39,317 bases of DNA from Gemmatimonadaceae bacterium (GTDB lineage Bacteria > Gemmatimonadota > Gemmatimonadetes > Gemmatimonadales > Gemmatimonadaceae). The stretch covers positions 1 to 39,317 of the forward strand of contig JAICJQ010000014.1 in assembly GCA_025928335.1 (NCBI GenBank). The letters are read 5' to 3'. The translations under genes and the position numbers were made by a program. The notes under the pieces were generated by a model, which saw nothing but the letters and a program-made list of their open reading frames with translations, made no database searches and was not told where the DNA came from. Shown here in pieces: positions 1 to 39,317 of this stretch; position 1 is the first letter of the stretch; the number at the start of each line of letters is the position of its first letter.

Positions 1-162
1 CCCACGGCAATCGCGACGCGCCTTGGTTTCGAACCGCGGGAGACGCTACGGACTGGTCTGGCGCGGACGGTGGACTGGTACCTGGAGCGCGAGAGCTGGT
101 GGCGGGGCGTGATGGACGGGAGCTACCGCCGGTGGATCGAGCGACAATACGGAACGGCATGA
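1..162 (+). CDS. rfbB: dTDP-glucose 4,6-dehydratase, C-terminal fragment
   Basis: The first 53 codons, open at the left edge, read as the C-terminus of an extended short-chain dehydrogenase. The segment with LGFEPRETLRTGL, TVDWYLERESWW and a final YRRWIERQYG matches the usual end of dTDP-glucose 4,6-dehydratase, where the helix with the WYL and WW residues closes the sugar-nucleotide domain. The family converts dTDP-glucose to the 4-keto-6-deoxy sugar, the first step to dTDP-rhamnose and other deoxysugars. The NAD-binding and catalytic parts lie outside the window, so the assignment rests on the tail only; another NDP-sugar dehydratase of the same superfamily is possible. It ends 15 bp before the next gene and fits the polysaccharide context downstream. 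Confidence 0.75.
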   Translation, partial: PTAIATRLGFEPRETLRTGLARTVDWYLERESWWRGVMDGSYRRWIERQYGTA

Positions 163-177
163 GCGAGTGGACGATCA

Positions 178-903
178 ATGGTGAATGAATTCATCGGCCT
201 GCTCCCAAAGCCGCCGGAGCCGTACCGCTACGATTTTCCGGGTGACGATCCGCAGGACCCGCATCTTTTGCTGGCGCATTGGGTGCCCGAGGGCGCGAGA
301 GTCCTCGACATCGGCGCCGGAACCGGAACCCTGGCAAAGAGGCTGCGCGACGCCCGCGGCGCGATGATAGTCTGCGTCGAGCCGGACAGCGACCGCGCCC
401 TGCTCGCCCGCGATCGCGGTCTCGAAGTTCATATGATGGATCTCGATACGTTCGCGGCGACGAATCCGGAGCCGTTCGATGTCGCGATTCTCGCCGACGT
501 TATCGAGCATCTTTCGTATCCGGGTCCGGTGCTGGCAACAGCTCGGCACCTTCTTAAACCGTCAGGACACCTACTCGTCTCTGTCCCGAACGTCGCCCAT
601 TGGACTCTTCGGACGGCGCTCGTGCGCGGCCGGTTCGATTATGAGCCGACTGGGTTGATGGACGCGACGCATCTCCGCTGGTTTACGCTCGACTCGCTAC
701 GGAGGATGCTCGAGGACTGCGGCTTTGAGGTCGAGGAGAACGTGGGCAGTCTCGGCGCCTGGCATCCCGCGTACGCGAGGTTTCCCTGGAACCTCATCCC
801 GCTTCGGTACAGGACCAGTGTGATTAGGCGACTAGTCCGGCGTTTGCCCACCGTCTTTGGCGTGCAGAATGTCGTGAGGGCGAGCGTCGCGAGCGGGCGT
901 TAA
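178..903 (+). CDS. class I SAM-dependent methyltransferase
   Basis: 241 residues. Motif I is clear at residues 42-50 (VLDIGAGTG), followed by the acidic strand-2 residue in CVEPD (about 66-70) and the motif-IV-like ADVIEHL near 106-112, then a LLKPSGHLLVSVPN strand typical of the Methyltransf_11/23 group. It should bind S-adenosylmethionine and methylate a small molecule or sugar in the cytoplasm. Proteins of this type are common in O-antigen and exopolysaccharide loci, and the preceding dTDP-sugar dehydratase and following glycosyltransferases suggest a sugar or glycolipid acceptor, which is inference. The ATG at 178 is the first suitable start after the upstream stop; no strong Shine-Dalgarno is visible. 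Confidence 0.85.
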   Translation: MVNEFIGLLPKPPEPYRYDFPGDDPQDPHLLLAHWVPEGARVLDIGAGTGTLAKRLRDARGAMIVCVEPDSDRALLARDRGLEVHMMDLDTFAATNPEPFDVAILADVIEHLSYPGPVLATARHLLKPSGHLLVSVPNVAHWTLRTALVRGRFDYEPTGLMDATHLRWFTLDSLRRMLEDCGFEVEENVGSLGAWHPAYARFPWNLIPLRYRTSVIRRLVRRLPTVFGVQNVVRASVASGR

Positions 904-1347
904 GCATCAAGGCGTGATTGAATGCGGGATGATAGTCTGCCGGGTACAGAGGCTGATGACTATGGGCTCCCGCGAGCCTTGCTCGTGAACTCAGTGCGCG
1001 AGCTCGTCAGCGCGCATTTCTGAGACTTAGAAATCAATATTTCTGACGCTGCTCTGCAGCCAGATCTGATTCTTTATACATTGCTTTGCGCGCACCCTCC
1101 TGATGCGGGTTCAAAACGCTTATGTGGTGGCGGCGCAACACCTGAACGACCGCCGAGAGAGGTGGGGACGGTTTTTAGAGGGTCAGAAAACAATCTCACG
1201 TCCGCTACCAGATTGGCGGAAAACAGATTGCGTGTTCTCCAGAAAACGCTCCAAATCCCGTCTTGGACTGGAAAGAGTCTTGCAATCCCGCAGCTGTTCC
1301 ACGGGCCATGCAGCCGGTCTCGGAGTCCTTTCCCCATTGGAGTGTCT
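904..1347. other. 444-bp non-coding gap with possible structured leader
   Basis: No convincing gene is seen between the methyltransferase and the lipoprotein; a reading frame open from 1081 is merely the upstream extension of the lipoprotein frame. The last 150 bases can fold. GCGTGTTCT and AGAAAACGC (about 1229-1248) form an imperfect stem. GGACT (1265-1269) can pair either with AGTC at 1276-1279 (local hairpin with a GGAAAG loop) or with AGTCC at 1324-1328, just before the start codon. CCCG/CGGG (1287-1304) forms a further hairpin. These pairings are mutually exclusive in part, as in a regulatory leader, but I could not match them to a known riboswitch class. Confidence 0.35.
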
Positions 1348-2466
1348 ATGCGTCGATTAATCGCCCCGTCTCTATCCGTTGGTGCTGCCGCGTGCGCGCT
1401 AGTGCTCGCGGCATGTTCCGACACCAGCACTAGCCCGCGTCGGCTTTCGCCGGATGCCGCTGCGTTTACGCTCGGTCCGTCGGCCAACGTTGGTCCGGTG
1501 CAGCTCTCATTTGCCAGCGGCGCCACGACGCAATACTGCGCCGTTAGCGGGTACCCGGCCATCCACACCTACACGGTTCCGGGCTCCCTGGGCCCGCTCA
1601 CTGGCTGCGGGACGGCGTTCGACCTTATGACCAATCTCACGACCAGCTATAACCCCGGCTGGAGCGCTCCGATTACCGGAAGCGACTGGATTGGACCAAA
1701 CGCTACGTCGAACGAGTACCGGACCGCTCCGGGAAGCTACGTTTTCCAGACGACGTTCAGCGTTCCGTCTGGTGTGACGAGCCCCGTCCTGAACGACACG
1801 TTGATGTCTGACAACGCCGTCGCCGTGTATCTCAACGGTCATCAGTTGGCGACACAGGTCATTCAGGACTGCCCGTCGGCAGACCGACTCGCCGGCACCT
1901 GCAATTGGCAAACGAAGTACGTCGTCAGCGACGCCAACGCAGCCGACTTCAATATCGGCGGAGTGAACACGATCACGGTTCTTCTGGTTGACACGCCGAA
2001 TGGCGGCAACGCGGGCAACAGCTACGCTTGCACGACGACGTTCCAGCCGAACGGCGAGCTGGGCTTCGGAACGGCTTTCAACGTGCCGACGTCACCGAAT
2101 CACGTCGTGGCAAACTGGACGACCACGATGACGGCGACGACGGGTTGCGAAAACCCGACCGGCCTCGATTTCCATGGCAACGTCAGCTGGGTTGTTCCGG
2201 TGGTCACCACGTGGTGCTCGCCGGGGTATTGGAAGAACCATCTCGGTTCGTGGCCGGTCAGCCTGCAAAACACCGGGTACAACACGTACAGCGCCCAGTA
2301 CGTCCGCGACCCGAAGATGATCGCCGGCAATCCGACGCTCGTGCAAGTAATTTCGAACCCGAGCATCTATAAGGGCCCGGCGACGAACAATGTGGCGGAC
2401 GTCATCAGCAACTTCCTGTTCGGCACGGGGTTTGGGAACGGCGTCGAGAGCTGCCCGCTCAACTAA
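1348..2466 (+). CDS. secreted lipoprotein with CSPGYWKNH motif
   Basis: 372 residues from the ATG at 1348. Positively charged MRRLI, a hydrophobic stretch and the lipobox LAAC (Cys23) predict a lipoprotein; the longer frame open from 1081 would bury this signal, so the internal ATG is preferred. The middle part (roughly residues 110-250) looks like a beta-sandwich with SDWIGP, YVFQTTFSVP, DNAVAVYLNG, reminiscent of carbohydrate-binding or galactose-binding-like modules. Near residue 290 is CSPGYWKNH, a motif recurring in large secreted surface proteins of several phyla. Several cysteines outside the lipobox could form disulfides. Function is not recognised; cell-surface location beside polysaccharide genes suggests an envelope or matrix role, by inference. 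A strong terminator follows at 2490. Confidence 0.7.
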   Translation: MRRLIAPSLSVGAAACALVLAACSDTSTSPRRLSPDAAAFTLGPSANVGPVQLSFASGATTQYCAVSGYPAIHTYTVPGSLGPLTGCGTAFDLMTNLTTSYNPGWSAPITGSDWIGPNATSNEYRTAPGSYVFQTTFSVPSGVTSPVLNDTLMSDNAVAVYLNGHQLATQVIQDCPSADRLAGTCNWQTKYVVSDANAADFNIGGVNTITVLLVDTPNGGNAGNSYACTTTFQPNGELGFGTAFNVPTSPNHVVANWTTTMTATTGCENPTGLDFHGNVSWVVPVVTTWCSPGYWKNHLGSWPVSLQNTGYNTYSAQYVRDPKMIAGNPTLVQVISNPSIYKGPATNNVADVISNFLFGTGFGNGVESCPLN

Positions 2467-2489
2467 CGGCACTCTCGCATGATTTGCAG

Positions 2490-2521
2490 AAAGGAGCCCG
2501 GCAGAGATGCCGGGCTCCTTT
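2490..2521 (+). terminator. strong intrinsic terminator after the lipoprotein gene
   Basis: A perfect inverted repeat: AAAGGAGCCCGGC, a short AGAGAT-type loop, and GCCGGGCTCCTTT. It lies 24 bp after the stop codon of the lipoprotein gene. The A-run on one side and T-run on the other would let it work in both directions, though only the plus-strand gene needs it. It separates the lipoprotein from the WbsX/GT4 gene group. Confidence 0.85.
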
Positions 2522-2666
2522 CACATTTGCGCGCCGTAAGGTTCCCCCCGCTATTTTCGCCTAGGTTGTCTTTTGATCCGAGGCCCGCGTCGCAACCGAC
2601 GACGCCGAACGGCGTCTATCTAGCGTTCATCGCCTTCCGGATCGATTCGTCCCGTAACCCGCGCCG

Positions 2667-3764
2667 ATGCCCGATTCAGCCATCCGAGCGATAGCCTATT
2701 ACCTGCCGCAGTTCCATCCGATTCCGGAGAACGATGGGTGGTGGGGAAAGGGCTTCACCGAGTGGACCAACGTCACGAAGGCGGTTCCGCTTTTCCGCGG
2801 CCACGAACAACCGAAGCTTCCGTCCGACCTCGGCTATTACGATCTCCGGGTTCCGGAGGTCCGGGAGGCACAGGCCGAGCTTGCCCGGCAGTATGGCATC
2901 GAGGGTTTTTGCTACTGGCACTACTGGTTCAACGGGAAGCGCCTGCTGAACCGGCCCCTCGACGAGGTGCTCGCGAGCGGCCGTCCCGACCTGCCGTTCT
3001 GCGTTGGCTGGGCGAACGAATCCTGGACGCGCCGGTGGACGGGTGAGGAGAAGGAAGTCCTTTTGCAGCAGACGTATTCCGTCGAAGACGACCTCGCCCA
3101 TGCACGCTGGTTGGCGCAGGTGTTCGCGGATCCTCGCTACATCCGCGTCGATGGCCGGCCGCTCTTCATTCTGTATCGCCCTCCCGCGTTACCGGATCCG
3201 CGGCGTACGACCGACACGATCCGCGCGGAAACGGTTCGGCTCGGCCTCCCGGAGCCATTCATCGTCGGCCGAGATACACACAACCCGCGCTCGGATATGC
3301 GCCCCTACGGATGCGACATCTCCGAGTACTCTTCACCCGCTCTGGGCGCGCTTCCGCTCGTCTCCAGTCCTCTCAGCATTCACGACCTGTTTCGAAACCT
3401 GCGCCTCGGCGTACCCGCCTCCGACCTGAAGATCTATGATTACGCCGAAGGTTGCCGCTTGATGGAAGCAGAGCGACCGACACACCCGCACCTGCGCGGT
3501 TTTTTCGTCGGTTGGGACAACACACCGCGTCGCGGTCGGAAGGCGATCATTCTCATCAATGCGACGCCTGAGGCATTCGCGCAGGGACTCCGCACCGTCA
3601 TCAACTCAATGCGAGATGAACCGGCGAATCGTCGCATCCTGTTCATCAACGCGTGGAACGAATGGGCCGAGGGAATGTGCCTCGAGCCGGGCCGCCAGTA
3701 CGGACACGGATTCCTGCAAGCGCTCCAGGCTGAGTTGACGCGCGCGGCGGTATCGCTTGCCTAG
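2667..3764 (+). CDS. WbsX-like glycosyltransferase/glycosidase-fold protein (first copy)
   Basis: 365 residues with the full signature of the WbsX family (Pfam Glyco_tran_WbsX, GH99-like fold): YYLPQFHP at about 11-18, the W-rich DGWWGKGFTEWTN at 23-35, LGYYDLR, GIEGFCYWHYWF, LPFCVGWANESW, GWDNTPR and the C-terminal NAWNEWAEG near 328-336. The family is found in O-antigen and capsule clusters and is thought to act on polysaccharide, but its exact reaction is unsettled; the conserved Trp/Glu residues resemble the catalytic region of GH99 mannosidases. No signal peptide, so cytoplasmic. It overlaps or abuts the GT4 gene, and a homologous copy follows at 5082. The ATG at 2667 gives a normal family N-terminus. 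Confidence 0.85.
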   Translation: MPDSAIRAIAYYLPQFHPIPENDGWWGKGFTEWTNVTKAVPLFRGHEQPKLPSDLGYYDLRVPEVREAQAELARQYGIEGFCYWHYWFNGKRLLNRPLDEVLASGRPDLPFCVGWANESWTRRWTGEEKEVLLQQTYSVEDDLAHARWLAQVFADPRYIRVDGRPLFILYRPPALPDPRRTTDTIRAETVRLGLPEPFIVGRDTHNPRSDMRPYGCDISEYSSPALGALPLVSSPLSIHDLFRNLRLGVPASDLKIYDYAEGCRLMEAERPTHPHLRGFFVGWDNTPRRGRKAIILINATPEAFAQGLRTVINSMRDEPANRRILFINAWNEWAEGMCLEPGRQYGHGFLQALQAELTRAAVSLA

Positions 3765-3774
3765 CGCGAGCGAA

Positions 3775-5067
3775 ATGCGAGTGTGTTTTGTCGGTCACGG
3801 CGCGACGCTCGAGGGTGCCGCGCGCTATCTGCTCGATCAAGCGCGCTATCTCACCGAAAAGGGCGCGACCGTTTTTTGCATCTTGCCGCGACGCGGACCG
3901 CTCGTGGATCGTTTGACCGAGTGCGGCGTCGAGGTTCGCTATGCACCGCACCCGTGGTGGACCTTGCCGACAAGAGTTGACGCCGGCGTCATGGCCCATA
4001 CGGCGAGCGCTGCGGCCCTGATGTCGACCTTCATCCAGGACTGGAAGGTCGATGTAGTCTATTCTCAGACGGTCGTTGCTCCGACGGGCGCAATTGCCGC
4101 GGCGCTGGTCGGCGTGCCGCACATTTGGCATATCCACGAATTCGCGTTCAATCCCGGTGCGATCGAAATGGGCGTCTCCAAAGAGTCGCTCGCGGCGCTG
4201 ATGGATCAAACGTCGAACGCGATCCTTTTCAACTCGAAGGCGGTCGAGCGAGAATGGCTCGGACGCTTCAGCGCGACAAAAACCCGAGTTGTCTATAACT
4301 GGGCTCGTCAGCGAACCGCAGCCGCAGATTTGCCGCCGGAGCTTGCCACCTTCGTGAATGACGATAGCTGCGTCATCGCGATTGTGGGCTCAATTCAGCG
4401 TTGGAAGCGCCAACTCGACGCGGTCCGTGCGGTCGACATCCTTCGTGGTCGCGAGTTGCCCATACGACTCGCCGTGATCGGCCCCTTTGTTGAACGGGAT
4501 TACCAAGGCGAGATCGAGCGATTCATCCTGGGGCGAAATCTTGGCGAGCATGTTCGATTGCTCGGATACGTAGAAGATCCAGGGAGAGTGGTGGCGCGGG
4601 CTCACGCCAGCGTGTTGTGCTCCGATCGCGAACCGTTTGGGCGTGTTACTATCGACTCGATGGCCCTCGGCGTCCCGGTCGTCGCCACGAATTCCGGTGG
4701 TACGCCCGAAATCATCGCGAACGGAGAGAGTGGGCTGTTGTTCGAGACCGGAGATGTGGAAACGCTCGCCAATCACCTCGAGCGATTGTGGCGAGAACCC
4801 GCACTTCGCGATCGACTCGCCGCTGCAGGTAAGAGTCGCGCGGCCATCTTCTCCGATCCTGACAGCGCAATGCGGCCAGTGCTCGAGGTGATCGAGACAG
4901 TCGGAAAGGAGCGGAATCCTTGCTGGTCGCTCGGAGAGGCTTTGCGTCCCGCAATTTTGCCGCTGCCCGAGGAACCCCACGACGCGGTCACATGGAGAAG
5001 CCGGGCTGCGCGAGTCAGGTCCGCGATCCGGCGTTTTTGGGCAGCCGGCAAATCTCACACTGTCTGA
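3775..5067 (+). CDS. GT4-type glycosyltransferase
   Basis: 430 residues with a GT-B fold. The N-terminal half has the typical MRVCFVGHG start and a GAARYLL glycine-rich loop; PHIWHIHEF lies mid-domain; the C-terminal domain has IVGSIQRWKRQ and the donor-binding segment EPFGRVTIDSMALGVPVVA from residue 286. The family EX7E motif appears here as E286-X7-D294. GT4 enzymes transfer a sugar from a nucleotide-sugar donor with retention of configuration; acceptor and donor cannot be read from the sequence. I chose ATG 3775 because it gives the standard N-terminus; a TTG at 3757 in frame would overlap the WbsX gene by 8 bp and adds six residues. It sits between two WbsX copies, so all three probably build one polysaccharide. 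Confidence 0.88.
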   Translation: MRVCFVGHGATLEGAARYLLDQARYLTEKGATVFCILPRRGPLVDRLTECGVEVRYAPHPWWTLPTRVDAGVMAHTASAAALMSTFIQDWKVDVVYSQTVVAPTGAIAAALVGVPHIWHIHEFAFNPGAIEMGVSKESLAALMDQTSNAILFNSKAVEREWLGRFSATKTRVVYNWARQRTAAADLPPELATFVNDDSCVIAIVGSIQRWKRQLDAVRAVDILRGRELPIRLAVIGPFVERDYQGEIERFILGRNLGEHVRLLGYVEDPGRVVARAHASVLCSDREPFGRVTIDSMALGVPVVATNSGGTPEIIANGESGLLFETGDVETLANHLERLWREPALRDRLAAAGKSRAAIFSDPDSAMRPVLEVIETVGKERNPCWSLGEALRPAILPLPEEPHDAVTWRSRAARVRSAIRRFWAAGKSHTV

Positions 5068-5081
5068 GTCGCGAGACCTAA

Positions 5082-6158
5082 ATGGGAGATGCACTCGCTC
5101 GCCTGATCGCGTTCTACTTGCCGCAGTTTCACCCCATACGCGAGAACGATGAGTGGTGGGGCAAAGGCTTTACCGAATGGACTAACGCTGCCAAGGCGAA
5201 ACCGCTTTTTCGCGGACACTACCAACCGCACCTGCCCGCGGACCTTGGGTTCTATGACTTACGTCTTCCCGAAACTCGTGCTGAACAAGCAGCGATGGCT
5301 CGGGAATACGGTATCGAAGGATTCTGCTACTACCATTATTGGTTCGCCGGCAAACGAATTCTCGAGCGGCCATTCAATGAAGTCTTGGAATCGGACAATC
5401 CCGACTTCCCATTTTGCCTCTGTTGGGCGAACCAGACCTGGACAGGTGTCTGGCACGGAGCTCCGAACCGCGTTCTCATCGAGCAGACCTATCCCGGGCC
5501 GCAGGATCACCAGCATCACTTTGAAACGCTACTCCCGGCCTTTCGCGACGCTCGATACATCCGCGTCGACAACAAGCCGCTATTCCTGATATACGATCCG
5601 TCCGACATTCCCGAGCCCAAGGCTACTCTGCAGCTTTGGCGCGACATGGCACGTTCAGCCGGCCTGGCCGGACTCTTCCTTGTTGGGAGTCACATGGGAG
5701 ACCGGAAGCCAGCCGAGCTCGGGCTGGACGCGTCGACGAATTACCATCTACCGCCGCGTCGTCCGTGGGTGTCGAAGCGCCATCCCGTGAAGTGGTTGAA
5801 ACGACAATTCGATCTGCGCGCCGGGCGACCTACCGTTTACACCTACAAGGACTTACTCGCCGAGCTTTTGCCGCCCGAGCAACCTGGGATCCTGAGTTAT
5901 CCATGCTTGGTCCCGAATTGGGACAACACGCCCCGTAGTGGGCCGAATGGTCTTGTGCTTCATGACTCGACCCCAGAGTACTTTCGCGTCCATGCATCTG
6001 AAGCGTGGCGCCGGGTGCGCGACCGGGACGCAGAGCATCGGATCGTTTTTATAAAGTCCTGGAACGAGTGGGCGGAAGGAAACTACCTGGAGCCGGACCG
6101 CCGCTTCGGTCACCAGTATCTAGAAGTCGTCCGCGATGTATTCCGCGCCGCGGAATAG
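5082..6158 (+). CDS. WbsX-like glycosyltransferase/glycosidase-fold protein (second copy)
   Basis: 358 residues, homologous throughout to the copy at 2667: FYLPQFHP, DEWWGKGFTEWTN, PLFRGHYQP, LGFYDLR, GIEGFCYYHYWF, FPFCLCWANQTW, NWDNTPR and SWNEWAEG near 326-333. It differs in the middle (about residues 215-260), where this copy has a basic PRRPWVSKRHPVKWLKRQF segment. This divergence in the middle with conserved ends suggests that the two copies act on different acceptors rather than being a recent duplication. It starts 14 bp after the GT4 stop and is the last gene of the polysaccharide group, ending only 12 bp from the convergent GMC oxidoreductase gene. Confidence 0.85.
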   Translation: MGDALARLIAFYLPQFHPIRENDEWWGKGFTEWTNAAKAKPLFRGHYQPHLPADLGFYDLRLPETRAEQAAMAREYGIEGFCYYHYWFAGKRILERPFNEVLESDNPDFPFCLCWANQTWTGVWHGAPNRVLIEQTYPGPQDHQHHFETLLPAFRDARYIRVDNKPLFLIYDPSDIPEPKATLQLWRDMARSAGLAGLFLVGSHMGDRKPAELGLDASTNYHLPPRRPWVSKRHPVKWLKRQFDLRAGRPTVYTYKDLLAELLPPEQPGILSYPCLVPNWDNTPRSGPNGLVLHDSTPEYFRVHASEAWRRVRDRDAEHRIVFIKSWNEWAEGNYLEPDRRFGHQYLEVVRDVFRAAE

Positions 6159-6170
6159 CCGCGTCGCGAT

Positions 6171-8177
6171 TCAACGGCCCGTCGAGACCTGCTCCACGAC
6201 CGTGCTCGCGACGCACTTCGCCAACGCCATCACCGTGATCATCGGATTCACCCCGCTCGAGGCCGGGAAGAGGCTTGCGTCCGCGACGTAAAGTCCCTTT
6301 ACGCCGTACACCGCGCCGTTCTCGTCGCACACCGAAACCCTTCGCTCGCGGCCCATCCGGCACGTTCCCATCTGATGCGCGCTGAACACGGTGCAACGGT
6401 TTGCCGCGACAGGCTCGGCGAGGATCCGTCGCGCGAATGCTTCGACATCAGGCGCGCTTCGCTTCAACACGGGGCCAGACGCATGCAAGGTATGCACTTC
6501 CTCGGCACCGGCGGCGAACTGGACGCGCGTTGCGCTCTCGATGCCACGCGCCAGCAACGCTTGCTCGCGACGCCCGATCGCATAGTCGATCGTCACACCA
6601 CCGTCGCGACGCGAGCGCACACGACCGCCCGTCGCGTCACGCGTCAGCGCGATCGTCGCGCTGACATGCGCTGCCCGCTGCATCAGCATCCGGTGTGACC
6701 TCGCGTTTGTCCACGGCGCGGCGAGCGCCAAGAGTCCCGGATGTGCCGGCGCGGCCTCCAGCCGATAACCAAAATTGCCGTCGACCCGCGAAAAATGACC
6801 GCTGAGAATTGTCTGCGGCGGTCCGTTCCACGGCTCGATCCGATTGGGGTACAGTCCGGCGACTGCGCTCGTCGGATGTAGATAGAGGTTTTCGCCAAGC
6901 GCCGAATGCGACAGCCCTGATCGTTGCAGTAGTGCGGGCGACTCCAGTCCGCCGGCGCAGACGACGACGGTCGGCGCGCGGATTTCGATGTTCTCGATCA
7001 CACCGTCCAACGCCTTCGTCGCCGCCAACACGCCGACGGCTCGTCCGCGCTCGATCAGGATTCGCTCGGCGCGGCATTTCGTGATGATCGACGACGTGCG
7101 CCCGCGTTGCATCACCGGGAGATAGGTCGCCACAGTCGACTGCTTTCCGCCGATGCGACAGCCGAACGTGCAGTAGCCGCACTGCGTGCAGTCGCAGCCG
7201 CGCGAGTTCCTCTCGATCACTTCCCACGAGTACCCGAGTGCCTCGCACCCGCGCCGGATCGGTTCGTTGTTTGGATTCACGTCGCTCTCATCGGATGAGA
7301 CGCCGAGTCGCCGGCAGACGTGATCCAACGCCTGGGTGAATCGCTCGCTCGTGAACAGCTCGCATTTCGACCGTTCTGCCCACTCGTCGCGTATGTAGTC
7401 CGGCGTACGAAGACAGGTCTGCCAGTTCACGGTCGTGCCGCCGCCGAGGCACGCGCCGGCGAGAATCGCGACGCTCAAATCACTCGACGCCGCGAGGCCG
7501 GCCTGATAGTACAGGCTCTGGACACCTTCGAGCTCGCGTTGGGTGAACTGCGGCGCCTGATCCCCGGGGCCGGCTTCGAGCAACACCGTTCGGAAACCGC
7601 GAGTTGCGAGCTCCCCGGCGACCGTCCCGCCCCCCGCGCCGGAACCGACGATGCAAACGTCGCAATCGATCGTCGTCGACGCGTCGTATTTGAGGACACG
7701 AATCGTCGAGGCGCCCGCGGGCGGCTGACTCGACGGCGCGTAGCCGATCGCGGGCCAGATCGGATTTTCGCCGCGCGTATCGACGACGCTGTAATACAAG
7801 AAGCTCGACAGTCGTTTGAGCGCCTGGAATCCCTGACGAAGCCGGCCGATGCGATGGACCGAGAGTGCCCGCAGAAGTCGCTCGCGCTCCTCCACGTTCA
7901 TCTTCGTGACGCCGGCAGCCTTCCCAATCACGAGCCCGCCGACGGCGCTGTCGAGCAGCCGCAGCAGGCGGCGCAGCTCGCCGCGTTCCTCTCGAGGCAG
8001 AAGACCTATCGCGCGCTCGGCGGCGCGAGGCACGCCGAGCGCGCTCGCGCTCGTCGAGAAGAGCAGCGGATCGTCGCCATTGCGGGAGTCGGCGGACAAC
8101 GATGGGTGGAATGCGTCGCAAAGAACCGCGAGGGTCGCGCGCTCCCGCTCGGTGAGCACTGCTTCGGCGTTCGGCAT
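6171..8177 (-). CDS. GMC-family alcohol oxidase (long-chain fatty alcohol oxidase-like)
   Basis: 668 residues from the ATG at 8177. An N-terminal helical region starting LTERERATLAVLCDAFHPS resembles the segment found in long-chain alcohol oxidases and gluconate dehydrogenase subunit 3. The FAD-binding loop GSGAGGG is at residues 178-184, followed by VLLEAG. A Cys-rich stretch (GCDCTQCGYCTFGC, about 327-340) and KQSTVATYL are also characteristic of the FAO subgroup. The catalytic histidine is likely His601 in AHQMGTCRMG, with Asn643 in GVNPMITVMAL. The enzyme should oxidise a long or bulky alcohol to aldehyde using FAD. A longer frame up to 8384 exists but overlaps the divergent gene heavily and lacks family similarity. 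Confidence 0.85.
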   Translation of the reverse strand: MPNAEAVLTERERATLAVLCDAFHPSLSADSRNGDDPLLFSTSASALGVPRAAERAIGLLPREERGELRRLLRLLDSAVGGLVIGKAAGVTKMNVEERERLLRALSVHRIGRLRQGFQALKRLSSFLYYSVVDTRGENPIWPAIGYAPSSQPPAGASTIRVLKYDASTTIDCDVCIVGSGAGGGTVAGELATRGFRTVLLEAGPGDQAPQFTQRELEGVQSLYYQAGLAASSDLSVAILAGACLGGGTTVNWQTCLRTPDYIRDEWAERSKCELFTSERFTQALDHVCRRLGVSSDESDVNPNNEPIRRGCEALGYSWEVIERNSRGCDCTQCGYCTFGCRIGGKQSTVATYLPVMQRGRTSSIITKCRAERILIERGRAVGVLAATKALDGVIENIEIRAPTVVVCAGGLESPALLQRSGLSHSALGENLYLHPTSAVAGLYPNRIEPWNGPPQTILSGHFSRVDGNFGYRLEAAPAHPGLLALAAPWTNARSHRMLMQRAAHVSATIALTRDATGGRVRSRRDGGVTIDYAIGRREQALLARGIESATRVQFAAGAEEVHTLHASGPVLKRSAPDVEAFARRILAEPVAANRCTVFSAHQMGTCRMGRERRVSVCDENGAVYGVKGLYVADASLFPASSGVNPMITVMALAKCVASTVVEQVSTGR

Positions 8178-8233
8178 CGCCTTCAACTTGCAGTGTCCGA
8201 GGCTCGAACGGCAGCGCCGGATGAGGAGGCCGC

Positions 8234-9565
8234 ATGAGTCGGAAGGCCAATAACGATCGGGGCTCGACTGACAGCATCGATGCGTACATTCGGCGGTCGG
8301 CGCGGCCGCTGACAAAGTCTGCCGACCTCGACCCGTTGCTCGATCGGATCGGGGACGCGCGCTTCGTCTTGCTGGGTGAAGCAACCCACGGCACGTCGGA
8401 GTTTTACACCTGGCGTGCCGAGCTCTCCAAACGGCTCATTCTCGAGCGCGGATTCAGGTTCATCGCTGTCGAGGGCGACTGGCCCGATTGCTATCGCGTC
8501 AACCGATACATAAAAGGCATACCCGACAGCGGCGGTGACGCCGAATCGGTGTTGCATGCCTTCGAGCGCTGGCCGACGTGGATGTGGGCGAATCGTGAGA
8601 TCGTGTCGCTCGCCGAATGGCTCCGACACCACAACGAGCGCGTTTCCGACGCGCGAAAGGTCGGTTTCTACGGTCTCGACGTGTACTCGCTCTGGGATTC
8701 CATGCGTGCGGTAACGGCGTATCTCACGCGCATCGATCCGTCGCTCGCCGCCGCGGCACGGCGGGCCTACAACTGCTTCGAGCCCTATGCCGAAGACGTG
8801 CAAGAATACGCGCGCGCGACAGCCCTCGTGTCGACGTCGTGCGAAGATGAGGCCGTCTCCGTGCTCCGCGCTCTTCGCACCAATGCGACGAGCTTTCGCG
8901 AGGACGGCCGGGAAGGGTATTTCGACGCGGAGCAGAACGCACTGGTCGCGCGCAATGCCGAGCGCTACTACCGCACGATGATCCGCGGCGGTCCCGCATC
9001 ATGGAACGTGCGCGATCACCACATGGTCGAAACGCTCGACCGTCTCGTCGAGCATCACGGTCCGACGGCGAACGCGATCGTCTGGGAGCACAACACGCAC
9101 ATCGGCGACGCGCGGTTCACGGACATGGCGCGCGCCGGAATGGTGAACGTCGGTCAACTCGTACGCGAGTCGCGCGGCGACGGCGACACGGTGCTCGTCG
9201 GCTTCGGAACGCATCGCGGCACGGTGATCGCCGCCGACGAATGGGGCGCGCCGATGGAGCGGATGCGGGTGCCCGCGGCGCGGAACGACAGCTTCGAGCA
9301 CGCGGTGCACGACGCGGCGGTCGGTGACGCGCTCTTCGTGTTTGGTGACGTTGATTTCTCGGGGCTCGATCAGCCGGTCGCCCATCGGGCGATCGGCGTG
9401 GTCTACGATCCCGATCACGAACGTTGGGGCAACTACGTCCCGACGATCATCCCACACCGATACGACGCATTCCTGTACATCGACGAGACGCGCGCGGTCG
9501 ATCCACTTCACATGCCCATCCGCGTCGGCGGGGATGAGCCCGAAACGTTTCCGAGCGGGATGTAA
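8234..9565 (+). CDS. erythromycin esterase-family protein
   Basis: 443 residues. FVLLGEATHGTSEFY (about 44-58), VEGDWPDCYRVNRY, the QEYAR/WNVRDHHM region and IVWEHNTHIGDAR (about 278) are the conserved blocks of the EreA/EreB family, including the Glu49 and His52 pair and the second His pair that form the active centre. Known members open the macrolide lactone ring, but most chromosomal relatives such as this have unknown substrates, so resistance should not be assumed. No signal peptide is present. A strong Shine-Dalgarno AGGAGG at 8224-8229 fixes the ATG at 8234. The gene diverges from the GMC oxidase with only 56 bp between starts, which must contain both promoters. Confidence 0.88.
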   Translation: MSRKANNDRGSTDSIDAYIRRSARPLTKSADLDPLLDRIGDARFVLLGEATHGTSEFYTWRAELSKRLILERGFRFIAVEGDWPDCYRVNRYIKGIPDSGGDAESVLHAFERWPTWMWANREIVSLAEWLRHHNERVSDARKVGFYGLDVYSLWDSMRAVTAYLTRIDPSLAAAARRAYNCFEPYAEDVQEYARATALVSTSCEDEAVSVLRALRTNATSFREDGREGYFDAEQNALVARNAERYYRTMIRGGPASWNVRDHHMVETLDRLVEHHGPTANAIVWEHNTHIGDARFTDMARAGMVNVGQLVRESRGDGDTVLVGFGTHRGTVIAADEWGAPMERMRVPAARNDSFEHAVHDAAVGDALFVFGDVDFSGLDQPVAHRAIGVVYDPDHERWGNYVPTIIPHRYDAFLYIDETRAVDPLHMPIRVGGDEPETFPSGM

Positions 9566-9567
9566 AC

Positions 9568-9590
9568 CGCCGAGTCGCCGAGTCGCCGAG
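9568..9590. repeat. three tandem copies of an 8-nt unit (CGCCGAGT)
   Basis: CGCCGAGT is repeated three times (the third lacks the final T) immediately after the esterase-like stop codon, between convergent genes. Short GC-rich tandem words of this type are common in high-GC intergenic sequence; no function is evident. Confidence 0.8.
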
Positions 9591-9593
9591 CCT

Positions 9594-10361
9594 CTACTCG
9601 TACAGGTCGTCGAGATCGAGCGACGCGAGCTCGACGAGAAACCCGGCGATCCGTTCGACGGCGGCTGCGACATAGGCTTCTCCCTTCGCCGCGGTCGCCT
9701 TCGCGGGATTTCCGATGCCGGTGTCGGCCGTGACCTGAGTCCATCGGCGTGGCGCCCAGGCCCAACCTTCGCGCACACCTCGCAGCCGGGACGGCCGCGC
9801 GCGGCCCGGCCCCGCTTCGCCCAGTGGGCGGACGAGCCCCGGTGCGAGATGCATCATCGCACTCGTTTCCGCTTCCCCTGCGTGATCGCCCGGCTCCTCG
9901 ACGAACGCATTCATGTCGACGCACGACCACCAGTTGATCGCGCCGAGAAAGACGCGCGTTTTTGGCTGCAGCTCGCGAATGATCTGCCGAAAATCATTCC
10001 CGCCGTGGCCGTTCACGATCACCAGCTTGTGCACGCCCTGTCCGTCGAGCGACGACACGATGTCGCTGAGGAGCGCGAGCTGCGTGCTCGGATTGATGTT
10101 GATCGTGAGCTTGATGTCGAGCTGGGTCGTGTTGACGCCAAATGGAATCGTAGGAAGAACAACGACGCGCGCTCCTCGGTCCCAGGCCGCTGCCGCGGCA
10201 CGAACGGCTACTTGCTCCGATTGGATGTTGTCCGTTGCGTACGGCAGATGGTAGTTGTGGGCCTCGGTCGCGCCCCACGGAAGAATCGCGACCGTGTACG
10301 GCGTCGGGTCAACTTGCTTCCAAGTGGTCTCGGCGAGGACGTATGGCCGGGATGTCGTCAT
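9594..10361 (-). CDS. creatininase-family amidohydrolase
   Basis: 255 residues from ATG 10361. ILPWGATEAHNYHLPYATDN carries the metal ligands Glu33, His38 and Asp44, and VNGHGGNDF the glycine-rich active-site loop; GEAETSAMM carries the second conserved acidic residue. The family includes creatinine amidohydrolase, MftE of mycofactocin maturation and FAPy deformylases, all metal-dependent hydrolases, so the exact substrate is open. Near residues 185-200 is a basic, Gly/Arg/Pro-rich insertion (GPGRARPSRLRGVREGW) that is unusual for the family. The start codon lies 53 bp inside the upstream DoxX gene, in another frame, pointing to translational coupling. Confidence 0.85.
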   Translation of the reverse strand: MTTSRPYVLAETTWKQVDPTPYTVAILPWGATEAHNYHLPYATDNIQSEQVAVRAAAAAWDRGARVVVLPTIPFGVNTTQLDIKLTININPSTQLALLSDIVSSLDGQGVHKLVIVNGHGGNDFRQIIRELQPKTRVFLGAINWWSCVDMNAFVEEPGDHAGEAETSAMMHLAPGLVRPLGEAGPGRARPSRLRGVREGWAWAPRRWTQVTADTGIGNPAKATAAKGEAYVAAAVERIAGFLVELASLDLDDLYE

Positions 10362-10800
10362 TTCGAGCGGGCGTCTCTGATGGGCGCGCCCGCGATCGTC
10401 CGATGAGCGAATCCACACTCCACGGACCGGCGCCGGCGAACACGAGATAGAGGAAGAGGAAGCAGAACAGCACGACGTTGTCACCCATGTTGTTGATGGG
10501 GAACAACGAGCGATGAATGTGCACCTTGAAGTAGGCGACCGCCATCTCGCCGGATGACAAGAATGCCGCGCCGCGCGTGAACAGGCCGATGAGGATCAGG
10601 AAGCCGCATACCGTCTCGATCAGACCGGCCACGCCGGGCGAAAGCGTCAGGAAGTGATATGGAACGGGCCCTCGTGCCGACGGCGGAAAGTTGAAAACCT
10701 TCTGCAGCCCATGCTCGACGTAGAGCAAGCCGACGACGATGCGAAGCACGCTCAGCATTCGGCCCGTCCATGGCGAGCTCGACGCACTGAAAAACGACAA
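10309..10800 (-). CDS. DoxX-family membrane protein
   Basis: 163 residues with the four-helix DoxX arrangement: LRIVVGLLYVEHGLQKVF, LSPGVAGLIETVCGFLILIGLF, RGAAFLSSGEMAVAYF and DNVVLFCFLFLYLVFAGAGPWSVD. The GxQK-type end of helix 1 and the final GAGPWSVD with an acidic residue are typical of the family, found in the cytoplasmic membrane and linked in some bacteria to redox or thiosulfate metabolism, though the role of most members is unknown. The last 25 residues are hydrophilic and very basic, and the codons of the final 17 overlap the creatininase start. The pair is probably co-transcribed. Confidence 0.88.
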   Translation of the reverse strand: MSFFSASSSPWTGRMLSVLRIVVGLLYVEHGLQKVFNFPPSARGPVPYHFLTLSPGVAGLIETVCGFLILIGLFTRGAAFLSSGEMAVAYFKVHIHRSLFPINNMGDNVVLFCFLFLYLVFAGAGPWSVDSLIGRSRARPSETPARNDDIPAIRPRRDHLEAS

Positions 10801-10906
10801 TGCTGCCTCCAGATCTTCCTGAAATCCGACGGGTGTTCAACGAGTTCGGACGCAAGGTCGGCATGCGCCGTGCGATCATCCTTGGACCCTCTCGAGGAGC
10901 AGTGCC

Positions 10907-11107
10907 GTGGCCGATCAAGATTCGAACCGCAACCCCAAGACCGATCCGAAGCAGAACGAAGAAAACAACGAGTGGCTACGCGATCAGGTCGGCGAAGACC
11001 ACAACCTCAGCGGCTCGAGCACATACCGAACGCTGCCCGACCAGCCGGAAGGGGACGCGAAGACCGAGGGCGACCAGGACGCTCGTTCGCGCCAGTCGAA
11101 TCGCTAG
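10907..11107 (+). CDS. small, highly hydrophilic protein of unknown function
   Basis: 66 residues beginning at GTG 10907, which is preceded at the right distance by GAGGAG (10894-10899). The product is rich in Asp, Glu, Asn, Gln and Arg and has no hydrophobic core, so it is likely disordered. It contains two similar pieces, NEENNEWLRDQVGEDHN and PDQPEGDAKTEGDQDA. The good ribosome-binding site and isolated position between divergent and convergent genes support it being real, but no family is recognised. Such small disordered hydrophilic proteins are sometimes stress or desiccation related; that is speculation here. Confidence 0.55.
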   Translation: MADQDSNRNPKTDPKQNEENNEWLRDQVGEDHNLSGSSTYRTLPDQPEGDAKTEGDQDARSRQSNR

Positions 11108-11128
11108 GCGCTTCTGAAAACGGCGGCC

Positions 11129-11179
11129 GCGCTCGGGGGAAGCGATTGCAGCTGCATCACGTGATGCTTCACCCCGAGC
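11129..11179. terminator. large hairpin between convergent genes
   Basis: CGCTCGGGGGAAGC (11129-11142) pairs with GCTTCACCCCGAGCG (11165-11179), 14 base pairs with one bulged A. Inside the loop are two further palindromes, GCAGCTGC (11147-11154) and GCATCACGTGATGC (11153-11166). It lies between the small protein gene and the oppositely oriented barrel gene, so it can serve as a bidirectional terminator, although there is no U-tract. Confidence 0.5.
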
Positions 11180-11231
11180 GCGATCGCGATCGCCTAGACG
11201 CCGTCGGCGAGCGATACGGCGTGCCGGATCC

Positions 11232-11894
11232 CTATTTCAGGGACTTCCGCCCCGCACGGTACAAAACGCCGAAGCGCAGCTCGTGAAAGTTCAGGTTCTG
11301 ATTGCAGAGCGGATCGAAGTCACTGCTCGCGCACGCGCCGAATTTTCCCGTCCGGTGGTAAGCGTACGTCGCTTCGAGTGTGACGGGCAGGCGCCGCCAA
11401 CCCGGTCGTGCGAACACACCTCCCGACAACAGCACTCCGGCCGCCGAGCTCGAGCGTTGCGCCGAGAAGATGCTGTCGCGATCCGTGCGAATCTCGTTCG
11501 TCACGTTGAGCCAGGTCGGCCCGGCGCCTACCTCAACCCCGAAGCTGCGGCCAGGTAGCGCTCCACGAAGCATCAAGAGTCCGTCGAGCTGTGGAAACCA
11601 GCTGCGGCTCGCAAGCTGAGTCGACGTGCAAACGACCGCCTCGGCATCGCCGCGATGACAGATCGGCGCAAGTCGGTGTTCGAGCGTCCAGTAGTATGCC
11701 GCCGTTCCGCGTACGCCGATCCAATCGCCGAAGAGCATCGTGGCCGTCGCGCCGCCTCCGAAGGGGCGTCGTACGTCTCGAATTCCGCCCACGCCTCCAC
11801 CGACGAAGGGCCCAAGCTCCTGCGCCGTCGCCGCCGGAGCGCACGCCGCGAGCGTGACGAACGCGGCCACGAGCATTCTCGAATCGCGTATCAT
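11232..11894 (-). CDS. outer-membrane beta-barrel protein
   Basis: 220 residues. A Sec signal peptide (MIRDSRMLVAAFVTLAACAPAATAQ, cleaved after AQ) is followed by alternating aromatic/hydrophobic strands with Gly-rich turns, such as GPFVGGGVGGIRD, IGVRGTAAYYW, LLMLRGALPG, FGVEVGAGPTWL, and a final strand LRFGVLYRAGRKSLK. Four cysteines in two loops (around APICHRGDAEAVVC and GACASSDFDPLC) could form disulfides outside the membrane. It resembles small porin-like or OmpW/OmpA-barrel-type proteins without closer identity. It precedes nothing obvious functionally and is separated by 63 bp from the downstream-oriented... M1 peptidase stop, so the peptidase and barrel genes may share a transcript. 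Confidence 0.7.
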   Translation of the reverse strand: MIRDSRMLVAAFVTLAACAPAATAQELGPFVGGGVGGIRDVRRPFGGGATATMLFGDWIGVRGTAAYYWTLEHRLAPICHRGDAEAVVCTSTQLASRSWFPQLDGLLMLRGALPGRSFGVEVGAGPTWLNVTNEIRTDRDSIFSAQRSSSAAGVLLSGGVFARPGWRRLPVTLEATYAYHRTGKFGACASSDFDPLCNQNLNFHELRFGVLYRAGRKSLK

Positions 11895-11957
11895 GCGCCG
11901 CGATCGTTCAACTTGGGTGCCATCGCATGCGCATCACACGAAATGGCTGAGGTCACC

Positions 11958-13931
11958 TCACGGCGGTCGCGCCCAGCGATTGTTCGACCGATCCACGTCT
12001 GGAAAGACCTGCTCGGGGTCGATCTCGACGCGTGTCACGGTCCGCGGATTGTCGAGCGTGATTTGTTGACGGTGCGCCCCCGCAAGCCATGGGTCGACGG
12101 GTAGCTCCCGCCGCTCGACCCGACCGTCGCTTCGCGTCACCGCAAGACGGACTGGCATCGGCGCCAAGCCGCGATCTTCGATCGTCACGACCATCTTGTC
12201 GCCGACGACGGTCGCCGAGGCGATCGCCTGGTCGAGCGTCCACGTCTCGTACCACCACGTCCGCCAGAACCATGAGAGGTCGCGGCCGGCGAGCGAGTTG
12301 AAAGTATTGAAGAAGTCGTACGGCGTTGGATGCTTGTATTGCCAGCGCAGTCCGTACGTGCGATACGCGGACAGAAAGGCTTCGTCTCCGAGCAGCGCAC
12401 GTAAGGCGGTCATGTTCGTCGACATCTTGTCGTACGACGCGATGCTGTATGCCGGGGTCCCGAACGGATATTCGTCGCCCGGACGCATGAGGGCGACTTC
12501 ACCGTCCGTTCGCGCCAAGTCGATGTAGTTCTCGCGTGAGACGCGTTCGCGGTCGTATCCCTTGAAGAACGCCTGCATTCCTTGCGCTTGGTTGAAGCGC
12601 GTCAGCCCTTCGTCCTGCCAAGCGTATCGTCGCTCGTCGGAGCCCACTTGCATCGGAAACCACATGTGCGCCGTCTCGTGCACCTGCACCGAGTACAGCA
12701 GCAGCGTGTCCCGTGGGCCGCCGATGCAGGTGAGCATCGGATACTCCATTCCCGAGCACGACGTCGGTCCCTCGAGTGCCGTCATCTGCGGCCAAGGATA
12801 CGGCCAGAGATAATTCGACAAGAATTCGACGACGTTCCGCTCGTACTCTCCCGATCTGTCCCACGCCCATTTCCGCGCGTCCGGCCGATAGAACGTGTTG
12901 ATCAGTGTCGTGTCCGGCTTGTGGTCGCCGTCCCGGTCGCCGACCGTGGCGATCGTCGCATCCCACAAATACTTCGATGAGATTCCCCAATCGAAGTCCC
13001 GGACATTCCTGGCGCGAAAGCGCCACGTGAGCACGCCATCGAACCCGGTATTCGTCGCCTTGTTGCGACCGGCGCCGCGATCCGCATCGCGCACCACGTG
13101 CACCACGCCCGCGCCGCGCCGAGCCTCTGCCAGCCGATCCCTCGTCTGCTGCGACAAAATCTCCTGCGCGTTCGTCAGCTCCCCGGTTGCCGCGACAAGC
13201 CAGCCCTGCGGCACGCTCAGGTTCACATCGTAGTCGGCGTACCCCATGTAAAATTCGGCGCCGCCCAGGTACGGGTCCTTCTGCCATCCATTGACGTCGT
13301 CGTACACGGCGAGCTGGGGATACCAGTAGGCAACCATCAGCACGTCGCCCGTGCTTCCCTCGCGCGGTGCGCCGTCCGGCGGAAGTTGAAAGGCCCAGGC
13401 AATGTCGAGGTCGAGCGAATCACTCGGCGGTAGCGGTTTCGGCAAGCCGATCCACATCGTCGTTCCTTCAACCACGTAGCCCGCTCCGGAATCGGCTTTG
13501 GTGAGGAGCTTGCCGCCCGCGGCGACACGCAGGATCTCCATCCCCCCTGTGACCGGCGTGGGCACGACGCGCGGCGAGGTCGGCGCGAACAGGTTCTGAT
13601 TGAGGAAGACCCAGACCGACCGGAGCGTGTCCGGTGAGTGATTGAAATAGCGAACCGACTCGCGCCCTGTGATCTGGCTCGTCGATGGTACCAACTCCGC
13701 GTCGATGCGGTAGCGCGCGAACTGCTGCCAATAGTTCGGGCCCGGTTCGCCGGTGCGTGTCCGCGTTCCGCGCGCGACGGCGCGAGCGAACGCCTTCGTC
13801 TCGAACACAGGATATGGAACAGGCCGCGTCGGCGCGGCGGCGGCTGGCGGCGTCGGCGCTGGTGCGTGGCGCAACTGACGCAGCGGCCCACACCCAGCGA
13901 CGAGAACACTGGCGATGACGAGAAGGCGCAT
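11958..13931 (-). CDS. M1-family metallopeptidase, exported lipoprotein
   Basis: 657 residues from ATG 13931. The zinc site is intact: His418-Glu419-x2-His422 in VHETAHMWF and Glu441 exactly 18 residues later in WQDEGLTRF, the gluzincin HEXXH-(18)-E spacing. SGMEYP upstream corresponds to the GxMEN exopeptidase motif. The N-terminus MRLLVIASVLVAGCG is a lipoprotein signal with Cys at the cleavage site, followed by a Pro/Ala-rich linker, so the enzyme is likely anchored in the periplasm or outer membrane. An upstream in-frame start at 13997 would add 22 residues and hide the signal, so the internal ATG is preferred. It should remove N-terminal residues from peptides. The gene diverges from hsp20 with about 90 bp between starts. 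Confidence 0.9.
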   Translation of the reverse strand: MRLLVIASVLVAGCGPLRQLRHAPAPTPPAAAAPTRPVPYPVFETKAFARAVARGTRTRTGEPGPNYWQQFARYRIDAELVPSTSQITGRESVRYFNHSPDTLRSVWVFLNQNLFAPTSPRVVPTPVTGGMEILRVAAGGKLLTKADSGAGYVVEGTTMWIGLPKPLPPSDSLDLDIAWAFQLPPDGAPREGSTGDVLMVAYWYPQLAVYDDVNGWQKDPYLGGAEFYMGYADYDVNLSVPQGWLVAATGELTNAQEILSQQTRDRLAEARRGAGVVHVVRDADRGAGRNKATNTGFDGVLTWRFRARNVRDFDWGISSKYLWDATIATVGDRDGDHKPDTTLINTFYRPDARKWAWDRSGEYERNVVEFLSNYLWPYPWPQMTALEGPTSCSGMEYPMLTCIGGPRDTLLLYSVQVHETAHMWFPMQVGSDERRYAWQDEGLTRFNQAQGMQAFFKGYDRERVSRENYIDLARTDGEVALMRPGDEYPFGTPAYSIASYDKMSTNMTALRALLGDEAFLSAYRTYGLRWQYKHPTPYDFFNTFNSLAGRDLSWFWRTWWYETWTLDQAIASATVVGDKMVVTIEDRGLAPMPVRLAVTRSDGRVERRELPVDPWLAGAHRQQITLDNPRTVTRVEIDPEQVFPDVDRSNNRWARPP

Positions 13932-14021
13932 GGCCGAGAATACGAAGCTTTTGCGCGCTGGCAAGCGGCGTGCAGCGAATTTGCCGTTTGCGATCAACTC
14001 TTGACCGGGGGAGGAGTAATC

Positions 14022-14909
14022 ATGGCCAGAAGCAGTCGTAGCGATTCGAGCCGAGACACCACATCGCGTCAGGCAAACTCACGGCGACCGTCGAACAGCT
14101 CTGCGAGCACTCGCAACGCGTCGACCAACTCCGCGAGTACTCGGAACGCGACAACGGGCGGGACACAGAGTACGAACCGTGGTAGCCAGACTCGAGCAAC
14201 ATCGAGCACCGCGGAGCCGACGACTCGCGGAACTGCGACGTCGCCGACCAGCAGCGTGACGGGGCAGGGGAATCAAGCGAGCCAATCCGGTGTGCAGGAT
14301 CAGGAACGCTCGATCGAAACGAGGAACGAAACGGACCGCAGCCAAGGAAACCAGCGCGATACCAGCGACGGCGGACTTTCGCGGCGGCAGGATACGTCTC
14401 CTGTATTCGGCGGCTCGAGCGGGATGGGGATGAATCCGTTCGCCGCGATGCGACGGTGGTCCGAGGACATGGATCGGCTGTTCCAGGACTTTGGATTTGG
14501 CCAACTCGGTTTCGGATCTTCGCCATTCCGCGACATCGGTTCGTTCGGCGGCGGCCGTGGGTCCGGCCAAAGCGAAAGCAGCGGCTGGTCTCCGCAGGTG
14601 GAAGCGTTTCAGCGCGGCGATAATTTCGTCATCCGTGCCGATCTTCCCGGGATGAAGAAGGACGATGTCACGGTCGAGGTCGAGAACAACGTTCTCACCA
14701 TCTCCGGTGAGCGAAACGACGAGCGCGAAGAAAATCGCGACGGCTTCTACCGGAGCGAACGCAGCTACGGGCAGTTCTATCGGGCGATACCGCTTCCAGA
14801 AGGGGTGAGCGCGGATCAGTGCGACGCGACCTTCCAGAACGGCGTGCTCGAGGTCTCGCTGAAAGCGCCGAAGCAACGCGAGAAGTCGAGGCAGATCCCG
14901 ATTCGCTGA
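14022..14909 (+). CDS. small heat-shock protein (Hsp20) with long low-complexity N-terminus
   Basis: 295 residues from ATG 14022, set by GGGGGAGGAG at 14007-14016. The alpha-crystallin domain spans about 189-295: WSPQVEAFQRGDNFVIRADL, PGMKKDDVTVEVENN, LTISGER, YGQFYRAIPLPEG and the closing NGVLEVSLKAP with a final RQIPIR, which carries the IxI tail motif. Residues 1 to about 125 are almost entirely Ser, Thr, Asn, Gln, Arg and Gly, with STRNAS/STRNAT repeats, and residues 130-180 are Gly/Phe/Ser-rich. Typical bacterial Hsp20s are 140-160 residues, so this N-terminal extension doubles the length. The protein should bind unfolding clients without ATP. No CIRCE element is visible. Confidence 0.9.
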   Translation: MARSSRSDSSRDTTSRQANSRRPSNSSASTRNASTNSASTRNATTGGTQSTNRGSQTRATSSTAEPTTRGTATSPTSSVTGQGNQASQSGVQDQERSIETRNETDRSQGNQRDTSDGGLSRRQDTSPVFGGSSGMGMNPFAAMRRWSEDMDRLFQDFGFGQLGFGSSPFRDIGSFGGGRGSGQSESSGWSPQVEAFQRGDNFVIRADLPGMKKDDVTVEVENNVLTISGERNDEREENRDGFYRSERSYGQFYRAIPLPEGVSADQCDATFQNGVLEVSLKAPKQREKSRQIPIR

Positions 14910-14920
14910 CCGACCGTCTT

Positions 14921-15397
14921 TTAGCGACGCGCCGCGCGCCGCGGCGTGTCGCTAGTCGAGGCGGCCGTGTCGATAGCGCGAATCGTCGCGCGGGCCCACT
15001 CGCGGGCTCGATCCACGTAGTCGTCGACTTCCGGAATGCTGTCAGGCACGAAGACACTTTGAATCGCCAGGGGCCAGCTCACCGGCCACCAGGCGGGCGG
15101 GGTCGCGCCCGGCTCGCGGACGCGCTTCGATCCTTCGAAGGTCTTGCCGGAAAACTCACGCAGGTCGCGAATGCTCGCGCCGGCCAGCGCCCTGCCGATG
15201 ACTTCGCGCCAATGGTCGAGCGCTTCGTGCGTGTAGCCGGCGGGATGCTGGAGGTAGTAGCTCGCGACCGTGATGTGATGGACGGCGCCGAACGCCGCTG
15301 GGCGCTCGTTCTCGTAGGCGAGCAGCGCGTGAAAGCAACTCTCGCAGTCGGCGCCGTCCTCGTAGACGGCGTGGCAGTGCTTACAGCTTTGGGTCAA
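14921..15397 (-). CDS. DUF5946-like protein with two CxxC knuckles
   Basis: 158 residues. Cys5/Cys8 and Cys18/Cys21 form two CxxC pairs, a small zinc ribbon at the N-terminus. The following LLAYENERPAAFGAVHHITVASYYLQHPAGYT, with histidines and the YxLQHP block, matches my memory of the DUF5946 family, whose function is unknown. The rest is helical with conserved Trp residues (PAWWPVSWPL). No signal peptide. Its start overlaps the end of the DUF1330 gene by 17 bp, so the two are translated from one message. Confidence 0.65.
   Translation of the reverse strand: MTQSCKHCHAVYEDGADCESCFHALLAYENERPAAFGAVHHITVASYYLQHPAGYTHEALDHWREVIGRALAGASIRDLREFSGKTFEGSKRVREPGATPPAWWPVSWPLAIQSVFVPDSIPEVDDYVDRAREWARATIRAIDTAASTSDTPRRAARR
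14923..14953. terminator. GC-rich hairpin at the convergent hsp20/DUF5946 junction
   Basis: AGCGACGCGCCGCG and CGCGGCGTGTCGCT form a 14-bp stem with one mismatch and a three-base loop. It overlaps the last codons of the minus-strand gene. There is no U-tract, so it may block read-through or protect both 3' ends rather than act as a classic terminator. Confidence 0.45.
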
Positions 15398-15686
15398 ACG
15401 AGGGTCCGTCGAGCAGCACCATGTCCGTATCCGCGCACGACTGGCGCAGCTTTTTTGCTTCGGCGTATTCGGGCGAATCCCACCAGCGTCGTGCCGTGTC
15501 GGCGTCGGCGAATTCGAGAATCACGAAGCGCTGGGGCTTCCACGATCCCTCGAGCGTCGTCGTCGTACCGCCGCGCACGAGGTAACGTCCGCCGTACTTG
15601 GCGATCGACGGCGGTGCCATGTCTTTGTAGCGGTCGTAGGTGGCGGGATCGTTGATGTTGATGTCGACGGCGATGTAGGCGGGCAT
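15381..15686 (-). CDS. DUF1330-domain protein
   Basis: 101 residues, the normal size of this ferredoxin-like alpha/beta-barrel dimer family. MPAYIAVDININDPATYDRYKDM, GGRYLVRGG, LEGSWKPQRFVILEF and ARRWWDSPEYAEAKKLR are the family blocks. Members are small cytoplasmic proteins of unresolved function, related to antibiotic-biosynthesis monooxygenase-like folds. It begins 27 bp downstream of the dnaE2 stop on the same strand, so dnaE2 read-through could reach it. Confidence 0.85.
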   Translation of the reverse strand: MPAYIAVDININDPATYDRYKDMAPPSIAKYGGRYLVRGGTTTTLEGSWKPQRFVILEFADADTARRWWDSPEYAEAKKLRQSCADTDMVLLDGPSFDPKL

Positions 15687-15713
15687 TGGCGTTGGGCTAG
15701 AAGAGCAGGGAAG

Positions 15714-18700
15714 CTAACGAAACTCGTGCGCGCGGTGGGTAAGGTCGCCGACCTCGAGCTCCTTGAACCGCTTTCCGACGACGGAAATTGAAGCGCCGTC
15801 GTTCTCGACTCGGCCCTGAACGAGAACAAACGGTGCCCGCTTCACGACTTCCTCGTTCGGCGCGACGAGCGGTTGCGGGACGACCACGTTCACGTAGCCG
15901 TGCTCGTCCTCCAGCAGCAGGAAAATCGTTCCACCCGCCGTGGCCGGCCGCTGTCGTACGGTCACGAGGCCGGCCACAGTCACGACTCGGCCGTTTTGCA
16001 TCTGCTCGAGCTGCTTGCTGTCGATGGCGCCGCCTTTTTTGAGCCGCTCGCGCGCTGATTCCATCGGATGGCCGTGGATGCTCATGCCCACGGCGTGATA
16101 GTCGAGGAAGATGAGCTGTTCGCGATTGATCGGGACCGGGTCGTGATGCGAGATGGACGCCGGGGCCAGCGGAAGCACGTCGCCGCAAGCGCGCAGTGCT
16201 TCCCACGCGGCGTGCCGGCGATCCGGCGCCCACGCGGCGAACGCGTCGGCCTGGGCGAAAGCGAGGACGTCCCCGCGATTCAACCCGCCACGCTCCACGA
16301 CGTCGGCGATCGACGTGAACGGAGCTCGCGCGTGCGCCTCCTTCATTCGGTCGATGACTTTATCGCCGATCCCTCGAACAAATCGCCAACCGACACGCAA
16401 GGCGCCGGCGGCGCGATTGGGCGATTGGGCGACGGCAGAGGAGTTCTCTTCATAGGTACAGTCCCAACTACCCGTGCGAAGGCAGGGCGGGCGGACCTCC
16501 ACACCGTGTCGCTTTGCGTCGTGCACGAGCGTGGAGACGGGATAGAAGCCCATCGGCTGCGCGTTGAGCAGGCCGATGAAAAATTCGGTGGGATTGTGGG
16601 CTTTGAGATACGCCGTTACGTAGGCGATCAGTGCGAAGCTCCAGGCGTGCGACTCGGGGAATCCGTAGTTCGCGAAGCTCACGAGATCGTCGCAGATCTT
16701 GGTCGCCGTCTCGTCGCTCAGCGGCTTGATCGCGCCCGACGCCGAGCGCGCGAGCATCGCCTTCCTCATCTCTCCGAGCGCCGCTTCCAGTCGTCCCTTT
16801 TTGCGAATGTTGCCCATCGTACGTCGTAAGGCATCCGCTTGCGCACCAGTGTAGCCGCCGAGCTTCATCGCGATCGCCATTGCCTGCTCCTGGAAGATCG
16901 GGATGCCTTGCGTGCGCGATAGAATCTCCTCGAGATCAGGATGCGGATACACGACCGGTGCGCGGCCGAGCCGTCGCTCGGTGTAGGGGTGCACGAACGC
17001 CGCCTGGATCGGGCCGGGCCGGATGAGCGCAACCTGCACGACGATGTCGTACAAGTGGTCCGGTTTGGTGTGCAAGATGGAGTTGATCTGCGCGCGGCTC
17101 TCGATCTGGAATGTGCCGATCGTCTCGCCGCGCTGAATCAGCTCGTACGTTTTGGCGTCACTGGTGTCGACGTCGTACATGTTCGGCCGCGTGCCGGTCT
17201 GCTGTTCGATCACGTCGTACGCGATGCGCACCATCGCCAGCGCGCCGAGTCCGAGGAAGTCGAACTTGGGCACGCCGATCATGTCGAGATCGTCTTTGTC
17301 GAACTGGACGATCGTGCGGCCCATCGTCGTCTGCTCGACGGGCAGATAAGTCCCGAGCGGCACCGCCGAGAGCACGAATCCGCCGACGTGCGTCGATCGC
17401 AGCCGAGCGAGACCGTCGTATCCCTCGAGCGCCATGAGCAACGCTCGGCCGCGCGCATTTCCGAGATCGATGCCGCGTACCTGCGCGAGCTCGCGTACAA
17501 GCTCGATGCACGTTGCCGGCTCGTCGCCGTGTACGCGCTTCGAGATCTCGAGCGCCGTCGCGGCGGGGAAACCCAACGCGCGCATCGCGTCTTGCACCGC
17601 GGTCGGTGCATGGAAGCACTGCGTCACCGCCGTGATCGCCGCGTGCGCGCGATGATACGTGTCGTACATGTAGTCGAGCACTTCTTCGCGTCGCTCGTGC
17701 TCGAAGTCGACATCGATGTCCGGCGGCTCGGCTTTGCCGTCGACGCGCGCCTCGGACAGAAAGCGCTCGAACAATAGCCCGTGTTTTACCGGATCGACCG
17801 CGGTGATGCCAAGGCAGAACGCGACGGCCGAGTTGGCGGCGCTGCCGCGTCCCTGACAGAGAATACCTTTGCTGCGCGCGAAGCGCACCGCGTCGGCCAT
17901 GACGAGGAAGAAGCCGGGGAACTTGAGATTGGCGATCAGCTCGAGCTCGTGTTCGATCTGCTCCCGTTGGCGCGGCGTGGGATCGCCCCATCGTTCGCGC
18001 ATCCCGTCTTCGGTCCAGCGGCGCAATGCGTGGTTGTCATCGACGTCGCTCATGCCGGCGCTGAGCTTCGTCTTCTGAAAGTCGGGGAGCGGCGGCCGCA
18101 TCCAGTCGAGGTCGAATCCGGTGCATCGCTCGGCGATTCGCACGCTTTCGCGCAGGCCTTCCTCACGCCCGCGCCAACGCGCCGCCATCTCGCGCGGCGA
18201 GAGCAAGCGCCATTCGCCATTCGGGTGCAGCAATCCACGCTCGGCGGCGACGTCGATCGTGAGATCGTAGCGGAGCGCGGTGAGCATGTCGTGCACGAGC
18301 CGGCCGCGCTCGTCGACGTAACGCGGGTCTTGTGTCGCGAACCAGGGCAGGCCTTCGCTGTTCGCGAGCTCGATCAACTCACTGGCGAGCGCTGCCTCGT
18401 GGCCGCCGGTGTAATGCAGCTGCACTTCGACCGAGAGCGCATCGGGTTCGAACGCTTCACGCCACCGTCTCAGAAGTTGGGTTGCTTCGTTCGTGCGTCC
18501 GCCGCGGACGAATGACGCCAGCTCTCCCGATGCGGGGCCGGTCATCGCGTGCAGACCACGTGTGTGCGCGGCGACGTGTTCCCATCGCACTTTCGGTCGG
18601 CCGCGACGTTTGCCTTGGACTTTCTTGTCCCATTCTTCCCACTGGCCGACGCGCGCCAGCGTAACGAGCGCGGCGAGGTTGCAGTAGCCCTCCTTGTTTC

Positions 18701-19004
18701 GCGCGAGGAATGCCATCGGATGTCCGTCGACGTTCAGCTCCGCGCCGACGAGTGGCCGCACGGGATACTGACATGTTTTGCAATACTCAGCCTCGTGCTG
18801 CTCAGCGTCCGGACAGGTCGGATCTTTGAGCGGCGACATCGCCTCGACGGCGAATTTCGCCAAGCCGCCGAGGTCCGCGGTGTCGGTGATGCCGAGGTGG
18901 GTGTAGCCGAGCTGTCGCGCGTGCTTCGCGAGCGCTTCCGCCGAGATCGCGCCGTCGGAGAAAGAAAAACAGGTGTGAGCGCGGAGCTCGACGTAGTGAG
19001 ACAT
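15714..19004 (-). CDS. dnaE2: error-prone DNA polymerase III alpha subunit DnaE2
   Basis: 1096 residues from ATG 19004. The PHP domain opens with YVELRAHTCFSFSDG; the polymerase core has GSAANSAVAFCLGI and the catalytic triad Asp429, Asp431, Asp433 in PDIDVDF; RPGPIQ, the helix-hairpin-helix and a C-terminal OB domain (VVTVAGLVTVRQRPATAGG) follow. The length, the order beside imuA and imuB, and the short C-terminus identify DnaE2 rather than replicative DnaE1. It performs translesion synthesis and induced mutagenesis with ImuA and ImuB. An in-frame GTG at 19031 with a closer GGAG is an alternative start (nine more residues), but it lies at the edge of an inverted repeat; the ATG gives the usual family N-terminus. 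Confidence 0.95.
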   Translation of the reverse strand: MSHYVELRAHTCFSFSDGAISAEALAKHARQLGYTHLGITDTADLGGLAKFAVEAMSPLKDPTCPDAEQHEAEYCKTCQYPVRPLVGAELNVDGHPMAFLARNKEGYCNLAALVTLARVGQWEEWDKKVQGKRRGRPKVRWEHVAAHTRGLHAMTGPASGELASFVRGGRTNEATQLLRRWREAFEPDALSVEVQLHYTGGHEAALASELIELANSEGLPWFATQDPRYVDERGRLVHDMLTALRYDLTIDVAAERGLLHPNGEWRLLSPREMAARWRGREEGLRESVRIAERCTGFDLDWMRPPLPDFQKTKLSAGMSDVDDNHALRRWTEDGMRERWGDPTPRQREQIEHELELIANLKFPGFFLVMADAVRFARSKGILCQGRGSAANSAVAFCLGITAVDPVKHGLLFERFLSEARVDGKAEPPDIDVDFEHERREEVLDYMYDTYHRAHAAITAVTQCFHAPTAVQDAMRALGFPAATALEISKRVHGDEPATCIELVRELAQVRGIDLGNARGRALLMALEGYDGLARLRSTHVGGFVLSAVPLGTYLPVEQTTMGRTIVQFDKDDLDMIGVPKFDFLGLGALAMVRIAYDVIEQQTGTRPNMYDVDTSDAKTYELIQRGETIGTFQIESRAQINSILHTKPDHLYDIVVQVALIRPGPIQAAFVHPYTERRLGRAPVVYPHPDLEEILSRTQGIPIFQEQAMAIAMKLGGYTGAQADALRRTMGNIRKKGRLEAALGEMRKAMLARSASGAIKPLSDETATKICDDLVSFANYGFPESHAWSFALIAYVTAYLKAHNPTEFFIGLLNAQPMGFYPVSTLVHDAKRHGVEVRPPCLRTGSWDCTYEENSSAVAQSPNRAAGALRVGWRFVRGIGDKVIDRMKEAHARAPFTSIADVVERGGLNRGDVLAFAQADAFAAWAPDRRHAAWEALRACGDVLPLAPASISHHDPVPINREQLIFLDYHAVGMSIHGHPMESARERLKKGGAIDSKQLEQMQNGRVVTVAGLVTVRQRPATAGGTIFLLLEDEHGYVNVVVPQPLVAPNEEVVKRAPFVLVQGRVENDGASISVVGKRFKELEVGDLTHRAHEFR

Positions 19005-19027
19005 AACGGACAACTCGTCTTCACTCG

Positions 19028-19185
19028 TCACGCCGTCTCCGTGCCTTTCCGCGAAGATCAGTACTCTTCATCCGTGTCAAAAACGGGACAGAGTAGTGGC
19101 TTGGATGCCGCGAGCTCCGGCTGGTCTTCGGTCTGGACACGGCCAACTTCACGGATGTGCGCGGAAAGGCGCGGAGACAGCGTGA
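19028..19185. repeat. long inverted repeat between imuB and dnaE2
   Basis: The 26 bases 19028-19053 and 19160-19185 are inverted copies with two mismatches (core GTCTCCG.GCCTTTCCGCG), and just inside them CATCCGTG (19069-19076) and CACGGATG (19150-19157) also pair. The left arm carries 15 extra bases between the two blocks; about 73 bases form the loop. It fills the 186-213 bp gap between the two genes and would fold in the transcript directly upstream of the dnaE2 start. Confidence 0.8.
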
Positions 19186-19217
19186 CAAGGGAACGGCAGT
19201 GAATGAAAGGGGATGCT

Positions 19218-20528
19218 TCAATCCCACCATCCGTGCAAAAACCAATCGGTGGCTTGCTGTTGGGGATGACGAAACAGCCAGACCATCATTCCATCCTCGC
19301 GCACACAACGGAAATACTCGCGCGAGTATGATCCAACCCAATGGCCGCCTGACACACGATCGGGCCCGGCCGCTTCGACGATGTCGTGCCATTCATTGTT
19401 GTCGAGATAGCGCGTCGGCACGACGTGATCGCGACGCGGCTGCGTGTCCACGGTGACGGTCTTCGGCGTCGGCAACAGTTGGAGTGTGAGCTTGAGATCG
19501 AGATCGCGCTGCTTGGCGCCGGCGGCCGGAACATCCACCGATTCGCGCCGCTTCCACGTCGTGCGCATCTCGAGCAGCGGGTGTTGCGAGTTGGCGGGTG
19601 CGACGACGACATCGCCTTGGTCGTCGGTGAGCTGAACGATTGCATCTTCTACCGCTGGAGCGCTGGCGAAGCCGCGGTCGAAGAGATCGCCCTGCGCACC
19701 TTCGTTCCCCGTCACCGACTCGACGCGGAGCGTCACGCCCATCACCGCGTCTGGCAGCGTGATCGTGTCGAGCGCTTCGCGCACCAGGCGCATCCAGCGC
19801 TTTTGCTCCGCGCTCGGCCGCGATGAACGAATGACATGGGTGCGCTGCGTGCGATTGCCGAGCGAGAAGACGAGCGCCATCTCGCGCGCACGTTCGCCGC
19901 GCTGCACGAGCGACGTACAGACCGTGCCGGCGAGCGAGTTGATGACGAAGAGCAGGCGTTCGGGATCCTTCAAGCCGTATTCCACCCACTCGAGCGATGC
20001 GTTCGGCAACGGGCGCGGCAGCGATTTGAATAGCCAGCGGTCGTCCTCGGCTCGCGCACGCTGCCAGAGCCGGACACCTTCGACGCCGAGGCGCACTTCG
20101 ATCGACTCGGCATCGAGCGAACCGAGCGCACCGCAGGTTTCGATGCCGAGCCCCTGAAGCAGCGCGGCGATGTGTTCTGGAGGAGAGAGCACGGCGAACT
20201 TCCGCGGCGCGATGAACGACGCGTCGGTGCCGGGTTTGACCATGATGAACGGGACGTCCGCCTCAGCGGCGCTGTGCACGGCCGCCACTTCGGCGGCGAC
20301 GGGCGTCATCGCGACGCCGGCGTGGGTGTCGTCGTAGCCGTAGTCGCTCGCTACGCGCAGCAACGCCTCGGCGAGCAGGCCGCCATGAAGACCGCGTGCG
20401 TCTCCCCAGACGAGTCCTCGCTCACCGATGGCGATGCGCGGCGCGACCGCGAGCAGGCTGGCGACGAGATCAGCGGGGAAGTCCGCGCCGGTCGGCCAGC
20501 TCGGACTCCAGAGACAGACGTAGCTCAT
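19218..20528 (-). CDS. imuB: ImuB, Y-family polymerase-like mutasome protein
   Basis: 436 residues. Alignment blocks of ImuB are present: VCLWSPSWP at the N-terminus, IGERGLVWGDARGL, a helix-hairpin region LLQGLGIETCGALGSL, and the little-finger part. The C-terminus GGHWVGSYSREYFRCVREDGMMVWLFRH and FLHGWWD is diagnostic for this family. The N-terminal strand lacks the Asp found in active Y-family polymerases (CLWSPSWP instead of the DxD type), consistent with ImuB being a catalytically dead adaptor that links DnaE2 to the sliding clamp. It overlaps imuA by 59 bp in another frame, so both are coupled. Confidence 0.93.
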   Translation of the reverse strand: MSYVCLWSPSWPTGADFPADLVASLLAVAPRIAIGERGLVWGDARGLHGGLLAEALLRVASDYGYDDTHAGVAMTPVAAEVAAVHSAAEADVPFIMVKPGTDASFIAPRKFAVLSPPEHIAALLQGLGIETCGALGSLDAESIEVRLGVEGVRLWQRARAEDDRWLFKSLPRPLPNASLEWVEYGLKDPERLLFVINSLAGTVCTSLVQRGERAREMALVFSLGNRTQRTHVIRSSRPSAEQKRWMRLVREALDTITLPDAVMGVTLRVESVTGNEGAQGDLFDRGFASAPAVEDAIVQLTDDQGDVVVAPANSQHPLLEMRTTWKRRESVDVPAAGAKQRDLDLKLTLQLLPTPKTVTVDTQPRRDHVVPTRYLDNNEWHDIVEAAGPDRVSGGHWVGSYSREYFRCVREDGMMVWLFRHPQQQATDWFLHGWWD

Positions 20529-21174
20529 GATGCGAGACCGGAATGGGAAACACCGCGTGCGAGTTCACGCCGATCGCTCGGGCGTCGACGCGCACGGTGA
20601 CGTCGACGGCGTCGGCCGGATCGCCGAACGGCGTCCGTCGCCAACGCCAGCGCAGCAGGCGCGACGCGAGCTTGAGGCTCGCCATCGACGCCGAGTTGCC
20701 GACGGACACGAGCGCCGTCCCGCCTTCGCGCGCGGCGCGCGTGAGGCGGACCGTCTCGGTGCCCTGAGGTTCAGTACCTGCTAATATGAGGAGTGAAAAG
20801 CCACCGGAGCGCAGCAGCTCTTCGGCCGCGCGCATGGCGTGGATGCGTGATTTTGGACGGATGAGGTAGAGGCCACCCGGATCCTGGCTCCAGAAATCGC
20901 CGGCGAGCGTGTTGTCGCCGTCGATCCAGCCCGCGCGCTCACCGCCGGCGACGACGGAGTGGCAGGCGGCGCGCAGGATCGCGGTGGCCCCACCGTGCGG
21001 CGCCCACACGGAGAGCCGCGCGCGTGGCAGTCCGCCGTTCGGCAGGATCTTGTCGAGTGCGCCGATCCCTGTGGCCACCTGCTCCGTAGTCTGCGACCCG
21101 CCGGTGAGCGGGGTCGCATCCGGAAAGCGCTGCTCGATGAGAGCGCGGAGCGCGGCGATAGAGGATCGAGACAT
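20470..21174 (-). CDS. imuA: ImuA, RecA-like mutasome protein
   Basis: 234 residues. ATGIGALDKILPNGGLPRARLSVWAPHGGATAILRAAC matches the RecA/SulA-like ImuA pattern, with a degenerate Walker A region (APHGGATA) that lacks the GKT/S lysine, so ATP binding is doubtful. The centre has FSLLILAGTEPQGTETVRLTRAAREGGTALVSV like the Walker B and L-loop area of RecA. The family modulates ImuB and DnaE2 in DNA-damage-induced mutagenesis. The upstream region holds the motif at 21226 shared with the radical SAM gene. Start ATG at 21174 gives a normal N-terminus. Confidence 0.9.
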   Translation of the reverse strand: MSRSSIAALRALIEQRFPDATPLTGGSQTTEQVATGIGALDKILPNGGLPRARLSVWAPHGGATAILRAACHSVVAGGERAGWIDGDNTLAGDFWSQDPGGLYLIRPKSRIHAMRAAEELLRSGGFSLLILAGTEPQGTETVRLTRAAREGGTALVSVGNSASMASLKLASRLLRWRWRRTPFGDPADAVDVTVRVDARAIGVNSHAVFPIPVSHHELRLSLESELADRRGLPR

Positions 21175-21225
21175 TCCGAACGCGACAACGGTGTTCGTGA
21201 GCCAAAGAACGGGGGGAAGAAGCTA

Positions 21226-21243
21226 TACCGAACATATCCCGAA
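21226..21243 (-). promoter_or_regulatory. candidate damage-response operator upstream of imuA
   Basis: TACCGAACATATCCCGAA on the plus strand; read towards imuA it is a direct repeat TTTC-N7-GTTC, 52 bp before the imuA start, followed at once by TATAGC, a possible -10 box. The spacing equals the GTTC-N7-GTTC LexA box known from Alphaproteobacteria. An almost identical copy precedes the radical SAM gene (16 of 18 bases equal). The regulator is not encoded in the window. Confidence 0.55.
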
Positions 21244-21361
21244 AGCAAGAAGTAATCCACAGATTTCGGTGTTGATCGGAGTTCATGGAATATTTGTGAT
21301 GTCTGTGGGTCCCATTCGCGTTTGGTACTGGCCTTACGAGCTCATGCTGGCCGTTCCAGCG

Positions 21362-22480
21362 TTAGACCGTCGCGCCCGTACCAAGCATCGAGTCGAACGA
21401 GAGCTCCAACTGCTCCGCCCCCGCAAACTTCTCCTCGATCGCGTCCTCTTCAGCGCCACGGCCGTAATAGCCGTATGCCACGCCGTACGTCTCGCACAAC
21501 GCGCGCATCGTCTGCCGCAACGTTTCGGCGTACGTCTCGCTCACCTTGTGATCGAACGCGTACGTTGCCCAATAGCGTTTGGCGAGATGAGGAAACTCTT
21601 TCTCGATGAACGGCAGATAGCGCGCGCGAGCCGATGATCGCAACCGCAGCGCGCATGCGTTGACATACGACGCGCCTCGCTCGGCCACAGCCTTCACCAA
21701 CGTTTCGAGCGCCACCGGATGATCGGTGATCGCCGGCAACACGGGCATCACGTTGATCCCCACCTCAATTCCCGCTTCGCGCAAACGCCCCAGCGCTCGC
21801 AACCGCGCGTCAGGTGTCGGCGCCCGCGGCTCGATCTTTCGCGCGAGATCGCGATCGGTCGAGATCAGCGAGAGATGAATCGATAGCGACGAATGCCGGT
21901 TGATCCGACTCAATACGTCGATGTCGCGCGTGATCAACGGGCTCTTCGTGATGATCGCCACCGACAGTCCCGGATGCTCGGCGAGCACCTCGAGCACCGA
22001 GCGCGTGATGCGAAAGCGCCGCTCGGCCGGCTGAAACGGATCAGTCGCCGTGCCGATGACGATCGTTTCGCCCTCGAGTAGCGCCTTGAGCTTGTCGGAG
22101 CCATGTCGCAGCGTTCGGCGCAGCACGTCCGCCGCGTTCTGCTTCACGAAGATGCGACGCTCGAAGGCCAGCCACGGTGGCATGGCGTCGCGCGCGTTGG
22201 CGAGATCGGAGCGGTCAGGATTCGCCGTCGCCGACCGGTCGAGCACCCAACGATGCGTGTAGCGCGCATAGCAGTAGGCGCAGCCGAACGCGCACCCGAC
22301 GTATGGATTGATCGACCAGAAGCCCATTTGGGTCGTTTCCGGATCGTTCAGAACCGACCGCGCGGCGCTCCCGAAGTACTGAATGTCCTTCTGCTCGCCG
22401 ACCACCGGGAGCGCGCGCCCAAGCGTTCCGGCGTCGAAGAGCGCGCCCTGCTGGAATTTCGTTGCGGTTCCTACCGCCAT
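21362..22480 (-). CDS. radical SAM protein, spore photoproduct lyase-like (Rv2578c type)
   Basis: 372 residues from ATG 22480 (a TTG at 22486 with AAGG in front is an alternative). The iron-sulfur cluster cysteines are Cys63, Cys67 and Cys70 in GCAFGCAYCYAR, a CX3CX2C pattern. NPYVGC, IVIGTATDPFQPAERRF, VAIITKSPLITRDIDVL, LSLISTDRDLARKIEPRAP and GINVMPVLPAITD are the conserved blocks of the SplB-related group. Relatives in this group include the DNA lesion repair enzyme of spores, but most non-spore members are uncharacterised. Its position in front of imuA-imuB-dnaE2 on the same strand and the shared upstream motif suggest a DNA-damage role, by inference. Confidence 0.85.
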   Translation of the reverse strand: MAVGTATKFQQGALFDAGTLGRALPVVGEQKDIQYFGSAARSVLNDPETTQMGFWSINPYVGCAFGCAYCYARYTHRWVLDRSATANPDRSDLANARDAMPPWLAFERRIFVKQNAADVLRRTLRHGSDKLKALLEGETIVIGTATDPFQPAERRFRITRSVLEVLAEHPGLSVAIITKSPLITRDIDVLSRINRHSSLSIHLSLISTDRDLARKIEPRAPTPDARLRALGRLREAGIEVGINVMPVLPAITDHPVALETLVKAVAERGASYVNACALRLRSSARARYLPFIEKEFPHLAKRYWATYAFDHKVSETYAETLRQTMRALCETYGVAYGYYGRGAEEDAIEEKFAGAEQLELSFDSMLGTGATV

Positions 22481-22513
22481 CGCCAACTCGGCCTTCGGTT
22501 CGGTTCCGTAGGC

Positions 22514-22531
22514 TACCGAACATACACCGAA
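22514..22531 (-). promoter_or_regulatory. candidate damage-response operator upstream of the radical SAM gene
   Basis: TACCGAACATACACCGAA; in the direction of the gene it reads CTTC-N7-GTTC. TTGCGA lies just upstream and TAGCCT 17 bases after it, so the motif would occupy the -35/-10 spacer. Next to it GTTCGGT (22498-22504) and ACCGAAC (22515-22521) form an inverted repeat. It starts 33 bp before the ATG. Confidence 0.5.
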
Positions 22532-22562
22532 GTCGCAACCCTCCCACCGCCGACGAGGTTCA

Positions 22563-22632
22563 ATTCGCGCTAAATGGGGTCAGACCCCAATTAGAATCCT
22601 CTAATTGGGGTCTGACCCCATTTAAAGCGAAT
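22563..22632. repeat. 33-bp-arm palindromic element with GGGGTCAGACCCC core
   Basis: Arms 22563-22595 and 22600-22632 are inverted copies with two mismatches and a four-base loop (ATCC). Each arm also contains its own small palindrome GGGGTCAGACCCC, so a cloverleaf-like fold is possible. The core resembles REP-type elements seen beside REP-associated transposases, none of which is present here. It is placed between the metalloprotease stop and the radical SAM promoter and may terminate the first. Confidence 0.85.
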
Positions 22633-22652
22633 AAAATGAATCGCTTAGCTAC

Positions 22653-23297
22653 CTACGGAACGCCGAATTGGATACCGACTTCGGCGCGGCCGTCAGGGCG
22701 GCCGCGGGCGAAGAAGTTGGCGTAGTTGGGATCGCGAGAGATCCGAAACGCGTGCAGCGCCGCGACGCTGCCGTAGATGAGCGTGACTTGAGTTTTCGTC
22801 AGCGCGTGCGTTCGCGCCATGAAGTCGACGTCGCTCACCGAGCCCTGCCGCCCGATCGTGAGATAAAAGACAGTCGTGCCTATTCCCCCTCCCAGCAGAC
22901 CTCGTTCGAACGCACTACCACGCGCGTGCGGAATGTCGAGGATCGCCTCGTCGAGCGCTGTTTGCGCCGTCAATCCGGCCGCGGAGAATAGAAACTGCTT
23001 GTGAGGTGCGATATGGGAATCGATCCCCGAGAAGATCGTCGGCCGAAGCTTGTCGAATCCAAAACTCGGATGTCCGCCGACGGCCATCGCCGTCGCGATG
23101 TGAGCGGCCTCATGGAAGAGGATGCTCGCGGCGACACCGTAGGTGAAATGCCTCCAGTAGTACCTCGGCGACGAAATCGTGTCGGCGCTTTGAGCTCGGG
23201 CGGTACTCGCTACGGAGAGCAGCGTAATCGCCGTGAGAAGCCGCCGGATAGCCTGATGTCCTCGAAGGCGATAAGATCCGTATCGTCGCTCTCGCAC
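22653..23297 (-). CDS. exported/membrane protein with HEAAH metalloprotease-like motif
   Basis: 214 residues from GTG 23297, which has GGGAG in front; the frame is open further upstream but that part runs opposite to the pterin dehydratase gene. A signal-peptide-like stretch (RRLLTAITLLSVASTARAQ) is followed by a hydrophobic segment containing His62-Glu63-Ala-Ala-His66, as in M50-type or membrane gluzincin proteases. Two more hydrophobic stretches follow (FLFSAAGLTAQTALDEAIL and GLLGGGIGTTVFYLTIG); a third metal ligand could be the Asp in the TALDEAIL segment. No close family is recognised, so activity is uncertain. It is divergent from the next gene with only 18 bp between starts. Confidence 0.6.
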   Translation of the reverse strand: MRERRYGSYRLRGHQAIRRLLTAITLLSVASTARAQSADTISSPRYYWRHFTYGVAASILFHEAAHIATAMAVGGHPSFGFDKLRPTIFSGIDSHIAPHKQFLFSAAGLTAQTALDEAILDIPHARGSAFERGLLGGGIGTTVFYLTIGRQGSVSDVDFMARTHALTKTQVTLIYGSVAALHAFRISRDPNYANFFARGRPDGRAEVGIQFGVP

Positions 23298-23315
23298 TCG
23301 AACTCCCTCACATCG

Positions 23316-23600
23316 ATGCGGCAAAAACTGTCCGACCTCGAGATTCAACGTGCCCTTGGCGGCCTCGCCGGCTGGGCGCGGCGCGGCGACGCACTCAGCA
23401 AAACATTCATCTTCGAGCGATTCGCCGACGGGATTGCCTTCGTCGATCGTGTCGCCAAAGTCGCCGACGAAATGGATCACCATCCCGACATCGACATCCG
23501 ATATACCAAGGTGACGATGGTGCTCTCGACGCACGACGCCGGCGGAATCACGTCATCCGACCTCAAGCTCGCCGAGCGCATCGAGTCCGTCACGACCTGA
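23316..23600 (+). CDS. phhB: pterin-4a-carbinolamine dehydratase
   Basis: 94 residues, the family size. MRQKLSDLEIQRALG, WARRGDALSKTFIFERFADGIAFVDRVA, the catalytic DEMDHHPDIDI with adjacent histidines, and the closing VLSTHDAGGITSSDLKLAERI are all family blocks. The enzyme dehydrates 4a-hydroxytetrahydrobiopterin to recycle the cofactor of aromatic amino acid hydroxylases; in bacteria lacking those it may serve folate-type pterins. No hydroxylase is visible in this window. A longer frame from 23001 exists, but ATG 23316 gives the standard start; no Shine-Dalgarno is seen. Its 3' end overlaps the convergent PIG-L gene by 11 bp. Confidence 0.9.
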   Translation: MRQKLSDLEIQRALGGLAGWARRGDALSKTFIFERFADGIAFVDRVAKVADEMDHHPDIDIRYTKVTMVLSTHDAGGITSSDLKLAERIESVTT

Positions 23601-24327
23601 CGTCGAGTCCCGCGAACACATCGTCGATAATCGGCGCCGGCTGGGCCACACCGGCGGCCAAGGCAAGATACTCGACGTCGAAGAAGGCGCCCGAATAAAA
23701 AACCGGGGCCGAGCCCTGTTGGGTAACGTGCGCGCGAAAAGCGGCGTCCTTGCGGCCCTTCCAGGGCGTGACATCGATCTGCACCGTCGCCGGAACGCTC
23801 TCCAGCTTCAGCTTGGGATCGGGAAAGGGAAACGTCCACGCCTGGTAGTAGAGGCGGAGCGGACGGTGCGGCGGCACCTGTTGGTCGGGATATGCCGTCG
23901 CGAGCTGGGCGAGGAAGAATGCCGCCGTCGCGGCACGTGACACGGCGCGATGATCCGAGTGGCCCGTCGGCGCGCCTTCCGGGCCGAAGGTCAGCACGAC
24001 GGTCGGACGCGTCCGTCGAATGAAGCCGACAATGTCGCCGATGAGCCGCGACGAGTCGGCCTGAGCGAGCTCGCCATCGCGATACCCCGGCATCTCGATC
24101 GTACCGATTCCGAGGATGCTCGCGGCGGCGCGGAGCTCGCGCCGCCTGATCTCCGCCAACTCTTCACGAGACGAAACGGGGACGCCGGCACTCTTGCCGG
24201 CGTCCCCGTTGGTCGCGCAAAAAAGATCGATTGGTACTCCTGCCGCGGCGTATTTGGCGACGATCCCGCCAACGCAAAACGTCTCGTCGTCAGGATGCGC
24301 GAAGACGCACGCGATACGGTGCGTCAA
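23590..24327 (-). CDS. PIG-L (LmbE-like) deacetylase
   Basis: 245 residues. The zinc site is complete: HPDDE at residues 11-15 and GHSDH at 122-126. Family members remove acetyl groups from N-acetylglucosamine moieties, for example in mycothiol or bacillithiol synthesis, or act on other amidated sugars. The product has no signal peptide. The start is a TTG directly after the TAG stop of the Bax-inhibitor gene, in the same frame with no base between; no ATG is available before HPDDE. Translation therefore probably depends on re-initiation by ribosomes finishing the upstream gene. Confidence 0.88.
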   Translation of the reverse strand: MTHRIACVFAHPDDETFCVGGIVAKYAAAGVPIDLFCATNGDAGKSAGVPVSSREELAEIRRRELRAAASILGIGTIEMPGYRDGELAQADSSRLIGDIVGFIRRTRPTVVLTFGPEGAPTGHSDHRAVSRAATAAFFLAQLATAYPDQQVPPHRPLRLYYQAWTFPFPDPKLKLESVPATVQIDVTPWKGRKDAAFRAHVTQQGSAPVFYSGAFFDVEYLALAAGVAQPAPIIDDVFAGLDVRS

Positions 24328-25005
24328 CTAGCGACGACGCCCCCCGAGCAGGCTGAGGATGAACATGAACAAGTTCAGCAGGTCGAGGTAAATCGTCACC
24401 GCCGCAAACACGTAGTCATCCTGGCCGTAGGCGCCGGAGCGCACAATTCGCCAGGTGTCGAACACGAGCAGGCCGCTAAAGACGAATACACCGATCGCCG
24501 ACAAGAACAGACCGACGGCGACGCTCTGCAAGAAGAAGTTCAAGAGTGAGGCGACGAGCAGCACGATCAAGCCGACGAAGAAGAACGCGCCCCACGCGCT
24601 GAAATCTCGGCGGCTGAACACCGCATAGAGCGAGAGCGCGCCGAACGCCGCGAACGTCAACGCGCCGGCCTGCATCACAACCCCCGGCACCGAGCGCTCG
24701 GCGATGTACATCCCCGGCGCGATCATCACGCCCATCACGAACGTGAAGAGGAACGTGAGGATGATGTTCTTGGGATACTCACGTGCCGAACGCTGCACCA
24801 TGATCAGCGGGATGAACGTCGCGATCATGGTGATGAAAGGATGCGCGACGACGGCGCCGAGGAGCGCCGGCTGAGCAAGCGTGAAGGCCGTGCCCGCGAT
24901 CGTCGCGAGGACGCCGAGACACACCAGGCCGTAGGTCCGGCGAACGAGCGTCGCGCGCTCAGCGCCCGACCGGACTTGAACTGCCGGTGCGTACGAGATG
25001 CCCAT
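24328..25005 (-). CDS. Bax inhibitor-1/YccA family membrane protein
   Basis: 225 residues with seven hydrophobic segments. The family is recognised by the run of helices, by ITMIATFIPLIMVQRSAREYP after helix 2, by FTFVMGVMIAPGMYIA, and by the end DDYVFAAVTIYLDLLNLFMFILSLLGG, where the YLDLLNLF block is diagnostic. In other bacteria YccA interacts with the FtsH protease and BsYetJ is a pH-sensitive calcium leak channel, so a role in membrane quality control or ion homeostasis is likely. It forms a transcript with the PIG-L gene. Confidence 0.93.
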   Translation of the reverse strand: MGISYAPAVQVRSGAERATLVRRTYGLVCLGVLATIAGTAFTLAQPALLGAVVAHPFITMIATFIPLIMVQRSAREYPKNIILTFLFTFVMGVMIAPGMYIAERSVPGVVMQAGALTFAAFGALSLYAVFSRRDFSAWGAFFFVGLIVLLVASLLNFFLQSVAVGLFLSAIGVFVFSGLLVFDTWRIVRSGAYGQDDYVFAAVTIYLDLLNLFMFILSLLGGRRR

Positions 25006-25043
25006 AGTGAGCGATAGCTCCGTTGGAGAGTGGTACGTCGTGA

Positions 25044-25049
25044 ATTATA
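25044..25049 (-). promoter_or_regulatory. consensus -10 box (TATAAT) before the BI-1 gene
   Basis: On the minus strand GGGTATAATTC lies 39 bp before the BI-1 start codon. The six bases match the sigma-70 -10 consensus completely, rare in this GC-rich sequence. No good -35 box is visible 17 bp upstream, so it may depend on an activator or on extended contacts. Confidence 0.45.
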
Positions 25050-25120
25050 CCCCGGCGTCTCAGGCCGGTGCCAGCGGCGGAGGCCGCTATTGCGTGGCTG
25101 GCACCCCGCGGGTCGTCACC
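25050..25120 (-). terminator. hairpin spanning the end of the last DUF4097 gene
   Basis: GGTGCCAGC and GCTGGCACC form a perfect nine-pair stem around the stop codon, with GCGGC/GCCGC (inner hairpin) inside. There is no U-run. It closes the six-gene sigma factor operon on the side of the BI-1 promoter. Limits are approximate. Confidence 0.4.
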
Positions 25121-25920
25121 GAAACGACGCCGTTCATGGTATGGAGACGCACGAGCCGGTCGAGGGTACCGACCTGCCCTTGGACGTGGCGCGTCGATCG
25201 GCCGGACTGCGCGCTCGGGAGCGGCAAATTGCTATGCACCATCCCGTTCGAGGCAGCCAAGTCGAAGCGCCCTTGTAGCGCCGGCGGCAGCTCCGCGCGG
25301 ATGTTGCCATTGGTCGTCGACACGCGAATCGAGTCGGCGTCAGAGACGGAGTCCACCGACAGCCCGACGTTGCCGTTCGTCGTCATGAGCGCGACCGGTC
25401 CGGAGACGTTCATGGCGCTGACGTTGCCGTTCGTGCTGCGTGCGATCACACCCGCGGCGATGCCGCTGATGTCGACTGAACCGTTGTTCGTCCGCGCATC
25501 CACCGCCACGTTCGCCGGCAACTCAGCGACGAAATCCGCGCTGGCGTCACTGCCACGATGGAAGAGGCTGAACATGGTAAGGAAGCCGCCGGTCGACCGG
25601 CCTTTGTAGCCGGACGCGCCGCACTTTCCGCTTCCAGTCCACATCGCGCAGACGTAGTACTCGTTGCCGGCGCGCGACACTATGAACCGCACATCCTTGG
25701 CGCGGCCACGGCGCCACTGCCGGCTCCCGGTCACCGTGATCTGCTGGCCAGCCGCGGCGGCGCGGCGAACGGTGATGTTTCCGGCACCGTCGCGAAAATG
25801 AACGACCGTTCCGGCGGGGACTTCGGTCGTCCAACGAAACGCGTGGTCGTCGGAACCGGCGTGGTTACAGCCGACGACGACCAGCGTGGCGACGAGCGCG
25901 CCAAAGCGGCGGTGGCGCAT
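25087..25920 (-). CDS. exported DUF4097-type protein 1, lipoprotein, NGN repeat type
   Basis: 277 residues from ATG 25920, with CAGGAG in front. MRHRRFGALVATLVVVGC is a lipoprotein signal (Cys18). After a short domain the chain becomes a series of short beta strands with turns of one type: NNGSV, STNGNV, TTNGNV, TTNGNI, ASNGMV, TMNGVV, spaced about 15-25 residues, as in the DUF4097 right-handed helix-like family of putative adhesins. A cysteine pair (YYVCAMW and GKCGA) is also seen in the next two paralogues. It is the last gene of the sigma/anti-sigma operon. The molecular role is unknown; envelope location is clear from the signal. Confidence 0.8.
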   Translation of the reverse strand: MRHRRFGALVATLVVVGCNHAGSDDHAFRWTTEVPAGTVVHFRDGAGNITVRRAAAAGQQITVTGSRQWRRGRAKDVRFIVSRAGNEYYVCAMWTGSGKCGASGYKGRSTGGFLTMFSLFHRGSDASADFVAELPANVAVDARTNNGSVDISGIAAGVIARSTNGNVSAMNVSGPVALMTTNGNVGLSVDSVSDADSIRVSTTNGNIRAELPPALQGRFDLAASNGMVHSNLPLPSAQSGRSTRHVQGQVGTLDRLVRLHTMNGVVSVTTRGVPATQ

Positions 25921-25990
25921 GAAGGCTCCTGTCAGTTCGCGTGCTGTGTTGAAATACGCGTTGCGCAGGAGGAAAGTTACCGCGGGCGGG

Positions 25991-26797
25991 CTATCGCTTT
26001 CGCAGCTCGACGTTTCCGTTGACGGTCTCGAGCTTGAGGCGGGGTCCACCCGGCTTGCCGATATGTGCGCGGAGATGCTTGGGATCCAAGCGCCCGCTCA
26101 CCGTCATCTCGAAGTTCGTGAACAATGAGCCGTTCACCGTCTCGAGGTCGACGTCGCCACCGAAATCACCGGTGAAGTCGACGATCACACTGCCGTTTAC
26201 CGTCTCGAACTTCATGTTCGAATCGAAGTCGACCCGACCCATCCGAGCGCGGACGTTGCCGTTGACGTTGGTCGCGTTGACCGGACCCCCGGTGGTGCTC
26301 ACGTCGACTTCGCCGTTGACGGTGCTTGCGTTCACCTCCGACGTCGCTCCCGCGACGCTCACCGCGCCATTCACGGTCTCGACCCAGACTTTGACACCGC
26401 GTGGGACTTTGACCTGAAAGTCGACGGTCACGTCATTGTTGCGCGTCGAGCGGTCGCCGTGAGACTCGTAGTTTTTTTCGTCGCAGCTCGACCGCTCACC
26501 CCACAGGGCGCAGATGACGACGCTCTCACCGCTCGGACCGAACTTCTTCGTCTCGAAGCGCACAACGGACGGATCGCCTTTTCGCCAACGCTTCGTGCCC
26601 GTGACTTCGACGTCGTTGCCGCTCGTCTGATCGACCGTGATGCCGCCGTTGAGGTTCTTGACCCTGATCCAACCGCTTGCCGGAATGTGCCCGGACCAGT
26701 TGAAGGTGTCGCCGCTCTGCGAGGGGCGTGGCTGCCCGGCGGCGGGCAGCGCAAGGGTAGCGAAGAGCAAGAACGACAGACGGTATCGCATTGTCAT
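25991..26797 (-). CDS. exported DUF4097-type protein 2, VNG repeat type
   Basis: 268 residues. MTMRYRLSFLLFATLALPAAGQ is a Sec signal peptide cleaved near AGQ. The domain starts FNWSGHIPASGWIRVKNLNGG, and the repeat turns are NLNGGI, TVNGAV, TVNGEV, NVNGNV, TVNGSV, TVNGSL, TVNGNV, almost all with VNG. It shares with the preceding and following proteins the segment GNDVEVTGTKRWRKGDPSVVRF and the cysteine pair VICALW / SSCDEKNY. The C-terminus LKLETVNGNVELRKR closes the helix-like stack. It should be periplasmic or surface exposed. About 70 bp separate it from the next gene. Confidence 0.85.
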   Translation of the reverse strand: MTMRYRLSFLLFATLALPAAGQPRPSQSGDTFNWSGHIPASGWIRVKNLNGGITVDQTSGNDVEVTGTKRWRKGDPSVVRFETKKFGPSGESVVICALWGERSSCDEKNYESHGDRSTRNNDVTVDFQVKVPRGVKVWVETVNGAVSVAGATSEVNASTVNGEVDVSTTGGPVNATNVNGNVRARMGRVDFDSNMKFETVNGSVIVDFTGDFGGDVDLETVNGSLFTNFEMTVSGRLDPKHLRAHIGKPGGPRLKLETVNGNVELRKR

Positions 26798-26823
26798 GAG
26801 AAGTTGTGAATGACCCGTGTGGA

Positions 26824-27609
26824 TCAGCGGATGATCCGAAGCTTGAGGTCGCCGCTCACCGTTCCAACATCCAGACGGCGGCCACCATTGCCGATTCGTG
26901 CCTGGACGCTGTGGCGGTTCATGCGGCCGTTGCCCAGGGTAAGCGAGAAGTCGCTGTCGATGTCGCCGCTCACCGTGGACATCGAGAGATCCGCTTCGAA
27001 CGTCTTCGGAACCTCGAGCGTTACGTTGCCACTCACGCTCTTGAACGACAGGTCGCCCCGGCCGGTCAATTCGTCCGCCTGAACGAGCACATCGCCGCTC
27101 ACCGTATGCGCGCTGATCGTCGAGGCGTGGAGATGCTCCAGCCGCACGTCACCGCTCACGCTGTTCGCGTCGATGTCGCCGCGCGCGCCGTTGACGAAGA
27201 CGTCTCCACTCACTGAAGCCGCGGACAGCGCGGCGAGGTTGGCGGGAACGGCGATCTCCAGATCCATGCTCGCGTGGCCGTTGTCGCGATCGCCATCCGA
27301 GTGCATGTGAATTCCGCGCTCGTCGCACGACGAGTCGGTGTCGTCGTAGAGGACGCAGACGTCGATCCCGCGCGACGACTCGTGCACTTCGGCGTGGATG
27401 CGATCGAAGTACCGGCTGTTGCCGCGCTTGATCCCGTTCACCTCGACGTGTCCGCTCGTCGACGTCGTGACGCGGACGTCGCCGGTGATATTGTGAATGG
27501 CAACCGAGCTACCCGCCGCGACCGCCTTGTCCCAATGGAAATCGCTGCGCTGCCCCTGAAGCGATGCGGCGAGCGTGGTGGTCGCGAAAATGGTGGGAAG
27601 AAGACGCAT
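26824..27609 (-). CDS. exported DUF4097-type protein 3, VSGD repeat type
   Basis: 261 residues from ATG 27609, which has AGGA at a suitable distance; another ATG two codons earlier (27615) has poor spacing. MRLLPTIFATTTLAASLQGQ is a signal peptide. The repeated turn is NITGDV, SVSGDV, SVSGDV, TVSGDV, SVSGNV, TVSGDI, TVSGDL, uniformly SG instead of NG. The cysteine pair (DVCVLY and SSCDERG) and the segment HVEVNGIKRG correspond to those of paralogue 2. The similar lengths and shared ends indicate tandem duplication followed by repeat homogenisation within each gene. Confidence 0.85.
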   Translation of the reverse strand: MRLLPTIFATTTLAASLQGQRSDFHWDKAVAAGSSVAIHNITGDVRVTTSTSGHVEVNGIKRGNSRYFDRIHAEVHESSRGIDVCVLYDDTDSSCDERGIHMHSDGDRDNGHASMDLEIAVPANLAALSAASVSGDVFVNGARGDIDANSVSGDVRLEHLHASTISAHTVSGDVLVQADELTGRGDLSFKSVSGNVTLEVPKTFEADLSMSTVSGDIDSDFSLTLGNGRMNRHSVQARIGNGGRRLDVGTVSGDLKLRIIR

Positions 27610-27628
27610 GATCATTCCTGGTGAGGGG

Positions 27629-28579
27629 TCAGGGTCGGCGTTCGGGTGAGGCCCCGTGCCCATTCGATGCGATCGTGACGTCGCCGCTGAAGGTGACGGC
27701 GGTGATGCGCGCCGCCCCCCCGCCGATCTCGAAGGTGAATTGCTTGCTGTTCGACGAACCGATGCCGTGCTGACCCGGCCGAAGGGTGATCGGGAACTGG
27801 CTGTCGATACCACCGTTCCAGGTCGAGACGGTGAGCTGCGCGCTCGCTTCACGCTGGATGTGGAGATTCACGTCGCCGGAGTGCGCGGTGAGCTCGTAGC
27901 GGCCGGCCGGATCGATCAGGCCGTCGAAGGTGACGTCGCCGCTCGTCGTCTTGGCGCGGACGACTTTCGCCGTCACACCGCGCAATTCGATCTCTCCGCT
28001 CACCGTGTTCACATCCGCGTTGCCGCGAATGTCGGAGATCTTGACGCCCCCGCTCGTCGTGCCGACGACGGCGTCGCCGACCACGTTCCGAACGGTGATC
28101 TCGCCGGACAACGTGTTCACGTCGAGACGATTGGCGACGTCATCGACCTTGATGTCGCCGCTCTGCGCGTGCACCTCGACCTCGCCGCGGGTGCCATGGA
28201 CGTCGATGTCGCCGGACTGCGTGCGCGCGATCACACGCGTGCCGACGGGCACGCTGATCTCGATATGCGAGTCATCAGACCGGCGGCCGCTGACCTCCAG
28301 CATCACGCGCGATGGAGACGCATCGAGTCGAAGGTTGCTGCCTTCGCTCGACGCGCGAATGTGCATCTGTGTGCCGGAGGCGCCGGTGACGACGACATCG
28401 CCGTTCGTCGCGGTCACCGTGAGCGTGCCGCTCTTGTCGAACGCAAAGGTGGTGTCGATGCGAGAGCGATCGTCCGACGCGAAGCGCGCGCGTCGTTGCG
28501 CGCCGGCAGAGTGCACCGCCGAGAGGGTAACGGCGACGACGAGGGGAAAGGCTGCGATTCGGGAAGTCGAAAGTGACAT
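27629..28579 (-). CDS. exported DUF4097-type protein 4, mixed SGD/SGE repeat type
   Basis: 316 residues from ATG 28579; the frame is open upstream to 28711 within the anti-sigma gene, but the signal peptide (STSRIAAFPLVVAVTLSAVHSAGAQ) starts here. Repeat turns are ATNGDV, TQSGDI, AQSGDI, TLSGEI, TTSGGV, TVSGEI, TTSGDV, AHSGDV, TWNGGI, TFSGDV, so at least ten, more than in the other three copies. It lacks the cysteine pair of the others. It starts eight bases after the anti-sigma stop codon and is the first structural gene of the set. Confidence 0.85.
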   Translation of the reverse strand: MSLSTSRIAAFPLVVAVTLSAVHSAGAQRRARFASDDRSRIDTTFAFDKSGTLTVTATNGDVVVTGASGTQMHIRASSEGSNLRLDASPSRVMLEVSGRRSDDSHIEISVPVGTRVIARTQSGDIDVHGTRGEVEVHAQSGDIKVDDVANRLDVNTLSGEITVRNVVGDAVVGTTSGGVKISDIRGNADVNTVSGEIELRGVTAKVVRAKTTSGDVTFDGLIDPAGRYELTAHSGDVNLHIQREASAQLTVSTWNGGIDSQFPITLRPGQHGIGSSNSKQFTFEIGGGAARITAVTFSGDVTIASNGHGASPERRP

Positions 28580-28587
28580 TAGCGTGC

Positions 28588-29373
28588 TCACATCCGCGAC
28601 GCCGGCAGCGCCGCCGCCGTGCGGAGCAATTGAACCTTGGTATCCAGGGCATCGCTGAGCGACTGTATCAAGTAGCCGCTCGCCGGATCGCGGCGCAACG
28701 CGATCCGACACTGCGCGATCGCCGAGTCGATGATCGCCATATTCTTGGCCACCACCGCGACGGTGGACGAATCCAGATCGCGCTGCTTGAACTTGTAGAC
28801 CGCGAGCAGGCGTCCGATCTCGTGATCGTAGGTTTGTTCCGCGGTCAGCTTGTTGGAAACCGCTCGCACGGGCGTCGCGGCTTGGTTGTTCTTGGCAGGC
28901 TGCGGCTCAGGGCGAGCGGACGAGTCAGCCGACGGGCTACCGATTGTCGCAACCGGCTGCATGGGCGCCGAGACTGTATTCGCTGCGACGCTCGTCACGC
29001 GCGCGCTCTCGATCGAGCGCCGCGTGACTTCATGCGTGACAGTCGCCGTGACGCCAATGAGCGCGGCAGCCGCGAGCCCAAACCATAGTCGGCGGCTCCG
29101 GCCCGGAGCGGCGTCGCCGCTCCCTAGGAGCGCGACAACCGGTGTCTCGATGCGTTTGGCAATGCCAGCCCACAAATCGTGACTGGGCGAGAGGTCCGTC
29201 AGATTCGCCGCGTCGATGCGAAGGCGGCGGAGATCGGCGAGGAGCGGGCCACAGTCGTCGCACTCCAAGGCGTGCGCCTCCATCGCGGCGCGCGCGCGCT
29301 CGCCCACGTCGCGCTCGAGGAAATCCGCCAGCGTGTCGGCGAACTCGTTGCAGTTCATCGCCAGATCGGTCAT
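28588..29373 (-). CDS. zinc-finger anti-sigma factor
   Basis: 261 residues. The N-terminal cytoplasmic domain has the ZAS motif: an early Cys in MNCNEFADTLADFLE and EAHALECDDCGPLLADLR with H-x3-C-x2-C, which binds ECF sigma factors. One membrane helix follows (RLWFGLAAAALIGVTATVT, near 95-113), then a Pro/Ala-rich linker and a periplasmic helical domain (YDHEIGRLLAVYKFKQRDLDSSTVAVV). The start codon overlaps the sigma stop as ATGA at 29370. It should hold the sigma factor at the membrane until an envelope signal releases it. Confidence 0.9.
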   Translation of the reverse strand: MTDLAMNCNEFADTLADFLERDVGERARAAMEAHALECDDCGPLLADLRRLRIDAANLTDLSPSHDLWAGIAKRIETPVVALLGSGDAAPGRSRRLWFGLAAAALIGVTATVTHEVTRRSIESARVTSVAANTVSAPMQPVATIGSPSADSSARPEPQPAKNNQAATPVRAVSNKLTAEQTYDHEIGRLLAVYKFKQRDLDSSTVAVVAKNMAIIDSAIAQCRIALRRDPASGYLIQSLSDALDTKVQLLRTAAALPASRM

Positions 29374-29948
29374 CGGTTCAGTGCCTCCCTCAACAGGAGC
29401 CTCGCGCGATGCAGCTGCGCTTTCGTCGCTCCCGATGTCACGCCGAGCATCTCGGCGATCTCTTCATGCTTGTATCCTTCGACGTCATGCAGTACGAACA
29501 CCCGCCGCGCGCCTGGTGGTAGCCGAGTGATGGCCTCCTCCAGATCCAGCAGGTCACCGGGAGCGAGCGGCATTCCGACGACACCGGGCATCGAATCCAT
29601 TCCCGCGTCATCGTCGCTCTCTTCGTAGCGCGAGCGTTGTCGGCCTTCGACTTTGCGCGCGTTCAGGACCACGTTGACCGTCAATCGGTGCAGCCAGGTC
29701 GCGAACGAGCTCTCGCCACGAAAGAGGTGCAGCTTCTCCCAGGCTCGAACGAAGACGTCCTGTGTCAGCTCCTCGGCGCGGGCACGGTCACTGACCATGC
29801 GAGCGCAGAGGGAGAAGACCCGGTTGACGTGTTGCCGGTAGACCCGCTCGAATGCACCCCGATCACCGGCCGCCGCTCGCGCGACGTCCGAATCGCTGTC
29901 ACTGACACGATTCACGGATGCTTCGATGATGGCCACTGCGGCTGCCAT
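29370..29948 (-). CDS. ECF-type RNA polymerase sigma factor
   Basis: 192 residues. Region 2 is at about 28-100 (AFERVYRQHVNRVFSLCARM, AEELTQDVFVRAWEKLHLFRGESSFATWLHRLTVN) and region 4 at about 135-190 (AITRLPPGARRVFVLHDVEGYKHEEIAEMLGVTSGATKAQLHRARLLLRE broken here into its helices), with the helix-turn-helix in EIAEMLGVTSGATKAQL. There is no region 3. It directs RNA polymerase to a small regulon, presumably including its own operon with the anti-sigma factor and four exported proteins. No clear GGAAC-type -35 could be recognised upstream. Confidence 0.93.
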   Translation of the reverse strand: MAAAVAIIEASVNRVSDSDSDVARAAAGDRGAFERVYRQHVNRVFSLCARMVSDRARAEELTQDVFVRAWEKLHLFRGESSFATWLHRLTVNVVLNARKVEGRQRSRYEESDDDAGMDSMPGVVGMPLAPGDLLDLEEAITRLPPGARRVFVLHDVEGYKHEEIAEMLGVTSGATKAQLHRARLLLREALNR

Positions 29949-30058
29949 AGACCCCGGGAACTCTCCGTCCTTGCAACGAGTTGGACGGCCCCAGGCGATG
30001 GAAGGTTTGAACGTGGAGGCACTGAATCGAACGAGGGGCCAGGCTCAACCCGAATCGG

Positions 30059-30724
30059 TCAGCTGGTCGCGGCGAGCAGGGAGGGAAGTTGGGAAATGCT
30101 TTCGAGCCAGGCACTTGGGAAGCCGGGCTCGAGGTCCTGTCGTTTGAAGGCACCCCAAAGGGCGGCAAAAGTCCTAACTCCGGCGGCGTTCCCGGCCAGC
30201 ACGTCGTGGACGGAATCGCCAACGAAGACGGCCTCGTTCGGAGCTCGGCCCAGCCGTTGGAGCGCTAACCGTACGGGCTCGGGATCGGGCTTGTGTCGCG
30301 TCGTGGCGTCGCACCCAACGATCGTGTCCACGTGCCTGGCAAGCCCGACCAGTGCCAGGGCGCGAAGCGCGAGGTATTCGGATTTGCTGGTGACGATCGC
30401 GATTTCGTGGCCGCGCGAGCGGAGGGCCGTGACGGTGTCGACGACTTCGTCGTAGCAACGCACCAATCGGTCGTGGTGTTCCATCTGGTACTCGCGATAT
30501 GCGGCGATGAGGGCCGCCCGATCGGCATCGTCGCGGGCGTATCGGCCGAACATCGTGAAGAGCGGAATCCCGATCCCGGCAGACCACTCCTCGTCCGGCG
30601 GAGCTATTCGCCCAAGCTTCTCGAAGGCATAGCGTGCCGAGTTGAGTATGAGCTCGATGGAATCGATGAGCGTTCCGTCGAGGTCAAAGAGAACGGCCGC
30701 GGGTGCGCTTTGGACGCGAGACAT
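30059..30724 (-). CDS. HAD-superfamily hydrolase, phosphoglycolate phosphatase-like
   Basis: 221 residues. Motif I VLFDLDGTL (Asp14, Asp16), motif II IVTSKS, motif III with the Lys of RHKPDPEPV, and motif IV VFVGDSVHDV are all intact; the cap domain is the small helical type of the Gph/PGMB subfamily. It should hydrolyse a small phosphorylated metabolite such as 2-phosphoglycolate or act as pyrophosphatase PpaX-like; substrate cannot be chosen from the sequence. The ATG at 30724 is close to the motif I as usual. It overlaps the ORF start region of the small membrane protein only outside its coding part. Confidence 0.9.
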   Translation of the reverse strand: MSRVQSAPAAVLFDLDGTLIDSIELILNSARYAFEKLGRIAPPDEEWSAGIGIPLFTMFGRYARDDADRAALIAAYREYQMEHHDRLVRCYDEVVDTVTALRSRGHEIAIVTSKSEYLALRALALVGLARHVDTIVGCDATTRHKPDPEPVRLALQRLGRAPNEAVFVGDSVHDVLAGNAAGVRTFAALWGAFKRQDLEPGFPSAWLESISQLPSLLAATS

Positions 30725-30759
30725 GGATACGAACGAACTTAGCAGCTAGGATGGATCAC

Positions 30760-30987
30760 ATGCCCGGACCGGTCACGCGCGAGGTCAAGAAGTACCTGAT
30801 CCAGCTCATCGTCGGCGTCGTGGTGCTCGACGCGATCATGTTGGGATTGTATTACGGGTTTTCGGTGTCGCTGCGGCCCGAACGTACACAGCAGTCGTTC
30901 GTTGCTGTCTGGGTCGTGCTGACGCTGATCGTCGTGGCGACGCGAATGAGGAAGATCAGGCAGGCGAGGATACGCCGATCAGGTTGA
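30760..30987 (+). CDS. small membrane protein with two helices
   Basis: 75 residues from ATG 30760, preceded by AGGATGGA at a proper distance; another ATG lies at 30751. Two hydrophobic helices, YLIQLIVGVVVLDAIMLGLYYGF and FVAVWVVLTLIVVATRM, are separated by a short polar loop, and the C-terminus is very basic (RKIRQARIRRSG). No family is recognised. The gene diverges from the HAD phosphatase with 35 bp between starts and ends seven bases before the long mirrored repeat element begins. Confidence 0.6.
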   Translation: MPGPVTREVKKYLIQLIVGVVVLDAIMLGLYYGFSVSLRPERTQQSFVAVWVVLTLIVVATRMRKIRQARIRRSG

Positions 30988-30994
30988 GAAGGCA

Positions 30995-31495
30995 TAGACT
31001 GCGCAAGTAGACGGCGCGAGTAGACGGCGCTTGTGGACGACGCTGGGGAACGCCGCAGGTGAACGGCGCTTTGAAAACGTCGCTGTTAGACAGCGCTTGT
31101 GAACAGCGCCCTATAAACGGCGCCGGTGAACAGCGCCCTATAAACGGCGCCGGTGAACAGCGCCCCTATAAACGGCGCCGGTGAACAGCGCGGCGCTGCC
31201 GGCGAAAAAAATGCTACGCGTTTTTCTTCCGCCGCCGCGTTTCGAGGCCCGACATCCCATGCGCAGCACTCGTGAGCCGCCGTATTCGGCCCATGAGCTT
31301 TGCGAACAACTCTCTCGGCCGCCCGATAGTGCCGCCCGGGCGAGTCACTCGCGAGCTCCGCACCGCGCGGCGCCTTCAGAGCGTGGTTCACAAGCGCTGT
31401 CTATATGCGCCTTTTCCGAGGCGCGGTGCACTAGCGCCGTTCCTCAGCGTCGTCCCCAAGCGCTGTCTACTCGCGCCTTTTATGTGCGCCGTCTA
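30995..31495. repeat. mirrored array of 13-nt units (long imperfect inverted repeat)
   Basis: The left arm, 30995-31099, consists of eight units of 13 nt (one of 14) with consensus TAGACGGCGCTTG. The right arm, 31391-31495, consists of eight units in reverse orientation (CAAGCGCCGTCTA), including one of 14 nt at the mirrored position. Aligned by hand unit by unit, 84 of 105 bases pair; unit 31087-31099 and 31391-31403 match perfectly. The array continues inward from the left arm to about 31191. The inner loop (about 31200-31377) is non-repetitive and encodes nothing convincing. Confidence 0.85.
31100..31181 (+). repeat. three tandem copies of a 27-nt unit inside the mirrored array
   Basis: 31100-31126 and 31127-31153 are identical; 31154-31181 differs by one extra C. 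The unit consists of two of the 13-nt words, TGAACAGCGCCC and TATAAACGGCGCCGG, so it is a recent local duplication within the array. Confidence 0.9.
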
Positions 31496-31537
31496 TGACG
31501 TAAAGCGCCTCCTTACCGCCGAAAGAAGCGTCGAAAC

Positions 31538-31571
31538 AAAAAAGCGCCGGTCCACAAGAGTGGACCGGCGC
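31538..31571 (-). terminator. strong intrinsic terminator of the cold-shock gene
   Basis: On the minus strand GCGCCGGTCCAC, a four-base TCTT loop and GTGGACCGGCGC form a perfect 12-pair stem followed by six T. It lies 20 bp after the cold-shock stop codon, giving a monocistronic message. Confidence 0.95.
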
Positions 31572-31590
31572 CTTCTTTCGAAGTCAGCCT

Positions 31591-31806
31591 TTAGCGGCCG
31601 ATCTTGACGACGTTCTCGGCCGCGGGGCCCTTGGCACCCTGGACGATGTCGAACTCAACGCGCTCACCCTCGGCGAGCGTGCGGAAGCCACCGCCCTGAA
31701 TCGCGGAATGATGGACGAAGCAGTCCTTCTGACCACCTTCGGGCGTAATAAAGCCAAAGCCCTTCGCGTCATTGAACCACTTCACGGTGCCGGTCGTACG
31801 AGCCAT
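31591..31806 (-). CDS. cspA: cold-shock protein (CspA family)
   Basis: 71 residues, one cold-shock domain. [20 protein letters not shown] carries the RNP1 motif KGFGFI, and DCFVHHSAI the RNP2 motif; the chain ends [10 protein letters not shown] as in most members. It binds single-stranded RNA and DNA and acts as RNA chaperone. TAGGAG in front of the ATG is a good ribosome-binding site. The upstream leader contains a terminator-like hairpin (31943-31974), which would fit regulation at the level of the 5' untranslated region, as known for cspA of other bacteria. Confidence 0.97.
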
Positions 31807-32206
31807 GTCGAACTCCTAAGATTGTTGTGTGTCGTCGGAGTAGCGGAACATGCCGTACACACCGACCCACAGTTACTCGTGAACTCCCTCACGACGGGAA
31901 CGTTTCGACGATCAACCTCGACCGCCGGCGCGACTCGAAACTAAAAAGAGGCTCTCGCGCATGCGAAAGCCCCTGTATTCGTCTCGGAACGTATTCGCGC
32001 AATCCTGCTTATCGCTGCACCAAGCTAATGACCTGCCAGCTGGTTCGCAAATCTTATTTTGATATTGACGGGCTGTTGAGGCGGACGGGACCGTTTTACC
32101 TTCGGCCTCCATGCCAGCGTTGAGCCCGCCCGCATCTGCCGGTGCCATCAAAGGTATGTCGCCTGCACTGACTGCGTACGGGAGAGTAGAGAGAGAGAAT
32201 TCATTC
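31807..32206. other. 400-bp gap: leader of the cold-shock gene and promoter of the next gene
   Basis: No gene is supported here. On the minus strand TTGCGA and TAGCTT with a 17-base spacer (about 32022-32050) could be a promoter for the cold-shock message, which would then have a leader of about 200 bases with the hairpin at 31943. On the plus strand a purine-rich GGAGAGTAGAGAGAGAGAA (32180-32199) precedes the small gene at 32207. The rest shows nothing recognisable. Confidence 0.4.
31943..31974 (-). terminator. terminator-like hairpin in the cold-shock leader
   Basis: On the minus strand AGGGGCTTTCGC, loop ATGC, GCGAGAGCCTCT, 12 positions with two mismatches, then TTTTT. It lies 137 bp upstream of the cold-shock start codon on the same strand. 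It either attenuates that transcript or ends a separate small RNA beginning upstream. Confidence 0.55.
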
Positions 32207-32479
32207 ATGTCGCGCGCGTTTGTAAATGAAGATGCCGGATCCCCCGGCCCGTCTCGGCGGTTCGTGCTTCCAGCCCGAGACGATCCCGGTTTCAACGCGG
32301 CCGCCGCCGAGGCGCTGCTGGAGGCGGCGCGTGAGGGCGAAACGTCGAGCGCCGAGCAGGCGACCGGGTTTTACTGGGGTGAGCCGACCCTGCGCGACGA
32401 AGTGCGGCGTATCATGGCGCGCGCTCAGAAATCGGGCGACGACCGGCTCGAGCAACTCGCCCGCCGTTTCCTCCGTTGA
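32207..32479 (+). CDS. small conserved-looking protein of unknown function
   Basis: 90 residues from ATG 32207, with GAGAGAG in front. RRFVLPARDDPGFNAAAAEALLEAAREGETSSAEQATGF is broken into a short strand and helices, followed by GEPTLRDEVRRIMARA and a final DDRLEQLARRFLR. The pattern suggests a soluble, mostly helical protein; I recall similar short hypotheticals in related genomes but no name. Its stop codon overlaps the start of the next gene (TGATG), so both are translated together. Confidence 0.65.
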   Translation: MSRAFVNEDAGSPGPSRRFVLPARDDPGFNAAAAEALLEAAREGETSSAEQATGFYWGEPTLRDEVRRIMARAQKSGDDRLEQLARRFLR

Positions 32480-32691
32480 TGGCTCGCTGGGTGATCGGGC
32501 TCGTACTCGGTGTCATCATGGTCGCGATCGGATTGTTCGTCGCGGTCAGACCACTCTGGACGCACGACGGCGTGTTGCTCGGCTCGCGCGCCTTGGATTT
32601 CCTGTTCGCGATCGTGTTTATGGTGCGCGGAGCCGTGAATGTGAGGACCGCGCTGAACCGGCGAGCGAACGCGCTTGCGGCGAGCCGATGA
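32479..32691 (+). CDS. small membrane protein with two helices
   Basis: 70 residues from ATG 32479. Two hydrophobic helices, WVIGLVLGVIMVAIGLFVAV and LDFLFAIVFMVRGAVNV, flank a short loop with RPLWTHDGVL. The short basic tail is RTALNRRANALAASR. It is translationally coupled to the preceding gene by a TGATG overlap. No family is recognised; such proteins often associate with larger membrane complexes. Confidence 0.65.
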   Translation: MARWVIGLVLGVIMVAIGLFVAVRPLWTHDGVLLGSRALDFLFAIVFMVRGAVNVRTALNRRANALAASR

Positions 32692-32734
32692 GCCCGGGCC
32701 GTTTGCTAGATTGTCCGCGACTCGAATCCCGCCA

Positions 32735-33268
32735 ATGGTGTTTTTCAAGCGAAAAGAGAAAGCCCCCACCGAACCCCAACGACTCGATTGGCGACTCCTC
32801 GAGCGCGGCGCAATCGCGCTCTACTTCAAGTCGTCTATCCTGTCGGCAGACCTGGGTTGGTTTCGTCAAGCGAAATACGTTGTCCACGAGATGAACGGTG
32901 CCGGTTGGGAGACGCCGGCGTCGTTTCACGCCGACGTCCAGCGCGCGTTGTCGTTTCCGGATTACTACGCGAAGAACCTCGCCTCCTGGATCGATTGTCT
33001 GGCGGAACTTCCCGTTCCGGACGACGGCGGCACAGCGCTCGTTTTTCGCCGCTACGATGTTTTCGCCAAGGCGCAGCCGCAGCTGGCGCAGACGGTTCTG
33101 GACAGCATAGAGAGCGCATCACGTCGGTTCTTGCTCACCGGTCGACGATTGCTCGCGCTCGTCCAGTCAGACGACCCTCGGATCCGGTTCGAGCGGGTCG
33201 GCGCCATGCCTGTGACTTGGAACCCGCGAGAATGGCTGGATTCCGAGCGAATCGGCGGACGCGACTGA
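32735..33268 (+). CDS. barstar-like protein
   Basis: 177 residues from ATG 32735. The core, about residues 30-130, follows the barstar fold: AKYVVHEMNGAGWETPASFHADVQRALSFP and DYYAKNLASWIDCLAELP, where the YYxxNLxxxxDCL helix is the part that plugs the RNase active site in barstar itself, then TALVFRRYDVF. It is longer than barstar (about 90 residues), with an extra C-terminal region including a conserved-looking MPVTWNPREWL. A cytoplasmic RNase inhibitor role is suggested by homology, but no barnase-like toxin gene is present near it. The longer frame from 32675 lies over the previous gene and is not preferred. Confidence 0.75.
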   Translation: MVFFKRKEKAPTEPQRLDWRLLERGAIALYFKSSILSADLGWFRQAKYVVHEMNGAGWETPASFHADVQRALSFPDYYAKNLASWIDCLAELPVPDDGGTALVFRRYDVFAKAQPQLAQTVLDSIESASRRFLLTGRRLLALVQSDDPRIRFERVGAMPVTWNPREWLDSERIGGRD

Positions 33269-33278
33269 CCGGCTCAGC

Positions 33279-34163
33279 TCAAAACGAGGTCTTCCAGCTC
33301 AGTCTGAAGCCACCGCCGCCGGGAGCAAGATAAAGTCCGTCCGGTGTCGCCGCAGGGACCGGCGACGCCGTTCGATCCGCGCGGTGGGAGGAGCGCACCG
33401 CGAACTGTTTTCCGACCGCATAGCCAAAGGCAATCCCCATCGCTTGATCTGAAAGCCAGTGCCGACGGTCGAGCATCCTCGCCATGCTGACGCCTCCGAC
33501 GACCGCCCAGGGAAGGGCTGCGGCGGCGCCCATCGAGTAGCGGTTCGTCAGGAACTCAGCGCAGGCGGTCACGTTCGCGACGTGTCCGCCGGGAAAGGAG
33601 TGTCGCCCCCAGGTGCGGCTACCCGGGACGTTCATCCCGTACTGGTCTCCGAATGCAGCGGGCGGCGTTTGAACGTCGTGCGAGCTGTCCGGGCGTGTGC
33701 GGGCGAGCGCGGGATAAATGATGTAGGTCCGTACGGCGCTCGACGCGGCGTACGCCGCGCCGCAGCCAAGCAAGCCCTCCTGAAGCCGGTAGTTTCGCGT
33801 AACGACACTTACCGCGAGCGCCCCGAGAGCCACGGGAGTGATGAGCTGGCCCGAAAAGGCAATGCCGCCTTCGCGAAAGGGCTTTAGAAACGCCCAGGTC
33901 CGGTTGTTAGTCTGTTTTACGGCCCAACGGTCCATGGCAGGGTCGGCGAGGGAGACGCCGGCCGACCCAGCGAAAAGGCCGATGCCGTAAAGCCAATCAT
34001 CAGGGCGCCCGCGAAATGGCGATGTCCAGACGTTCCAGGCATCTCCAGCGGAGTTCTTGATGTTTGTACCCAGCGTGTTGAGCGGCGATTGGGCGCGAAT
34101 CGGCTGTGCCAGCGCCGAAACAAAAACGAGCGCAGCGACGCAGGGAGTAATTGAAGTTCGCAT
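33279..34163 (-). CDS. PAP2-family phosphatase, exported
   Basis: 294 residues from ATG 34163. A signal peptide (MRTSITPCVAALVFVSALAQPIRAQ) leads into a PAP2 domain with motif 1 ALARTRPDSS, motif 2 SFPGGHVAN (the PSGH equivalent, with Gly for Ser) and motif 3 RMLDRRHWLSDQAMG, which contain the catalytic histidines and Arg. Several hydrophobic helices lie between. The family dephosphorylates lipid phosphates such as phosphatidate or undecaprenyl pyrophosphate at the outer side of the membrane. The C-terminus ends FRLSWKTSF, resembling an outer-membrane sorting end, which is unusual for PAP2 proteins. Confidence 0.87.
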   Translation of the reverse strand: MRTSITPCVAALVFVSALAQPIRAQSPLNTLGTNIKNSAGDAWNVWTSPFRGRPDDWLYGIGLFAGSAGVSLADPAMDRWAVKQTNNRTWAFLKPFREGGIAFSGQLITPVALGALAVSVVTRNYRLQEGLLGCGAAYAASSAVRTYIIYPALARTRPDSSHDVQTPPAAFGDQYGMNVPGSRTWGRHSFPGGHVANVTACAEFLTNRYSMGAAAALPWAVVGGVSMARMLDRRHWLSDQAMGIAFGYAVGKQFAVRSSHRADRTASPVPAATPDGLYLAPGGGGFRLSWKTSF

Positions 34164-34295
34164 TGGGTTGCCGGCCGCTGTTGGCGGCAGCAGCCTCACC
34201 GCGTGAAATTGCCAACGTCGGCGCCGATGGCGCACTGGACGAAGGACCAACCTGAATCAGCGCGGCTTCGCCACGGGGACGGGAGAAAGAGGCTT

Positions 34296-34712
34296 ATGCA
34301 TCATGGTTACATGTACGGCGGCGCTTTCGAGCTCAACTACGACGGATTGAATTCAGGAACTCAGACCTACCGGTCGACTTCCGGTGAGTCGCAGCCCCTG
34401 CCGACGTGGCCGGAGTCGGTGGACGGCGTTCGAGTCTGGTACATGGAGAAGTCTGGCAAGAAGTTTTACGCCGTTCGCCTTCAGTTCGAATCGCATGACA
34501 TCGTGTTGACTCATCCGGTGGCGATCGACCCGCTCCGGCATATGAACAACCGCCGTTTCTCGGCGCAGCCGACTCTGGTTCGCGACGACCAGATGACGAC
34601 GCTGCTGGACGACATCATCCGGGAGAATCCGGAGACCCAACCCGAGCTGGCCATGCTGATCAACCGGGTGAATCAGGTCAGGCGGGCAGGCCGAGCCGAA
34701 AAGGCGGTATGA
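34296..34712 (+). CDS. hypothetical protein
   Basis: 138 residues from ATG 34296, preceded by GGGAG and AGAGG. The first part has aromatic-rich strands (MHHGYMYGGAFELNYDG, VRVWYMEKSGKKFYAVRLQFESHDIVL), the second is helical with charged residues (DDQMTTLLDDIIREN, PELAMLINRVNQVRR). No signal peptide or membrane helix. I do not recognise a family. It diverges from the PAP2 gene with about 130 bp between starts. Confidence 0.6.
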   Translation: MHHGYMYGGAFELNYDGLNSGTQTYRSTSGESQPLPTWPESVDGVRVWYMEKSGKKFYAVRLQFESHDIVLTHPVAIDPLRHMNNRRFSAQPTLVRDDQMTTLLDDIIRENPETQPELAMLINRVNQVRRAGRAEKAV

Positions 34713-34832
34713 GGCACGAGGCATAGGCCGAAGGTCGTCTTTCGGCAACGAAAGTGGCTCGCCGGAGCCAGCTCCGGTCGCTAGATTACGTTCATCCCGA
34801 AAAGCCACTCAGAACCTTTGGCCCCCTTACAA

Positions 34833-35312
34833 ATGGACGGCTCGGCAGCCCTTGCACTCTATCGTGAAGAGAAGGCACGCGCGCTCCAGGAGCGTCGCAT
34901 CTCTCACGCGCAGCTCATGGCGGAAGCCAAAGAGGCTTTCGCCAAGATGTTGGCAGATGCTCAGTTAGCGCGAAAGGGCGGTCGTCCTCGGACTAACCCG
35001 CAGACGCCGGCGCAGGCTGCAGCCGCTGCCGCGGCGAAGGCCAAGCAACTCGCCGCCGCCGCAACCCCGACGGCCGCCGCACCGGCCGCGAAGAAGTCCG
35101 CGCCAGTGGCTGCGCCGCCAAAGTCGGCGGGCGCCAAGGCCGCGCCGGTCAAGAAGGCGGCGTCGCGAAAGGTTCGGGTAGCAGCCAAGCGCGCCCAGCC
35201 CGCGCGCGCGAAGGTGGCGGCGGCCAAGAAGACGACTGGAGCGACCAAGAAGCGCGCGCCGGCGCCCGCAAAGCGGCCGGCGGTGCGCGGCAAATCGACG
35301 AAGCGGCGATAG
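34833..35312 (+). CDS. histone H1-like Lys/Ala/Pro-rich protein
   Basis: 159 residues from ATG 34833; a TTG five codons upstream is the alternative. Residues 1-50 are helical (ALALYREEKARALQERR, AQLMAEAKEAFAKMLADAQ), then GGRPRTNPQT, and the remaining 100 residues are nearly all Ala, Lys, Pro, Arg with AAKK, PVKKAA, KKTT, KRAPAPAKR type repeats, ending KRR. This is the composition of eukaryotic H1 tails and of bacterial Hc1, AlgP or KfiA-type DNA-binding proteins, so a nucleoid role is likely. The low-complexity tail makes family assignment weak. Confidence 0.75.
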   Translation: MDGSAALALYREEKARALQERRISHAQLMAEAKEAFAKMLADAQLARKGGRPRTNPQTPAQAAAAAAAKAKQLAAAATPTAAAPAAKKSAPVAAPPKSAGAKAAPVKKAASRKVRVAAKRAQPARAKVAAAKKTTGATKKRAPAPAKRPAVRGKSTKRR

Positions 35313-35324
35313 TCGTCCCGGCCG

Positions 35325-36593
35325 ATGCGCGCACGTCGCGTAGTCGTCGGCCTTATCACGGGTTTGATCATTGGAAGCGCGATCGGCGGCCACCAGGGTC
35401 CGATCGCGCTACGTCTTGTATCGATCATCGAACCGATCGGCCAATTGTGGGTGGGCGCGATTCGCATGACCGTGGTGCCGCTCGTCATCTCGCTCCTCTT
35501 CGTCGGCGTCGCCGGGCACGACGCGACTGAGCGTCTCGGACGAATGGGCGCGATCACGGTGGTGACGTTCTTCGCCCTCCTTGTGTTCGCGGCAATCGTT
35601 GCGCTCCTCCTCGCGCCGCCGCTGATGGCCGACATGAAACTCTCCACCGAAGCGGTTGCGAACCTCCGGGCCGCCGCGGGCGCCGGCGCAGCGAAGACAA
35701 CGGCGCAAGCCGCCCAGCTCCCGGGCTTCGCGTCGTGGGTGACGTCGCTCGTGCCGGCGAACATTATGAAGGCGGCGGCGGACGGTGCGCTGCTCCCGGT
35801 CATCGTGTTCACACTGCTGTTCGGTCTTGCGACGCGACGGATCGAGCCATCGCTCCAAGCGTCGCTCCTGCACTTTTTCGGCGCCGTGGCGACCGCGATG
35901 ACGACGGTCGTCGACTGGATCATCTGGGCGGCGCCGGTTGGGATCTTTTCGCTCGTTGTGGTCGCGGCCAGTCGAGCCGGGCTCGGGCTCGCCGGAGCGA
36001 TGGCGTATTACATCATTTCCATCTCGGCGCTGTTGGCGTTGTTCGCGTTGCTCATGTATCCGGTCGCGGCGATGGTCGGACGGGTGCCGCTCGGGTGGTT
36101 CACGAGGGCGGCCGTGCCGCCTCAGGCCGTGGCGCTGAGCTCCAGTTCGTCGCTTGCATCGCTGCCGGCGCTGGTCGAGAGCGCGCGGGCGCTCGGGCTT
36201 CCGACCGCGGTCACCGGATTTGTTCTGCCACTCTCGGTTTCGAGCTTCAAGGTTGCGACGCCGATCACCTGGATGATGGGACTGCTGTTTCTCGCGCGGT
36301 TGTACGGCGTCGAGCTCCCAACACCGGCGCTGATCTCCGTCGCCATAACCGCGGCGGCCCTCAGCCTGACGCTGCCGGGAGTTCCGCAGGGTGCGCTGCT
36401 CCTGCTTACGCCGGTGCTTACCAGTTACGGAATTCCCGCCGAGGGGGTGGGCTTGCTGCTTGCGGCAGACACCATTCCCGATCTGATGGGCACGATGACG
36501 AACGTGACCGGAGATCTCGTGGTCGGCACTGTCGTGGGTGGTTGGGGCGTTGCGGAGCCGGCGCTCGAGGCGGCATCATCCGTCGATGCGTGA
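35325..36593 (+). CDS. dicarboxylate/amino-acid:cation symporter (SDF family)
   Basis: 422 residues with the usual eight helices and two re-entrant loops. Diagnostic parts are IRMTVVPLVISLLFVGV, the serine-rich HP1 hairpin SSSSSLASLP near 269-278, LPLSVSSFKVATPITW in TM7, and DTIPDLMGTMTNVTGDLV in TM8, with the conserved Asp and the NxxGD substrate-binding block. Members import glutamate, aspartate or C4-dicarboxylates with sodium or protons. The TM7 NMDGT motif is not obvious (SSFKVAT is in its place), so substrate and cation coupling are uncertain. The ATG starts 12 bp after the H1-like gene. Confidence 0.88.
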   Translation: MRARRVVVGLITGLIIGSAIGGHQGPIALRLVSIIEPIGQLWVGAIRMTVVPLVISLLFVGVAGHDATERLGRMGAITVVTFFALLVFAAIVALLLAPPLMADMKLSTEAVANLRAAAGAGAAKTTAQAAQLPGFASWVTSLVPANIMKAAADGALLPVIVFTLLFGLATRRIEPSLQASLLHFFGAVATAMTTVVDWIIWAAPVGIFSLVVVAASRAGLGLAGAMAYYIISISALLALFALLMYPVAAMVGRVPLGWFTRAAVPPQAVALSSSSSLASLPALVESARALGLPTAVTGFVLPLSVSSFKVATPITWMMGLLFLARLYGVELPTPALISVAITAAALSLTLPGVPQGALLLLTPVLTSYGIPAEGVGLLLAADTIPDLMGTMTNVTGDLVVGTVVGGWGVAEPALEAASSVDA

Positions 36594-37131
36594 CAGTGCT
36601 CTTCGCGCGTTGACGGTCGCCGCGGCCTTCGCGCTCGTCGCGTGCGAGAAGACCGCCAACGAGTCGAGACCGGCGGAAACGAAGTCGGTGACGCCGGCTC
36701 CGGCGGCGATAATGCCCGGCGACTCGCGATGTCCGGCGACGGGTCTCTGGGCGGAATGTTCGGTCCTTTACCGATTGGAGCGATCCGGACTCGCCCCGCA
36801 CGTCGATTCCACCGGCAAGGCGGAAGAGAAGGCTCTCGCCGGCAGGCCGCTGCTCGTCAAGTTCGGAACGACGTCTCGCCTCGAGGTCTTTCTGTACGCT
36901 GATTCGACCGCGCGAATCGCCGACGGGCAAAAGCTGGATCGGAAGACGTTCGTCGATGCGACCGGTCAGCAGACGCTCCGTCGCGAGCGTACGTTGATCG
37001 AGAATGGGAACCTGATTGGATTGTTGAGCAGCATCAATGATCGGCTGCGGGAGCGGGTGTCCGACGCGCTGACCGCGGGCGCTCCGCAACCCACCCAACC
37101 CGTGAAGCTGGACGGAGAAACTCGGCGATGA
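36586..37131 (+). CDS. small lipoprotein of unknown function
   Basis: 181 residues from ATG 36586, which overlaps the symporter stop. MRDSALRALTVAAAFALVAC gives a lipobox LVAC with Cys20. The mature part has CPATGLWAECSVLYRLERSG, with two cysteines that may pair, LVKFGTTSRLEVFLYAD, and a helical end with NLIGLLSSINDRLRERV. No family is recognised. It is translationally coupled to the next gene (ATGA). Confidence 0.7.
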   Translation: MRDSALRALTVAAAFALVACEKTANESRPAETKSVTPAPAAIMPGDSRCPATGLWAECSVLYRLERSGLAPHVDSTGKAEEKALAGRPLLVKFGTTSRLEVFLYADSTARIADGQKLDRKTFVDATGQQTLRRERTLIENGNLIGLLSSINDRLRERVSDALTAGAPQPTQPVKLDGETRR

Positions 37132-37814
37132 AGACTGTCCGCCGCATGACGCTACTCGTCCTCGTGATCGGGGCGGCGTCGTGCCACTACTCGTCGCCGT
37201 TCGGTTGCCGGCCGGAATCACCGGACCCGAAGCAACCGGCCCCGGACAGCTTCCGCGTGGCGTTCGAGACGAGCAAGGGCAGGTTCGACGTCATGGCGCG
37301 CAAGTCGTGGGCGCCGATCGGGGTGGCCCACTTCTACACTGTCCTGCAGAACAAGTATTACGACGACGCGCGTTTTTTCCGCGTCGTGAAGGGCTTCGTT
37401 GCGCAATTCGGAATGTCCGGAGAGCCGAAGAAAACGGAGGAATGGCAGCGCCGGTGCATCGCGGACGAGCCGGTTCATCACACGAACTCGCGCGGCACCG
37501 TCGCGTTTGCGCGCGGCGATCCGAATACGAGGTCGGTCCAGCTGTTCGTGAACCTCGCCGACAACCCCGTCTTGGACAACTTGAGCGGGTTCGGATTTCC
37601 GCCGATCGGCGAGGTCGTCTCCGGAATGGACGTCGTCGATTCGCTGTACTCGGGATATGGCGACTCAGCGCCGCGCAGTGGGCCGCAGTATGGACGCGAG
37701 GGTCCGGATCAGGATTCGATCGCCGCCCGCGGCAACGCGTATCTCAACGCGGGTTGGCCGAAGCTCGATTTCATCAAGACCGCGCGCATCGTTCAAGAGT
37801 GGCCGCCGCGATGA
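37128..37814 (+). CDS. cyclophilin-type peptidyl-prolyl isomerase, exported
   Basis: 228 residues. The N-terminus MKTVRRMTLLVLVIGAASC has a possible lipobox AASC (Cys19). The cyclophilin core begins VAFETSKGRFDVMARKSWAPIGVAHFYTV; the active-site Arg is in ARFFRVVKGFVAQFG, followed by the RGTVAFARGDPNTRSVQLFVNL block with the Gln and Phe of the pocket, and FPPIGEVVSGMDVVDSL. The final 45 residues extend past the usual end. It should catalyse proline isomerisation in the periplasm. Its stop overlaps the next ATG. Confidence 0.9.
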   Translation: MKTVRRMTLLVLVIGAASCHYSSPFGCRPESPDPKQPAPDSFRVAFETSKGRFDVMARKSWAPIGVAHFYTVLQNKYYDDARFFRVVKGFVAQFGMSGEPKKTEEWQRRCIADEPVHHTNSRGTVAFARGDPNTRSVQLFVNLADNPVLDNLSGFGFPPIGEVVSGMDVVDSLYSGYGDSAPRSGPQYGREGPDQDSIAARGNAYLNAGWPKLDFIKTARIVQEWPPR

Positions 37815-38737
37815 GCGAGATCGGGCGCGCGGTTGCCGCGTTCGTCCTCGGCGCGACGTGCGTCGTCGGGATCGCGCGCGCCCAGGATACGAGCGCGACA
37901 CGCGCTGCCGACGCCCGGTGTGATTCCGTTGTCGCCGCGTCGCGCGCGGATACCGTCGGAAGTGGATTGTTCCTCGCGCTCAAGCGCGTCGACGGTGGGG
38001 ATCTGGCGACGGGTCAGATCACGGACATGCTGCTTCTCACCGGCGCGGCGTTCGTTCCACCGACGCCATTCCGGCTCACGGTGTTTTCCGGGCCGGCGCT
38101 GATCCCGAGCTTTCGACGCGTTGGCGGAAGCGCCGAAGCGGTGCTTCGCCGGCCGACGCTCACCGGTGCTTACCGGCTGAAGGTGGATGCGAACGAGGTG
38201 TTCACGAGCCTCGAAACGATTCGATCGTCGCTCATGCCCGGCTTCGACTCGGCGGCAATCAGCGCGATCAGGGCAGCTGGCACGAGCAAGGGACTGTTCG
38301 CACCGAGAGACGGAACCCGGTCCGCGACGATTGATTTTCGCTTCGCGACGGACTCGATCGTCGAGCCAGGGTGGACGGTCCAGCGACTCGTCAGCGCGAC
38401 CTTCCCGCGAATGCCGGTGACCGACGTCGTCGTGCAGCCGAGCGCTTCAAACGCGGACCTTCCGGAGGCGGAGCGACGCGAGGGACAGCCGGCGGAAACG
38501 GTGCTCCGATTTGTCGTCGACCGTACTGGGCAGCCGATCATGGAGACGCTCGAGATCGTGCGCGGGACGTCGGTCGACTTTGTGCGTGCCGCGCTGACGG
38601 TGCTGGGCAAGCAGCGTTTCATGCCGGCAACGATTCACGGATGCAACGTTGCTCAGCAGGTTGAATTTCCGTTCACCTTGCCCCCGCTGAGTCCGAGGGG
38701 GTCACCGCCGGCAAACAATGCGCAAATCCGATATTGA
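37811..38737 (+). CDS. exported protein with TonB-C-like C-terminal domain
   Basis: 308 residues from ATG 37811; longer frame from 37181 lies over the isomerase and is spurious. A signal peptide (IGRAVAAFVLGATCVVGIARAQ) is followed by about 190 residues of unrecognised sequence with strands such as YRLKVDANEVF. The end, about 220-295, resembles the TonB C-terminal fold: LRFVVDRTGQPIMETLEIVRGTSVDFVRAALTVLGKQRFMPATIHGCNV, in parts. There is neither a TonB membrane anchor nor a Pro-rich linker, so energy transduction is unlikely and the domain may just bind peptidoglycan or a partner. It is the last gene of the operon starting at 35325. Confidence 0.75.
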   Translation: MSEIGRAVAAFVLGATCVVGIARAQDTSATRAADARCDSVVAASRADTVGSGLFLALKRVDGGDLATGQITDMLLLTGAAFVPPTPFRLTVFSGPALIPSFRRVGGSAEAVLRRPTLTGAYRLKVDANEVFTSLETIRSSLMPGFDSAAISAIRAAGTSKGLFAPRDGTRSATIDFRFATDSIVEPGWTVQRLVSATFPRMPVTDVVVQPSASNADLPEAERREGQPAETVLRFVVDRTGQPIMETLEIVRGTSVDFVRAALTVLGKQRFMPATIHGCNVAQQVEFPFTLPPLSPRGSPPANNAQIRY

Positions 38738-38821
38738 CTGTCGGTTGCGGGCGAAGTCCATTACCCGCGCCGAGCGGAACGAATTCCGCGCCATCTCTTC
38801 TTCAGCCCCGACATTTCCGAC

Positions 38822-39317
38822 ATGACTCATGCACCGCTTCCGCTTCTTCACCGCGGCTTCGGTGAAACGCAGCGGCGCGACGCATGGTGGCTACAGCCAC
38901 TCGTCGTCTTCACGATCCTCAGCGGTTTCGTGGTATACGCCACTTGGGCCGCGTTTCAGAACGCGCACTACACGTACGGTCCGTATCTCTCGCCCTTCTA
39001 TTCGCCCGAGATCTTCGGCGATTCGCCGCATTCGTGGTTTGGGCCCAAGCCGTCGTGGTGGCCGGGGTTCGCGCCCTTCTCACCGGCGCTGATCATCCTG
39101 CCATTCCCGGGACTGTTCCGATTCACCTGCTACTACTATCGGGGCGCGTACTACAAGGCGTTCTGGGCTGATCCGTCCAACTGCGCCGTGGGTGAGCCGC
39201 GAAAGGGCTACCTCGGGGAGCGCTACTTCCCGCTGATCCTTCAGAACGTCCACCGCTATTTCCTGTATATCGCGGTGCTGTTCCTGTTCTTCCTGGGGCA
39301 CGACGTCTGGAAGGCGC
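38822..39317 (+). CDS. membrane protein, succinate dehydrogenase-associated type (5' part)
   Basis: 165 residues seen, open at the right edge. Start ATG 38822. A helix LQPLVVFTILSGFVVYATWAAF, an aromatic loop (YGPYLSPFYSPEIFGD, WFGPKPSWWPGF), a second hydrophobic stretch with FRFTCYYYRGAYYKAFWADP, then CAVGEPRKGYLGERYFPLILQNVHRYFLYIAVLFLFFLGHDVW, cut here in pieces. The histidines in QNVHRYFLY and GHDVWKA could bind heme. It resembles the membrane subunit that precedes sdhA/sdhB in Gemmatimonadota and Actinobacteriota; flanking sdh genes would confirm this but lie outside the window. Confidence 0.6.
   Translation, partial: MTHAPLPLLHRGFGETQRRDAWWLQPLVVFTILSGFVVYATWAAFQNAHYTYGPYLSPFYSPEIFGDSPHSWFGPKPSWWPGFAPFSPALIILPFPGLFRFTCYYYRGAYYKAFWADPSNCAVGEPRKGYLGERYFPLILQNVHRYFLYIAVLFLFFLGHDVWKA

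What the first reader, a model, noticed from the sequence alone, without database searches (positions are those of the whole stretch)
30995..31495. Mirror-image arrays of a 13-nt unit upstream of the cold-shock gene
Two arrays of eight units each, exactly 105 bp, face each other across about 290 bp. The unit consensus is TAGACGGCGCTTG on the left and its complement on the right. The register is kept unit by unit: the single 14-nt unit occurs at the same mirrored place (31060-31073 and 31417-31430), unit-specific variants match their mirror partner (e.g. 31034-31046 with 31444-31456, 11 of 13; 31087-31099 with 31391-31403, 13 of 13), and overall 84 of 105 positions pair by hand count. This is not expected from two independent tandem arrays; it implies a single long hairpin that either arose by inverted duplication or is kept by pairing. 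It is not a CRISPR (no spacers), and it lies between genes with no coding capacity that I trust. Possibilities are a structured noncoding RNA, a mobile palindromic element or a DNA cruciform site.
Basis: seen in the sequence. Interest (0 to 1): 0.72.

Follow-up and report, generated by a model that had tools for sequence, protein, structure and literature searches.

The report
Gene-less hairpin element of S23P family
The mirror-image repeat arrays are one dispersed, gene-less copy of a hairpin element whose gene-bearing relatives carry the mysterious four-helix "23S rRNA intervening-sequence protein" between arms that keep changing together, which gives a handle on what that protein and many unexplained short bacterial repeats do.

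Summary
The arrays are real: 84 of 105 positions pair in register; 0 of 5000 unit permutations reach that. They lie between two convergent 3' ends, not upstream of the cold-shock gene. The window copy is one of at least 11 loci of a 13-nt family in this genome. One copy (C263) carries a four-helix-bundle S23P gene (PF05635) between its arms. This looks like a rule for S23P genes: inverted arms enclose 27 of 29 versus 0 of 28 cold-shock genes, 34 of 37 further ones and 53 of the 80 best GTDB loci. Arms are tandem in 79 of 85, mostly period 7; 76 of 79 units differ. At eight orthologous sites the two arms of an element match each other better than their orthologues, while S23P is under purifying selection. 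G-U mismatches are not favoured, so arms seem matched by DNA copying. Best reading: a non-autonomous hairpin element of an S23P-associated class related to rRNA intervening sequences; mobility is supported, the enzyme unknown. Ten searches of an open-access library found no paper linking S23P to mirrored arrays.

The parts
30990..31007 (+). left terminal motif (AGGCATAGACTGCGCAAG; family form GGGCATAAACGGCGCNNG)
   Evidence: pattern hit with 1 mismatch; same end on other copies
30995..31191 (+). left arm: about 14 tandem units of 13 (14) nt; outer 8 pair in register with the right arm
31099..31191 (+). 27-nt higher-order repeat (two units) at the inner end of the left arm, 3.4 copies, 97% matches
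31192..31366 (.). loop of about 175 nt; no Pfam hit in the three ORFs tested that overlap it
31367..31495 (-). right arm: about 10 units, reverse complement of the left
31483..31499 (-). right terminal motif (GTCATAGACGGCGCACA on the minus strand)
30757..30987 (+). small ORF (76 aa) whose stop codon lies 2 nt before the left terminal motif; found by tblastn beside the HAD gene in the 4 congeners that have that gene
31538..31577 (.). inverted repeat with A/T tails: likely terminator of the cold-shock gene, outside the element
   Evidence: I5
31591..31806 (-). cold-shock domain gene, convergent neighbour
   Evidence: Pfam PF00313 E 2.4e-31

Best explanation
The feature is a gene-less (non-autonomous) copy of a palindromic element. 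SHOWN: this genome has at least 11 loci with the same 13-nt unit and/or terminal motif; one of them holds an S23P (23S rRNA-intervening-sequence protein, four-helix bundle) gene between its arms; most S23P genes sampled, in several bacterial phyla, are framed by mirror-image arrays of short tandem units, usually 7 nt; unit sequences nearly always differ between elements, yet the two arms of one element match, unit by unit where the units vary enough to tell (C263, C180, C197); at orthologous sites the two arms of an element resemble each other more than their orthologues. INFERRED: the arms are kept alike by DNA copying from one arm to the other through the hairpin (template switching of the quasipalindrome-correction type, recalled) while slippage adds and removes units; the element is tolerated because it sits at gene 3' ends, often between convergent genes, where its transcript is a hairpin that RNase III could cut as it does rRNA intervening sequences; S23P, a pentamer in its solved relative, acts on the hairpin and helps the class persist or spread, and gene-less copies such as this one ride on it in trans.
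For: Dispersal: tandem-unit pattern 78 hits vs 16 for the reversed control in G000; terminal motif on C224 (window), C90, C183, C158, C234, C263, C113, C101, C45, C50 and, read in the sequence, C262. S23P in C263 between arms that match at 100 of 107. Association: arms above a score of 34 in 27 of 29 S23P genes with full flanks vs 0 of 28 cold-shock genes, Fisher 3e-14 (two S23P loci score exactly 35, so 25 of 29 above 35, which is the 99% point of all 812 mispaired flanks); 33 of 38 when truncated loci are included; 34 of 37 further loci; 53 of the 80 best GTDB loci above that set's own 99% point, 32.0. Cyanobacterial plasmids: 4 of 4 loci fetched, two of them the same element on two plasmids (30 records had a match). 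Viral contigs: 25 of 36 above 34, 16 of 36 above that set's own 99% point of 42.6; several are redundant. Arms tandem in 79 of 85 vs 34 of 1700 shuffles, periods 7 (52), 8 (10), 14 (10). 76 of 79 units distinct; 62 heptamers share a loose consensus GTYAGKN (information 3.27 vs 2.59 +/- 0.12 for permuted units). Concerted turnover: 13 of 13 orthologous pairs at 8 sites have both within-element arm scores above both between-orthologue scores. S23P dN/dS 0.12-0.32 in the 6 of 10 pairs tested whose dS (1.2-1.8) is not saturated; 73 of 75 domain stretches stop-free. Site without element: between the same two genes G004 has under 100 bp with a terminator and no arrays; G003 has there a gene-less mirrored element of another unit, with a second copy elsewhere in G003.
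Against: No transposition event was seen between near-identical genomes; species are far apart and no target-site duplication was seen by eye. 27 of 80 GTDB S23P loci, 5 of 38 and 3 of 37 Gemmatimonadota loci show no arms above threshold. The window copy has no S23P gene, so its dependence on S23P rests on the family link to C263. The 13 orthologous pairs include three trios, so they are 8 sites; one member (L086) has no detectable arms (11 of 11 pairs without it); one pair (L391/L393) is close, 56-57 within vs 37-51 between; and arms were picked as best-matching stretches, which raises within-element scores. Register cannot be seen where units are nearly uniform: L049, L093, L094, L106 score no better in register than shifted by a unit. 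The window's own mismatches favour G-T (7 vs 1 A-C in 105 nt, 8 vs 5 in 131 nt), unlike the pooled test.
Confidence: 0.72

Rival explanations
1. A structured noncoding RNA: selection on RNA base-pairing keeps the arms complementary.
For: Strong RNA folds on both strands; in the window arms alone G-T mismatches exceed A-C 7 to 1; arms stay complementary while differing between orthologues.
Against: Pooled mismatches do not favour G-U: 69 vs 85 A-C in 53 loci and 45 vs 47 in 32 loci, oriented by the S23P gene. No Rfam family at gathering threshold in the window.
Confidence: 0.15
2. A classical MITE: terminal inverted repeats moved in trans by an ordinary transposase in the genome; S23P is a passenger.
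For: Dispersed copies with a shared end motif and variable interior; presence/absence between congeners.
Against: Arms differ in nearly every element (76 of 79 units distinct) and change in concert at fixed sites, unlike ends recognised by a sequence-specific transposase; no target-site duplication seen; in the C263 loop the only recognised protein is S23P. No transposase search of the whole genome was made.
Confidence: 0.15
3. Neutral or regulatory by-product: bidirectional terminators at convergent gene ends that grew by slippage and hairpin template switching, without mobility or S23P involvement.
For: Position between convergent 3' ends in the window; terminator-like hairpins, by eye, in the loops of C113, C234 and both G003 copies; flanking ORFs around S23P elements 23 convergent vs 7 divergent, 41 tandem (rough longest-ORF calls on 71 of 85 loci).
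Against: Shared unit and end motif at scattered loci of one genome; the tight S23P association.
Confidence: 0.1
4. Chance: two independent tandem arrays of the same unit in opposite orientation.
For: Units are similar, so any register pairs partly (permutation mean 65.7 of 105).
Against: 0 of 5000 permutations reach 84.
Confidence: 0.01

Closest known systems
23S rRNA intervening sequences (IVS) with an S23p ORF, e.g. Coxiella burnetii, Leptospira
   Same: Inverted repeats that form a long stem around an S23P gene; in Coxiella tandem heptamers lie upstream of the ORF; function of S23p unknown and mobility only hypothesised (PMC4990558, abstract and passages seen)
   Different: Here the window copy lies outside rRNA genes, at gene ends, with arms made of mirrored tandem arrays, and has no gene; RNase III excision not tested
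GGGAATC heptamer repeats of Xanthomonas (PMC4692102, passages seen)
   Same: Dispersed heptamer arrays, with 70 (Xcc) and 75 (Xac) cases paired in convergent, mirror orientation; an S23P structure, 2gsc/XCC0516, matches the C263 protein and S23p of X. campestris is a homopentamer (PMC4990558)
   Different: The term search in that paper found no S23 or four-helix mention; it treats them as G-quadruplex-forming SSRs. Whether they are gene-less S23P elements is my inference, not tested
TAACTGA heptamer repeats of Beggiatoaceae and cyanobacteria (PMC4679880, passages seen)
   Same: Short, mostly intergenic heptamer arrays, patchily spread, possibly by mobile elements
   Different: Almost all direct (one inverted repeat in 170 sets); no S23 mention found by the term search
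MITEs, REP/REPIN elements (recalled; papers only in search listings)
   Same: Short palindromic dispersed noncoding elements
   Different: End sequences differ from element to element across genomes; interior is a tandem array; no RAYT or transposase was looked for genome-wide
Eukaryotic foldback transposons (e.g. Tm1, PMC3169594, search listing only)
   Same: Long inverted repeats built of sub-repeats (recalled)
   Different: Eukaryotic; no homology tested

Membership tests
23S rRNA intervening sequence (IVS) | inserted in a 23S (or 16S) rRNA gene | tested here: not met
   window element lies between a small ORF and a cold-shock gene; no Rfam hit at gathering threshold in the window
23S rRNA intervening sequence (IVS) | inverted repeats forming a long stem | tested here: met
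   131-nt arms, 78%; folds z -12.9/-14.0
23S rRNA intervening sequence (IVS) | S23P ORF in the loop (present in some IVS) | tested here: not met
   no Pfam hit in ORFs over the window loop; present in family member C263
23S rRNA intervening sequence (IVS) | excised from RNA by RNase III | not testable with these tools
   needs RNA work
S23P-associated mirrored-array element (class described here) | two arms in mirror orientation made of short tandem units | tested here: met
S23P-associated mirrored-array element (class described here) | same unit and ends as an S23P-bearing element of the genome | tested here: met
   C263 shares the unit and the end GGGC(A/G)TARACNGCGC within 1 mismatch
MITE | terminal inverted repeats shared with a transposase-encoding element | not tested
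   no whole-genome transposase search made
MITE | target-site duplication | tested here: inconclusive
   none apparent by eye in the ends listed; element borders uncertain by several nt
CRISPR array | repeats separated by unique spacers | tested here: not met
   units are head to tail without spacers
Retroelement (RT-dependent, by analogy with Avd of DGRs, recalled) | reverse transcriptase in the genome | tested here: not met
   PF00078 in 12 of 59 genomes, 0 matches in G000 (only 79% complete); e.g. G035 with 12 S23P matches and 99% completeness has none

The most novel reading that the evidence does not exclude
S23P genes mark a bacteria-wide class of minimal hairpin elements that encode no known transposase and whose inherited feature is not a sequence but self-complementarity: both arms are continually rewritten together by hairpin-templated copying, at fixed sites and after dispersal, and their gene-less offspring make up many of the unexplained heptamer repeats of bacterial genomes (Xanthomonas GGGAATC, perhaps cyanobacterial and Beggiatoa types). 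S23P would be the protein that handles these hairpins.
Probability: 0.4. Interest if true: 0.92.

Novelty: new variant of a known kind. Interest (0 to 1): 0.78.

Why it matters
S23P/four-helix-bundle proteins are common here (48 of 59 genomes searched, up to 12 domain matches each), have solved relatives, and are said to have no known function (PMC4990558); the idea that rRNA intervening sequences were mobile is there given as a hypothesis only. A common anatomy, gene-less relatives, a site without the element in a congener and arms that co-evolve at orthologous places make that question directly testable, and offer an origin for heptamer tandem repeats that are over-represented in bacteria (PMC4692102).

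Tried and rejected
Independent arrays by chance: rejected by unit permutation. CRISPR: no spacers. RNA-level selection as sole cause: G-U not above A-C; the window alone leans the other way, which I report. Retromobility through a reverse transcriptase in the genome: RVT_1 in only 12 of 59 genomes and none found in G000. Stop codons as the selected content of units: 87 of 130 13-nt units start with a stop codon against 1 TGG, but TGG is expected to be rare from the two positions' own frequencies; at unit level stops exceed permutations weakly on the 5' arm strand (40 of 79 vs 32.9 +/- 3.6; 97 of 3000 reach it) and clearly on the 3' arm strand (36 vs 17.7 +/- 3.2); left open. Comparison of the C263 site with five congeners: the neighbour gene was not kept beside the amidase, uninformative. 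Phages: no S23P match in 50,697 records with one query. The first control had mispaired outliers (273 and more); 4 of the 10 pairs above 34 among 812 were orthologous flanks, which led to the co-evolution test. Pattern hits at L003, L004, L006 and L010-L012 had no mirrored arrays and were not counted as copies; C101 is counted although repeat finder listed nothing there, because its array is read directly and as a chain of 10 units. Two copies of the 11 are minimal: C45 (one unit per arm) and C50 (half).

Full report
1. The observation. The window is contig C224 of a 4.52-Mb, 281-contig draft (G000, 79% complete). Its family relative G020 is very probably Gemmatirosa kalamazoonensis: contig G020:C3 and record NZ_CP007129.1 have the same length and S23P place, hence Gemmatimonadaceae. 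The outer 105 nt of the two arrays match at 84 of 105 positions, and 0 of 5000 permutations of units reach that (mean 65.7, maximum 82). The longest ungapped arms are 131 nt, 78%. The left array is longer (about 14 units, ending in a 27-nt higher-order repeat) than the right (about 10). The cold-shock gene (PF00313) is on the minus strand, so the element lies between two convergent gene ends.

2. A dispersed family. The terminal motif and the tandem pattern (78 hits vs 16 in the reversed control) lead to further copies: C90, C183, C158, C234, C263 and C113 with two arms, C101 and C262 cut by contig starts, C45 with one unit per arm, and C50 with half an element. With the window that is 11 loci. 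Raw hits of the two-mismatch motif do not exceed their control (41 vs 42), so copies were accepted only where arrays or paired ends were seen. With one mismatch G000 has 18 hits vs 7 in the control; its 58 relatives have 0 to 8 hits each, most near their controls, with small excesses (G008 6 vs 0, G054 5 vs 1, G039 3 vs 0) that I did not inspect. So the 13-nt family looks specific to this genome, which is not proven.

3. The gene. From motif to motif the C263 copy is 804 nt, and its loop holds an ORF of 178 aa that matches PF05635 (E 1.4e-21) and TIGR02436 (5.3e-22); its domain matches the solved XCC0516 (2gsc, 5.7e-8). S23p of Xanthomonas campestris is a homopentamer (PMC4990558, passages). 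G000 has nine domain matches; the two on C126 overlap and are taken as one gene, so eight genes. All eight score above 34 for enclosing arms (38 to 179), with differing units.

4. A rule for S23P genes. In this order 33 of 38 S23P loci (8 own, 30 in relatives, one per genome) have enclosing inverted arms above 34, the 99% point of 353 mispaired flanks. So have 34 of 37 further loci, which are the remaining listed ones of ten genomes with congeners, from a capped list. With full flanks only it is 27 of 29 versus 0 of 28 cold-shock genes; two score exactly 35. The arms are tandem arrays in 79 of 85 elements against 34 of 1700 shuffles, with period 7 in 52, 14 in 10, 8 in 10, and 9, 13, 16, 17 or 18 in 7. 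Of 79 units 76 are distinct; 62 heptamers fit a loose consensus GTYAGKN beyond permuted units. The 5' arm has more G than C in 73 of 85. Unit-by-unit register is clear where units vary (C263 0.93 in register vs at most 0.64 shifted; C180 0.86 vs 0.62; C197 0.83 vs 0.61) and not visible where units are nearly uniform (L049, L093, L094, L106).

5. Arms change together. Thirteen pairs of S23P loci at eight sites share both flanks (67-86% identity). In all 13 the two arms of each element resemble each other more than either resembles its orthologue (e.g. 49 and 39 within vs 10 and 17 between for L102/L104; 44 and 58 vs 18 and 10 for L107/L111). L391/L393 is close (57 and 56 vs 51 and 37). L086 has no detectable arms; without it 11 of 11 pairs remain. 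The arms were chosen as best-matching stretches, which favours the within score. S23P is 46-77% identical in these pairs with pN well below pS in the 10 pairs tested; dN/dS is 0.12-0.32 in the six with unsaturated dS. So the protein and the property of being a mirrored array are kept while the sequence of the arms is not. Mismatches within arms show no excess of G-U, which points to copying at DNA level rather than RNA selection; the window's own arms lean to G-T (7 vs 1), too few to decide.

6. Mobility. At the window's site the four congeners with the HAD gene (of five searched) keep HAD, the small ORF and the cold-shock gene. G004 has a short spacer with a terminator-like hairpin and no element; G001 and G005 have another small ORF there (by eye rpsU-like, not tested); G003 has a mirrored gene-less element with a different unit and a terminator-like hairpin in its loop, and a second copy of that element elsewhere. 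In four other genomes whose S23P arms have a GGGA/GGGG-type heptamer, the pattern TAGGGANTAGGGANTAGGGA is dispersed (25, 16, 88 and 72 hits vs 2, 6, 6, 2 in the control). Among the 30 loci returned, which overlap heavily, four distinct places (G059:C33, G060:C7, C163, C202) are mirrored pairs without an S23P motif; others are one-sided. I found no target-site duplication by eye and no event between near-identical genomes. A reverse transcriptase does not seem to be needed (12 of 59 genomes have RVT_1; none found in G000).

7. Reading. The window element works like an rRNA intervening sequence without a gene and outside rRNA: a long hairpin at a gene end. By membership it is not an IVS (not in rRNA) but a gene-less copy of an S23P-associated mirrored-array element. 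The copying mechanism, RNase III processing and the action of S23P are inferred. In the open-access library, ten searches listed no paper that joins S23P with mirrored tandem arrays; only three papers were opened, in passages, and most subscription journals and preprints are not held.

Noticed in passing
window 32675-33268: Barstar-like protein (PF01337, E 8.6e-14); a barnase-type partner was not looked for.
   Followed up: no
L208 (Anabaena sp. 90 plasmid pANA02), 2483-2851: An S23P gene with mirrored heptamer arms (score 56) sits between cas6 and cas4 of a type I-D CRISPR-Cas operon.
   Followed up: partly
L124 (Planctomycetota), around 1501-1812: Very long mirrored heptamer arms around S23P, 247 nt aligned, score 323.
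   Followed up: no
loops of C113 (L015, about 2490-2540), C234 (L020, about 1330-1375), L200, L309: Gene-less elements here carry an intrinsic-terminator-like hairpin in the loop; similar motifs in C113 and C234 (by eye).
   Followed up: partly
G000 contigs C83, C101, C126, C262, C280: Draft contigs end inside such arrays, so short-read assemblies probably break at these elements and undercount them.
   Followed up: no
window 14089-14150: A 30-nt repeat, 2.1 copies, 84% matches, unrelated to the finding.
   Followed up: no
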